NCBI RefSeq assembly: GCF_022201045.2
Contig: NC_068557.1
Coordinates: 25,459,501 to 25,523,500, forward strand
Direction: 5' to 3'
Length of the DNA: 64,000 nucleotides
Source of the DNA: Citrus sinensis
Taxonomy: Eukaryota; Streptophyta; Magnoliopsida; Sapindales; Rutaceae
The notes below the pieces were generated by a model. That model did no database searches. It saw nothing but the letters and a program-made list of their open reading frames with translations, and had not been told where the DNA came from. Of this stretch, positions 1 to 64,000 are shown piece after piece; the first letter of the stretch is position 1, and each line of letters starts with the position of its first letter. The translations under genes and the position numbers were made by a program.

Positions 1-1223
1 AGCCCATTTGAAGACTAAATATAAAAGCCAAACTTTGGTTTTAGAAAGGGGGTAGCCGCCAAAGAAGCCAACAGACGCTGGACGGAAAAGAAAAGTGGCG
101 GCTTTACTTTTGTTTTTAATCCTTTTCGTGAGAGGATTTAGAGCATTATAAAAGGAGAGCTGCCAGAGAGAAAAAAAAGGAGAATCGGGAGAAGAGTAGA
201 GCAGCAGCTGCAGGTTTGGAGCAAAACTGATCCAATTCGGCAAGAAGAAGAAAAAAATCAGCAGCCGGAATTCAATTGAAGAAAAAGGCAGCCGCTTGAA
301 TTAATTTTCATGACTGATTTTATCAATTTCCTTATTCCCAATTCAATTATGTTAGGCTAAATTTTTATTTGGTTGAGGGTGAATTCAAAACCCTAAACAT
401 GATATGCAATTAAATTTAAATTCTATCATTCAATTTATTTAATTGAGATTGTTTATGTTCTTCTATAATTAATGTTCATGGTTTATTCTTGTTTTATTTA
501 AGTGGCCAATTAGATAGAACTTGAATAAATTTTATTGCTAGATTAAAATTCTTGATCCGTAATTGTCTTGATATTTTAATCATTAGTAGCAGGTTGGAAT
601 TAATGATTTCAATTGGAGAACATAACCTAGGTTAAATAATCCGAGCTTGTGTGTTTATTGCCTAGATCAATCTAATATATTTCTTTGTTTAATGCTTCCA
701 TTATCTTAAATTTAAAGAGCTTATTTTAAATTATTTAATGGTTAGAGATTAGGTGAAGAGATTATTTTACCTAACGACACACTAAGGAAAGATTGAGACT
801 AACAGAGCTTATTGTTGTCTATGGTTGATAGTTTCAATATAAATTGATAATAGAATTGATATATTATGTGCATGTTTGGTGGTGGCGAATGATCCTTTAA
901 CCAAAGTTTTCATCATTATTATTTCTTTCTCCTTTAATTAGAGTTTTTATTAAATTATTGTTCGTAATTTTAATTTCTCTATTTCTTACTATTTAGTTAA
1001 AAATTCATAAACCCCTCTTTTATTTTTAATTGGTATTTTCTTTAGTTAGACTAATTTATATTATTATTACTATTACTATTATTTTATTTTAAATCTTGCT
1101 TTGGAGTTAATAATAAATATAACTAGCATAGTTTCTGTGGGATCGATCCTTACTCGTTATGTACTAATTATTTATATTAGTGGTAAGGTTTTAAATTTTG
1201 TGCACCTTAACGACACTACCAAA
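1..1223 (+). mobile_element. LTR-retrotransposon-like fragment (left end outside window)
   Basis: No coding frame of note. A TATA-like stretch (attataaaagg near 145) is followed by a purine-rich leader. Near 1134-1215 there is a 'tctgtgggatcgatcctta' type sequence followed by a short 'gtgcacctt' end, a layout I associate with the R/U5 part of Gypsy-type plant LTRs. It stops abruptly at 1223, where it meets a segment that recurs at 16.7 kb without this flank, which marks a junction. Family assignment is inference; the left end is outside the window, so full or solo LTR cannot be decided. Confidence 0.4.
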
Positions 1224-1465
1224 ATGCAACACCAAAATCATTGTTTTAATATGTTTGCATGGTCTAAATTCTCAAGTAGATATGGAGGCTGCAAATGAAG
1301 GATTTGGTCCATTTTCTTTGACATGTCATCAAACCACTTTTTGGCTACAAATAGAACCCTCGTTTGACATAGCAAATCATCCCGAAGCAGCACGAGTGAG
1401 AGCACAAAGAGTTCAAGTCACAAAAATATTTGATGTCTATTGATTATGTATTGATAACTTCATGA
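1224..1465 (-). repeat. Dispersed duplicate cassette, copy 1, with 59-codon open frame
   Basis: This segment matches 16678-16930 closely. On the minus strand both copies keep one open frame ending at the same stop codon (here 1417 down to 1238, 59 codons plus stop). The frame includes FVAKKWFDDMSKK, LHLQPP and LLENLDHANILKQ. The two copies differ by one whole codon (an extra Asp here) and by scattered substitutions, so the frame survived divergence. No full-length gene surrounds it. It resembles a last coding exon of an unrecognised protein carried twice into this cluster; I cannot name the family. Confidence 0.5.
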
Positions 1466-2221
1466 AATGAGAATTATCATGACATTTCTAAACTTAAACT
1501 AGCATTACTTAGAGAGTAAATTATATGTTTTTATTACATCTTTAGTTACATTTTGCATGAGCATCTATATAAGTTTAATTTTACTAAATTGATTATATTT
1601 TATATCATTTTGTGTTATGATTATGTGCATGATTGTAGGTGACCAAAAAACTCAAACTTTATGGATGGATTGTTGCAGTAGTAGACTTGCAGAAATGACA
1701 AAAAACTTATCTGCAGATGAACTAAAACAAATTTGAATAAGAGAAGATGTTGTAGCAATTGTTGCAGCAATCCAAGAGCAAATACTGGCAAGACTACCCG
1801 CATATTAATTGACAAAGCAGTGACAGGCGGCACAAAAAGATATGCGATCCAAGTTTTCAAAAAAAGAGACACGTGGCCACATGCTTTTGATTGCCCTAAT
1901 TCTAAGATATAAAAAAAGCACACGTGAAAGAAACAAGAGGGAGGGGGCCGACACATAGAAGCAACGAAGAGAAAAAGAAAAATAAGAGAATAAGAGAGAG
2001 TTGGGGGTTCCAACAAGGGATTTCAAAGAAAAAGTAGGAGACATCGCAAAACCTAGGAGCGGGACATCTTGAATTTAGTGAATCTCAATTCCTCATCTTT
2101 ATTTGCATGTTTTCATCTCTTTATGGGAATATATTTGACGGCAAAAACGTGTGTTGCTACCATTTTATCACCTATCATGAACTAAACTTTGATGTAGTTA
2201 GGTGTTAAACAAGCTTAATGG
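1466..2221. other. Non-coding, retroelement-leader-like sequence
   Basis: No credible gene. A TATA-like run (gatataaaaaa near 1904) is followed by a purine-rich leader, similar in layout to the region near 145-250. It lies exactly where the intron, transmembrane and kinase exons of the adjacent minus-strand receptor (2308-3028) would be expected, so it probably belongs to the rearrangement or insertion that removed them. Family not identified. Confidence 0.3.
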
Positions 2222-2307
2222 TTATGACATGACTGTTTCTATGAATGAATTTTGTATAGATCGTAAAGAAATGATAAGTAAAACTTGAGAAGTTGTGAGA
2301 ACCTTAC

Positions 2308-3028
2308 CGTAACTTGCTGTAGCTACTATTCCATTTGAACAGTGAAGATACCCCTTGCTGTTAATTAGGCATTGGCCTCCTCCTCTCGAAGGACAGTCAA
2401 TACATTGTCGTCTTGCACGCCAGTTAGGGAGTACTTTTAGAGAGAAATTGCCAGTTAACAGACGAAACAAGTCAGACGCGTAGCGAGTCTTACTCGCTGC
2501 CACTGGGAGCTGAATAAGTGAACACTGAGGTGGAAGACTTGGTAGATCATCGTCATCTGGGTGATTGTAAAAGATCGTGGAGTCATCACAGGACATATTG
2601 AAATTCATGGGAATGTTGCCAAGAATTGTGGGGCATTTGAACAGGGTTAAATTTGATAGGATTTTAAAAGAGATGGAAGGAGAGCTGGGAAGAGAAATAT
2701 TTTTGAAGGATTCACAGCTGCGGTTGTCCAAGTGCCTTTAAAACACTTGATCATAAAGTGTAACAGTTTGATCCGCAGAGATGCTAGTGACAGATAACCA
2801 TGGCTCATTCTTTCCCAGTTGAATCTTTTGAACTGGCTTGTCGCAGTCATCCACTAAGCAGAATCCACACTCAGGGTGTGTTCGTATAGAGTAGGGGAAG
2901 TTGATATTGCGGAATTTTTCACAAGAAAAAGATGGACAACTTAGATTGAATCTCATTTGTTCTTGAGCTAAGGAAAGAAGCAAAAGATACGAGAGAATGA
3001 AGAACATAAGATAAGAGACGTGAGCCAT
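2308..3028 (-). pseudogene. LRK10L-type receptor ectodomain exon with in-frame nonsense codon; kinase lost
   Basis: First exon of a wall-associated/LRK10L-type receptor kinase. The chosen start (MAHVSYLMFF, 3028) aligns with the start of the paralogue at 12455; the frame is also open 20 codons further upstream. A hydrophobic signal peptide (about residues 1-22) is followed by the GUB_WAK galacturonan-binding-type domain, with its CPSF.C, NFPYSIR, HPECGF and VDDC cysteines. After that comes the second cysteine region ending CPSRGGGQC. A GT donor at 2307 follows YLHCSNGIVATASYG. One TAA at 2738-2740 interrupts the frame where paralogues have Gln (DQVF-stop-HLDN against DQVFQSHLN). The frame is otherwise open on both sides. 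No transmembrane or kinase exon follows downstream; retroelement-like DNA sits there instead. Confidence 0.8.
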
Positions 3029-3765
3029 TAGAAGAATCCCTGAATGGCAAGAGAGATCAACTAAGAATAATCTCTGTCCGCATTGCATCTTTTATCCCAG
3101 TCATCTTTGCTATTTCTTTCAGTTGTTTATCGTCTTGAACAAGTCAGTTGACTTGGAAAAATGAATTTGAAGGACGTAAATGGTTGACCCGTGATTAAAT
3201 GAAAAATTTCCAAACTCCCTTTCCACAACTAGGACTAAGAAAGCTTGACGCTGTAATTCTCCTCTTGAAGTAAGAATAGTAATAATAACGAAAATGCTAA
3301 TAAAAAGGGGCCTTCAAACGTTGTTCACGTTTTTGGAGAAATCTTAACATTTGATAAAGCTCTTTACTTGATGTTGCTATGCTTGAAATTTACATAGACC
3401 TAAATCTTGTAAGACATGTCATATGGGCTCTCATCTCTTAGTTGTATAAATAGCTGAGATTTAATTATAGAAGATGACTTGGCTTTTGATTAATTTTAAT
3501 ATGACTTTTGCACTCTCCATATCTCGCCTTATCTTTCTCACGTCACTTTCCACAAATAAATCAAGGTTTTATTAGGCATTTTTTAGCTATAGTGCTAACT
3601 ATACCACCAAGATTACTAACGAAAGTTTACTGTCCCAAAGAAGTGCAACTCACGCCTTCAATGAGTGAAAAATTGAAAATTGTATCAGTGTTATACGCTG
3701 ATATTTATCGAAATGGACGTATTAATTCCTAAGCAGGAAAATGTGCCTTTTCATAGCTAATGGGA
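3029..3765. other. Intergenic; 5' flank of one receptor copy and 3' flank of the next
   Basis: No gene. Around 3230-3320 there is a short match (gaagtaagaat near a ggcc run) to the upstream regions at 12.7 and 14.4 kb. From about 3585 the sequence matches 8850-9120, the 3' flank of the 9.1-12.5 kb copy. This shows that the duplicated block includes downstream non-coding DNA. Confidence 0.55.
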
Positions 3766-6058
3766 TTACAAAGTTAGTATACCGTGGATGGTTGAAGAAT
3801 CTGCTGGTGATCCTGGAGAAGACAAGAAAGGCTTGGGAGGAATTTGCAAGGAACCAAGGGTTCCTTTCAACATTTCCACCAATCTACTCATTGTTGGCCT
3901 GCTTGAGGGGTTAGTCTGTATGCACCACAAGCTTACAATTATCATCTTCCTTGCACATTCTATACCTTCTTCATTTTCACTGCCGTGCAATCCAAGCGCT
4001 TCATCCTTTTCAAGACGTTTGTAAATCCAATGCAGAAAATATACGTCACTGCTTCCATTATCCCGAGCATCTACGTTCTTTCTTGCTCCAGTCATTTCGA
4101 AAATCATCATTCCGTAGCTATAAACATGTGACTTGTAAGAGACTTCTCCAATATTTCTACAGACACTTCTGGAGCAATATACCCAACATTCCCCCGTGCC
4201 CCTGTCATTGAGATGATACTTTCTTTCCTGTTGCAGATTTTATATAGGCCGTGTTATAACTCATAACAGCTACACAAGAAATTTCAAGAAGCACTTTGAT
4301 AATTGGACTTGAAAGAACTGATCAGAGTAAACCAATCAAGAAAAAAATCACAAGAAACAGATTCAGAGCACAGTTTCAAGTACACAAATTGATGAAGGAA
4401 AAAACTGCTCTTTCATTGATCTCAACAATCGAATTACAACCTAATCACAAAGAAGAAATTACAAGGATCACAATGAACCAAATTGCAAGCAAAATGAACA
4501 AGAAATGAAGAAGATATCGATATGATATCAGAGGCTAGTCACAAGTGCCTTTTATTCTGATATTTCTGGAAAAAGTCATAACGAACTCTCAACGAATTCT
4601 GCCACATCAGCATAAGTTTTTCAACTAGACCCCTCCAACTGAAGTCGATCTGCACACTGCTCCAAGAATTCTTCCAAACTTGCATTTAAACCCAACGAAC
4701 CAGCAACTTATTTCCTCACGGGCCGAAATCAGAGATCTTGGGACAGAAGTCTTCATCTAGGAGAATGTTATGAGGCTTGATGTCAAAATGCAGAATTCAT
4801 GTACTGCAGCCAAGGTGCAAGTGCTCTAATCCTCGAGCTACGCCTACTACAATTTGTAGCAATGTTTCTCGTGCCAATTCATGATTTTCCGTGGATAAGC
4901 TGTTTCTATAAATGAACTTCTCAAGAGGATCCATTTGGACACAAACTCGTAGATCAGAGCTCTTCTGCGACCCTCGAAACAGAATCCTAAAAGAGTGACA
5001 ATGTTAACATGGGAAGTCCTGCTAATTCTAGCAACCTCGTTGATGAATTCTTCACCATTGCCTTTTGAATTATTTAAGAGCTTTACTGCCACATTACGAC
5101 CGTCAAAGTAGTTTTCCTTTGTAAACACCTCCATAGCCTCCTTGGCCAAGTTGATGTTTGAAATAATTGGTCATTTTCTTAATATCTACATAACAATATC
5201 TTTTAGGAGCCTGAGATTCATAATTCCATAAAAATGTCTCAATGTTCAGACAACTTTCAGTGGAATTGTATGATGAAAGTTTTCTCCTGAAGTAAAAGGC
5301 TATAAATATCAATATGCCAATTGCAATGGCTGATGCTCCTGCAACCAGAGAAAGGAGTCACTGTCAACTTAAAATTTCTTTCTCTACTTAAAGACAGATG
5401 GATGCTTCCCTCAAAACCATGAGTAGAAGCCAAAAAATAGTTCAGAAAATTTTGGATGGTCCAAAAATTGTGCTAGCAGATGTCCCTTGATTCTATTGAG
5501 AGTTGCAGGAAAACACAAGTGGCAGAGAAGAAATTTGAAGCGATTATAAGGTATCGGAATTTATTTGAATGTAGAACAATAGCAAAAATATAATAAACGA
5601 CGGACCTAAGCCGGACACTTGCCTTAGTCAAGTAGCAATACACCATTAATGTATTTGATTAAAAAGATACATTACTGTTTTCTGAGTTTTCTGTTTCCTG
5701 CAACAGAATTAAACAAAGACTGGTGTTAGTTGAGACTACGAAAAAATGTCACGATGTTCTCAAATCATCCAAATTTTGACAAAATTGGACAGGCAACTGA
5801 CAGAATAGCCAATCTCAACCAGATACAGAACTTGCTGCAACAAATCTGCTGCTTTCTCCAAATACAGGTAAAGGGACGGCCGAAATCCAACAAATAAATA
5901 AAAAGAGACTGAAAAATAGGAACTCGTTTTGTTGCATGTTATTAGATTAGACATAGCTTATGTAAATGTACAAAAAGAAAAAAAAAATTACTAACTCGGA
6001 GCAGATAGTGTTTTGTTCTTAGAATAACAAAGAACACAACAAACGAGTAAGAAGCCAT
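3766..6058 (-). pseudogene. LRK10L-type receptor kinase pseudogene, LTR-interrupted
   Basis: Remains of a full gene read right to left. The signal-peptide start (ATG at 6058) breaks off after about a dozen codons, because nearly the whole ectodomain exon is deleted. Intron sequence follows, shared with the 10.2-10.9 kb region. The kinase exon has [28 protein letters not shown], the [13 protein letters not shown] helix C, and a C-lobe ending SSRPTMSRLVEML and PPKPFLSSPGSP. Against the paralogue it has an extra base near 5105 and two more near 4925-4940, each shifting the frame. It is cut by a 469-bp insertion at 4252-4720 immediately upstream of the DFG-encoding codons. It cannot make a kinase. 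It is most similar to the copy at 9096-12455. Confidence 0.85.
4252..4720 (-). mobile_element. 469-bp solo-LTR-like insertion with 5-bp target duplication
   Basis: The element begins TGTTATAACTC and ends TTTCCTCACG. It is flanked on both sides by ggccg (4247-4251 and 4721-4725). The uninterrupted paralogue at about 9550 has that pentamer once (taggccgaaatc), so the empty site is visible in the same window. The minus-strand layout is LTR-like: a TATA-type run (aataaaagg) in the middle and an AT-rich end reading gagttataaca. The last base departs from the usual CA terminus (CG). No internal coding region is left, consistent with a solo LTR or a short non-autonomous element. Confidence 0.75.
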
Positions 6059-6130
6059 TAATATTCCGAATTCCCAATATGGCTGGAGAAATCAACTAAT
6101 AAACTACTAAGAATATTCTTAATCAACTAA

Positions 6131-6905
6131 TAAACTGTTGATGCTGAAATTTGCTCGCCCTTTATCCGATCAGATTTTTCACCAACGTTTATATGTTTGA
6201 TGGAACGATATCGCTACCTTCTCGTCTTAACGATTGCTTATGTCACTAGATTGAAATCACCCCTTTTTATCTTGCTAATTCTGCGTTCACAAAGAAATGG
6301 ATCAGAGACGCCGGTGGTTTTACCGGCGTAAACCCCCTGATGCCTAAGTTAGCACAAGGTGTTTACGGGAAAACGGTTCAATTTAGATTTCGGAATGGCT
6401 TATGATTCACTCTCAATTTAGGCAGAAAAACAGTCTAGTTTCAATTTGGCAGAGTTTTCCCTTCTCTCTCAGTTTTTTCATCCATTTTTTTATCGATTTC
6501 TTCCTCTTTATAGCCGCTGTCCCACGTTTCCGTTCACCTTTCATCCCCCCTTTTCCGGGTAGTGGCAACCCCTCATGGGACTCTAACTGCTACATTGTGG
6601 GCAAACGTGGGATATCGCATCTCCTTCAACGGTTCTGGGAAAAACGCAACTATCGTGATTCTGTGAGATCGTGTTCCCGCTCTTTGGGGGACAGGTATCG
6701 GCTCGGTATATGTCTCTGGTCGGTATATTCCTCTGGCTGGTACTCGTCTCGGGTCGGCCCATGTTTATAGAAGGCTCACTATCAGTGTTCTGCTCGTACT
6801 ATTCGGCTGAGGTGATCCACCCCGGGGTGGGGATGATGGCATGGCCGAGCTGGTGCTCTTATTTACGTAACATAAACTACTCAGAATAATCTTTGTAATT
6901 CTGAA
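6131..6905. mobile_element. GC-richer, retroelement-like sequence of unknown family
   Basis: This stretch is clearly less AT-rich than its neighbours and carries no conserved protein. Motifs such as 'cgccggtggttttaccggcg' and 'ccccctgatgcctaagtt' resemble the R/U5 segments of plant LTRs. It ends abruptly at 6905-6908, where homology to a PP2C coding exon begins without a splice acceptor, so it marks a breakpoint. Assignment as an LTR is inference. Confidence 0.35.
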
Positions 6906-6908
6906 TAA

Positions 6909-8627
6909 TCTTTGGAATGGCTTCAGGCTCTACCTCGAGCCTTAGTTGCTGGATTTGTGAAGACTGACAAGGAATTTCAGAGTAGAGGCATGGAACTGTC
7001 CCTTGTTCTTATTTTCATTCTTGCACTTCTTTTTTATTTCCCATCTTTGACTTTATGTTGTAAATCAAGCAAAAGTAATTTTGCTATACTTGTTCAATCA
7101 TCTTCAGGAGAAACATCTGGGACCACAGCTACATTTGTTATAGTTGACAGATGGACTGTGACTGTTGCATCTGTTGGAGATTCTCGTTGTATATTGGATG
7201 CTCAGGGTGGGGCTGTTTCCACCTTGACTGTAGATCACAGGCTTGAAGAGAATGTGGAAGAGTGCGTTTCTGTATCAAAGCTTTATTTCTTCCCTTATTC
7301 TGGATAGACTCTTTAATTAGTTATGCTGCAACTGCAGGAGGGAACGCGTTACTGCAAGGGGGGGGGGGGGGGGGGGAAGTTGGGAGGCTTAGCATTGTTG
7401 GAGGTGCTGAGGTAAGGTGTTTTAACATATTGGTCTCAAGTGTTATTCATTGGTCTTAAAGTAAAGGGCAGAATTTCTACAAAATAGAAAAAATCTATCC
7501 TGCAGTTTGTAACAAAATTTGCATAACCTTGACAGATTGGTCCCCTCCGTTGCTGGCCTGGTGGTTTATGCATTTCTAGGTCAATTGGAGACATGGATGT
7601 TGGGGAATTACCATACGTCAAACAGGTAAAGGTATCCGCCCTCCCCCCTTTTTTTGGGGGGGTTTCTACATCATGTTTTTCACTTGTGATTCTTTTCCAT
7701 CTTTCGACTGTGTTACCCGTGATTTTGAGATGGAATTGCTTGTTCTATCTTCAGCATGAACTCTTACTTTCTTCATTGTTTTAAAAGCTATCAAATGCAG
7801 GTGGAAGGCTTATTATTGCTTCTGATGGAATCTGGGATGCCTTATCCTCAGAAATGGCTGCACAATGTTGCCGTGGATTGCCGGCTGAACTCGCTGCCAG
7901 ACAAGTGGTGAAGGTAATTTAATTTGTTGTTTTACTACGTATTTGTTGCCAGTTCTTTTTAGAAGAACGTGCTAACATAGCTTTTCAGATGATTGCTTAG
8001 AATGTTTTCTCACTGTATTTGATGGATCACTATTTAGGAAGCATTAAGGACAAGGGGACTGAAGGATGATACAACTTGCATAGTTGTTGACATAATTCCT
8101 CCTGACAATACGATGCAGCCTCAGCCTCCTCCCAAAAAGCAGAATAAGCTGAGAGCGCTGCTATTTAGGAAGAAGTCCCTTGATTCAGCAAATAAACTAA
8201 CAAAGAAGCTTTCAGCTGTAGGAATAGTTGAAGAACTGTTCGAAGAAGGCTCGGCAATGCTTGCCGAAAGGTTAATGCTGTCTCCTTTGCATGTGTAAAT
8301 GTTCACTTTGTCATTGGAAAGGCTCAAAAGTATTGCTCTGATTTTCTAAATCTAGTTCTCAATCGCTTAAATGTTCACTTTGTCATAATTTTTAATGCAT
8401 TTTGCAGACTGGGTAATGAAGAACCTGTGTTGCAGTCAACATCTGGTCTTTTTACATGTGCTGTATGCCAAATCGACCTTGCTCCGAGTGAGGGAATCTC
8501 TGTTCATGCTGGTTCCATCTTCTCCACTAGCTCAAAGCCCAGGCAAGGGCCTTTCTTCTGCGCTGATTGCCGAAATAAGAAGGATGCCATGGAAGGAAAA
8601 CGCCCTAGTGGAGTTAAAGTAGCATAA
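6909..8627 (+). pseudogene. PP2C-family phosphatase gene, 5'-truncated
   Basis: A group of exons (about 6909-6987, 7108-7261, 7338-7411, 7536-7631, 7788-7913, 8038-8270, 8408-8627) encodes the C-terminal two thirds of a plant PP2C Ser/Thr phosphatase. Visible motifs are ALPRALVAGFVKTDK, TSGTTATFVI, VASVGDSRC, DHRLEEN, CWPGGLCISRSIGD, ASDGIWDAL and DDTTCIVVDI. The tail contains ELFEEGSAML and paired cysteines (CAVCQ, CADCR). The N-terminal part with the metal-binding DGH motif is absent; unrelated sequence starts just before EWLQALPRAL. A 19-G run at about 7358-7376 replaces ASGGE and shifts the frame by one. Four residues are missing before PYVKQ, and the first intron would need a GC donor. 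Exons 5-7 look undamaged. Closest in style to plant PP2C5/PP2C12-type proteins. Confidence 0.8.
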
Positions 8628-9095
8628 CTCCGTTATTGTAACCTCCTTATTCTTTCCCACTTCATTCTATTTTTTTGTGCCCACTTTCCATTAGGCTAGT
8701 GAATTGTTTGAATCTTACCATAGTGCTACATCAATTGTATATGTAATATATGCAAATAATGTAAAATGAGTTTTAGCGCCTCAGGGAGAGCTGATTGATT
8801 ATTGAGTGTTCCTTTGGAATTCCAAAACTTTTGGCGGTCTTGTATTTTGCGTTAGTGCTAACTAAACCACGAAGATTACAAATAAAGATTACTATGTGCC
8901 AAAGCAGTGGAACTCTAGTGAAAACTGCGTCATTCTTTGTTGCCTGATATTTATTGAAATGGACGTCTCTAATTCCATATTTATCGAAAATTGCACCAAT
9001 TTACAAAGTAGAGAGAGGGAGGAAAACAGTGCATTCTGATACCTAATGGTATTTTTACAATGTTATTAGTATACTTTGTATAGTTGAAGAGTCTG
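8628..9095. other. Intergenic; duplicated 3' flank with small tandem repeat
   Basis: No gene. About 8850-9120 matches 3585-3800, the equivalent flank of the other receptor copy. At 9070-9121 a roughly 26-bp piece (gttgaagagtctgct with its left flank) occurs twice in tandem, which is absent from the 3.8-kb copy. Confidence 0.5.
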
Positions 9096-12000
9096 CTATA
9101 CTTTGTTAGTTGAAGAGTCTGCTGGTGAGCCCGGCGAAGATAAGAAAGGTTTGGGTGGGATTTGCAAGGAATGGTGGCTTGCTTCCAACATTTCCACTAC
9201 TCTATTCATTGTTGGCTGGCTTGAGGGGTTAGTCTGTGTACACCACAAGCATACAATTATCATCTTCCTTGCATATTCTATATCTTCTTCATTTTCAATG
9301 CCTTGCAGTCCAAGTTCTTCATCCTTTTCTAGACGCTTGTAAATCCAATGCGGTGCTTCCATTATCCACAACATCAACGTTCTTTCTTCCTCCAGTCATT
9401 TCGAAAATCATCATTCCGTAGTTATAAACATCCGACTTGTAAGAGACTTCCCCAATATTTCTACAGAATACTTCTGGAGCAATATACCCAACAGTTCCCC
9501 GTGCACCTGTCATTGAGATGATACTCTCTTTCCTGTTGCAGATTTTAGCTAGGCCGAAATCAGAGATCTTGGGACAGAAGTCTTCATCTAGAAGAATGTT
9601 ATGAGGCTTGATGTCAAAATGCAGAATTCGTGTACTGCAGCCAAGGTGCAAGTACTCTAATCCTCGAGCTATGCCTACTGCAATTTGGAGCAACGTTTCC
9701 CAGGTCAATTTATGATTTTCTATCGATGAGCTGTTTCTATAAATGAACTTCTCCAGAGATCCATTGGACACAAACTCGTAGATGAGAGCTCTTCTGCGAC
9801 CCTCAAACAGAATCCTAAAAGAGCGACAACGTTAACATGGGAAGTCCTGCTAATGCTAGCAACCTCGTTGATGAATTCTTTACCATTTCCTTTTGAATCA
9901 TTTAAGACTTTTACCGCCACATTACTACCGTCAAGTAGTTTTCCTTTGTAAACACTTCCATAGCCTCCTTGGCCGAGTTTATATTTGAAAGAATTGGTCA
10001 TTTTCTTAATATCTGCATAGCCATATCTTTTAGGAGATAGAGATCGATAATTCCTTAAAAATGTCTCAATGTTCAGACAACTTGCAGTGGAATTGTATGA
10101 TGAAAGTTTTCTCTTGAAGTAAAAGGCTATAAATATCAATATGCCAATTGCAAAGGCTGATGCTCCTGCAACCAGAGAAAGGAGTCGCTGTCAACCTAAA
10201 ATTTCTTTCTCTAATTAAAGACAGATGGATGCTTCCTTCAAAACTATGAGTAGAAGCCAAAAAATAGTTCAGCAAATTTTGGATGGTCCAAAAATTGTGC
10301 TAGCAGATGCTCCTTGATTCTATTGAGGGTTGCAAAAAAACACGAGTGGCAGAGAAGAAATTTGAAGCGATTATAAGGTATCCGAATTTATTTGAATGTA
10401 GAACAATAGCAAAAATGTAATAAAGGACGGACCTAAGCCGGACACTTGCCTTAGTCAAGTAGCAATACACCAATAATGAATTTGATTAAAAAGATACATT
10501 ACCTAGTCCTGGCAGAAGCTTCAATCTAAGTTTTCTGTTTCCTGCAACAGAATTAAACAAAGACTGGTGTTAGTTGAGACTGTTAAAAAATGTAATGATG
10601 TTCTCAAATCATCCAAATTTTGACCAAATTGGAGAGGCAACTGACAGAATAGCCTATCTCAACCAGATACAGAACTTGCTCCAACAAGTCTGCTGCTTTC
10701 TCCAAATGCAGGTAAAGGGACAGCCAAAATCCACCAAATAAATAAAAAGAGACTGAAAAATAGGAACTCGTTTTCTTGCATGTTATTAGATTAGACGTAG
10801 CTTATATAAATGTACAAAAACGAGAAAAAAAAAATTAGCTACTGACTCGGTGAGTAAAAAAAAAAGTGTTTTGTTCTTGGATTTTGTGATACAAAAAGAA
10901 GTATTTGGATAGGGGAATTTAGAGCTGGCAAAATTTGACACGACCCGATTATCCGACACGAACACGACATAAATAAATGGGTATGAGTCGTCAAATTTAA
11001 CACGATTATTAAATGGGTCGGGTCCGGGTCAATATGATTTTTTTCTGTGTCGGGTTTGGGTTAAAATTCTTGACCCATTTACCCGATCAATGACCCGATT
11101 ATATTTTCTATTTTAAAATAATTTACATATTCTTATAATTAAAACTCAAATATTAGAGATAATTTTCTTTTTTTTATTCTTTAAAAGGGTGAATATAAAC
11201 ACAATGTTTTATTTATAAAATTTTACATACATTTAGAGCTTCAATAGTGTAAATGTGTAAAAATTGATAGACATGTATATTTTATAATATTGATATATAA
11301 TATTATATATATATATAAAATTAAAACCTCAATAGTGTACATGTGTAATATATTGGTAGATATGTATATTTTATAATATCGATAAATTATGCATGTATGT
11401 ATGTATGTCTGTATGTATGTATGTATGTATGTATGCATGATAGTGTGTAAATATTTGATGTAACTTTTGTTCAATATATAGATATTAAACGGGTTATTGG
11501 GTAACCCGATTATTTTTCCGTGTCGGGTTTGGGTCTCAATATTTTGACACGATTATTAAATGGGTCGGGTTTGGGTCGACCTAAATTTGACACGACACGA
11601 AGCTGACACGACACGAACACGACCCGATGACCCGTTTTGCCAGCTCTAGGAGAATTCAAAACTTATAGATTAGCTCAGACACTGGCTTGCTAGTAATTTG
11701 GGATATTACAGGAATAAGAACGAATATGTGTATATTATACGTCCTAATGTAATTTTGATACCTGTCCGTTCGTTTTCACATTGAAAATTTCCCTTGCTAT
11801 CATTTTGACACTGGCCCCCTCTCCGGTGACATTCATCACAAATCCTCTGTACTTCCACTTGAAGAGAGAAAACTGAAGTTAACATATTGAACAAGACATC
11901 AGGTTTTCTAGTCTTATTCACTGGGAGCTGAATCAGTGAACAGTTAGGTGGAAGAATACTTGGTAAAGCATCATCCGGGTGATTGTAATAAATAAAGGAA

Positions 12001-12455
12001 CTATTGTTGCAGGTAGAATGGAAACTTGTGAGGTTGTTGTCAAGCTTGTCAGTGCATCGGAAGAGGCTTAGCTTGGATTTGATCTCAAAAGAGAGAGAAG
12101 CAGAGCTGGGGAGAGATAAATTTTTGAAGGATTCAGAGCTACGTTCGTTCAAGTGACTTTGAAACACCTGGTCTTCAAGTGTAATTGAAACATCCTGAGC
12201 GATGTTTAAAATATTATAAAACGGCCCGGCCTTCCCCAATCGAATTCTCTGAACTGGCTCGTTGCAGTTATCTACTACCATCAACCCACATTCAGGGTGC
12301 GTCCGATTGGTGAAAGGAAAGGTAAATTGACTGAGATTTCCACAGGGGGGAAAAGAAAATGGACATGTTTTATTCAGTTCACGTTCTTCTTCAGCCGAAG
12401 AAAGAAGTAAAAGTTGGGAGATAACAAAGAACACAAGAAACGAGTAACAAGCCAT
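9096..12455 (-). pseudogene. LRK10L-type receptor kinase: intact ectodomain exon, frameshifted kinase exon
   Basis: Exon 1 (11762-12455) is fully open. It encodes a signal peptide (about 1-21, ending LLLLSSAEE), the GUB_WAK domain (CPFSFPPCG, FTFPFTN, HPECGLMVVDNC) and the second cysteine region (CDECHRRGGQC). A GT donor follows NERTG at 11761. The large intron holds a 729-bp hAT element (10920-11648). The kinase exon has [36 protein letters not shown] and [10 protein letters not shown]. It carries a 1-nt loss near 9808 (before the LGFCFEG segment) and a 14-nt loss near 9354 compared with its paralogues. Together these restore the frame but leave about 150 codons misread, with a stop at 9720. 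Without splicing, exon 1 reads past its donor to a stop at 11706 (249 aa), so a secreted ectodomain is possible but unproven. Confidence 0.8.
10920..11648. mobile_element. Non-autonomous hAT-type element (729 bp)
   Basis: Perfect 14-bp terminal inverted repeats, TAGAGCTGGCAAAA and TTTTGCCAGCTCTA, are flanked by near-identical 8-bp duplications (ggggaatt at 10912-10919, ggagaatt at 11649-11656). Subterminal regions are dense in gacacg/cgggt motifs in both orientations. The middle is AT-rich with a gtat microsatellite (about 11391-11437). There is no transposase. The 8-bp duplication and end sequence fit the hAT superfamily. It sits in the intron of the receptor copy at 9096-12455 and is absent from the equivalent site at about 6.0 kb. 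Confidence 0.85.
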
Positions 12456-13869
12456 TAATATTCCGAATTCCCAATATGGCTGGAGAAATCAACTAATAAA
12501 CTACCAATAATATTCTTAGTCAACTAATAGACTACTAAGAATAATCTTTGTAATACGTCAAATTATCTTGCAATTTCTGCTTTTTTTCCTTGTCCGCGTG
12601 TTTGGTTGCTATATCCGTAGAACACGCCAGTTGACTTGGAAAGACTTGTAGACTGCTTTCTACTAGACACTTTGTCGCTGTAGGACGTGAAACAATTGAC
12701 TCGTTCAAAATGATGGATGAGTGTTTAACTCGTCCAGGAGAAGGGCCCCATTCGCTTCGTATTTTATGCAGCCTATATCACAGAGACGTAAAAACGAAGA
12801 ATATTAGGTAATTTGCAGCTGCATTTTTTTTTAAGGGAAAAAAATCATTCTTAATAAAAAGAAAAAAATATATAATAAATTATGGATAGGGCCGTGTCTA
12901 TAAAAATAGTTGTTCAAGGTCTAAGTATCTATACACTCTATTTGATACACTCTAGTTGATGTAAGATTTCTTCTACTTTATTCTGCTTATAACTTTTTTG
13001 TGATGGATAATAAAACTGAGTGCAAGCAAAGTGGTTAGAATAGGGACCCTTTTATAATTAGCTTTAAGATACAATTTAAAATTCTCGAACTCCTACTTTT
13101 AAACAAGTGAGTTTAACATAACTCTTTCAGGGGTTGTACTTCTAACTTATGGGACTAATGGTGCAAAAAAATAATAAAGTTCGAGTTGAGGCAAACGCTA
13201 ACTCAACTAGTAGGAACGCAGACTCCCCAAAGTAAAGGACATAGGCTATTCAATGATCTTCTTAATTTATACAATTTAAAAAAAGAGTTAATGTTGACCT
13301 GTTTTTTTTTTTTTAAAAAAAAAGCATGACACTAATAGGCTTTAATTTCATGAAAGAAAATAACGCAGTTTGATCAACTCCAATTTATGATGTTATTATC
13401 AAATGACAAAATTCTAGTTTTCGGAAGTCATTTCTTGATGGTTGCTAATCAAGTTATTGGGGATTGAAATAAATAGCATAATAATAACAAAAATAAAAAA
13501 AAGTTAAGTAGATGTCCACTGGCTTGCGTAAGTAAAAAGTTTGACTCTTAAAAAGACATTAATTTTATGAAAGATAATTACACGGTTTGATCCACTCTAT
13601 AATTAATGATGTTATTTTAAAATAACAAAATTTTCTAACTTTTGGAAATCTTGGAGGGAAATTAATTTGGTCAGTTTCTTGATTGATGGTGATCAAATAA
13701 TGCATGACTTGGAAAAATCTTCCCCCGTTCTTTCTTAATTTATTATTTGACTTTTGTTAATAAAATGAAAGAAAAACATAAAGAGAAATTAAACAGACGT
13801 AATCTGTTTGATAGAAACCTAAAATTTCTTTCTCCAATTAAAGACAAATATATGCTCCCTTCAAAACTA
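12456..13869. other. Intergenic, upstream of receptor copy; duplicated flank
   Basis: No gene. 12640-13140 is homologous to 14290-14585 plus 15441-15610, the flank of the fragment at 13.9-14.2 kb. Within it, 12751-12813 is the exact reverse complement of 14450-14512, so one copy carries a small inversion. The rest is AT-rich with runs of T and A. Confidence 0.6.
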
Positions 13870-14166
13870 TGGAACAAGTCATTAGATTTTCGAGTCTTAT
13901 GCACTGGGAGCTGAATCAGTGAACAGATAGGTGGAAGAATACTTGGTAAATCATCATCCGGGTGATTGTAATAAATAAAGGAGCCATTGTTGCAGGTAAA
14001 ATGGAAACTTGTGAGGTTATTGTCAAGCTTGTGGGTGCATCTGAAGAGAATTAGTTGTTCGGATTTGATACGAAAAGAGAGATAAGCAGAGCTGAGGAGA
14101 GAAATTTTTGAAAGATTCACAGCTACGTTCGTTCAAGTGACTTTGAAACACTAGGTCTTCAAGTGT
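13870..14166 (-). pseudogene. LRK10L ectodomain fragment
   Basis: An internal piece of the ectodomain exon, very close to 11890-12180: KISLLSSAYLSF, HKLDNNLTSFHFTCNN, YYNHPDDDLPSILPP and CSLIQLPVHKTRK. The signal peptide and first cysteine block are missing. At its 3' side it is fused directly to sequence equivalent to the later intron (13820-13868 matches about 10195-10245), so a deletion removed the exon end and splice donor. There is no kinase exon. Confidence 0.8.
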
Positions 14167-14589
14167 AATCGATTTTCAATAAATAATACATAACTAATAT
14201 ATATTCTTTGTCCTAAATTTCAATAAGAACTAATTAAAACCATATGTCGAAGGCCTCAAATATGATTGAGCCGGCCATGAATTAAGAGATACTGAAAGAA
14301 GTTCGAGCTGCGCATGACTGCATTCTACTGGACACTTTGTAGCTGTAGGACGTGAAACACTTGACTCATTCAAAGAGTGTTTACTCGTCCAGGAGAAGTG
14401 GCCCTTGAAGTAAGAATGTTTTTTTACCTTAAAAATAAATGCTGCTGTGAATTACCTAATATTCTTCGTTTTTACGTCTCTGTGATATAGGCTGCATAAA
14501 ATACGAAGCGAAAGTTTCATGCTCTTATATAATAAAGTATGGAAAGGGCCGTATCTCTAATATAATGTTCAAGATCTAAGTATTTTCTA

Positions 14590-15435
14590 TGTTAGAGAAT
14601 AATAAGAATATGGAGGCAAAGAACAAAGAAGTTTTCTTAGGATTTGAGACGTGTTTGCACACTTTGCTTTAAAGTTTTATTTGCCCTCACCAATCTTGGT
14701 TTGCTATAGAGTTTTAATGGCAAATTACCCCCAAGATATATCAAATCCTGAATACAATTTCTAGCAAATAAGATTGTATTTCCAGAACATATATGAAACG
14801 TTCAAAATCTGATTTATTTTTTTAATTGTATATGTTTCCTTTATGAAGAAGATGTTAATTCAAAAGAATGCAACCATTCGAAATGGTACTTCTTCAAAAA
14901 ACTCTTTTGGTTTGAATTTGCAACGATCAACACTTGAAATTTTCAAGCTTGTCAACCGTTTCTAGTTGACGCCTTTCTAGAAATAAATGGTTCACCGTTT
15001 TCTCAATAAACAGTGAGCCGTTTTATTCCAGAATGTCAAATATGTTGCTCTCTGTACATAAACGGTTAACCGTTTTCTCAATAACCGGTGAGCCGTTTTC
15101 TCTAGACCATAAAACATGCTCTCTGGATTTAAACGGTTAGCCGTTTTCTCCATAAACGGTGAGTCGTTTTCTCTAGACCATAAAACATGCTCTCTGGAGT
15201 TAAACGGTTAGCCGTTTTCTCCATAAACGGTACGCTGTTTTACCCAGAATAGAAAACATGCTCTCTGGACTTAAACGGTTAGCCGTTTTCTCCATAAATG
15301 GTACGTTGTTTTACCCAGAACAGAAAACATGCTCTCTGGACTTAAACGGTTAGCCGTTTTCTCAATAAACGGCAAACCGTTTTCGTCCAGAATATCAAAC
15401 CAAAAAACTTGAAAGATGTTACAATCTCTCTTACA
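14590..15435. mobile_element. 846-bp solo-LTR-like element with 71-bp internal array
   Basis: The element begins TGTTAGAGAATAA and ends TCTCTCTTACA (TG...CA). It is flanked by a perfect 5-bp duplication ttcta (14585-14589 and 15436-15440). It interrupts a stretch that is continuous near 12900-13000 in the duplicated copy. No coding sequence is present, so it is probably a solo LTR or a small non-autonomous LTR element. More than half of it is a 71-bp tandem array annotated separately. I did not find a convincing TATA box, so orientation is not assigned. Confidence 0.75.
14985..15400. repeat. Six-unit 71-bp tandem array of palindromic AAACGG/CCGTTT motifs
   Basis: The block aaacggttagccgttttctc recurs with starts at 15060, 15131, 15202, 15273 and 15344, exactly 71 bp apart, preceded by a diverged unit at 14985. 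Each unit holds a near-palindrome (in one unit the perfect AAACGGTTAACCGTTT) and a second, weaker AAACGG...CCGTTT pair. The rest of the unit reads roughly ccagaatagaaaacatgctctctgga. The conserved core fits the MYB-type CNGTTR/AACGG binding consensus on both strands; binding is inferred, not shown. Confidence 0.85.
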
Positions 15436-15779
15436 TTCTATGCATGACGCAAGGTTTCTTTACCTGTTCTACTTGTAGCTTCTTTGTGATGGATAACAAA
15501 ACTAAGTGCGAGCAAATTCGTTAGAATAGGGAACCTTTTATAATTAGCTTTAAGATACAATTTAAGACTCTGGAACTCCTACTATTAAACAAGTGAGATT
15601 AACATATCTCTTTCACTTCCTTTCATCAAAGACATGAATAAGTTATATACTCTAACTAGAAAATAGAACTGCGCTTCACGCGGCTTTGAAAAAAGAATTT
15701 AGTATTATCTTTTTTTCTTACTTTACACTTGATGAAACTGATAAAAAATATGAATTGATTTTTTTTAAGATGAGACAGC

Positions 15780-16101
15780 CTTATAAAAAACAAAAAAAGC
15801 TATTAGCTAGCAATACAAATAAAGAATCAACACAAGATAAAGAATAAAATGAGAGAATATATTATAGAGTGATTTTATTCATTCTAATTGTGTGTGTACA
15901 AAATAAAAAGATGAGCTCTCCTTTTATAGTTACATAATCACTCCATGAAATTAATGAAAAATTATGGATCATAATTCCTTGTGAGATAGTGAGAGTTATA
16001 GGGAAGCTAAAGGTTGCTAATGGGAGATAGTGGGGAGACTAAGAGATATATGTTATGAACATCTACATTTATTTTAATAAATTCATAACACTCCCCCTTG
16101 G
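15780..16101 (-). mobile_element. Copia-type 3' LTR fragment with polypurine tract
   Basis: Read on the minus strand, ccaagggggag (16101-16091) is a typical polypurine tract. It is followed directly by TGTTATGAATTTATT at 16090, as at the start of a 3' LTR. About 160 bp further on, actataaaaggagagctc (15930-15912) is a TATA box with leader. The segment to the right (16102-16200) looks like the last internal part of the same element. The left LTR end could not be fixed. No protein remains. Confidence 0.6.
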
Positions 16102-16677
16102 ATGTTCATTACAAAGAATATGCCTCATTAAAATCTTTACATAATTGTTATTGTGTAATAACAATTAAATTAATTATGAGAAAATGAAAAACAAAATCTA
16201 AAAAAAAAATTCTCTATTTATTAAATAATAGATAATATACAAAGATGAGAAATGGTGATGCTACATCACCTCCTCAAGTCCCGGCTTTATATAGATATAT
16301 AGATAGATATAGATTTATGGCTTAGTTAAATAATATCATCTCTTAATCGGATAATAATTATAAGTTTATTTACTTTAGTTAATTAATTAGTCAATATCAC
16401 GTGAATCATATATTATCAATTCTTATAATACTCACTACCTTAGATTATGAAAAACAAATAAATTATTTGTTAATTTTTCAGAGCAATTTTATATCTATTG
16501 TTATTTTTTACCCCACTTTTTTCGTGGTTACAAAAGAGAGATCTATTTATATACCACAAACGATAAATCTAGAATGCTTTCAAAGTTATTATTGCATGTT
16601 TACTAATTTGGTGTGGAACAGAAGTTTCCAGGATAAAGGATGCTACCTGTCTTGATATGTTTTCACACCCAATAAAT
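16102..16677. other. AT-rich remnant, no supported gene
   Basis: An open frame from 16401 to 16655 exists but has low-complexity Ile/Phe/Tyr content and no recognisable motif; I do not call it a gene. The left part is probably internal sequence of the retroelement whose LTR lies at 15780-16090. Confidence 0.4.
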
Positions 16678-16930
16678 GCAACACCAAAATCATTGTTTTA
16701 ATATGTTTGCATGGTCTAAATTCTCAAGTAGATCTGGTGGCTGCAAATGAAGGATTTGTTCCATCTTCTTAGACATGTCAAACCACTTTTTGGCTACAAA
16801 TAGAACTCTCGTTTGAGATAGCAAATCATCTCGAAGCAGCAAGAGTGAGAGCACAGAGAGTTCGAGTCTTGAGATAAGTAAACTATTTAATATAAGTCAC
16901 AAAAATATTTGATGCCTATTGATTCTGCAT
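16678..16930 (-). repeat. Dispersed duplicate cassette, copy 2, with 58-codon open frame
   Basis: Second copy of the segment at 1224-1465. The minus-strand frame runs 16866 to 16690 (58 codons plus stop), with FVAKKWFDMSKK, LHLQPPDLLENLDHANILKQ and the same stop. It differs from copy 1 by one missing codon and several substitutions. Just upstream on the minus strand, 'ttatctcaag' could be a weak splice acceptor, so this may be a terminal exon. Protein family not recognised. Confidence 0.5.
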
Positions 16931-17049
16931 TCATGAACAACACTTTTATACAAATACTTCTCAAATTTTCGACATCAAATGTTTAGAGAAGTGACATTGG
17001 ATTGGAACTATATGTATATTTTACATTTCTACATTATTCACAACATTAT

Positions 17050-17498
17050 CTATTGTGGACTGGATTGCAATGAATTCAAAACTCAAGCATCTGATACGAC
17101 CGCGTTTTGGGCAAAGCTTAAGTGACTCACGTGATCAGGCATGTGAGCTGAGAATCAAAACAGTTAAAAGCCGTTACACACGCGTCACAAACTGGTGCCA
17201 TCTGGGTTTTATATCAGGTGTATTAAAGGCTGATTGTTGAAGCAGATGGTGAGTGATTTTGTGAGCATTCTAGAGAGTTCCAAGAAAGTGAGAGAGAGTC
17301 ATCTTGTTCCTTGTATCTTTCTTTGTATTAACACTGTAAAATCCATCTTGAATCATCAATAAAGCTTTTTTTGTGGCTTCTCCCGTGGATGTAGATTGTG
17401 CATTTCATGCACAATCGAACCACGTTAAATCCTGTTTTTGTATGAGTGTGTTTTGCTTCTTGATCAGTTAATCCTGTATTCTAAATTTCCATCAACGT
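17050..17498 (+). mobile_element. Copia-type LTR fragment
   Basis: Typical plant Copia LTR features occur in order: a gagagttcc...gtgagagag leader, 'cttgtatctttctttgtatt', an aataaagc signal near 17358, and the 'gtggatgtag...tcgaaccacgttaaatcc' block. The 3' end is near 'tttccatcaacg' (17498). It stands directly upstream of a receptor fragment (17640) that lacks its first 135 or so codons. I could not define a target duplication. Confidence 0.6.
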
Positions 17499-17639
17499 AG
17501 AACTAAGGCTTTTTTTCGACATTGAAGCTACAGATCAGTTGTTGGTTTAATTGCAACTTGAATAGATTTTGATAAGATTCTTAGGCAGTGGTTTATTGCT
17601 AACAAGTAAATTAGGCAATCAAATCACTATATCTATAAT

Positions 17640-20515
17640 AACCAGTCTCTTCGTGTGTCAAACGCAGTCGTCTCTGAAACAAACAATCATTCTTGCAAGT
17701 TTTCTGTAATCCAAAACGTCTCTCTTACTAAACACACATACCCCATTGGCCCCTGTCTCTCTTCCTGAAGATCAAACAGATATCGGTTGCTATTCAATCG
17801 CAATATCTCTTCATTGCCTGAGAATCTTTTAGCGCGTACAGGACTGGTAACTGTCAAATGAAACCACAGTACAGTTTTGGGCATGCTTGTGAATGAACCC
17901 ACTTTTGTTTCTGCCTTCAAGGAATGTGAATATGGAAATGAAAGTGATTGGAATTGAAGAAATATTGAAAAGAGGGTTTTCACTGATGTGGATGGAAAGC
18001 CACTGCAGCCTCAGCCTCTATGGAGAAAGTGGTGGCAAGTGTGGCTTCGATGAGTCTATTGCCCTGACAGGCCTCACGCAACTTTCTGTACTTCTGGTAA
18101 GACTCTTCTCAAACGAATTAACTTATAGGCTTATTGAAATTTAAATCCAACTCTTAATTTAGTAAATAAGAAACATAATCGATGGTGAAGTCCACGAGGA
18201 TTTTGAAGTTGCTAAATTAGGAACAATCAAGGATCAGCTTATATGGATCAGTTAGGCTTATGAATTTGTTAGATCAATTACCTTTTTCTGAAAGATTATA
18301 TCATTGGATTCTTAGTTCAAAGTTTGGTTCATATGTAAATAATTATATGCTACAAATTGTCATATAAAATTAAATCTGGTTAAAAATGATTTACATATTA
18401 AGGTTCTTCAATAATGATAAGGTGTGCGTTTTTAATGTGTAGAAACTTAAATGTAATTTCTATTTTTGTGATGGGTTAAAATAGAAATATTAAAAGTATT
18501 CTATACAAGTAGTTATAGTCCCTATGTTACACATATTATTCTATTTTTTTGACATCTCATCATCAGAAAGAAAGTTAAAAAATTCTTTAAAAAACGTATT
18601 CATCTAGAATGCAAACTATGTGATTCTAGAAAGTAATTAGGTATTATGAATTCAAGTACGTTTTTGCATATTCGATTATTGATTTTTGGTGATATAATAT
18701 GTTTATTGAAGACCATTCAGCAAATGATAGATTTACGTTATTTTTTAACATTTATGTTTATTGAAGGGCATTCAGCAAAGGATAGATTTACGTTATACAG
18801 GTTAGATAACTTAAAGGGCAATTTCCTTGAGAATGAGTGCACTGAGGGGCCAGTCACAAACTTGAAGCTTGTCATGACGCTGCACCTAATTCAATACCAT
18901 GCCAAAAAACAATTTCCTCTCATTCTACGTGGTTTCTTCATTTTGAGGTTTCCTTCTAATTCTTTCTCTAGGTTTTGAGAAAGGGATTGATTTGTAATGT
19001 AGGATGTTATTAGAAGATCATTTTATTTATTTTTATATTTTACTATTTAATTCAAGTGAAATTAGGTAATTTAATTTTCTTATTTAAGCTAACTTAAGAA
19101 AATAAGTTTATCTTATTATAAATAAACAGGTCTTGTCATGTTTTTCGTAAACTATTTTGATAAATAATATTATCCCATTTGTTTACCCTATGGGTGGTTG
19201 TTTAGATAAGAAAGAATAATGGGACAAGTTGTATATCTGTTGTGCGCGGAATACGGAATCAAGCGCACCAAATAATTATAAAAAAATAAAAGACACAAAA
19301 TTTAATGTGGTTCGGCAATATGCTTACGTCCACGGGAGCAAGAGAAAAATAATTGTATTACTAACAATTATTAAAGTATAATATTTGAGTAACGAATCTC
19401 ACTTCTCAGAAATCTAAATATACCCATTACTCCCACATTATGCAAGAAAGATAAATTTTAATATACACTTCTCTCACTTTTCTTAAAAATTTAAAAAATT
19501 ATAAGCTTAACAAATTTTTAGGATAATTTCAATGAATGATCGCTCCTCTATTTATAGTTGAGCCTTGCCATTCATGCTTGTCATTTTTAAAGCAAAAATC
19601 TTGAGCTCCATTCAAATTGTCAAGGTCGGTGCCAATCGGTGCCAACCCTTCAAGCTCCACATGCGTATGCCAAATTTCCAAGCTTTGGCGCCAATTTTTC
19701 GACACGTTTTGTTAAATTTGTCAAGCCTTTATCATAGTCAAAAAAAGCTTGGTTTGACTTTCACAATATCAATCTTAACTGACAAGAATTTTGAATGATT
19801 TGATCACATCACTACAGTTTTTAATAGGCTCAACTAACACCATTTTATTGTCTTAGGCTGTTGCTGCAGATAGAAATCGGAAATTGGAGGTAGGCCTGGG
19901 ACCAGGTAAAGTATGTATCATCTTAATCAAATCTATCAATTTATCATTGGTAATTTGGTATGGCATTCAAGCTTTTAGTCTGCAGTTTTTCCATTTTGCC
20001 CCTATTCAGCTCTAAAAAACATCTCAGTACCTTATAAACACTTCAAATTTCTTCTCTGCCACAAATATTTCTTTGAAACCTTCAAAGATTCAGAGAACCT
20101 CTGAAAGACGTTGGTCTCTATCTACCAGCAAACTTTTTGGGCTATTTCAAATCTTTCTGCTTGTTTTTCAACTTCTACTTACTTCCATCTGTACGCGTGC
20201 TTGGCTCTGGAATTTGCATCGTATTGATAACTCAACGAGCTTATGGACGAATAAAACAGAGAACTATCGGAGCATTGAGGGATTTTTATGGAACTATGGA
20301 TCTATAGGTCATAAAAGATATAGTTATGCAGATATTAAGAAAGTGACCAATTCATTCAACCACAAACTTGGCCAAGGAGGCTATGGAGGGGTTAACAAAA
20401 CTAGCTACTTGATGGCCGTAATGTGGCATTAAGGTCTTAAATATTACCAAAGTAATGGTGAAGATTCTTTCAATGAGGTTGCTATAGCATTAGCAGGATT
20501 TCGCATGTTAAGAAA
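17640..20515 (+). pseudogene. LRK10L-type receptor kinase pseudogene, truncated both ends
   Basis: Decayed relative of the intact gene at 24228-27961, collinear with it. 17640-18110 matches the second half of its ectodomain exon (CGFDES against CGFDAD, with several indels). 18180-18980 matches its intron 1, and 19858-19910 its small 45-nt exon. 20170-20515 matches the start of the kinase exon, with [23 protein letters not shown] and [11 protein letters not shown], then a small deletion and frameshift after the glycine loop. Homology ends at about 20515, before the catalytic loop. The first 135 or so codons are missing upstream, beside a Copia LTR. An LTR-like insertion (about 19230-19810) lies in intron 1. 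Confidence 0.8.
19230..19810 (-). mobile_element. Copia-type LTR-like insertion in pseudogene intron
   Basis: On the minus strand, a TATA box (ctataaatagagg, about 19559-19547) is followed by a leader. Towards the other end comes 'ctcccgtggacgtaagcatattgccgaaccac' in pieces (19340-19308), a usual Copia LTR block. The intact paralogue's intron has no such sequence at the equivalent place (about 26380). Exact ends and target duplication were not resolved. Confidence 0.55.
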
Positions 20516-22377
20516 TTTATATGGATTTTTTTTTTTTCAGAAATGTATAAGAATGTTTTTTTTTCGATTGTGGAATTCTGATCTAGAATCAAGTGATTTG
20601 TTTTTACCTATTTCGGAAATTTGATTAATAGACTTGGTAATAATTTTAATGGGTCTATTTAGTAATATGGTATAGTGTTGGGACAAAATTGAGGATATAT
20701 TTCACATACACTTTGTGTATCGAGAAAAACTTTTTAATTTTCAAATATGGCAAGGAATTTATTGAGTAATTCGATAAAAAAAAAAGTAATTTTGTGGTTC
20801 AAATAATGCACCTAATAATTAAACGATTTTTATTTTTATTTTAATTTTAATGCACTTAATGTCATAAATATTCTTAATTCACTTCTTCCTTATAAGTCCC
20901 CCTATTAACGTCTTTCTTTTTCCTTTTAAAGTAGATTTGTATTAAATCATGATCATTAGCCTTAAAATAATCAATCCAAAGGGATTATTTCACTAAGAAT
21001 TGTTGAACAGAAAATATTCCATTAAAGAATTGTTGAATAGAACAACTTTGATTTCTTCAAGTATTCCATTTCTTTCCTGATATGTATAATAATAAACAAT
21101 GGTGGGGCATTTGCGGGCACTTGTTTAGTAGAGTCAGCTCTGTTATTGTTTCTTCTTCTCAATACTTTAATTTGAAAGTGAAACACACCAATCACCATTC
21201 ATAAAGTAAAATAATAATAATAATAAATAAAATACAATAATAAGCTGGTCAACTTAGAAATTTTTAAGAGCATCTCTAAAATTTTTTCAAATAAAATTTT
21301 ATTACTTATTCAAAGAGTCACATTAACATTTTAAACTCTAAAAGACACTCTAATTAAGATTCTTTAAATAAAAAATAATTCTCTCTTTAATTTTGTAGAG
21401 TTGCTTTCTCCCTCTTCAATTTATATTTTATTAGTTTTTATGGAGACAGAGGTGTTTTAATTACCATTTATTATTCCTTTGAAAAAATATTTATTTGATT
21501 AAAATAATATTAATTTATTTCTATTTGAAGAGCCTTTTAAAGAATAATAAATTTTCTCACTCTCATTTTTACTACATAGGTGAGCAAATAGATATTTGAA
21601 GAGTAAAATTAATAGAGATTTTTGGATATGTTCTAAGCTTATCCTTTACTTTATAATGAATAGGAAAATGATATTTATACTCTTAAAATTTAGAGAAATA
21701 ATCATACAGATCCCTAAGTTTTAAAAAAGAAAATATCAAGACTCCTTTTTAATTGCAATACCTTTGAAAATAATAATTAAAAGATTGACTTTAAAATCTT
21801 TAATAAGTAAGAATATTATATAAATAATAATATAATCTATATAGTAGACTAACAATATAAAATATTGCAATACTTAAGTAAATTTAAATATGTAAATTAT
21901 TAATTTATTTTAATAATATATTTGTATTTATTGTAAAGATTTTAAATAAATATTTTATTAAATGCATTTTACAATTAAAAAATTCTCACATACTAATATT
22001 GTTAAAATTATTATTTTACATATTATTCAAAATAATTTAAATTTTAATACATAAATTTTAAATTTATGTTTCTATTTATTATAAAATTTATTTTAATATA
22101 ATTTACTCAATGGTGTTACATTCGTATATACCATTTTGGAGAGAGTTAGTCTAAGATAAACTAAACAAGAATAATTAGACAGATTAATAACTGCTTAAAA
22201 AATCCGTAACAGAACTCAATTGATCGAGATAAATTATTGACAGTAACAAAAACATAATAATAATAATAATAAAAGACAAAACAAAACCAAAAAAAAAGCC
22301 TTCTTTCTTCTTTGATAGGCATGATCTTGCCAGTAGATTTGGTCATTGATTCCCTCCGTCGTGGCTAAAATTTACTC
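20516..22377. other. AT-rich intergenic region
   Basis: No gene is supported. It contains long A/T runs, a taa microsatellite near 21210-21235, and one MITE (21268-21633) annotated separately. Homology to the intact receptor gene stops at its left edge. Confidence 0.6.
21268..21633. mobile_element. Tourist-like MITE (366 bp)
   Basis: The ends GAGCATCTCTAAAA and (reverse complement of the right end) GAACATATCCAAAA form imperfect inverted repeats. They are flanked by TAA on both sides (21265-21267 and 21634-21636). The interior is AT-rich and non-coding. The 3-bp TAA duplication fits PIF/Harbinger-type MITEs. Confidence 0.6.
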
Positions 22378-22380
22378 TAA

Positions 22381-23307
22381 GATAGCGTTTACTTTTTGGA
22401 ATAGATTGGGAATCATGAGGAGTGGGAATCCTAGGATTGGGAGTGTGGAGTGGGAGTGAGAGTAGGTTGTTTACTTACACTGGAATAGAAGCATGTAATA
22501 GAGATCAGAATCTAATTTATGTATTTACTTTGTCTTGGATTGAGAGTAAATAGTTTTAAATTACAATTTTATCCTTATTTAAAAAATTATAGTTTTTAAT
22601 TACAAAACTAATAAAAAATATATTTAATGAATAATATTTATTTTATTATATTTTTAAATTTATTATAATTATTAATATTCTTAATTATGAACAATAAATT
22701 ATTAATTTTAATACAAAATGAAACCTTATTTTATTTTATTTAATATAATTATATTAAATTTATTATTATATAAAATAATAAAATAATATTATTTAGTACA
22801 AAATTAATATTTTCTTAGAATAAACTATTTATTATTATTATTATTAAATAAATATAGTACTATTATTTTTAAAATAAATATAATAATATTATATTTATTA
22901 ATTCTCTATTAATATAATAATATTATTTTAAAATAATTTTAACTTAGAATCAATGCAAATTATTATTTAGTTAAATATAATATTATTATTCAAATAAATA
23001 TAATAATATTATTCAAATAAATATAATAATATTATTCAAATAAATATAATAATATTATTCAAATAAATATAATAATATTTATTTTATTTTATTAATTATA
23101 AAATATTAAATTAAATTAAATTAAAAAAATAAAAGGGTAAAAAAGGGAGCCACCTCCCCCAATGGGAGTCCCACTCCCACTCCCCACTCCAAAAATAAGT
23201 GGGGCCTACGGAGTGTGATTCCCACTCCCTTTCCATTTAGAGGAAGTAAACGCTAGAGTGGGAGGAATCCACATTCCTCGCTCCCACTCCAGCAAATAAA
23301 CACAGCA
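22381..23307 (+). mobile_element. Tourist-like MITE, copy 1 (927 bp)
   Basis: Flanked by TAA (22378-22380, 23308-23310). The ends read GATAGCGTTTACTTTTTGGA and, reversed, TGCTGTGTTTACTTGCTGGA, so GTTTACTT is shared. The terminal 130 bp or so at each end are rich in tggagtggga and its complement; the middle is almost pure A/T. A second copy lies inverted at 58778-59665. Near 22985-23085 a 23-bp unit (caaataaatataataatatt plus att) repeats about four times. Confidence 0.8.
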
Positions 23308-23852
23308 TAAGATGACTTAGACTCAGCATTTGTTCAAATCTTTAACTCAAACAGCTACATGGGATTCTCTTTTTTTTTTTCAATTCATTTATGGCGGCAC
23401 AGCAAAGCCATGGTTGCAAGCCGGTGAGAAAAGTGGGACTGTAACAATGGAGCACAAGTTTACTGGCAAAATCATCTTCTTCATAAAAAATCTTCTTCTT
23501 CTTCACTAGGTTTCAAAAAATGGTGGCAACTAAATTATAGACAAAGATTGAAGAGAGAAAAAATAATAATAATTAGAATGATATAATGAAGAGAGAGAAT
23601 ATAACATGGATTGTCTGCAGTTTTTTGAAATTCAAAAATTTTGGAGGAATGATGAAAACAAGAATTTAAAATTTTTTCAATATGCATCACCACATGTCAA
23701 TTCTTGTCCTTTTATACAAGTATTCTCAAATGTCCTATATAAATATTTGAAAATTAGATGGGACTTAACGGGTCCGACTACGGTGCAACGGTGATACCCT
23801 GCTACCGCTGCACCTCCGGGACTTGATGGCTATAATTGCAAAAAAAAATAAT

Positions 23853-23878
23853 ATATATATATATATATATATATATTT
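23853..23878. repeat. (AT)n microsatellite
   Basis: About 13 AT dinucleotides next to the SINE-like element tail; a simple-sequence repeat. Confidence 0.9.
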
Positions 23879-23879
23879 T

Positions 23880-24092
23880 TGATATTAATCACGAGGTATC
23901 TTGGGGAGGACCCCAACTGTGGGAGACACCTTTAAGCCCGTACCACAACCCAGACTAGAAGTCCCCGCTCGAACCGGGAGGCATAGGTTCTCCCAACAAA
24001 GGCGACTTCCGTGCGACTCGAACTGGGGAGCAAACCCAATCAAGCCACTTAAAGGGACTCCATTGCCAGTGAAGCCAACGCTTTGTTGGTTA
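23880..24092 (-). mobile_element. SINE-like, tRNA-related retroposon
   Basis: On the minus strand the left part contains cagttcgagtcgc, a good match to the Pol III B box (GTTCGAGTC), and an A-box-like stretch about 30-40 bp before it (aagtggcttgattgg). It is GC-rich compared with its surroundings and ends in an AT-rich tail running into the (AT)n tract. There is no long open frame. These features fit a tRNA-derived SINE; target duplications are masked by the flanking AT repeats. Confidence 0.5.
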
Positions 24093-24227
24093 TATATATA
24101 TTTTTTCAATTGTGGAATTAAGCCAAGTTTTGGAGCCATTGGGATCAATATATCACGGGCTCTGACGAAGTCAATCTTATCCTGGTATTAGTCATCACAT
24201 TCACTCAACAAAATTCAACATATCCAT

Positions 24228-27200
24228 ATGGATCAAAACTTCAAGTTTGGCCAGCTTATCATTTCCAAGTTTTCTCCATTAACAAGCTTCTGTATGTTCA
24301 TTCTTTACTTACTGCTAGCAAGAACAGTCTCAGGAAAAATCGACCCTCAATATCTAGCCTGTGTTGCAAAAACCTGTGGCGATGGCCAAAGCATAAGCTT
24401 CCCATTCTACATCGAAAATCAACAAGAAGCCTATTGTGGGTACCCAGGATTCAATCTCTCATGCAATGACAAAGGGAACCCAGTTCTCAAACTCTCCAGT
24501 GATACCAACTACATTGTTGAGAAAATTTTATACGATAATCACTCTGTTCTTGTATCAAACGCAGCCTTTTCTGAAACAAACAGCGACCCTGCTTGTACTT
24601 TTCCTCGCATAAAAAACGTGTCTCTTCCCGCAGATTTCCAGCTGGCTCCCGACCAAAAACAGGCGGTGTTGCTGTACAACTGCAACAGCTCATCGCCTGA
24701 GAAACTGTTACGGCATAAGCTGCTGGCTGGTAATTGTTCAGGTGATGATACAGTTTTGGGAATGTTTGAGGATGATTCTGATTTGGATTCTGCTTCCAAG
24801 CAATGTAAAGAATCTGCGGTGGCACCGGTGGCCGTGGATATGAATGGTGAGGGGATAGGTGATCATATTGGGATTGAAGAAATGGTGAGAAAAGGGTTTT
24901 TGTTGAAATGGAAAGCGAGTGACTGCCGCGCTTGTAAGGAAAGTGGCGGCAGCTGTGGCTTCGATGCGGATACTTTCCATTTCCAGTGTTATTGCCCCGA
25001 CAGGCGTCACGCAAAATTCTGTACCGCTTCTGGTAATTCTCTTCTCAAAAGAATTACTCAAATTGTTAACTTACAGCCATTGTGAAATCTGAAGCTAACT
25101 CTTAATTAAAAAACATGATTACATGGAAATAACGGCTGTCAAATTTAGACGCATAACAAATGGCGAAATCTGTAACGGTTTGGAAGTGGCTGGATTAAGA
25201 TCAGTCAAGGATTTTCTTATATTGATGAGCTAGTCTTATGAGTTGATTAACTTTTCTTGAAGGTTTATATGTTTATATAGGCAGAGCAAAGGATAGATTC
25301 ACATTATACAGGGTAGGAACTCAAATGGGAAATATTTTTGAGTGAGTGAACTGAGGGGGCAGTCACAAACTTAAAGATTAACACATAAGTTTGAATAAAA
25401 GTAATTTGTATAAAAATTTATAAATATTACTCTACCTTAAATAGAGTACTTATCATCCATCAAAAGTGGTTGACCCACACATTTAAATTTTTGGAGCTTA
25501 GTCTAAACAATTTATTTAGATTTATTTGAACATATTTGAAATCTCAAAAACTCAAATTCTATTCTTTTCTCATAAAATTTAAAAAATAATAATAACAAAT
25601 TATTTATTTTGAATATTAGACTCATTGAAATCTACTGTTGGGATTTGAACCGTCTAATGACACTTTTATAACTAAATTATAGACATTTAGATTTACGTCA
25701 AATATGGTCAATTTCTTTTTACTTGATTCTCTCAGAAGGGGTTCGAAATATACTGTGAAGGAAAAATTAATGCCGCAGGGTCCGCCCCCGTCCACCATGG
25801 AACTGACTCCAGATTATTATCATGTTATCAGCATATCTGATCAGTTTCTGGAATAAACAGTTTTGAATGATGAGATAGTGTTATGAAATTTGGCAAATCA
25901 GGCTCTCGGGAGCTTGCTTTGGTGTATATTGAGTTCTGTCAGTACTGAGTAGTATAGCGAGCAACAGTATAAACATTTCCTCATGACCAAGGTCATCTTT
26001 GTATCATGCATTCAAGAATACCAAGAACGCCATTCAACTCTCTGATGTTCAATTTTCTGTTTCCTTGGAGGGACTCTATTCAACAAAAGGGGTCCTCGGT
26101 TGTTAACCGGGAAATTGAAAAGAGGATGGGAGACAGGGGAACTCCAACAAGTAATAGAAGAGAGGGGAGGGCCCTCGAAAAGCCGAGTATTTATCTTCTA
26201 AATCCGTTTACACTTATCTATGTGTTTTTTTCCATAGAAAGCCAATAAACTAGATAAGCTGCATACAATCTAATAACATGCCACAAAACAAGTCACTCTC
26301 GTTCTACATGGTTTTCTTTATTTTCTAGATTTCTTCTGGCTCTTTACCTGGGTTTGGAGAAGGCGGCTGGTTTATTTCAACAAATTATATCAATTTCTAT
26401 AGTCTCAACTAACGCAACTTTGTTTTTACTTTGTTACAGGAGATGGCAAACTGAAATTGAAGGCCAAGGTGGCCCTGATAATAGGTAATGTATCCTTTTA
26501 ATCAAAACTGTTATTGGTATATGGTAATTATAATTAATTAAGGCAAGTGTTTAGTCTGTCCTTTTTGTATTTTTGCTGCTGTTCTGCCTTCAAATCACTT
26601 CAAATTTATTCTCTGTCGCAAATACTTCTTCGCAACCTTCTGTGGAAATAAGGAACCATTTAAGACACTGAGGATCCTCAATCTGCTAGCACAATTTGTG
26701 GAATAATTTGAATCTTTCTGCTTGTTCTTCAATTTCTACTTCTTAGGAAACTCCATCCGTCTTCAGTTGTTAGAGAATGCACTTTTGAGTGCCACCTTAG
26801 TTTTGATGACTCCTTTCTTTGATTGCAGGATTGCCTGTCTCTGCAATTTGCGTCATATTGATAATTATAGCTGTAAAGAAAAAAGTATCATCAGATAACT
26901 CAGTGATATTCTGGAAGAAAAAAACTGACAACCATCGAAACATTGAGGCATTTTTAAGGAACTATGGATCTCTAGCTCCTAAAAGATATAGTTATGCAGA
27001 TATTAAGAAAATGACCAATTCATTCAAAAACAAACTTGGCCAAGGAGGCTATGGAGGGGTTTACAAAGGCAAGCTACTTGATGGCCGGAATGTGGCTATA
27101 AAGGTCTTAAATGAAACCAAAGGTAATGGTGAAGATTTTATCAACGAGGTTGCTAGCATTAGCAGGACTTCCCATGTTAACATTGTCACTCTTCTAGGAT

Positions 27201-27961
27201 TCTGTTTTGAGGGTCACAGAAGAGCTCTCATCTATGAGTTTGTGTCCAATGGATCTCTTGAGAAGTTCATTTATGAAAAGCATCCATTGGAGACAAATCA
27301 AAAATTGAAGTGGGAAGTGTTGTACAAAATTGCAGTTGGCATTGCCCGAGGGTTAGAGTACTTACACCGTGGTTGCAACACCCGGATTCTGCACTTTGAC
27401 ATCAAGCCTCACAACATACTCCTAGATGAAGACTTCTGTCCAAAGATCTCTGATTTTGGCCTAGCTAAAATCTGTCACGGAAGAGAGAGTATTGTGTCGA
27501 TGACAGGTGCACGAGGTACTGTTGGCTATATTGCACCAGAAGTTTTCTGCAGGAACTTTGGAGAAGTCTCTTACAAGTCGGATGTCTATAGCTATGGAAT
27601 GATGGTTTTTGAAATGACTGGTGTAAAAAACAATGCCAATGTTGCAGTTGATCGTAGCAGTGAAATATATTTTCCACATTGGGTTTACAAGCGTCTTGAA
27701 CTAGAGGAGGACCTTGGATTGCAAGGCATTGAAAATGAAGAGGATAAAGAATATGCAAGGAAGATGATACTAGTGAGTTTGTGGTGCATACAGAACAACC
27801 CCTCGGACCGGCCAGCAATGAATCGGGTGGTGGAAATGTTGGAAGGAAGCCTTGATTCCTTACGAATTCCCCCCAGGCCTTTCTTGCTTTCTTCAGGATC
27901 ACAGCCAGATTCTTCAGGTACCCTAGTGCGCCAGACAGAGCCTTCAATGGCCACATGTTAA
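24228..27961 (+). CDS. Intact LRK10L-type (wall-associated-like) receptor kinase, 3 exons, 660 aa
   Basis: Exons 24228-25032, 26440-26484 and 26829-27961 join with matching phases and GT-AG ends. The product has a signal peptide (about 1-36) and a GUB_WAK_bind domain (about 44-110: [22 protein letters not shown]). A WAK-associated C-terminal domain follows (to 267: [19 protein letters not shown]), then a transmembrane helix (279-299). The kinase shows glycine loop LGQGGYGG 353-360, VAIK Lys375, helix-C Glu390 and DFG 492-494, and the tail ends PPRPFL. The catalytic loop reads LHFDIKPHN, with Phe473 in place of the usual Arg. That makes it a non-RD kinase, a type common among plant immune receptors. 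All catalytic residues are present. It probably signals from the plasma membrane in response to a wall or pathogen cue; the ligand is unknown. It is the only undamaged member of the cluster. Exon 2 encodes only the juxtamembrane [12 protein letters not shown]. Confidence 0.93.
25385..26258. other. Insertion of unknown origin in intron 1 of the intact receptor gene
   Basis: Absent from intron 1 of the collinear pseudogene, where flanks equivalent to about 25380 and 26262 are adjacent (about 18870). Its right half (about 25740-26240) is less AT-rich than the surrounding intron. It has an open stretch (26006-26248) reading [20 protein letters not shown] and ending in a hydrophobic run. The style suggests organelle-derived DNA, but I do not recognise a specific organelle gene and this could be a retroelement piece. 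Confidence 0.35.
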
Positions 27962-28293
27962 AACTTAATGAACCTTTTGCCATTTCTTTAGCATGATAGC
28001 TTATCGGCTGTTTATGTTATAACTTAGAGTTGAACTATTAACACCCCTTCATTAATCTTATAAAACTCCTATTATAATACAATTATATTTAAGGACAAAA
28101 ATAAATAAAATTAAACTATTTATATATTTTTTTCTCTCCTTAGTTTTATTTTGCTTGCACAATATAACTTTTTTTATTATCATTAAAATAATTTGAATTT
28201 AAGAAGTAATCCTCTAAGCCAAAATAAAATTCTTGTAATAAACATAACAACTTAATTAAGATACAATATAGTAGAAAAATAAATTAAATAAAA

Positions 28294-28447
28294 TTTTATC
28301 TCATTGCAACTAATTTTTTAAGAATTCTCAAATTAAATGCTAAACCCAATGAACCCAAAATTTGTAGGTAGGATTTTATCTCATTGTAACTAATTTTTTA
28401 AGAATTCTCAAATTAAATGCTGAACCCAATGAACCCAAAATTTGGTA
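28294..28447. repeat. 80-bp tandem duplication
   Basis: Two head-to-tail copies with period 80 bp (tcattgcaac at 28301, tcattgtaac at 28381) differ at only a few bases. Non-coding, downstream of the intact receptor gene. Confidence 0.8.
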
Positions 28448-31423
28448 GGATAAAATTGTATTAAACCCACAAAATATTCATTATTTTCTAAGTATAATGT
28501 TTTTCTTACTTTTTCTTTTAGAATTTTTTCTTTAGAAATTAAATAATAAAGAAAGTTTGAAGAGAGGAATATAAATATTAAGGCTGAAAGAGGGAGAAAA
28601 TTATTAGAAATTAAAAAATTCATAAATGAAAAGAGTGTTCGTTTAAAAAATAGGATATTTTTAGTATTAAATGAAATATAATTAAAAAAAAAGGATTTTA
28701 ATAGAATTTTGGAGGGGTGCTACTAGTCCGACTCTATAACTTAAGATACTGTAAACACACTGCATTGTGGCCAACAAGTACTTCAAGGAAAGACAAGAAC
28801 TCGAGGCAATAATAGAGTGACAAAAATAAGATTAACTCAAGACCAGTTATAGTATTTGAGCAAGTTGCTTATTTTGTTGGACCACTACTCTCAGGAAGGC
28901 ATTAGGCCTGGTGAGCGGCCCAAGAAAAAGAACCAAGCACAATTAACGAATGCAAAACTGAATGGAAAGTCCAAGAAAAGTAACCAATTATGAGCAAATG
29001 CCTAGACAGTCATGTGTTACTCGTTTCTTTTTTATCAACCATGTGATGGTACTACTTCGATCCTTGGACTAAACGTACCAAATCTACATCCATAAATGAT
29101 TGGTACAAACTCTAGAATACAAATTAGAGGCACTCAAACCCTGTGCATAGGGGTGGAAAGAAAAGTAATTTACCATTAAACCATTGAGCGGTTCCCTCGA
29201 TTTCACACTTTACCTCCATATCTATCTTTCCTATTCACTTATCCTAGATCTTACAAGGGCTCTAACTTTGTGAATGATTACTCTGTAATAAACCATGCAA
29301 TGAAAGTTGCTGAAATGCTCGATATTTGCACTTCCCAGCATATTTATACACTTTTGTGAGGGGCTGATGCCGATGGCATCTTACATGGGTCCTATTCTCC
29401 TCTATCTCCCGCTCCAAATTTGAGTTGGGAGCTCAAGGCTCCTAATTCATTATTGTTTCTAGTTTATTGAAACCCGTTGAAGGAATCTCTTTAATTTTGT
29501 GTCCCATAATTGATCCCACGTTGGGAACATACAAGTAAAGTCTTCTCTCCCAATTGTTTCTGCATTTCTATACATTCAGTAAGTTTTATTTTGTTTCAAT
29601 ACGCCAACTTTATACTCAGTTTGATTTACCATTGACCAAACCCAGTGGCAGTACCTCATAAATTTTCTAGTGCCTAATTAATTAAATCAATGAATATTAT
29701 ATTCGATGATCCTAATGAGATAAAAATTACTAATTAATATGATTCTAAGTATGTATTGTATTCATGCTTTGTTTGAATGCATATACGCTTGCCATATATT
29801 TATTATTAGAAAATCTACCATGCATCAAGTTACGAGTTTGATAAAATTTTGTAAAGTTCAACAACAGCTCATGGCGATGGTTAAATGTTAGACCCGACAT
29901 ACACATTGAGAGGACAATGCCATTTACAATTTAGGGCCGGGTTTCTAATACATTTTCGGAAGTATTCAAAAACTCTATATATATTATGATATAAGATTGC
30001 GGACCGAAGGCCACCAACTCATAATTTGGGGAAAAGGTACTCCGAAAGCACATTCTTCAGCAGCAAAGCAAGAAAATGACCGATTTCCTCTTAACAGTTC
30101 AAAAACGAAGAGAAAGCAAAAGCCGAAAGCCAAAGCCCAAAAGCTAAAGCTGATCTCTTTGAATTTGATCCGGAAGCACTTCGAGAAGAGCCGAAGAAAG
30201 AACAACACTTTATTCTGGCCGTAGTCCAGTCAAGGCCTTTTACATTTAAATTACCAGTTTGTCCCTCTCTTCGTTATCATTCCTCAACTTCGAATGATTC
30301 ACCAGATTTTACTTTTTAATCTTAAATTACAAAACCAAGGAGCGAAGACCTCCGTTAATTAATACAGGGGGGTGAAACATGTGAGGTTTGGGCACGCGCC
30401 TGTCAGCGGTGCAAGTTCGGAAGAAGATTGCCTGATTAAAGGCAAAATCAATCGTTTTGCATGATTGCTCCCACGCTCCCTCGTCTTAATCACCAAAAAT
30501 ATCGCAACGGGTTCCCACGGGTCCGTAGCCCGTTGGCTGCTGCCTGCATGCTACTATGATTATGAAGTGTTACATTTAACATTCGTTTTATTTTTCTCCG
30601 AAGAAAAAAAAAAAACTTAATTTTATTTTCAATTATCATAAATAATTTTACTCATATTTCAATCTATTAATTTCTTAACTAAAACTTTATATAAAAATGA
30701 CAGTAGCCTCGTTCTTCAATTGATTGGATTGTATTTTTCTTTATAACTTAATCTATAAAATGGGGAAAATGAAATGAGTTTAATTGAATTCATAAAATTT
30801 ATTTTTTTAAACATATTTAAAAGAGAAATTATATTTCGTAAGAAATATTTATTTTCTATAATATTTTTCAATTTTCATCATAACACTTGACAACACTTCT
30901 CTACTAGTCGTTGGTAATTTTTTCTTTTTTCGTTTGAAATTTGTTTTCCAATTTCAATCCAACTGTACAAAATAACCAAGACGAAAATTATATGATAAAA
31001 CTGTAAAAGGGGCTCCAAATCCTTGAATCTTTGCCGTCCATTTTACGAAGGTTCCCAAAACTCAGCGCTACTCAGCCCATCTCACGGTCTTAGATTAGTC
31101 GATCCTGAAACCGCTAAGCAGATGATCGTTTTAGACAGTAACAAATAATTTTAATCAATAATTCCCCTACAGACCTGCAGTACTCACTGTACACGTTACA
31201 AGCTTTTCAGTTCACCAACTCAATCAAGTCATTGTACCATAAAATACATTAATACTCGCATTAATTTACTAACTCAAAAAAAAGCCCTCCACCTTCCCAC
31301 TAATTACACAAATACCCTCCTCCACCAACACTTTTCTCCTCTACGAACTCACAAGTCACAAAGCACACTGAGCCGAAACCCTTCGCCTCTCTCTTTCTGT
31401 CTCTTCTTCTCTTTGCAGCAGCA
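28448..31423. other. Intergenic region upstream of the LRR receptor-like kinase
   Basis: No gene is supported. 29932-30221 may be a MITE (starts ggccgggtttctaa, ends ttctggcc, interior rich in aaagc/gccgaa), but ends and duplication are weak. An open frame inside it (29997-30224, Lys-rich) has no recognisable motif. The last 200 bp before 31424 are pyrimidine-rich, typical of a dicot leader. Confidence 0.5.
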
Positions 31424-34231
31424 ATGGACGCACACAAAACGCTGCATTTCACTCTCTTAATCTTAGCCGTCCATTTTTCGCTCCTCAAAGCCTCTACAAG
31501 CCCAGATTTGAACGCACTTCTAGACTTCAAAGCTTCTTCAGACGAAGCCAACAAGCTCACCACATGGAACTCAACCTCGGACCCGTGTTCTTGGACCGGC
31601 GTTTCATGTCTTCAGAACCGAGTTTCGCACCTCGTGTTGGAAAACCTCCAACTTAGCGGCTCGCTCCAGCCGCTCACTTCCCTCACTCAGCTCCGTGTTT
31701 TAAGCCTCAAGTACAACCGTTTCACCGGTCCAGTTCCTAGCCTCTCCAACCTCACGGCATTAAAACTTCTCTTCCTTTCACACAACAATTTTAACGGCGA
31801 GTTTCCCGACTCCGTAAGCTCCCTGTTTAGACTTTACCGCCTCGATCTCTCCTTTAACAACTTCTCTGGTCAGATTCCGTTGACAGTCAACCATTTGACT
31901 CATCTTTTGACTCTCAAACTTGAAGCAAACCGGTTCTCGGGTCCGATTACGGGTCTGGATCTCCGGAATCTTCAAGACTTCAACGTCTCCGGTAACCATC
32001 TATCTGGTCAAATACCCAAATCTTTATCGGGTTTTCCGGACTCTGCATTCACACAAAATGCAGCTCTATGCGGTTCCCCAATGCAGGCATGCAAAACCAT
32101 GGTAACCGACCCGAAAAAACCCGGATCCGACGGGGCCATAGCTTCGCCATTAAACCCAGGAAACAACCCAACGAACGTAGTTTCATCCACTCCAAGCTCA
32201 ATACCCACAAACACAGACCCGAACAACAAACCGGCAAGCCCACAGAAGACAAGCTCGTCGAAGATAAGTTCAGTTGCAGTAATTGCAATAGTAGTGGGAG
32301 ACTTCTTAGTTCTCGCAATAATCTCACTCTTGCTCTACTGTTACTTTTGGAGAAACTACGTCAAGAACAAGACGAGATCAAAACTGCTTGAAAGCGAGAA
32401 AATTGTTTACTCTTCAAGCCCATATCCAGCACAACAGGCGGGGTACGAGCGAGGGAGCATGGTGTTTTTTGAAGGGACGAAGCGGTTTGAGCTGGAGGAT
32501 TTGCTCAGAGCGTCGGCAGAGATGCTGGGCAAAGGAGGGTTTGGGACTGCGTACAAAGCGGTGCTTGATGACGGGAGCGTGGTGGCTGTTAAGAGATTAA
32601 AAGATGCGAGTATTGGTGGCAAGAGAGAATTTGAACAACACATGGAGGTTCTTGGGAGATTAAGGCATCCGAATTTGGTTGGGTTGAAGGCTTATTATTT
32701 TGCTAGAGAGGAGAAATTGCTTGTTTCTGAATACATGCCCAATGGCAGCTTGTTTTGGCTTCTCCATGGTACGTTGCAATTTTTAATTTTTGAATGCTAG
32801 CTTTAGTTTTTCTTGCACATTTACCTTAATTTTTGTTGAAAATATAATATCTTTCTTTTATTTTTGTTTGTTTATTATTTTGCAGTAGTTGTAGGTTTGA
32901 TTATTTAGTTTCGAATTTAAGATTTTTGGGAACTAATTGGCATAAAATGATATTTTGCTTACTACCATCTCATGTGAGCTAAAACTTCATAATAGTGTTT
33001 CTGCATTTGGTGGTGGAAATACAAAAACTGCTTTTGCCTTATTGTTCTTGGCAGTCCCTCTCACAACAGTATCACAAATATTTGATAGCTCTGGCTTTGC
33101 GTCTAGCGTTATCGCTATGAGCTATCACGCTTTTAGGAGACAAGGTACTGTTATATTCGATGACAAAATGACAGAAATTCAGAAAAGCAGCAGCTGCCAT
33201 TTAATTACGATTTGGGAATTGGGATTACTGTTACTAGAGCACCTCAGCCATCTGCTGTTTACAGCAGACAATATTGAGTTTTCGACTTTTTCTTTTCTTT
33301 TTCTTTTTTGAATCTCTCTTTAATACAGCCTCTTCTTTTTGTTCCTTTACTGTGTTTTGGTTCTTGCTCCATCCCAGCTAATATGATCAAAAAGTAAAAG
33401 CATTACCCATTTTTGTAGCTCTCCGTCCGTCGATCACATCATAACTTGTACGGGACCCACAGGCCCCGTATTTTATTGATCGTGACATTAGGGGCGAAAA
33501 TGTAGTTTTGTTAAGTTGATAGGTTAATTAAGTGGTTTTATTTGTTTATTCTTGCAGGTAACCGGGGGCCGGGGCGAACCCCACTCGACTGGACCACTAG
33601 GCTGAAAATAGCAGCGGGCGCGGCACGTGGGCTAGCCTTCATACACTTCACATGTAAATCGCTTAAACTCACCCACGGTAACATCAAGTCGACAAACGTC
33701 CTCCTGGACAAAACCGGAAATGCACGTGTATCGGACTTCGGCCTTTCCATCTTTGCACCTCCGAGTACTGTCCCAAGATCAAACGGGTACCGTGCACCTG
33801 AACTATCATCATCAGACGGCCGAAAACAATCGCAGAAATCTGACGTGTACTCATTTGGGGTACTTTTGTTGGAGTTGTTAACTGGAAAGTGCCCGTCTGT
33901 TATTGATGGAGGTGGGGCCGGGATGGGATGTGGTGGGGCCGTGGATTTGCCTAGGTGGGTCCAGTCAGTTGTGAGGGAAGAGTGGACGGCTGAGGTTTTT
34001 GATTTGGAGTTGATGAGGTATAAGGATATTGAGGAGGAAATGGTGGGATTGTTGCAAGTTGCCATGGCTTGTACCTCGGCTTCGCCTGATCAACGGCCTA
34101 ACATGAGCCACGTGGTGAAATTGATTGAGGAGTTACGTGGAGTGGAAGTGTCACCGTGTCATGAGAACTTTGACTCGGTGTCTGACTCACCTTGCTTGTC
34201 TGAAGACACATTGGGGGGACTGAGTCAGTGA
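31424..34231 (+). CDS. LRR receptor-like pseudokinase (PRK-type, LRR III class), 672 aa
   Basis: Two exons, 31424-32768 and 33558-34231, join in phase (ctccatg plus gtaaccgg reads HGNR). The order is signal peptide (1-24), LRRNT_2 cap (28-62, CSWTGVSC) and about five short LRRs (65-205: LVLENLQLSGSL, LSLKYNRFTGPVP, LDLSFNNFSGQIP). A Pro/Ser/Asn-rich linker, a transmembrane helix (283-308) and a kinase-like domain follow. Glycine loop GKGGFG (369-374), VAVK Lys390 and DFG (508-510) are present. The catalytic loop is THGNIKSTN (488-490 HGN), so Asp of HRD is Asn, and it is predicted to be catalytically weak or dead, as is usual in this class. Total length and the single intron in the kinase match plant At1g68400-like proteins. 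Likely a plasma-membrane scaffold or co-receptor; ligand unknown. Confidence 0.93.
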
Positions 34232-35094
34232 TGCTCTGATGGTGAGTAGATTAACAGAGAATTTATTTGGTTAATTATAAGTTCTTTAAATCACTTTTGA
34301 GTAATTAAAATATTGTAAATTTGGGGATGCATTTTCTGCAATTTTATTGTCATTTTCAATCTGGGGTTTTGCCTTGGGGTAATTGAGCGAAGTTGGAGAT
34401 AGTTATTTTAGAGTTTTATGAACGTTGGAAGCCATGTTTTGACCCTATAAGAACAAATTGTGGCAGAGGAATTGTTGTTTAATCAAAGTTGTTCAGATAA
34501 TTGCAGGAAGGATCAGTTTCCCTCTCGTCAAAGATAATATAGTGTCCATGTGCACAGAACAATTCAATTTGTCAGCTAATCTCATGGAAGCAGCCTATTT
34601 TTTATAATTAGAGAATGTCTACTTAACTAAAACTGATCCTTCATTTTGTCTATTCTGCTTGGAACTATTGTTTACTTTTTAATTTACTAGTGTCGATGAT
34701 ACTGTCAGAGTTTCATTTATAAGATTGTTCAGATCCAACTTTTTGCGAAAAGTCTAATGGAGTAAGTCCAAAATTACACCTTGGGACAGGTCAATTAATT
34801 TCCTCTTCATATGCGACAGAGAGTGACCAAATTTATATTGGTTTTAAGTTGTAGCCTTGCTCAAAATCTGAGTTTGAGCAAAGCTGTATGTGGTTCTGAG
34901 TCTCTTGAGACTTGAAGTGAAAAATTCATATGCCGCAAGGCAAATGCATTCCTGATCAAACGACATCATTGTATAAATTTTACTAACAACAATAAACTGT
35001 CACCTTAGAAAGTTTGATCATGTTCTCTATGCAAAATTCTTACATAGAAAGAAATAAAGAATGGTTTCTTTTTCAGAAGCTGTATGTATGTATA
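34232..35094. other. Intergenic, 3' ends converge
   Basis: 3' flanks of the LRR kinase gene (plus) and the glycosyltransferase gene (minus), which converge here. No further gene is seen. Confidence 0.7.
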
Positions 35095-37455
35095 TTAGCT
35101 GATGTGCAACACTGTTGGTGCATACCTCAACAGCCTATCCAAAGTATTGGGCAAGAACTTCCTCGCAAACAAGTGACAAATGTTGGTCCTTTTTCCATTG
35201 TACTCACATCTGCTTCCACTTCTCAACTTCTGCAAAAACTGAACAGTGATACTCGATCTTACGAATCTTGTTGGATGAGGCCCACCATGTGACCAATCAA
35301 CCCAAGTTAACGTCCTATTTGCATTCTTCGCACCAAATTTCATATTCACAAATGTTGGCAAGTAATGCTCATCTGCGTAGCATGAGCCTTTGCAGTACTT
35401 TTGGAACAAGGGGAAATAAGTTGTGTCTGATACAACTTCAGTGGCAAGGTTTCTGTCCATTTGGAACCATTGGGAGCCTTTCCTCCATTGAAAAATTTTG
35501 ATCTTTGGAGCCATTCTAAAGCTGTATCGGCCGCGGCCCACAGGACCCTCTAGATCATAGACCTCAACAAAGTTCTGGGTGGAGTTCATAAGGTGTGAAT
35601 AAATGACGGAGAAGTTGAAGAGAGGAATGCAGGATTCTGATAAGAGAACAAAACGTTCATTTGAGAAATCTAACAGTGCGTTGGCTAATAGCCGGCGCTC
35701 GGCTTCTATCATATTAACACCTCCCCATTTAACCTCCTGCATCATTTAGAAGAACATTAGAAAACACATTATGCAAGTATTAAACTATGCTAATTTGCAT
35801 CTAATAAGAATGAACATTTCTGTGTTGTGGCTTAGCCATTATTGTTACTAAGTGGTAAAGCTAACATCAACCGACGCCACAGGAGGTTGATTGAAAGATA
35901 ATGCTAAATCATAATGACCCACAATGAGAAAATCTTCTAATTAAGCTAGACCTCCCCCCGTTTCTTCATCATTTTTATGCGCCTTTCAGCTGAGAGTTAG
36001 GTCTGTGGAGTTTGTGAACAAAAAATGTGTGTAAAGCATCATATTGCACAATGGCAGTGTAGAAAGCTAAGGCTTTTCCTGCCAAAATTAGGAATCTTAT
36101 TGGCGCCACAATTAATAGGGTGCCTTGGTTTGGTGCATAAGCCACTCTTTTTGAAGTTTTAAATGCTGAATTTCGGTTGACGAAACATGGGTCTGTTTGA
36201 TCAACAGTGAGACCTGTGGCATCACCCCTGATCATTGATCAGGACACATGGGTTCCTCATATAACTGGAAAAGAAATTAATGACTTATGAATGTGAAGCA
36301 TATAAGATAAAAGATCGACTCAAATCTGATAGTGATACACGTGATGCGTATCCATCTTGGCTACACAACTTGCGTGATGTTGGGGATAGATTGTTATGAC
36401 ATTTGGTTATCACGTTAAAAAATAGTAGTTGAAGACTGAAAATTCAAAGTCATTAGAAAAAAACTCAAAATAATATTTTATTTACTTAGAAACATTCTAA
36501 CCCAAATTGGGCTTGACCTCTTAATATTTTAATCAGAACCTAACTGGCTTCAACTCAAACTTAACTATTTCCAGCAATTTGACGTAGTCTACACTCCATG
36601 GTAAGCATATAAAATTTCCACTAATGCAACACGTGTTGCTTGGTCTTGGCATATGGAATTACCAGAATACTTGAGAGACAAAATAGGCTTTTGATTTACT
36701 CTCTCTTAAGCATCAATTAAGCCCCCTAATATCCCTATAACATTATTTGATATTTAAAAGTTTTTGGCTCTGTAAAAGCTTGAAACACATCTTTTAATGA
36801 TACCAATAATTCATTTTGTCCATATTTGCAAGATTAATGCTACAGAAACATCAACTAAATATGAAACTTTAAAAAAAAAAAAAAAAAAAAAACTGACCCG
36901 GCTGGGAATTCTTCTCCCGTAGAACACAGAACCTTCGGGCTCTGCATCAGATTGGTTGAAGGACGGACTAGAGTGAACATAAATTGAATAAAAACCTTCA
37001 TGGCCTTTGAAGAATTTCTCCCACAATGGAGCCAACAGAACAGGACCCCTTGTCAGGAACAAGAAAGCAACTTTTGGAACTCTCTTGAATGGATACTCAG
37101 GAATTTTAGGAACCACTGAAGCTCTCCACAACAGCTCTGCATCTTCCATATCATGTGTTGTATTCGGTGGCTTCAGAAATTCAGCAAGTCCAACTCGACT
37201 GGAATTTGACAACTTTTGTGACGAAGCTGCCACTTTTATTGATGTTGAAGGAGGAGAAAGAGAGAACTGCGTGATGTGAAGATTAAAAGAAAAATCTTTC
37301 AAAGAGAAACTTAGAACGATCCCAAAAATTAGACCACAGCCAAAGAAGATAAAGAACGAAAGCAGATTGAAGATATGCAGCTGTGCGTTAAAGAGTTTGG
37401 TGAATGAAGTTGATAAGTTCTGGTTTTGGTTCTGGTTTTGGTTTTGGCTCTTCAT
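35095..37455 (-). CDS. Core-2/I-branching (DUF266, GT14-type) glycosyltransferase-like protein, 399 aa
   Basis: Exons 36898-37455 (186 codons) and 35095-35736 (213 codons plus stop) are both phase 0. An Asn/Gln-repeat N-terminus ([10 protein letters not shown]) precedes a single membrane anchor (about 29-52), giving a Golgi type II topology. The Branch domain follows: [41 protein letters not shown], then [60 protein letters not shown] and FARKF. Length and motifs fit plant BC10/DUF266 proteins, thought to glycosylate wall components; substrate unknown. The splice from exon 1 to exon 2 (IPSR to EVKWGG) matches the paralogue at 45616-47504. A 20-A tract lies in the intron next to the donor. Confidence 0.9.
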
Positions 37456-40400
37456 ATTTTTTTGAGAGAAAGTTTTGTGGCCTTTTTAGTGGGTTTAAAG
37501 TTTAAAGTTTTTGGAGTTTGTTAGATCAGTTTGGTGCAACGGAAAGAGGAAGTGTTGAACAGAAACTATACAAAAAGAAGAAGGGATGTTGTTTGATTCT
37601 CAAGAAAGCTTAAACTTTGAGTGAAAAGAGGATGATTCTTCAATATAAATTATAAACAGTTCTTTTCTTTGGTGCCAAGAGATGTCAATTGGACACTATT
37701 GGAATAGAAACAGAATATGAATCACAGTTGGTGATTCTTATACATGGAACTGAACATCATTGGTGAAGAAGATTCAAACCCAGAATTGATTAGCCAAGAA
37801 AGTCGGGAGGCTAAGAGAAAAGAGATGGGGAGAGAGACGTGATGCATGGGTTAGAATTATAATTGTCTTTGCAGTGATAACAACTTGAGAAGAGCTTTTA
37901 TGTCGTGTTCGGATTTTATAACGCTTTTTCCGGGGTTTAATTTCTCTTTGACTCCAACAATTTACTATGGTTTTTATTATCAGAGAGTTTCTTGTCAAAT
38001 TGAAATTTAACAATAATGGTCAGTTTCTTTAGGGAGGTGTTTTAAAACAGTTCTTCCAAGTTCATATGCAACTTAGTCGGTTTTAATTAATATAGATAAT
38101 CACAAATTTACTCCCAAAAAAAAATTGAAAACATATATATATTTATCATTTATTTTTTTATTCTCTTAAACATCTCAAGGAAATACACCTTTTATTCTTT
38201 TTTAATTAAACTGTTAATTTACATCTCAATTTCATCCATTGGATAAGATCTTTTTTTTAAGGAATGAGAAATTGGTTTGAGCTTCTTCATGCGCATTAGT
38301 GAAGAACGATTTTATTCTGAATATTCAAAATTAGAACTGATTTAATTTAGACTCAAATATTTAGACTACATTATAACAAAATAATTGATCTAAAATAATT
38401 GTTGATTGCAAATACCAACAAATATAATAGTAATATTAATATTGAAAAATATTTTTATTACACATGAGGGGTCTTTTAATACACATGGGGGAGTCTTATG
38501 CATCTAACAGAGTTGATTGAATGTAAAAAAAATTCATTTACCACACAATTGATAATGATATAACCAAAATAAATAAATAAATAAATAAAGGGTGGAAGCA
38601 TCGAATTATACGTGCAAAAGCAGCCAATTCGATTTATCATCATGTGGGCCGTGTGTAGGTGTTTCTAAAAGCCACCGTATTTTGAACATGCAAAGGTGTT
38701 TCATTTCATGTTGGACTTTGAACGTTGTTTAAAGAAAGTCAAGAAAAAGAAAAAGAATGGCCGCCAACGAATAGTGTAATAATAACAAATAATTCCTCCT
38801 TTTAATTCGAAATTAACAAGAAACAGGAAAAAAAAAACAAAGGGTAGTTTCCGTGTTTTGCTTACTCAGAGTTGTAAAATTTTGAACTGTCAATTTCAGA
38901 CTTGACTTTGATTTCTAGAAATTGGAACAACAACGAATAAGAGAAGGGAAGAGAAAAGAAAAACTCCACGAAACAAACGACAAGTAGCGCATGAAATTTC
39001 CATGGAGCCGACAAGATGGAGGTCGCGCGCATGAATACCAATCACGCCTGCGTTGCATGCGATGACGTCCCCCCTTGATTTTAGATTTAGTTCAAGTCAA
39101 AGAATTTGTGTGAACGCTGTTGGGGTCGTGGTCTACACGTGGCAGAATGGCAGTGGCTTCCAAAGTGGTTATACTTGTGGGTTTTTTTTTTCTTTATAAT
39201 TCTGAGTAAATTTGTATTAGTCGAAATTTTGAATAAAATTAAATTTCTTGATTTTAATGATAATTTCTTTTTTTGGGTCTGAAATTCTGATAATTTAATA
39301 TTAAAAATTATCTGATTCACACACTGCAACTCCTTAATTATCGCAAATCAGTATTGAAGAAATTACAATAGTCTAAAATAAATAATTCTACGCGTTGCAA
39401 TCTTGCATATTCCTCAACAGTCTCTCGCTCGCATCCATTAGGTTTAAACATTGAAGAATAACTACTCGTGTAAGATATAACATTTCAAGTCAATTTAGTC
39501 CCACGATTTTTAAGCTTTTAGGTGGCGTCTATTTGTTTTAAATCTGAATCTGAATTTATACATTTTGAATATCATATGTTTGTTTATATTTTTGTCACAT
39601 GTGAATAGCATATGTTAAAATAATATCATTACATAATTATGTCCTTATAAATGTTATTAGTAAGACAATAAAATATTCTAAATAAATATGAATGTATTGA
39701 AATTTTTTTTTTTTTTGTGTATTAAACCATCTGGTATCCGTAGACCACATTGGATCTATTGAAATATGTTTTATTACAACATATTTTTGAATTAAATTTC
39801 AACTAAACTACATAGAAATTGAAAAATATTTAGCACCTAGACATGAAACAAATAACTCCTTCACCTATAGATACCATTAAACAGATGCAAGTTAAAGTGT
39901 AACATGATTGATGGAAAATATTATACAAAGATACCTTCACCATTATGACAATTATATACATATATTAGTCTGCCTTCATTTTCATTAATTAGTAACTCCA
40001 TTATCATAATTTACATTTCACAAGCTACTCTAAAGTGAGACAAGGACACTCCAACACCCACAAGATCTCTGTTAACTTTCCAATTTTGTTATCCATTAAG
40101 GCATGCAAGTGACTATGACCTTTTATAAATCTAATACGCTACAGCAAGAATCAATAAATTGAACTTCTTTCTTTTTCTTTTTCTAGCTGCCCCCCCATAA
40201 ATATGAATATATTAATGATCCGAATAATCTCGGAGGATTTTTTTTCTGTAATTAGATTATTATTTTTAATTACAAAATAAGGATTTGATGTACATTATTC
40301 AATCTAATTACATTATAGCTAATTCTTAATTTTTTTGGAATTCCCAAAGTTACATTTGTGTAACTTAACACAATAAAAATAAGGTAAATACAAGACACTG

Positions 40401-40587
40401 GCCCTAAACTTACTTATTACTCATTTTATCTCATTTTTACTAATCATAAGTTATGCTAAATGTAGTTTAGAGATTGTCTAATTCTTAGTATTTCCAAAGT
40501 GTATTATAGATAAGCACTTCGATAGTTAATTTTTATTCTTTAACCATACATTCTTTGAAAGTACATAATTATGATTAATTAAACAAA

Positions 40588-40607
40588 GAGAGAGAGAGAG
40601 AGAGAGA
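40588..40607. repeat. (GA)n microsatellite
   Basis: About ten GA units in non-coding DNA. Confidence 0.9.
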
Positions 40608-41682
40608 AAGGAAAATCAATGGGGGAGAATATAGGAGTTATTTGTACAAATAAATGCAGTTACAAACCTTTTAAATTGGTATTCAAAGGGCTAATGCATC
40701 TAAATGAACTTAATTACAAAACTTCCACTTGGTGGTTAAGGAACTCTTATCAAATAAATGCAATTAAATACAAAATTAACTTCGTTTGAGGTGGAGGAAA
40801 GATTCCTCAATTATGCCATTTAAGTTAAAACAAATTTTTGGAAGAAATATGATGATGCAGAGATCATCTGATGGGATTCTGCGTTTTAAAATATACCACA
40901 CTGGACTTAGGTTTATTAATCCAATCAATTTGTTCTACAATTCCCTGAATAACTTTTTTTCGCAAAAAGCCTGTTAAGCACTTTCCATTTTTTACTTCAA
41001 AATCACACGGCAATATGTGGTGTACAGCTGAAGATCACTGAACCCATATTATTTTGGACCAAATTTCCCCATTCATACCCGTAAATTCTTTTTTTTTTTT
41101 TTTCTAGCTTAAAAATTAATTTAGTTCTTATTAATACCTTAATTTTTTTATTAATCCCTTTTAAAAGAGATTTGAACCGGGTGAATTAGAAAATTGTTTA
41201 CTGTGCTTTTGATAAATAACAAATTTATTCAAGAAATAAGAATTTTAGTTTTTCATATCTAATACAATACCATACGCCGATAGTTCTTGTATTGTATTCT
41301 AGAAAATAAATCAATTTTGAGTAACTATTTATGAAAATATCTCAAATGACATCATTCCCATTGTCCAAGTGGCTCGTCAGAAGAGTAAATTAATTTTGAC
41401 AATATTCTTACAAGGCAGTTTTCTTTGAATGAAAAAATTAAATTTGAAATCACTATAGTTACTAATTAACCATGTTGCTAAGGATAGAATTCGAACAAAG
41501 TTGGAGCTATTCCCAGTAACTTTAAGAGTGAGTGCAGGGCGAAAACTTGTACGCAAACACATTATAATAACATATACGATCTTATCCAATTTGATTGATT
41601 CATGCTAAACTCGAAGGATTTGTATGTTACTAAGTACAGGCATCAAGAAGATTTTGATTACATTCAGATGGTCATACTCTAA

Positions 41683-42356
41683 GGCTATGTTTGAGAGATA
41701 GGATTAAGTGTAGGATTGGACTAATTATTGGGATAAAATATTAATCATGTTTGGCATGCTCACTTGGATTGGACTAATGGAATAGATTCAAATTTTAATC
41801 TTAAATTCATGGGATTGTTAATCCTAATTTTCACGTGGGTTTAGTTGGGACTAGATAACGTCAAGAAAAATATTTGTCCATTTATAATATCCCCCATAAT
41901 TTATTACACCATTTTATTTATAACTTAAAAAAATTGTTTATTTATTGTTTTTAATTAAGTAATTTATTTTTATTCATGATTTACTTAGTTATTAATTAAT
42001 TTATTATTTGAATAATTTTATTTATTTTATTTAATGAAATGATATATCTCATTTGAAATAATGTATAATTTAAATAATTTATACTTCTTTATTTGTGTGT
42101 GTATATATTTCTTATTAGTTTTATTTTTAATTACTTATATTATTTCTTGTTAAATATCTATAAATAGTTGATATTTAAATTCAAATATTAATGTAAATAC
42201 TATTTAATTTCATGTAAATTTAATTTAGCATAATCCAATCCGATACCATATCAAATATAAGTCAGCACTATATATAATCCAACCTAATATAATTCATTCT
42301 AATTTAGTCCAATTCTAATAGTTAGTCTAATTCAATCTTGCGTACCAAACATAGCT
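41683..42356. mobile_element. Tourist-like MITE (674 bp)
   Basis: Ends GGCTATGTTTG and AGCTATGTTTGG (right end reversed) are flanked by TAA on both sides (41680-41682, 42357-42359). The interior is AT-rich, with tggactaat-type motifs near both ends and no coding capacity. Consistent with PIF/Harbinger-type MITEs. Confidence 0.75.
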
Positions 42357-43527
42357 TAAGTGAATATTAATGTACAAAAAGATATATGATTAACTGCTCC
42401 CTTTTTCGCGCTGGATCGGGGATCTTAACCTACTACTTACAAGTGTTTACTGATCATCTCTAGCTTTATTTAATACCATGTTTGGTTGTAGGATAAAATA
42501 TGAGTCGTTTTCATCCAACCCAAGTTCATGACATGTTTGGATCTTTTTCAAAGTAAATAAGGTCGAGGATATTTTGTATTATGCACGAAAGCAATGACCA
42601 TATTACTATTAGGGAAGATAAATGAAAAATAAATAATAGCCAATGATTCAATGAGTAGCACAGAATCTGCACCAATTATTCTTTAAATAGAGGACTGAAA
42701 ATTCAAGAAATTTTGCTTTTCTTAATAAGACAAAAATGTCTTATAATAAGACTTTAAATACAAAATCAAATAAGCTGAAACTATCGAAACATCTTAAATT
42801 AAGCCAAATTAAGATTTCAAACATAAAACAAACAACCCTTAAGTTATTGGATAATTAGCTCTCGTGGAATAACTTGAGATAATTTATCTATATCATTTAA
42901 TTTATTTTATAATTTTTTTTTTTTTGGAGTGATAACTTATCTAATTTAACTTATAATTATTCAGATACAAGATGGTAATAAATCTACTTCAATTTAGTCT
43001 AATCCAATCGGCATTAGCAAACACATGGACGGAAGTAAAACGTCTAGATGAATAAACCAGTATTTGACAATAACTAACATCGCAGGGTGGATGGATGATT
43101 TTTTACCAATATGAAATTATGAATATTCATAATTTAATTACCAATATTAAATTAATTACCCTTCAGTCACACATATGCAGGACTGGATTCACTCCAGAAA
43201 TGTCCTTTCAGATTTTGAATTTGCCTTTGTTTCTCCCACTTTTCTAATATGCTCTTTCCTAAATAAATTTCTGTAAAATGGTACTTTGAATCAGCCAAGT
43301 CTTTTGACCCCCAAAAAAAAAAAAAACAACAAATCTATTTATCTGCTGACTATTAAGAAATATAATCATCACAATTTGTGGTTGCGAGTACTTGACCTAT
43401 TTGAAGTCTGTTTGTGCTTCTGTTTAACCCATGGTTTACTCATCTAATGCCGTACCATGAATGTTGTATATAGTTTATGAATTCAAAATAAAATTGAAAA
43501 TAAAATAAAATTGAGACACAGTTTCAT

Positions 43528-43803
43528 TTGGCTCCGCTTTCAGAAGAGACGGCAGTATCAGTCAAACTCAATTCAAGGGTCGGATATGTTGCTAGCTGCA
43601 GGGAAGTCAGAGAACTTGTAATGCCAGATTTCCAAGTTCTGGAACTGGAAGTGGGTGATGATGATGGCACTTTGCTTTTGGAGGAAAAGGATACGTTAGA
43701 TGAAGAGAAAAAAGAGGAAAGCTTAAGAGAGGGCAATGTTGCATTGTTTTTTTCTGGAAGTGAAGAGGTTTGGTGGCATATATATAATAAAATGAAGCCT
43801 TGA
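43528..43803 (+). other. Unassigned 91-codon acidic open frame
   Basis: The frame reads MAPLSEETAVSVKLNSRVGY..., becomes very acidic (EVGDDDGTLLLEEKDTLDEEKKEE) and ends EEVWWHIYNKMKP, just before MATE homology begins. The opposite strand is also open for 99 codons and Ser-rich. No family is recognised. It could be a remnant exon of another gene or chance. Low confidence that it is translated. Confidence 0.25.
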
Positions 43804-45209
43804 ACCGCGTTTGAGCTTCTCACACTGCTGTCTGGGTTTCTTCCAAATCCAAAGCTTGAAACTTCGGCTCCGTCAGTATGGTATATGCTCTGTCCAGATC
43901 ATTTCAGATTCATAACAACTGCTAAAATAGAAATGAGAACCTGAATTAATATTCCAAATTCAACAGCTTTGTAATTGCCATATATTATCTTTGTTGAACG
44001 TACAGCTTAGCAACTGTCTACACTCTGAATACAATACCGGATGGACTTGGTGCTGCAGCAAGGTTCTTGCTAGCTTCAACCTACATTCAAATCCATGTAT
44101 ACTGCACTTATCTATTCATTGTTTATTTGATTTTTTTTTTCGTTTTTCATTTTCCTATTTTCCTGTAACCTTTATGTACCACTAGATTTTCGAACACATT
44201 AGGAGCAGGAAAGCTGAAAGCAGCTTCTGTGGCTGTTAAAGCTGTGATCTTTCTGGCAAACTCAGAGTCTATGATAGTAATTGCGACTTTGTTAAACAGT
44301 CGGCATGTATTTTTTTATGTTCTTAGCAACACAAAGGAAGTTGTGGACCACGTCAGAACCATGGCTACTCTGATGTGTTTATCAGTTGTATTGGACAGCT
44401 TGAAAACTGTGCTTTCTGGTTAATTGTTGTCCATCCCCACTTGTCTGTTTTCATCGTATTTTGAATTTATGGGCCAGCTTCATTATTAATCTGGTGTTTT
44501 TTTTCAAATGATCAGCTGGCAAGCATTAAGAGCTTACGTCGATCTTGGCACATACTATGTCTTTGGAATTCCAGTTGCTGCGGCCTTGGGTTTCTTGTTC
44601 AAGCTGAGAGGACCAGCCCCTTGGATTGGACTACAAGCTGGTGCTTTCTTGCAAACAATTTTGCTTTTTATCATAACAAATCGTACAAATTGGGAAAAAC
44701 AGGTCTACTCTTTTATCTCCATTAAAACGACTTGATGTTGCTGTCCTAAACCAACACTCTCATTTGCTTTGCAGCAATGGAACCTCTATTTGATTAGCCC
44801 CAAGTGCACACACAAGTCCTTCCCTTTGCAGGGGCCCTATTTTTTTTTCCTTGTTCTCTTTAATTTTCTTATAAAAATCTTACTGAGATGATTACATTAG
44901 AAGTATTGTTATATATCAGTCTTTATTTGCTAAGCCATGAAATTATTTTTCCTTGAGAGTAAGAGATGCTTTTGCTAAATCAGTCATAAAAATATCTTGG
45001 ATTGTGGAACTGATATTTTATTCTACATATCTGGTCTCATTATGCCAATTTAAGATGATATTTCTTACTATTTTTTTTTTTTAAAAAAAAGATGATATTT
45101 CTTACCATGCGGTATTTTGGTATTGCAAGCGAGTAAGGCAAGGGAAAGGATTCTTGAGGAAAGATTTTCACCTGAAAACCGTTTACCTATACTTACTGAA
45201 GAAATATGA
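43795..45209 (+). pseudogene. MATE (DTX/detoxification) transporter, 3' half, decayed
   Basis: Five exon-like blocks match the second half of a plant MATE efflux carrier. They are about 43800-43880 (FELLTLLSGFLPNPKLETSA), 44006-44062 (LATVYTLNTIPDGLGAAA) and 44186-44418 (FSNTLGAGKLKAASVAV to LDSLKTVLSG). The last two are 44516-44702 (WQALRAYVDLGTYY, GAFLQTILLFII, NWEKQ) and 45129-45209 (ASKARERILEERF, ends TEEI). Defects: all N-terminal membrane helices are absent. The CLEWW region before FELL is damaged. The VARGCG segment before WQ is missing and that join breaks frame. The last intron would need ...gcaa rather than ...gcag as acceptor. In the family this protein exports organic compounds across membranes with H+ or Na+; this copy should not work. 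Confidence 0.75.
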
Positions 45210-45615
45210 CGATTTGAAAAGGTAAAACGACGTCATGTTGGTGGTGATTTTTTCACCCGAGTGTCCAAATAGCATTTAGCTAGTCAAGGAATACCATATC
45301 TTAAATGACAATGCTACTTTGACAAAAAATAGTTAATAACACCCCTTGTTCCTTTCATCTAACCTCAAAGCTTCTGAAATCTCTATAAGTTTGGCCCAAA
45401 ACTCCACTGATTGTTTGACTAAGTTAATCGTTTCTCCGTTTATCAAGACCAGCAGAAATATTTTTTTCCCAAAATTATGTTAAATTCAAAATAAATTTTA
45501 ATAGTCTTATTAAAACTTGGTAAATTAATAGTAATAAACAGTCATCTTTAAATAAAAAATAAAAATAAAAGAAAGTTAAAATTAAAATTATTGTAACTAA
45601 AGAACAAAGATGTTG

Positions 45616-47504
45616 CTAGGGATCAAATCCAAGCAAAGCGGGAGCTATCCTTAGCAATGGTTCAAGAGTATTGGGATGAAACTTCCTAGCAAAAAGGAAG
45701 CACATTGTGGTCCTGAAACCATTATAACTACAGTTAAACCCATGCCGAATCCGGTTCAGAAATTTCTCCGAGACATCTTTTCTGACAAACGTGGCAGGAT
45801 GAGAACCACCTCTTGACCAATCAACCCAAGTAATGCTCCGATTTGAGTTCAATTCCGGGCAAATTTTCGACACTAGAGTTGCAAAATAATGCTCGTCCAT
45901 GTAACACGGAGGCCTGCAATGGTCCCTGAGGACAGGATAATATGTCACGTCGGATATTATCTCGACGGCAACCTTGCGGTGAACCTCGAACCATTGCGAG
46001 CCTTTCCGCCAATCGGATAATGACACGGAGGGGAGCATCCGCTTGTTGTACCGGCCACGACCCATTGGTCTAGGATCATCAATTGAGCCCTGGTTGCTGT
46101 GTCTGGAATTGATGAGGTAGTTGTAGACTGTTGTGAAGTTGAACAGAGGAATGCATGTTTCGGATAATAGAACAAATCTTTCATTGGAGAAATCAAGTAG
46201 AGCGTTTGCTAAAAGGCGCCTCTCAGCATCAATCATTGATGCTTTTCCCCATTCGGCTGGCTGTGAAAATTACAAATGAAAATGCATTAAAATATTATTC
46301 AATTACATATATCTTTTACGGAAACATGATTTAAGTGTCTGTTTGGTATGATTTATTTAATAGTCATAAGTACTTATTCAATCGCATAAGCTCTTATTAT
46401 AATTTTTATTGTTGTTTGATTATTTTTTTTTGTAGAGCTTTTAGAGCTTAAATAAGCTATTTTACATCTACTAGCAAAAGCTCAAATTTAAGATTTTTTG
46501 GAATAGAGGTTGAAAAACTTTTTTTAAATGTTAAAATATCTAAAATATCATCTATTTATTTGACAATCTTATTTTATTATTTTCATAACATAACTTAAAA
46601 AAACTTTTCTATTAAAGTAATTTCATAGATTTTTAATAAAAACTCCTATTGACGACCAAACAACTAAATTTTTTTAGATAAAAGTTCTATTTGTAAAATC
46701 TCTATTGCGAAAAGCTTTACTTAAATAAGCTCTATTTGAAAAGCTATACCAAACGAATAAATCCCTCTTAATCTGGGCTTATGCTACGGAAGATTCATGA
46801 GAACGCGCGGCATAAAAAGCTCAAATTATGAAAGCATCATCTACACATAAGTACATACTAGCTAATTTCACAATTTTGTAATGATCCCATGTCACAACTT
46901 CTAACACTTCTACCTTACTTGGAATCCTGCGATTGTAGAACACTGAAGAATTTAGTGATTCTTGAGTGAATCCCGGCTTTGATGAATGGAGATAGATTGA
47001 ATAAAGTCCTTCATATCCCTTGAAAAACTTTTCCCAAAGTGGAGCCAATGGCAATATTCCTCTAATTAAGAACATGAATGCCACCTTTGGTTTTCGATTA
47101 TATGGGTACTCTTCAATCTTTGGCACCATTGAGGCACGCCACATCAGTTCATCGTCGTTCATTGAATGCCATACCCCCTTATTAGGCGGAGATATCCAAT
47201 CTCTCAGGTTCCTGCAACCATTCTGAAATCTTGATAAAGGCAACGGAGACGAAGAGTTGAATAGAAAATATGAATATGGCGACAGAGGAGACAATTTGGG
47301 TAGTTGACTAGTGAAGTAAATTTCTTCTGAGACCAAGAATTTTCTAACGCGTTCTCTAACGAACATGCTCAAAAGGACAACAAAAGATGCCATTGACAGG
47401 AGAAGTATAATTGTTGTTGTCACATGAAAGCTTCCCTTTCCAACCTCTCTTTTGAATTGTATTGTGAGTTCTTTTGCAAACACAATTATCTTGCATTTCT
47501 TCAT
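45616..47504 (-). CDS. Core-2/I-branching (DUF266, GT14-type) glycosyltransferase-like protein, 411 aa
   Basis: Exons 46914-47504 (197 codons) and 45616-46260 (214 codons plus stop) join at phase 0 (RRIPSK to PAEWGKASM). A short basic N-terminus is followed by one membrane anchor (about 29-50, [20 protein letters not shown]). The Branch domain has [99 protein letters not shown] and FARKFHP. It is paralogous to 35095-37455 on the same strand, about 8 kb away, with the same intron position; the decayed MATE gene lies between. Probably a Golgi type II enzyme of wall or glycoprotein glycan assembly; substrate unknown. The intron holds a MITE-like sequence. Confidence 0.9.
46337..46770. mobile_element. 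MITE-like sequence in glycosyltransferase intron
   Basis: The left end contains ctgtttggtatgattt; the right end, reversed, contains tcgtttggtatagctt. The interior is AT-rich with 'agctta' and 'ataagct' motifs. A flanking TAA occurs on both sides but the inverted repeats are not symmetrical, so ends and family are uncertain. Confidence 0.4.
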
Positions 47505-48140
47505 TTGAGCTGTTTACTTATTTCATTCATGTAATTGAGGGGCTTAATCGTTTTTATAGGTACAATGTGGGAGATAATAAAAGAAAAAAGCCTTAATTAA
47601 TGCCTAGCCCTACTTAATGCCTTACAATTGGTGAGGAGCAAGCTCAAACGTTTTGAATCAAGCTAAGGGCACATGCAAAGCGCCCTGCATGGAATTATCA
47701 AAAATGTGAACCACAAGCCATATGTATGCCTGAGAAATTACTGCTACCAGGGATAAGGCGTTGCAAGGCAAATGATGGATAAAGACATGAAGTGAACGAG
47801 TCGGGTGGCGGATGTTATGGTTTCATTCACACAAAAGCAGCGGGTAAAGGCAAACATAATGTGATAGACAAGCAGTTTCCAGAGAATTTCAACTTGTATA
47901 GGGCTACTCTGAAGTACTATAGCAAGTGAGATTCTCAAGTGTTTTTGATTTATTCTTAGTTAATTAGTATTTATTTGGTCATGCTACATAACTAAATCTC
48001 TACTTGGAATGAAACTACCTCATATAACACAATAATTAGAATATAAACATGGTGTTTGCTTGTTGAATGATCTTATATCAATGCCTTGTCTAGTATCATG
48101 CAGTTACAGCATGCACACAATAAATCGCTTTAGAGGAGGA
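47505..48140. other. Intergenic region
   Basis: No gene is supported. It is the 5' flank of the glycosyltransferase gene and the 3' flank of the hydrolase gene, both on the minus strand. Confidence 0.65.
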
Positions 48141-51100
48141 TTATTGGGAAATAAGCTTGTTTCTGATAGAGAAGAATACAGCAAAGCCTGCCACTGCTGC
48201 ACCGCCAATAAGTAACTTAGACATACTTAGCTTCTGATACCTAACCTGAAACCTAAGGTATGTCCACGCCCACCTCAACAGGAAATGCAGCCCACAAGTC
48301 TTTCGGAACTTCAGAATTGAAAATTCCTGCATGAAGGAATACAGCGTGCATGATCAGCGAAACTGCAACTTAGCAATCAATATCGTAAAAGATCTTCTGT
48401 CACTACATAATGGAAATGTAAGCAATGTTCTGCCGCTACATAATGGAAATTAATTGGAAGGTATCAGGATCATTGGTTTGAGATTGTTCCTTTTAAGGTT
48501 ATTTATTATATCAGTGATTTGATTGATTTGATATAGAGTTGCATATAAAGCTATAAAACTTTGATAAAAAATCAAGGGATGTGATCTAACCTAAAAGTAA
48601 AGTATCAAAAAGTGAAGTATCAAGTGACCGAGTCACTGAGTGCAGCTTCTTCATTTGGGATCAAATTTGCCCACCTTGTCATCAAATTCAACCAAACTGG
48701 AATTGAAAGATTCTAGAGAGAAGCCCTGCAGTCAAGAGGAATTGTTGGAATCCAACTCAAATGTATATCCACATTTCTAGAGGATAAATAACCACATATA
48801 CCCGCAATTTTAAATTTGAATACCCTCCAAATTGTCATAATTTAGTGCCTATTTCTTGAGGGCATTTAAGACGCACAAGGAATAACTTCAAAAGATGATG
48901 AGAAGATAGGACTTTTTGTGCATAATAGTAGAAGGCTATAATGTATTATTTTGAACAAAATAAAAGTTTGCAGCTTTTGTAACCTATTGGATTTCTAAGT
49001 GGTAGCTAAGCTTCATCTTTCTAGTGCTTCCTCTCTGTGTACTCTTTTTCCTCTTGAATTCTCTTCAACTAGTTGGTTTGAACTTTTTTCCAATATGATT
49101 TAATTAAAAAAAAAAAAAAAAAGCCACCAATATTAAAGAGAGAATGATGAGCATAACAAAAAAATGCCATATATTAGGAATAAAGTTCCAGAAACATGCA
49201 TGAGTATAAGCATCGCCATATCGCATGGAAAAAATCTTTAAAACAATGGCGACACGTACCTTTGGTAACTTGTTTTGGTCCGCCAGATGATCTACATGAA
49301 GCCTGACATTTGAGGCAGCAGGAATCCAGAAACTGCGAGGAACCTCAGAATATACATTTGCAACTATATCAAACAATGTTTCAACTCCATTTTCTATGGC
49401 CTGCAGGATGGCTGCTTCTCTAGCTCTTCGGTTCCTAAAAAGTAGGAACAAAGTCATAATAGCATTTGGTCAAATATCTTATTGTTACATACCATATACA
49501 ATAATACAACCTCAACACTAGAGGATCAAGTAGGCCATTATCATGACTTGCAGCCCCATTTGTTCACTTGGTAAATAACAATAGCAAAGTATGTCAAACC
49601 GGGTTAGAGCTTAAAAATGAACATATGGACATGATAAAAAGTTGACAAGATGCTGGGATATCAATCAAAGTGTAAGGCAAGAAATCTTATAATAGGAGAG
49701 TTCCCTACAGTGAAGTAAACCCATGGAGAGAATGCTGTGATGAGAAGGAAAAAACAAAAACAATTGTCTTTCATACTTGAGATATCCACAGAGCATGTGT
49801 TTCGGCCACAAATTGACTCTCCCGTGCATTGGGATCAAAGCATGTGGCGAAAGCTCCAAGAATTTGTATGTTGACTGAAAGTAATCCTGCATAAACAACA
49901 GAGTTTTCCACAATTCCTGAGACGTTGAAATTTGGGGGGGGACCCACATGTACACACAAAAATAATAATAATAAAATAATAATAAAAAGAATAATAACAG
50001 TAAACCAAAAACGTCAATCACAGCTACAAGCATACATAGACTATTTTATTAGGGTGTGAGGGGGGGAATAGAAGGTATATATATTTTTTCTCCTTTTGGG
50101 TTGTCAGGTGTAGAACAGAGGAAGACAAAAAGACTGAAAAGATAAACTAATGTATAATAATCTCTCCTATCCGAGGAATTGCAGATTCAATGCCCTTAGC
50201 ATATGAGATTGGTACTCCTAGAAAGCAATGTTATAAAATAAAGGGACCTAATAGCAAATTTTGAATGACTTTCTCAGATATTGCCAACTATTATAACTTA
50301 AATGCAAATACAGCTTTAACTAAATTCCAGTGTAACTAGAAAGAAGAGATGGAAATGCAGTGTCAACAGAAACCACGGAAGCCTTGTAAATAGCACACCG
50401 ATATTTTTCCTTATCATACTCCACTTTTGAGTGTACAAGGATCTGAAAAAAATACTTCAGTGCTTCTATATACACTTACAGTCATATTTCCACCAGCAGT
50501 TATGTCCAAAACGGCACTTCCCTGACTGCAAGACCACAGATGCATCAGCAGAATAGTTTATGAAGTAAATGTAAAAAGCCAAAACCTAAATTGATGAATA
50601 AAACGGAAGAAAGTAAAGAGCCGGTGAGAAGATACTACTCAATCAGAAAATAGCATTCTCTGTAAATTATATAAGAGAGAAATTGAGAGACCGTCTAATT
50701 TGAAATTTAATGAAAAACCCAAAGAAAGAAAAAGAAACAACTTGGTCTTATAATCAGCTCATGTCAGGTTGTTAATTCTTCACTACTACCACATGGTCTT
50801 CTGCAGTTCAATTCATTAATCTTAAGCTATTGAAGCACAGACCTTATAACATTGCCTCCAGCCCAAAAGTCAGTGCCGTATTCATAAATCAAAAAAAGAA
50901 TGATGAAAAAAATGCAAATTTGGATAAATACTTGAGGTCCCTAAAATCTTTAGAACACAATTTTCCTGAATCCTAATTCTGCACTCAATATGAGTTCCAC
51001 ATGCCTTATTTTCAACTTCTTTGCATGAACTACAGTAAATATTAAATCTTTGTAATCTTCATTGCACATATCATATTTATAAACAACCAAAAAAACCTTT

Positions 51101-54100
51101 GAGGTATATTGAAAAACATCTCTTTTCTGGATTCTCTTTATTATGGATTGCTGTCCTTCTGATAGTTGAATCTTTAATCTTACGTTTGCTAAAAGCAAAA
51201 GTCAACTTGAGATGCTTCGAATATAAATTCATTCTGTTATATAGAATCTTAAGCAGCTCCTTCTAGTTCCTTTTGATTGTGGATGCTTTTAACATAAAAG
51301 TGTAGTACTCTACAGAATCTTACCCCACACAATGATCACCAACAATCAAGGAGTTAGTGCTAGCATGAAGAAGTGCTACATGCCCATCAGTATGTCCCTG
51401 AATTAAGAAAATTGTCATTTCAAAGCCATAATATTCAGAGTTTACATAACTGAAATAGTATACAGCCAACTAAACAACACGGAAGGAAACAAGAACTTTA
51501 TCACCTATGCCCCAAGGCATTTCATGGTGGCTGCATATAGAGGTGGTGGCAAAATGGGTTACGACACGAATGCAACACGACTTTTTCATATTCATGTTGA
51601 CAAGTATGGACATGATTAATAAATGGGTTGACACTAAACGATAAATATCTATGTCATATCCGAGTTGGATCACCTCAACACAATTAGACATTTATGACAT
51701 GAGAATCAATTAATATGTGGTAATATTACTGAAAAAATTAACTAACATATTTACTGAAAACTAAATTAATTATTTGTGTCATATTCATATTATGTTATAA
51801 ACTGCTTCATGTCATATTTATATCATGTTAACTTATTTATGACCTATTCTGAAGAATAGTATTTGACATATTTGTTAATTTTTAAATTTATTTTTAATTT
51901 GTGTATTAAATATGTTAAACGAGTCAACACGATTAATAAACGGATTGTATCCGTATTTTGACGTTTTGACAAAATTAGTAAATGGGTTGTATCTGTGTTT
52001 GCTTAAATGTGCCACGGGACCAAAAAAACATAACACAAACACAATACAATTACATGAATTACACCCTTAGCTGCATATTTGCATCAAGCCAAGACCAAGT
52101 GAGCCTTCAAAATGCTTTTTGAAGGACCAATGGCTCTAAACTAAATGACAATTCCTCAAGTCATGACAACAATTACAAAAAGGAGCAATTGTGAAATGGG
52201 AAATACCGGAGAAAAAACAACAGTCAATCTCTGACCACCAACACAAATGTCTTCTGATCCAGAAACCGAGGTGTACCCAAGAGACCAGTCATCTGCCATC
52301 ATATTAATCAAGTTAAAAGCTCATGAACTTAATAAAGTTGCTTAAATAAATATACGCTTCTTTAAAAGTACATAAAAAGAAAAAGCGATCACTGAAGTTG
52401 ATCTTTTCTTCCTGCTGACTCAGGAAAAAAGTATGAGATTAAATTAGGCAAAAGTTTACATGTAAATTTGTACAAAATATAATAAGAACACCTCCATGAA
52501 TCATTAACTGGAAAGATCAGCATGTCAACCACAAACTAAGCGCTGGGGAAAAACTAAAAATATTACATCAGGATCACACACAACACGTTAAAACAGATCA
52601 AAACTGCTCTGTTCCCTAATTTTCGTTTTGTTATTTCCATACAATACACTGTTAATCTCCTCCTTCAAAAAGATTTAACTCTGACGCCTTAAACATGCTT
52701 GATTGAAAACGAATGGTTATAAGATAGGGTCATTTCAATTATCAGACACATATATTCTTTTTAGTCAACAATCATAACCTTTTCCAATGCGGCGCATGGT
52801 GTTTTCATGAGCTAATAGAATAGCATCAGGATTGCATTTTTGGATAATAGAAAGACCTGAAACAAACAAACAAAATATTATAACCAATATAGATCCATTT
52901 CAAAATAAAAGGCATACAAAATCATATATTCATTAAAAGCAAGGTAGAAAAACACTTCAGAACATAAAGATGCAACTTGAAAGTATCTAGCACATGGGCA
53001 TATTAGGGAGACATGGAGATGCAGAAGCATCTAAAAAGCTGTCCAAAGTCCAGTGGTTACAGTAGTCCACTTGAATCAGTGCACTAATTTGCCAGAAATC
53101 TAGATTTCTACTCTTGAATCTTTAATCATTTTGTGAAGGGTATCACCATCATTGTTCTCTTGACCTATAACTCACAACTGTGAACTTTTTTTGCGGCTGT
53201 TGCTTGACCAGCCAAAGAGGTTGGTTCTCTTTCATCATTATGGGCAGGAATGAATAATTTGTGGTTCCAAAATCAATAGCAAAATCTTCAATGTCAACAA
53301 GTTTTTCCATACAAATGTATGTCTGAACCAGGCAGTCTAAAATCCAATGTATTACCAGTAATCTCATGATATAGACAAAAACAAATGCCTGAACCTCATT
53401 ATAGCTAACAACCACCTGGTCGCTCATTATAGCTGACAACCTAATCAAGACCTCATCATGCATATGAAAGAATTTATAAAGATTATCTTCTGCATTATCA
53501 CTGATGATAAAAGAGGAAGTCCAAGTGAATAAAATAATGCATTTTGTGTCACTCAGATCACTTGTATCCTAGTAAAGGGGTCAACAGAAGCAACATAGGG
53601 ATTTGAACATATGATAGACAACATGTAGCCTCTTTTACCAAAACCTTGAGTGAGATAAACAAGGAGAAATTTTGGTCTAACCAGAAATAGTATATCACAC
53701 GAAAGAAACAGGCTTATGACAACAGGAGCCAGACATTATACTTTGCAAGGACGTAGATTGAGGGTGGAGACTTAACCATGAAGAACCGAAGGGTCAACAT
53801 ACAGAAAAGAAATACATTGAACTTTGCATCTCATAGAAAGCTTTGTAACTTTTTAATTCCTTTTATGCTGTGCCTTAGGAAACTAAGAAAAGACTCCCAC
53901 CATTTTCCTCGAATACTACAAGTCTACAGCATAGAAAACAATCCTATGCATTCATTTCTTCTCAGTTTCTAAGAATTTGATCTGAACATCATCAAAATTT
54001 GTTACTATTTCAGAGTTCCAACAGCTTTAAAATAAGCCTGATTTATCATCTTATTTGTGTATCAAACAATACCTAAGCTAAGCATTCAACTAAATTTGGA

Positions 54101-57100
54101 AAAACATAATGATTAAACAAAGTAAAACCTAGAATGAGTGGTAGTTTTACCACGTATGAACTCACCATCAACATGGTCGCGGTGATGATGGGTGACAAAG
54201 ACAATTAACTTTCTGGGCAACGAAGCAACAACTTTCAGGAGCTGATCAAGCAAATGCAACGTTATCAACTTTAGCACAGAAATTGATGCCATAATCACAA
54301 CGATTGACATGTTTAAGCCACAGTCTGGAGTCTGAGTAACATCATAGATACCCAACCATTAAAATATCTCTTTCATTTCGCTTTTTTACGGGTAATTTAT
54401 CATGAAAGATACTTTTTCTACCACAAAACAAACTTCGTGTCAGAAAAACTATTTTGTTACAATAAAGTAAAGCTCATATATATTTACACTTTTTTTTTTG
54501 GATGACTGGTTGTAAGTAGTCAAACTAAGTTCATCTAAGTAGAACTCTGCTCAATATGCTAGAGTACAATTAGGAAAATGGCTTCTACAGTCTGAGCTAA
54601 AAGACCACTTAGCAGAGACTGCAAGTCCATTCATTGACATCATACATATAACAACAACTGACCGTGTTATGTCTATGGGATGAAATCTTGACATTGCCTG
54701 AGCATGATACAGCATGCATAATTTTTTTAAAATCCAAGGAGAGATACCAACTAAATTTTGTTAACTGATAAATTTGAATGGCTCTTAAATCAGTACAGAT
54801 TTCTACCGAATAGAGTTATGAATTTTTATTCTAAAAAGAAAATCATCTATCAGCAACAAACAGCATGATACATTGATATTCTTTTACCTCTTCATGAAAT
54901 TCAGATCGGCATCCAGGATCCACTATCAATGCCTCTCCTTGAGCAACAAATCTATGATTCCCACAGTCATCTGAAACACTGTCAGGTGCAAATACGATTA
55001 AGTTTGTTGTGAGAAATGGCTTTGCCGTCCTACTCTGCATGGGTACAAGTATTACACCGGGAGGGTACTCCTGAAAATGAGAAATTAGCTTAGTTCTGCA
55101 GAAATATATAGACGATACACGTGCATCAGACTGGAACTGCTAGAAGTGACAGACAACTACATATAGCAATAGAATTTTACTAAAATTCTGAAACAGAATC
55201 AGATAGCACAGGGTGGCAGTTAAGCATTACATGCATCTTAAACCAAATTGGCTCCCTCAACATATTTGCTGAGTCAGAACACATGGTTATGGGAATAGGC
55301 AGATCTAAAATCAAACTTGTTGTGGAAGAATATTAAGTCAAGAACTCTGGAAATTACATTGTATGCCACCCTGCTACATTAATTTTTATCCATCATTTTC
55401 TTTATACAATTCAACCAAAAGTGGTTTTTTAGCCACTCCTGACATAAAGTTTAAAACAGTTCATAAAACTTAAAAGTAAAAGAGATCACGCTGAGATTTG
55501 AAACTTAATTGCGTGCAAATACTAGATTTTCAATTCTGAAACATTCACTATAAAAAAAAAAAAGTTAAAAAATAAATAAATAGATAATCTAGGAGTATAT
55601 TGATAGGCCCTTAAGAATCAAATCCAGTGACTGAGGACTAACGTTTTTCCATAACTGCTTCATTCTTATCCTAGTATTCTTTAATTCCTAGCATTGACCT
55701 TTGTTTCAGCTTAACATTATCCTTGGTTTGAATTCATGAAAGAGCCAAAGTGAAAAGGTAGTAAACCTGGTAGCTCAAGGTTGGCGGTACTTTCCACTTT
55801 CTCCATTGCACCAAGTCATTTAGAAGACCGATAACAACCAAAGGGCCCACACGATCAGTGCTCGGCTTCACCTCAGCAAGACAATTTATACAACTTTGTG
55901 TAGACATCCACTTACATCCTTCTGCATGCATAATATGGTTCTCGAACATCAGACAAGCCAGCAAAAGAAGGAATTTAAGAAGTAATATAAGTAGTAAATC
56001 AGTTCTAGTCTCCCTATTCATTGAGTCCAAAACCAATAAGATTCTTATATGGTATGTTCAGGACAGGTTTTCTTCAGCTTAATTTTGAAACCAAAGAAGA
56101 TAGAACGATCAGTAAACACCAGCTTTTACTTGATAGCTACTGTTTTACCACTCACCCACACACTTATACTTGACAGCTATATAGTGGTTGTGGATTCAAA
56201 ACCACCACACCTCAATTCCAAACATACCCATAATCATCACAAACATTAAAAAAATATATATATATCCAATGACTTTACAAACTAGAGCAATTTGCTGTAG
56301 TTAAAGCTGTTTGTTCAGTTTCAAAATTTTCCATATGTGCCATGTAAAATCCAATGAACACATTTCATAAAAACCTGACTATCTCCATTTTGGGTTGGAT
56401 GAATTGAGTCAAATTACTTTCTTTTCAATCAAGTCAACTGAAGATCAAAAAATTTATCATAATATAACAATTAATTGGCATATGAGTTGTGCAAAACACC
56501 CAGTTCAATAAAAATTAACCATTTGAGATGTATGATTAGATACGGTTGCCTATCCAAGGTAACATGATGAAAACTATCTAAAAAAAAGGTTTGATATTCA
56601 AAGACACACCATTCTACAATTCAATTATAAAATTAATTTGCGCTAACATGAACAAACCTTGCAAAATTTGATTCCCGTCCAACAATTTACCCATAATGTA
56701 CACCGTATGAATCGTCAATCCCGGTCCAAACTCAGGTTCTTCCACACATTTCCACAATTTCCATTCACCCCCATCTCGCACCCCAAACCCCAATTGCTCA
56801 AGTATCTATTAAAAAAAATAAATGAATAAATAACACCGACTATTTATTATTAGTAGGAGCCCACTAAGTGACAAATGGCAATAACAAATATACAAGAAGC
56901 AAATCCAAAATTTTCTTTGAGTTGGTAATGTAAATTATAAATTACCTGATTAAGAGCCGATTCGATATCAAATTTACCGAGATTGATCTTCTCTGAGCCC
57001 TGGATGGAGATTGTGGGTTCAGATTTTTCCCCTTGTATGTGGTTCAATTTAATCGCTGGCAAGTCCCAGAGATCAGAATCAACGTACGAATCATACTCTT

Positions 57101-57197
57101 CGTCGTTGAATTTTGGAGGTGGGGTTTGCTTCACGAGCAGGAATTCGGAATCATTGAGTGGGTTCTTGAGAATCAAAGCAACATTGTAATTGGCCAT
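48141..57197 (-). CDS. Metallo-beta-lactamase-fold hydrolase (LACTB2-like plant protein), 12 exons, 522 aa
   Basis: Exons (high to low): 57197-56946, 56805-56658, 55921-55767, 55070-54888, 54241-54166, 52856-52779, 52292-52207, 51397-51324, 50525-50480, 49886-49777, 49434-49260, 48326-48141. All have GT-AG borders; phases agree and total 523 codons. Residues 1-190 form an N-terminal extension of NUDIX-like style (MANYNVALILKNP; DSEFLLVKQ; LWDLPAIKL). The metallo-beta-lactamase domain has VTHHHRDHVDG (His264, His266, Asp268, His269), GHTDGH (His328/His332), VGDH Asp347 and PMHG His387, a full two-zinc ligand set. The GRVNLWPKHMLCGYLKNRRARE part resembles the LACTB2 winged helix. The C-terminus has a hydrophobic helix (about 498-514) suggesting a membrane tail. 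The substrate is unknown; relatives act on RNA or thioesters. Size and layout match the Arabidopsis At4g33540-type protein. Confidence 0.92.
51538..52069. mobile_element. Non-autonomous hAT-type element (532 bp) in hydrolase intron
   Basis: Flanked by a perfect 8-bp duplication, gctgcata (51530-51537 and 52070-52077). The ends are TAGAGGTGGTGG and, reversed, TAAGGGTGTAAT (imperfect repeats). The interior holds cacgat/aatgggttg motifs like the element at 10920-11648, but more diverged. No transposase. It lies in the intron between the seventh and eighth coding exons. Confidence 0.8.
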
Positions 57198-58777
57198 TCC
57201 TTTTAGGAAAGATAATAGTTAAAAAAAAAAATATTAAAGGGTTTTAGATTCTAGGCTTGGGGTTTCGGACAGGCGGATTTTTTTTAATGTGGCTTGTTGT
57301 AAGAAGTGATTCTGTGCATGTAATGATTGTCTGAAGACCGGGTGGGTCAGTTGTGCTCGAAATGAATGCCAGCATAGTAGTTACAGTAATAACACAGACA
57401 GAACTGGCGGGTTTGGACTTTGGTTGGTTTGAACTTTGACCGTTATGGGGGCATTTATGTAATTACATCATCCAGATGCTTTGCTTCATTTTCGGACAAT
57501 ATAACGACGAAAAAGGATCCGTGGGCCATTGGCAAGTGTTTAAGCCCATATTCCTGAGAATCTATTTGGGCTTTGTCCTTGTTTCAAAAAAGCCCAGTAT
57601 TGGAGGCCCTAACTTGGACTCCAAATTCGCGTACTCTTCGTTAATTTACATAAGAAAAGGGTGGTGGTGCCTGGTGATATTCCGCCAAGTAATTTGCAGC
57701 AGTCTTTATTGCTTTCCAAATGTTTAAATGAGTAATGATAGAGTTATAAATTTTTCTACAAATTTATTTTGTACAAACTCATACAGTATGATAAAATTAG
57801 TTGAATTAAATATCAATTGGCCTGCATAATTTGTTTTTATTATTTTATATTTTCATTCATCTAATGAATTTATGTCACACCAATTTATACAAGAGTTTGT
57901 AGTTGTATCATCACTCATGAAAAATTAGTTTTGCACAATCAATCATCAATTATATATTTTATAATTTTTGTCTTTTTAATTTAGGTTGTTTGACCGTCTT
58001 TCACTCCAGGATTTTGACCATTCGTTCACATTTTCGATTGGGTTAATTAATTAATTTGTTTTATTTGAACACGCCAATACGGTCCAATCCCTTGTGATGT
58101 GAAACCAAACAAGTTAGGATAAGTTTTCAAAAGCAAGCAACTGAATTTTGGATAGAGTCACAGTGGGGGCCGGGGGTGTACGTGTTATGAGTCTTCTCGC
58201 ACCAATACAGGACAATTAAACAAAAACAAAATTGGTACAATGCTGCCTGCCATAATGAATTAGTGCAAAGGGAAGGCCCGTCCATCTGTATGGCTTAATC
58301 ATTGAGGAGCAAATAAGGTGATGATCGCGTTGGAGAAAAAATGAGAGAATACACGAAGAAGCACGATCAATCTCGACATCTAAAATGGCATGCTTGAAAC
58401 TGTTTTCAACACTATCAAAAATATTTTAATAGAAAATTAAAAAAAAAAAAAAGAGTATTGTTAAATTTATAAAAAAGTGAGGTGAATGGGAGTGTATTCA
58501 TTGCAGTAAGCACGTTAGCAGCCACAGCGAGGGGCCAAAAAAATGGATTGAGATATTTACCGGATGTCCCGATTTAGGCAACCCATTTGGCCTCCAATTT
58601 TGCCCTATAATGGGCAGCAACTTATGGTAAAGGATTATGCATTATCCAGTCAACTCGCATTCCCATTAGTCGAATACCATGCATAGTAAATTTTTTCCTT
58701 TTTTTTCTTCTTTGTTTTTTTTTTCGTTTTTTGGCAATGCATAACAAGTCCCTTGAAGAAAAGTCTTGAGACATTTA
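57198..58777. other. Intergenic region upstream of the hydrolase gene
   Basis: The first 150 bp are the likely promoter and leader of the minus-strand hydrolase gene, but I see no clear TATA box. An open frame at 57476-57727 has no recognisable motif. One small MITE-like element is annotated separately; otherwise nothing was found. Confidence 0.55.
57730..57916. mobile_element. Small MITE-like inverted-repeat element (187 bp)
   Basis: Left end gagtaatgatagagttataa and right end (reversed) gagtgatgatacaactacaa form about 35-bp imperfect inverted repeats. The middle is AT-rich. The target duplication is unclear, so the superfamily is not assigned. Confidence 0.5.
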
Positions 58778-59665
58778 TGCTGTGTTTACTTGCTGGAGTG
58801 GGAGTGAGGAGTGTGGATTCCTCCCACTCCAGCGTTTACTTCCTCTAAATGAGAAGGGAGTGGGAATCCCACTCCGTGGGCCCCACTCATTTTTAGAGTG
58901 GGGAGTGGGAGTGGGACTCCCATTCCCACTCCCACCTCCCCCTTTTTTACCCTTTTATTTTTTAATTTAATTTAATTTAATTTAATATTTTATAATTAAT
59001 AAAATAAAATAAATATTATTATATTTATTTGAATAATATTATTATATTTATTTGAATAATAATATTATATTTAACTAAATAATAATTTACATTGATTATA
59101 AATTAAAATTATTTTAAAATAATATTATTATATTAATAGAGAATTAATAAATATAATATTATTATATTTATTTTAAAAATAATAGTACTATATTTATTTA
59201 ATATTAATAATAATAAATAGTTTATTCTAAGAAAATATTAATTTTGTACTAAATAATATTATATTATTATTTTATATAATAATAAATTTAATATAATTAT
59301 ATAAAATAAAATAAGGTTTCATTTTGTATTAAAATTAATAATTTATTGTTCATAATTAAGAATATTAATAATTATAATAAATTTACAAATATAATAAAAT
59401 AAATATTATTCATTAAATATATTTTTTATTAGTTTTGTAATTAAAAATTATAATTCTTTAAATAAGGATAAAATTATAATTTGAAACAATTTACTTCCAA
59501 TCCAAGACAAAGTAAACACATAAATTGGATTCTGATCTCTATTACATGCTTTCATTCCAGTGTAAGTAAACAACCTACTCCCACTCCCACTCCCACTCCA
59601 CACTCTCAATCCTAGGATTCCCACTCCTCTGGATTTCCAATCCAATCCAAAAAGTAAACGCTACC
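58778..59665 (-). mobile_element. Tourist-like MITE, copy 2 (888 bp), inverted relative to copy 1
   Basis: Reverse complement of the element at 22381-23307, nearly base for base in the terminal regions. It is flanked by TTA on both sides (58775-58777, 59666-59668). The ends read TGCTGTGTTTACTTGCTGGA and, reversed, GGTAGCGTTTACTTTTTGGA. The internal 23-bp unit occurs about twice here against four times in copy 1. Confidence 0.8.
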
Positions 59666-62600
59666 TTACTTGTGGTTACAACTTGCAAAAGCTAGTCTTG
59701 CAATGCAAGCTGAGTCATGGATATATGCATATACATATCGACTTGATTTCTACTGTGATGAGACCTATCTTTAATTTTGTGGTATGCATTCCATTAAAAT
59801 TTATTTTAGTTTCTTTTTGTTTGTTTATACTGATAATGAAGTTCTTCTCTAAGCCTTTTTTTCCCCCTCATTAGTAGGCACAGAAATAGGTTTTTTTTTT
59901 GGCTCCTTTATAATAAAATTGAGCATAACTGGAGCAGGGTTTTTTCTGGGGATCGATCGATATCGAGGACAATAGTGAGGCATGCCTTGAGCGAAAACTG
60001 GAATTGTCCTTTTCATATATATGACTCAAAAGATGCTTAGAAAGCTTCTGCCACTGACCTTTATATACAGTGTTTGACTTATATTGCACTTGTGTGTCCT
60101 AATATTGGAAGTGGATGCCATCATAGGAGGGCATAATTTAATTAAAGCATTCCGAATCTAAAGAAATCTGCGTGCTTAATATGCTCCACAACTTATCAAC
60201 CATACGCACCATACCTTATTGATGGATTCGAATTACCTAGTAGTAATATGTTACATGGGTAAAGTGACCAATGATTCTTAAGTTTCGATGGTGGTCCAAA
60301 ATATGACGTATTTGTTAAGACTGAACAGGATATCTAACCAATATGTATTTAGATCCAAAGTTTTATATCGTGAGAGAAATTTACATAATTTGGATCGGCT
60401 AATCAAAATTTGCCATCAGTCCTTAACTGTATTTTTTTTCTCCAATCATATGATTTGTTAATTTCATATATCACACATATATTTATCAAAATTTTAATAT
60501 ACAAACCTATATTATCATCCATATATTGTATTATTGTATTTTTTCTCTAATCATATGATTTGTTAATTTTATATATCACACATATATTTATCAAAATTTT
60601 AATATAAATACCTATATTATCATCCGTATATTGTATTATTGTATTTCTTTTCTTCAATCATATGATTTGTTAATTTCATATATCACACGTATATTTATTA
60701 AAATTTTATTGTACAAACCTATATTATCATTTGTATATTGTATGCAGTATGCGTACCTATTTGTATAAACATTATCAATAAATTTCTTCGAAGTTTGGTT
60801 TAGTTTGGTTTATAATGCCATTAAATTTGTTAATTATATAAACATGAACTAACATTAAACTTTTACAAATATGGAAACCTTTCGAGTTGATCAAGTGTAG
60901 GGTATTAATTACGATACGATAATGTTTTAGTTAAACGCAATCGTGGAAATGAAGAAGGTGCAAGGTGCACCCAAAGAACCTAAAAGCTAGCCATGAAAAT
61001 GACACGAGCTAATGTAAAGTTAGTGCTAATAACTTTCACCAATGGTGGATTATCCATAAAGAGACGGATTAAATGAGTTTTTAAATTGGATGATGCGTGC
61101 CAAACATACGGATAACACACTTACCTAATTTATTTAATGCCAAAACATACTCTCTCTCCCACTTACAAAGTGACCCTTTTGATGGTAGTGGTGATTACTA
61201 ATTAATTTAGTCCATGTTTCCGATGTGTATTCAAGCAAATAGTCGCACGAAATTTTTTTTAACTCTCTCTATTCTTGGTGGGCAAGTTTAAAAACGATTT
61301 ACAGATTCTTCTTCACCATTAATTAAGAGAGAAGTTATCCTCGACTCAAATCAGGTACACACACAGCCAGACCATAAAAAATATATATATAAGAAAAGAA
61401 GATACTTTGTTTTCTTTTATGCCAAGCGCATGCATGTTAAGTCACTAATAATAATTTAATTAGTATCCATTAAGATGAAGATTTTACTTTTACGAAAGGA
61501 TTAAGGATCAGATAACGGATCACACCGCAAACGAAAAAGAATGCTCGTTTGGTTTCTTACAGTGAAATGAATATCCATGACGCATATGAAGACGTATGAT
61601 TCCTTAATAATTCCCAGTACCATGGCCGTTCATTCAATTCACTCACCGAACGTCATTGAATATTCGTCGTGTCAAATGACCTTTTGCTACGGCACGATGC
61701 GTGGGTGACGTGTAGTTTTGTTTTCAATGGAAAATTAATAACAGTCAATCGAATATGAAGATCATGACTGATTCTTTTCTCCTAACGGGAAAAATAAATA
61801 AATAAGTAAACCATGATTAATAATAAAAGTAAGAAAGAAAGCGCAGTTATTTATTTTTTTGTTGGTGGGTCTATTTATAAGATTATTTATCTGAGTACTA
61901 CTTAAATATGTAGTAAATTCTATTTGTTGACGGAATCTAACTATACATCAATAAATTAGAAATATACTTGTTTATTCAATTATGTTGATTAAAAATAGAT
62001 TAGTAGTATATATATATATATAAAATAGATTAGTAGTAGAATGAAAAACGTTTAATCTAGCGCAATTTTTGTAATCATTAACTTGGTTGAAAAAAAAAAA
62101 AGAGTTTATTTTGTGCTAGGTTAAATATTAACTCGTAATGCTTAGTTTTACAAATAATTTTAAAACTTTTTTCACGTATACAGTGGTATGGCCAGGATAA
62201 ATTTAATTTTTTTTTTTAAGAAATTGATTTTCCTCAAGTGTTAATATATAATTTTAGATTTTACATACTCACTTAAAGTGCTTTAACGATCATAATTTAA
62301 TTTTAAGTCTATATTTTTATATACTATTCAAAATTGATGGGAACAAATTAAAAATTTTATTGGGAGTAAATAAAACTTTTAGTTGGGTTTCTGCAAAAAA
62401 TTAACCTCAAGTTTCCATGTGGCTACGCTACTACAGGTATATATGGCTTGATCCAATGCATGGATTACCATCGACATAAATTATTACAAAATAAATTAAT
62501 TAGATACTTAAAACATTTGTCAAATACTTAGTACTTTTAAATATCCTAAACATTATTAAAAAAAATTTAAGTCGTTAATCAACATAGACGGCCCACCGTC

Positions 62601-64000
62601 TTGTTTCCGAACAACCCGCACTTTTGTTAATATAAATTATTTTTCTGTAATTAAAATATTGAAAATAAAGAAGAAGAAAAAAAAGTAGTTGATGAAGAAT
62701 TAATTCGAAGAGTAGAAGTATTTCAAACATGATGAATATTCCACGGTTTAAAACGAAACAAGAAAATTGTCGCACCCTTTACTAGGTCATCAATGACGCA
62801 TGAGTAATACCGTGATCTGTCCGTGGGACCCCCTTGCCTAATACTCATCGTTTTACATTGATTAGAAAAGTTGCATGTGTTACGGTGTAATAATTAAGCG
62901 GATACCTAGAATTCAACCACCCGTCGAGATCACGATAACTCAGAGTTCAATGGTCCCCTGCCCATGAATGTAAATGTCAATGTTGATTTCCAAAAGCTTT
63001 GGGAAATAATGAATTTGATGACTTGCGAATTATGAACTTGTGATGCCGCGGGTCTGTCGCGTGCCAACGGACGACTGGCACACACTCGACCTTCCTCTCC
63101 TGCGCTCTCTCCGTGCCCTTTTGCGATTTCCTCTTGCGTTGATTTTTATGGGGGCTTACCGCGCACGCTAATTATATAACGACTACTTTAAGTTTTTTGC
63201 TTTTTATTTATTTATTATTATTTTTTTGAGGTGGACTGGTGGAGGAAGCCTTAAGCTTTTTATCAAATTCACTTTTCAACTTTTTACTTTTTTACCGATT
63301 TACCGAGTAGATTGCTAATAGGATCAAAGACTTGTTTCCTAAGATCGTTAGCCCGGGCAACTTTAGAGTTGATGCTACCATAATATTTGAAACTAAATAA
63401 TGATCTTTCAATTCTGCCTTGAGACGTTTCATAGTCTTTGCAAATTCACCCTATTCAATCCTCTTAGGAGGTATTTGGTTTTAAGAAAGGGGAGAAGAGG
63501 AAGGAAGAAAAAAGGAGAGCAGTGGAGAGGTGATGAGAGGAGAATAGTGCAAAAATTAATTATTATTATTTGGTTTTCACATTAAATTTGAAAGAAAAAA
63601 ATTACATATTTTTTATTTAGACAAATATACCCACTATCTTTAATGTTAATATTGTTAATAAAAAAATTAAACTATAAATTAATTTAATATAGAAATTACC
63701 TCGTTAAATAGAGAATTTTAATTTTTAAAATTACAGTATCAGGGCATTAATGTTGACCGTCATTGATTGACGCTATTGGCCACCATTTTTCATTGCGTTA
63801 AATGCATAATAATGATCAGAAATTGACGATTTACTCATTGGAAATGTTAATTTTGCAGAAAACACACTATATAGTCAGAAATATGAGAGTTAAAATTTTT
63901 CCAAGTATTTAAACAAGACTTGAGGTAAATAACAATTTATATTAGCATTTCTAACACCGTAAAGTTGTAGATCGGCTCATAACGATTCCATTGGTACCGA
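59666..64000. other. Intergenic region to window end
   Basis: No gene is supported on either strand. Contents are a 105-bp tandem triplication (60430-60745), an (AT) tract near 62010 and several A/T homopolymers. Open frames are short and lack motifs. Confidence 0.6.
60430..60745. repeat. Three-copy tandem repeat, about 105-107 bp
   Basis: The block aatcatatgatttgttaatt starts at 60444, 60549 and 60656. Each is followed by 'tatcacac.tatatttat' and 'cctatattatcat'. Copies differ by a few substitutions and 1-2 bp indels. AT-rich and non-coding. Confidence 0.85.

Follow-up and report, generated by a model that had tools for sequence, protein, structure and literature searches.

The question raised by this locus is what a regular array of short palindromes does inside a long terminal repeat (LTR) of Citrus sinensis, and from where the element that carries it obtained it. 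We have analyzed a window of 64 kb (the whole stretch of DNA considered here), located on contig C2 of the 300-Mb assembly, 11 contigs, in which the genome searches were carried out.

A solo LTR with an array of twin palindromes

The element is an 846-bp solo LTR on the minus strand (14590..15435), with TG..CA ends and the perfect target-site duplication TTCTA at either side (14585..14589 and 15436..15440). The initial annotation had delimited the same element and its coordinates proved exact. Within it lies an array of units made of two 16-bp palindromes AAACGG-N4-CCGTTT that are 23 bp apart, with 48 bp to the next twin (TRF gives a period of 71, 5.8 copies and a score of 488). In sense order, and all on the minus strand, the twin modules are located at 15344..15382 (boxes 15367-15382 and 15344-15359), 15273..15311 (boxes 15296-15311 and 15273-15288), 15202..15240 (boxes 15225-15240 and 15202-15217), 15131..15169 (boxes 15154-15169 and 15131-15146), 15060..15098 (boxes 15083-15098 and 15060-15075) and 14985..15023 (boxes 15008-15023 and 14985-15000). 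The first five unit starts are exactly 71 bp apart and the sixth module, a diverged one, lies 75 bp from the fifth, so that the spacing first described holds in full. The pairing of AAACGG with CCGTTT had been noticed too, together with one perfect 16-bp palindrome, which is indeed present (AAACGGTTAACCGTTT, 15060-15075); what had to be corrected is the composition of the unit, since each one holds two palindromes. This copy has therefore 12 boxes, of which 6 have both arms perfect. Actually, 18 of the 31 AAACGG or CCGTTT words of the 64-kb window fall inside the 846 bp of the LTR.

The solo LTR adjoins receptor-like kinase gene fragments with WAK-type extracellular domains (GUB_WAK_bind, WAK_assoc, Pkinase; 9319-14120), and an intact-looking pair of WAK-type receptor-like kinase ORFs is found at 24228-27961. 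The window also contains two AT-rich arrays, both with a period of 23 bp and separated by about 36 kb (22803-23085 and 58956-59284), and a 105-bp tandem repeat in three copies, 90% alike (60428-60743).

A search of the genome for relatives of 14590-15435 gave 211 candidates, and 40 scored matches plus one fragment. The LTR set of this group, which we call family A, comprises 40 sequences (39 genomic copies and the one in the window, two further LTRs of pairs being left out). Many of them form pairs separated by slightly more than 5 kb and thus represent complete elements, in contrast to the solo copy of the window. An exact 5-bp duplication flanks 7 of the 10 solo copies, the window one included, and the outer ends of the complete elements match in 9 of 12 pairs in an automatic duplication check. 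Between the LTRs we found, in this order, a gag piece, a GAG-pre-integrase, an integrase core and an RVT_2 domain (pieces L097 and L048), and this order, with the integrase before RVT_2, identifies family A as Ty1/copia. At one LTR end the gag ATG comes after ATCTTTAAGG; its position and the INT-RT order indicate that the sense strand of the element is the minus strand of the window, an orientation that the initial annotation had missed. The LTR pairs of single elements show 0.5 to 5.4% divergence away from the cores, indicating that family A has transposed at various times, in some cases recently. Each LTR holds from 3 to 7 twin modules (40 LTRs), and 6 of the 12 complete elements have two LTRs that are unequal by a box or by entire units. 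Since both LTRs come from one template, array length must change during or after transposition, perhaps through reverse-transcription slippage or unequal exchange.

The array occupies sense positions 54-451 of the LTR, the start of U3, and sits in the U3 of the full-length relatives as well, as the initial annotation supposed. Downstream of it, in the sense direction, comes a conserved TTGATATATC block and then AATAAA. Outside the array, conservation is highest (mean 0.993) over a 15-bp block, the candidate TATA region TTGATATATCTTGGG at 14730..14744, and the AATAAA at 14676..14681 is a putative polyadenylation signal, both on the minus strand. The whole appears to be a real and well-delimited cis-regulatory array, whose position, geometry and conservation suggest an enhancer function.

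Palindrome contexts and Sirevirus marks in the genome

The N4 spacing is the one that stands out over the genome. The pattern AAACGGNNNNCCGTTT (N4) occurs 2185 times, compared to 12 for the pattern read backwards, and AAACGGYTARCCGTTT occurs 889 times, compared to 0 for its reversed control. At spacings of 5-14 bp, pooled, there were 206 occurrences vs. 300 in the reversed control. Within family A loci, all the 217 exact arm pairs lying 0-15 bp apart were of the N4 type. The 50 N4 sites listed (chromosome 1, 25 loci) were all inside contexts of family A or of a second family, B; when exact sites were followed over all the 40 loci taken, 85 of 86 were in these contexts and the remaining one was located 7 bp outside a match. 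Three contexts can be distinguished: the LTRs of family A, the LTRs of family B, and the interior of B between RNase H and an extra ORF. Another palindrome, AAACGGCAGC..GCTGCCGTTT, recurs at single places genome-wide (e.g., C1:2468354-2468377) and is perhaps the end of another repeat.

Family B is a Copia family with an LTR of about 1.4 kb, an element of about 10 kb and an extra ORF that matches PF20167. In its LTR a TATA is found 39-42 bp beyond the last box in 29 of 32 cases, and at exactly 41 bp in 25. Inside the element, between RNase H and the PF20167 ORF, the TATA lies 7-8 bp beyond the box in 6 of 9 copies, and in the one copy measured the ATG of this ORF is 361 bp past the internal TATA. 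These internal boxes and TATA, a candidate internal promoter, are located for example in C1:9472200-9477700 (L059, minus strand), and also in L058, L079, L085, L091 and L093. The polyC signal was present in 11 of 11 family B loci checked; the iMet primer-binding site (PBS) and the polypurine tract (PPT) GGGGGAG-AT/TG were each found in 4 of 11, most loci showing one junction only. Judged by its sequence, family B appears to carry the marks of a Sirevirus: iMet PBS, PPT, polyC, RM boxes upstream of the TATA and an extra ORF.

The boxes themselves have a precedent in this lineage. Sirevirus RM boxes are symmetric repeats with a CGG-CCG core, located in the LTR upstream of a conserved TATA (Bousios et al., 2010; PMC2829016), with further copies upstream of ENV; the box given for a Citrus Sirevirus in Table 3 of that work is AATCCGGCTWRCCGGATT, of the CGG-N4-CCG type. 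The excerpts of the same paper used here state that the motif is specific to Sireviruses and absent from classic elements, that no common binder was found, and that no conclusive identification was made of an internal promoter for the ENV-like ORF. The boxes before the TATA upstream of the extra ORF of family B support the idea of such a promoter. Like the RM boxes, those of family A are symmetric, high in copy number, with a CGG-CCG core and placed in U3 upstream of a candidate TATA. The differences are that they read AAACGG-N4-CCGTTT, in twin modules forming a 71-bp tandem array, and that family A is a classic-type Copia of about 6 kb, without iMet site, Sirevirus PPT, polyC or extra ORF. 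We found no report of an RM box outside Sireviruses in the excerpts of PMC2829016 or in the open-licence literature, nor in the latter the literal sequences of the boxes described here.

By RT tree, primer site, PPT, polyC and size, family A does not appear to be a Sirevirus. The tree had 43 rows, including 40 of the 150 listed RT places, and its Sirevirus side is represented by family B, without a named reference RT. A branch (support 98/97) sets 15 rows, A among them, apart from 28 that include B. The A side holds, besides A itself, six near-identical rows, two sister rows at 64% identity and another six rows; on the B side, 24 of the 28 rows are not known B and do not exceed 90% likeness to B. 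The Sirevirus PBS TATCAGAGC after CA/ATTGG is absent from the 11 left junctions of family A, all of which read ATCTTTAAGG, and TGGTATCAGA was found in 1 of 39 family A loci. The 5' junctions of family A (e.g., L010 and L026) are without an iMet primer site beside the 5' LTR and read ATCTTTAAGGTTTTA... The Sirevirus PPT AGGGGGAG followed by AT/TG was not found in 15 of 16 right junctions, which read AGTGGGGAT/TG; their PPT is AGTGGGGA, the AT/TG step itself being shared with Sireviruses. A PPT substitution of this type is common in classic elements, according to the same excerpts (PMC2829016). The polyC signal CACCCCC was found in 0 of 40 family A LTRs. The one element measured is about 6.1 kb long, with a linker of about 0.55 kb and no long ORF in it, vs. 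about 10.5 kb and a long linker or an ENV-like ORF in Sireviruses. The one Sirevirus mark that family A does have is the RM box with its CGG-CCG core, in the LTR. The array was absent from the 3' regions of the ten other Copia elements sampled, both sisters of A included (regions that may not span the whole LTR), and a single site with two mismatches was the sole box-like match among them.

Conservation of the boxes and their candidate binder

What distinguishes the two LTRs of one element has arisen after insertion, and what distinguishes one element from another includes also the active period of the lineage. We have compared both, taking as core the 12 arm positions of each box (12 LTR pairs, 28 elements, 1000 bootstraps). 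Relative to the LTR outside the array, core change was 1.93 (1.24-3.03) within elements and 0.75 (0.61-0.89) between them. Without CpG-type changes the values were 1.32 (0.89-2.06) and 0.42 (0.30-0.56). The spacers gave 1.03 within and 0.89 between elements, without a contrast like that of the cores. Silenced DNA would be expected to lose CpG-rich sites in this way, with a faster decay of the cores after insertion. When the comparison is restricted to LTRs of equal length, the contrast shrinks to 1.37 within (6 pairs) vs. 0.88 between elements (157 comparisons), and the counts of private vs. shared variants gave no significant difference between cores and the LTR outside the array (OR 1.52, p 0.19) or between cores and spacers (OR 1.29, p 0.49). 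We regard selection on the box cores as likely but not proven. The initial annotation had proposed that the cores are kept while the spacers drift, a view that genome copies with cores decaying as fast as the spacers would contradict. Between elements the proposal stands (0.75 vs. 0.89); such copies are found within single elements, where the cores decay faster (1.93-fold), and not between lineages.

Which molecule would read the boxes can be approached from the positions that they tolerate to change. The MSA consensus is AACGG-YY and the MYB core is AAC-N-G. The initial annotation suggested that the array may be a MYB-driven enhancer; in this reading 3R-MYB or R2R3-MYB factors would bind AACGG, perhaps with expression in M phase. 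In agreement with AACGG-YY, the base after AAACGG is C or T in 226 of 229 perfect sites of family A and in 66 of 66 sites of the B LTRs, and mutating AACGG, the MSA core, abolishes the reporter activity of one promoter (PMC8964727, in the portion used here). The tolerance to change points in another direction. Facing a perfect half-site, non-CpG-type changes affected the third A in 37 of 577 cases in A and 51 of 282 in the B LTRs, the first A in 97 of 282 in the B LTRs, the second A in 3 of 577 and 5 of 282, and the two positions of C-G together in 3 of 577 and 4 of 282. With AAC-N-G, the opposite would be predicted at the third A and at the middle G; these changes stem from few independent events, so that MYB binding is weakened and no further. 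A constant CG, with an A two positions upstream, accounts for the pattern better than AAC-N-G does and is in line with the CGG-CCG of other Sireviruses. Besides, the exact inverted N4 spacing exceeds what single MYB sites need, the RM boxes of other Sireviruses keep CGG-CCG and not AACGG (the Citrus box being AATCCGGCTWRCCGGATT; PMC2829016, in its excerpts), and the 50 listed sites, with 0 outside families A and B, lend no support to a host cell-cycle motif. A literature search found no paper linking 3R-MYB/MSA or DUO1 to retrotransposon LTRs. With the tolerance test unfavourable, control by 3R-MYB/MSA or DUO1 was dropped as the lead reading and kept as a rival that we consider unlikely.

Still less probable is that the palindromes act as RNA or single-stranded DNA hairpins (in packaging, processing or as triggers of small RNAs) instead of as protein sites on DNA. 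The array does fold as RNA far better than its shuffles (z -6.64, 0/100), compared to the rest of the LTR (z -2.01, 2/100), and maize Sirevirus palindromes are described as small-RNA hotspots in parts of PMC5311732 and PMC10760457, although small RNAs can be a by-product. Against a hairpin, compensatory pairing was not apparent, with 98 double arm changes seen vs. 107.4 expected over six pairs in 326 unique 16-mers (sites preselected at 4 mismatches or fewer), and the fixed distance to the TATA in two promoters points to DNA.

Origin and use of the shared module

The explanation that we prefer, and consider quite probable, is that the array is an enhancer module common to Sireviruses and to one unrelated Copia family, made of U3 transcription-factor sites of the RM-box type. 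A host protein would bind the symmetric site, either in dimeric form or with two monomers facing each other, and activate transcription from the LTR. Boxes of this type are known from Sireviruses, and what is new is to find them as a module in the unrelated family A. Within this explanation, that the module was shared by transfer seems to us somewhat better than an even chance, and recombination or template switching might have carried it from Sirevirus LTRs into family A. The evidence comes from a comparison in which the palindromes were fixed and the other letters shuffled (200 shuffles; 9 of the 32 B LTRs). Modules of A and of the B LTRs were alike beyond the palindromes for 3 of 3 A modules (p = 0.005, the floor of 200 shuffles). 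With the internal module of B the result was mixed: p for the mean was 0.030, 0.38 and 0.005, and for the maximum 0.68, 0.50 and 0.08. A TCTGGA..TCCAGA frame keeps an identical distance to the box (3 bp) in the A and B LTRs. The score of A modules to their nearest B had a median of 70, vs. 56 between B modules elsewhere in one LTR, as expected of a module drawn from the B pool.

Both families could instead have gained or kept the boxes independently under one host factor, by convergence or deep ancestry and with no transfer. RM boxes are found across Sireviruses with differing flanks (PMC2829016, in its excerpts), so that short symmetric boxes can recur, and convergence, or vertical loss in other Copia lineages, might account for the sharing. 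We regard this as doubtful: the likeness of the A and B LTR modules exceeds the palindromes and is at least as high as that among the B modules of one LTR, and the sister elements of A, at 64% RT identity, are without the array in the 3' regions sampled. A neutral growth of the 71-bp array by slippage, without function, would fit the unstable number of units (3 to 7 modules in 40 LTRs, with 6 of 12 LTR pairs different in length). It seems to us most improbable, considering that cores and not spacers are conserved between elements despite their faster mutation after insertion, and that the module recurs in family B at a fixed distance from the TATA.

The proposed enhancer module shared with Sireviruses can also be compared to other known systems. 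In the tobacco elements Tnt1 and Tto1, short tandem U3 repeats of variable number drive transcription, and Tto1 is MYB-linked. Family A resembles them in having short tandem U3 repeats that vary in number; the likening to these elements in the initial annotation has to give way, as the box belongs instead to the RM type of Sireviruses (PMC2829016, in its excerpts). The maize Sirevirus palindromes also form clusters in the LTR control region and evolve rapidly, with a different host and a different box, CACCGGACNNNGTCCGGTG (PMC5311732 and PMC10760457, in part). The maize palindrome is described there as the commonest motif in structured Helitron regions too, so that sharing between kinds of elements is not unheard of. 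ONSEN is likewise a Copia with host factor sites in its LTR (PMC3907296, in part). Its heat-response elements differ in that TTCnnGAA stands beside some boxes here and is not their constant part. For this reason heat-shock elements were rejected as the main reading; the outer frame is TCTGGA..TCCAGA at fixed offsets, with TCCAGA located 3 bp past the box in 39 of 109 contexts of family A, 29 of 234 of the B LTRs and 5 of 31 of the B interior.

It is conceivable, and in our view very unlikely, that family A is a regulatory parasite of Sireviruses, having adopted their RM-box module so as to respond to a trans-acting factor common to both, and that this factor is partly element-made, namely the PF20167 protein of B. 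The candidate internal promoter of B carries the same boxes before the PF20167 ORF, 7-8 bp before the TATA in 6 of 9 copies. If true, a single Sirevirus gene would regulate not only its own promoter but also the LTR of the Sirevirus and a Copia family foreign to it. The data suggest that plant retrotransposons can exchange enhancers as modules. Two independent promoters are available to probe this one, the family A LTR and the TATA upstream of the Sirevirus extra ORF, and the fixed 16-bp site can serve as bait for the host factor.
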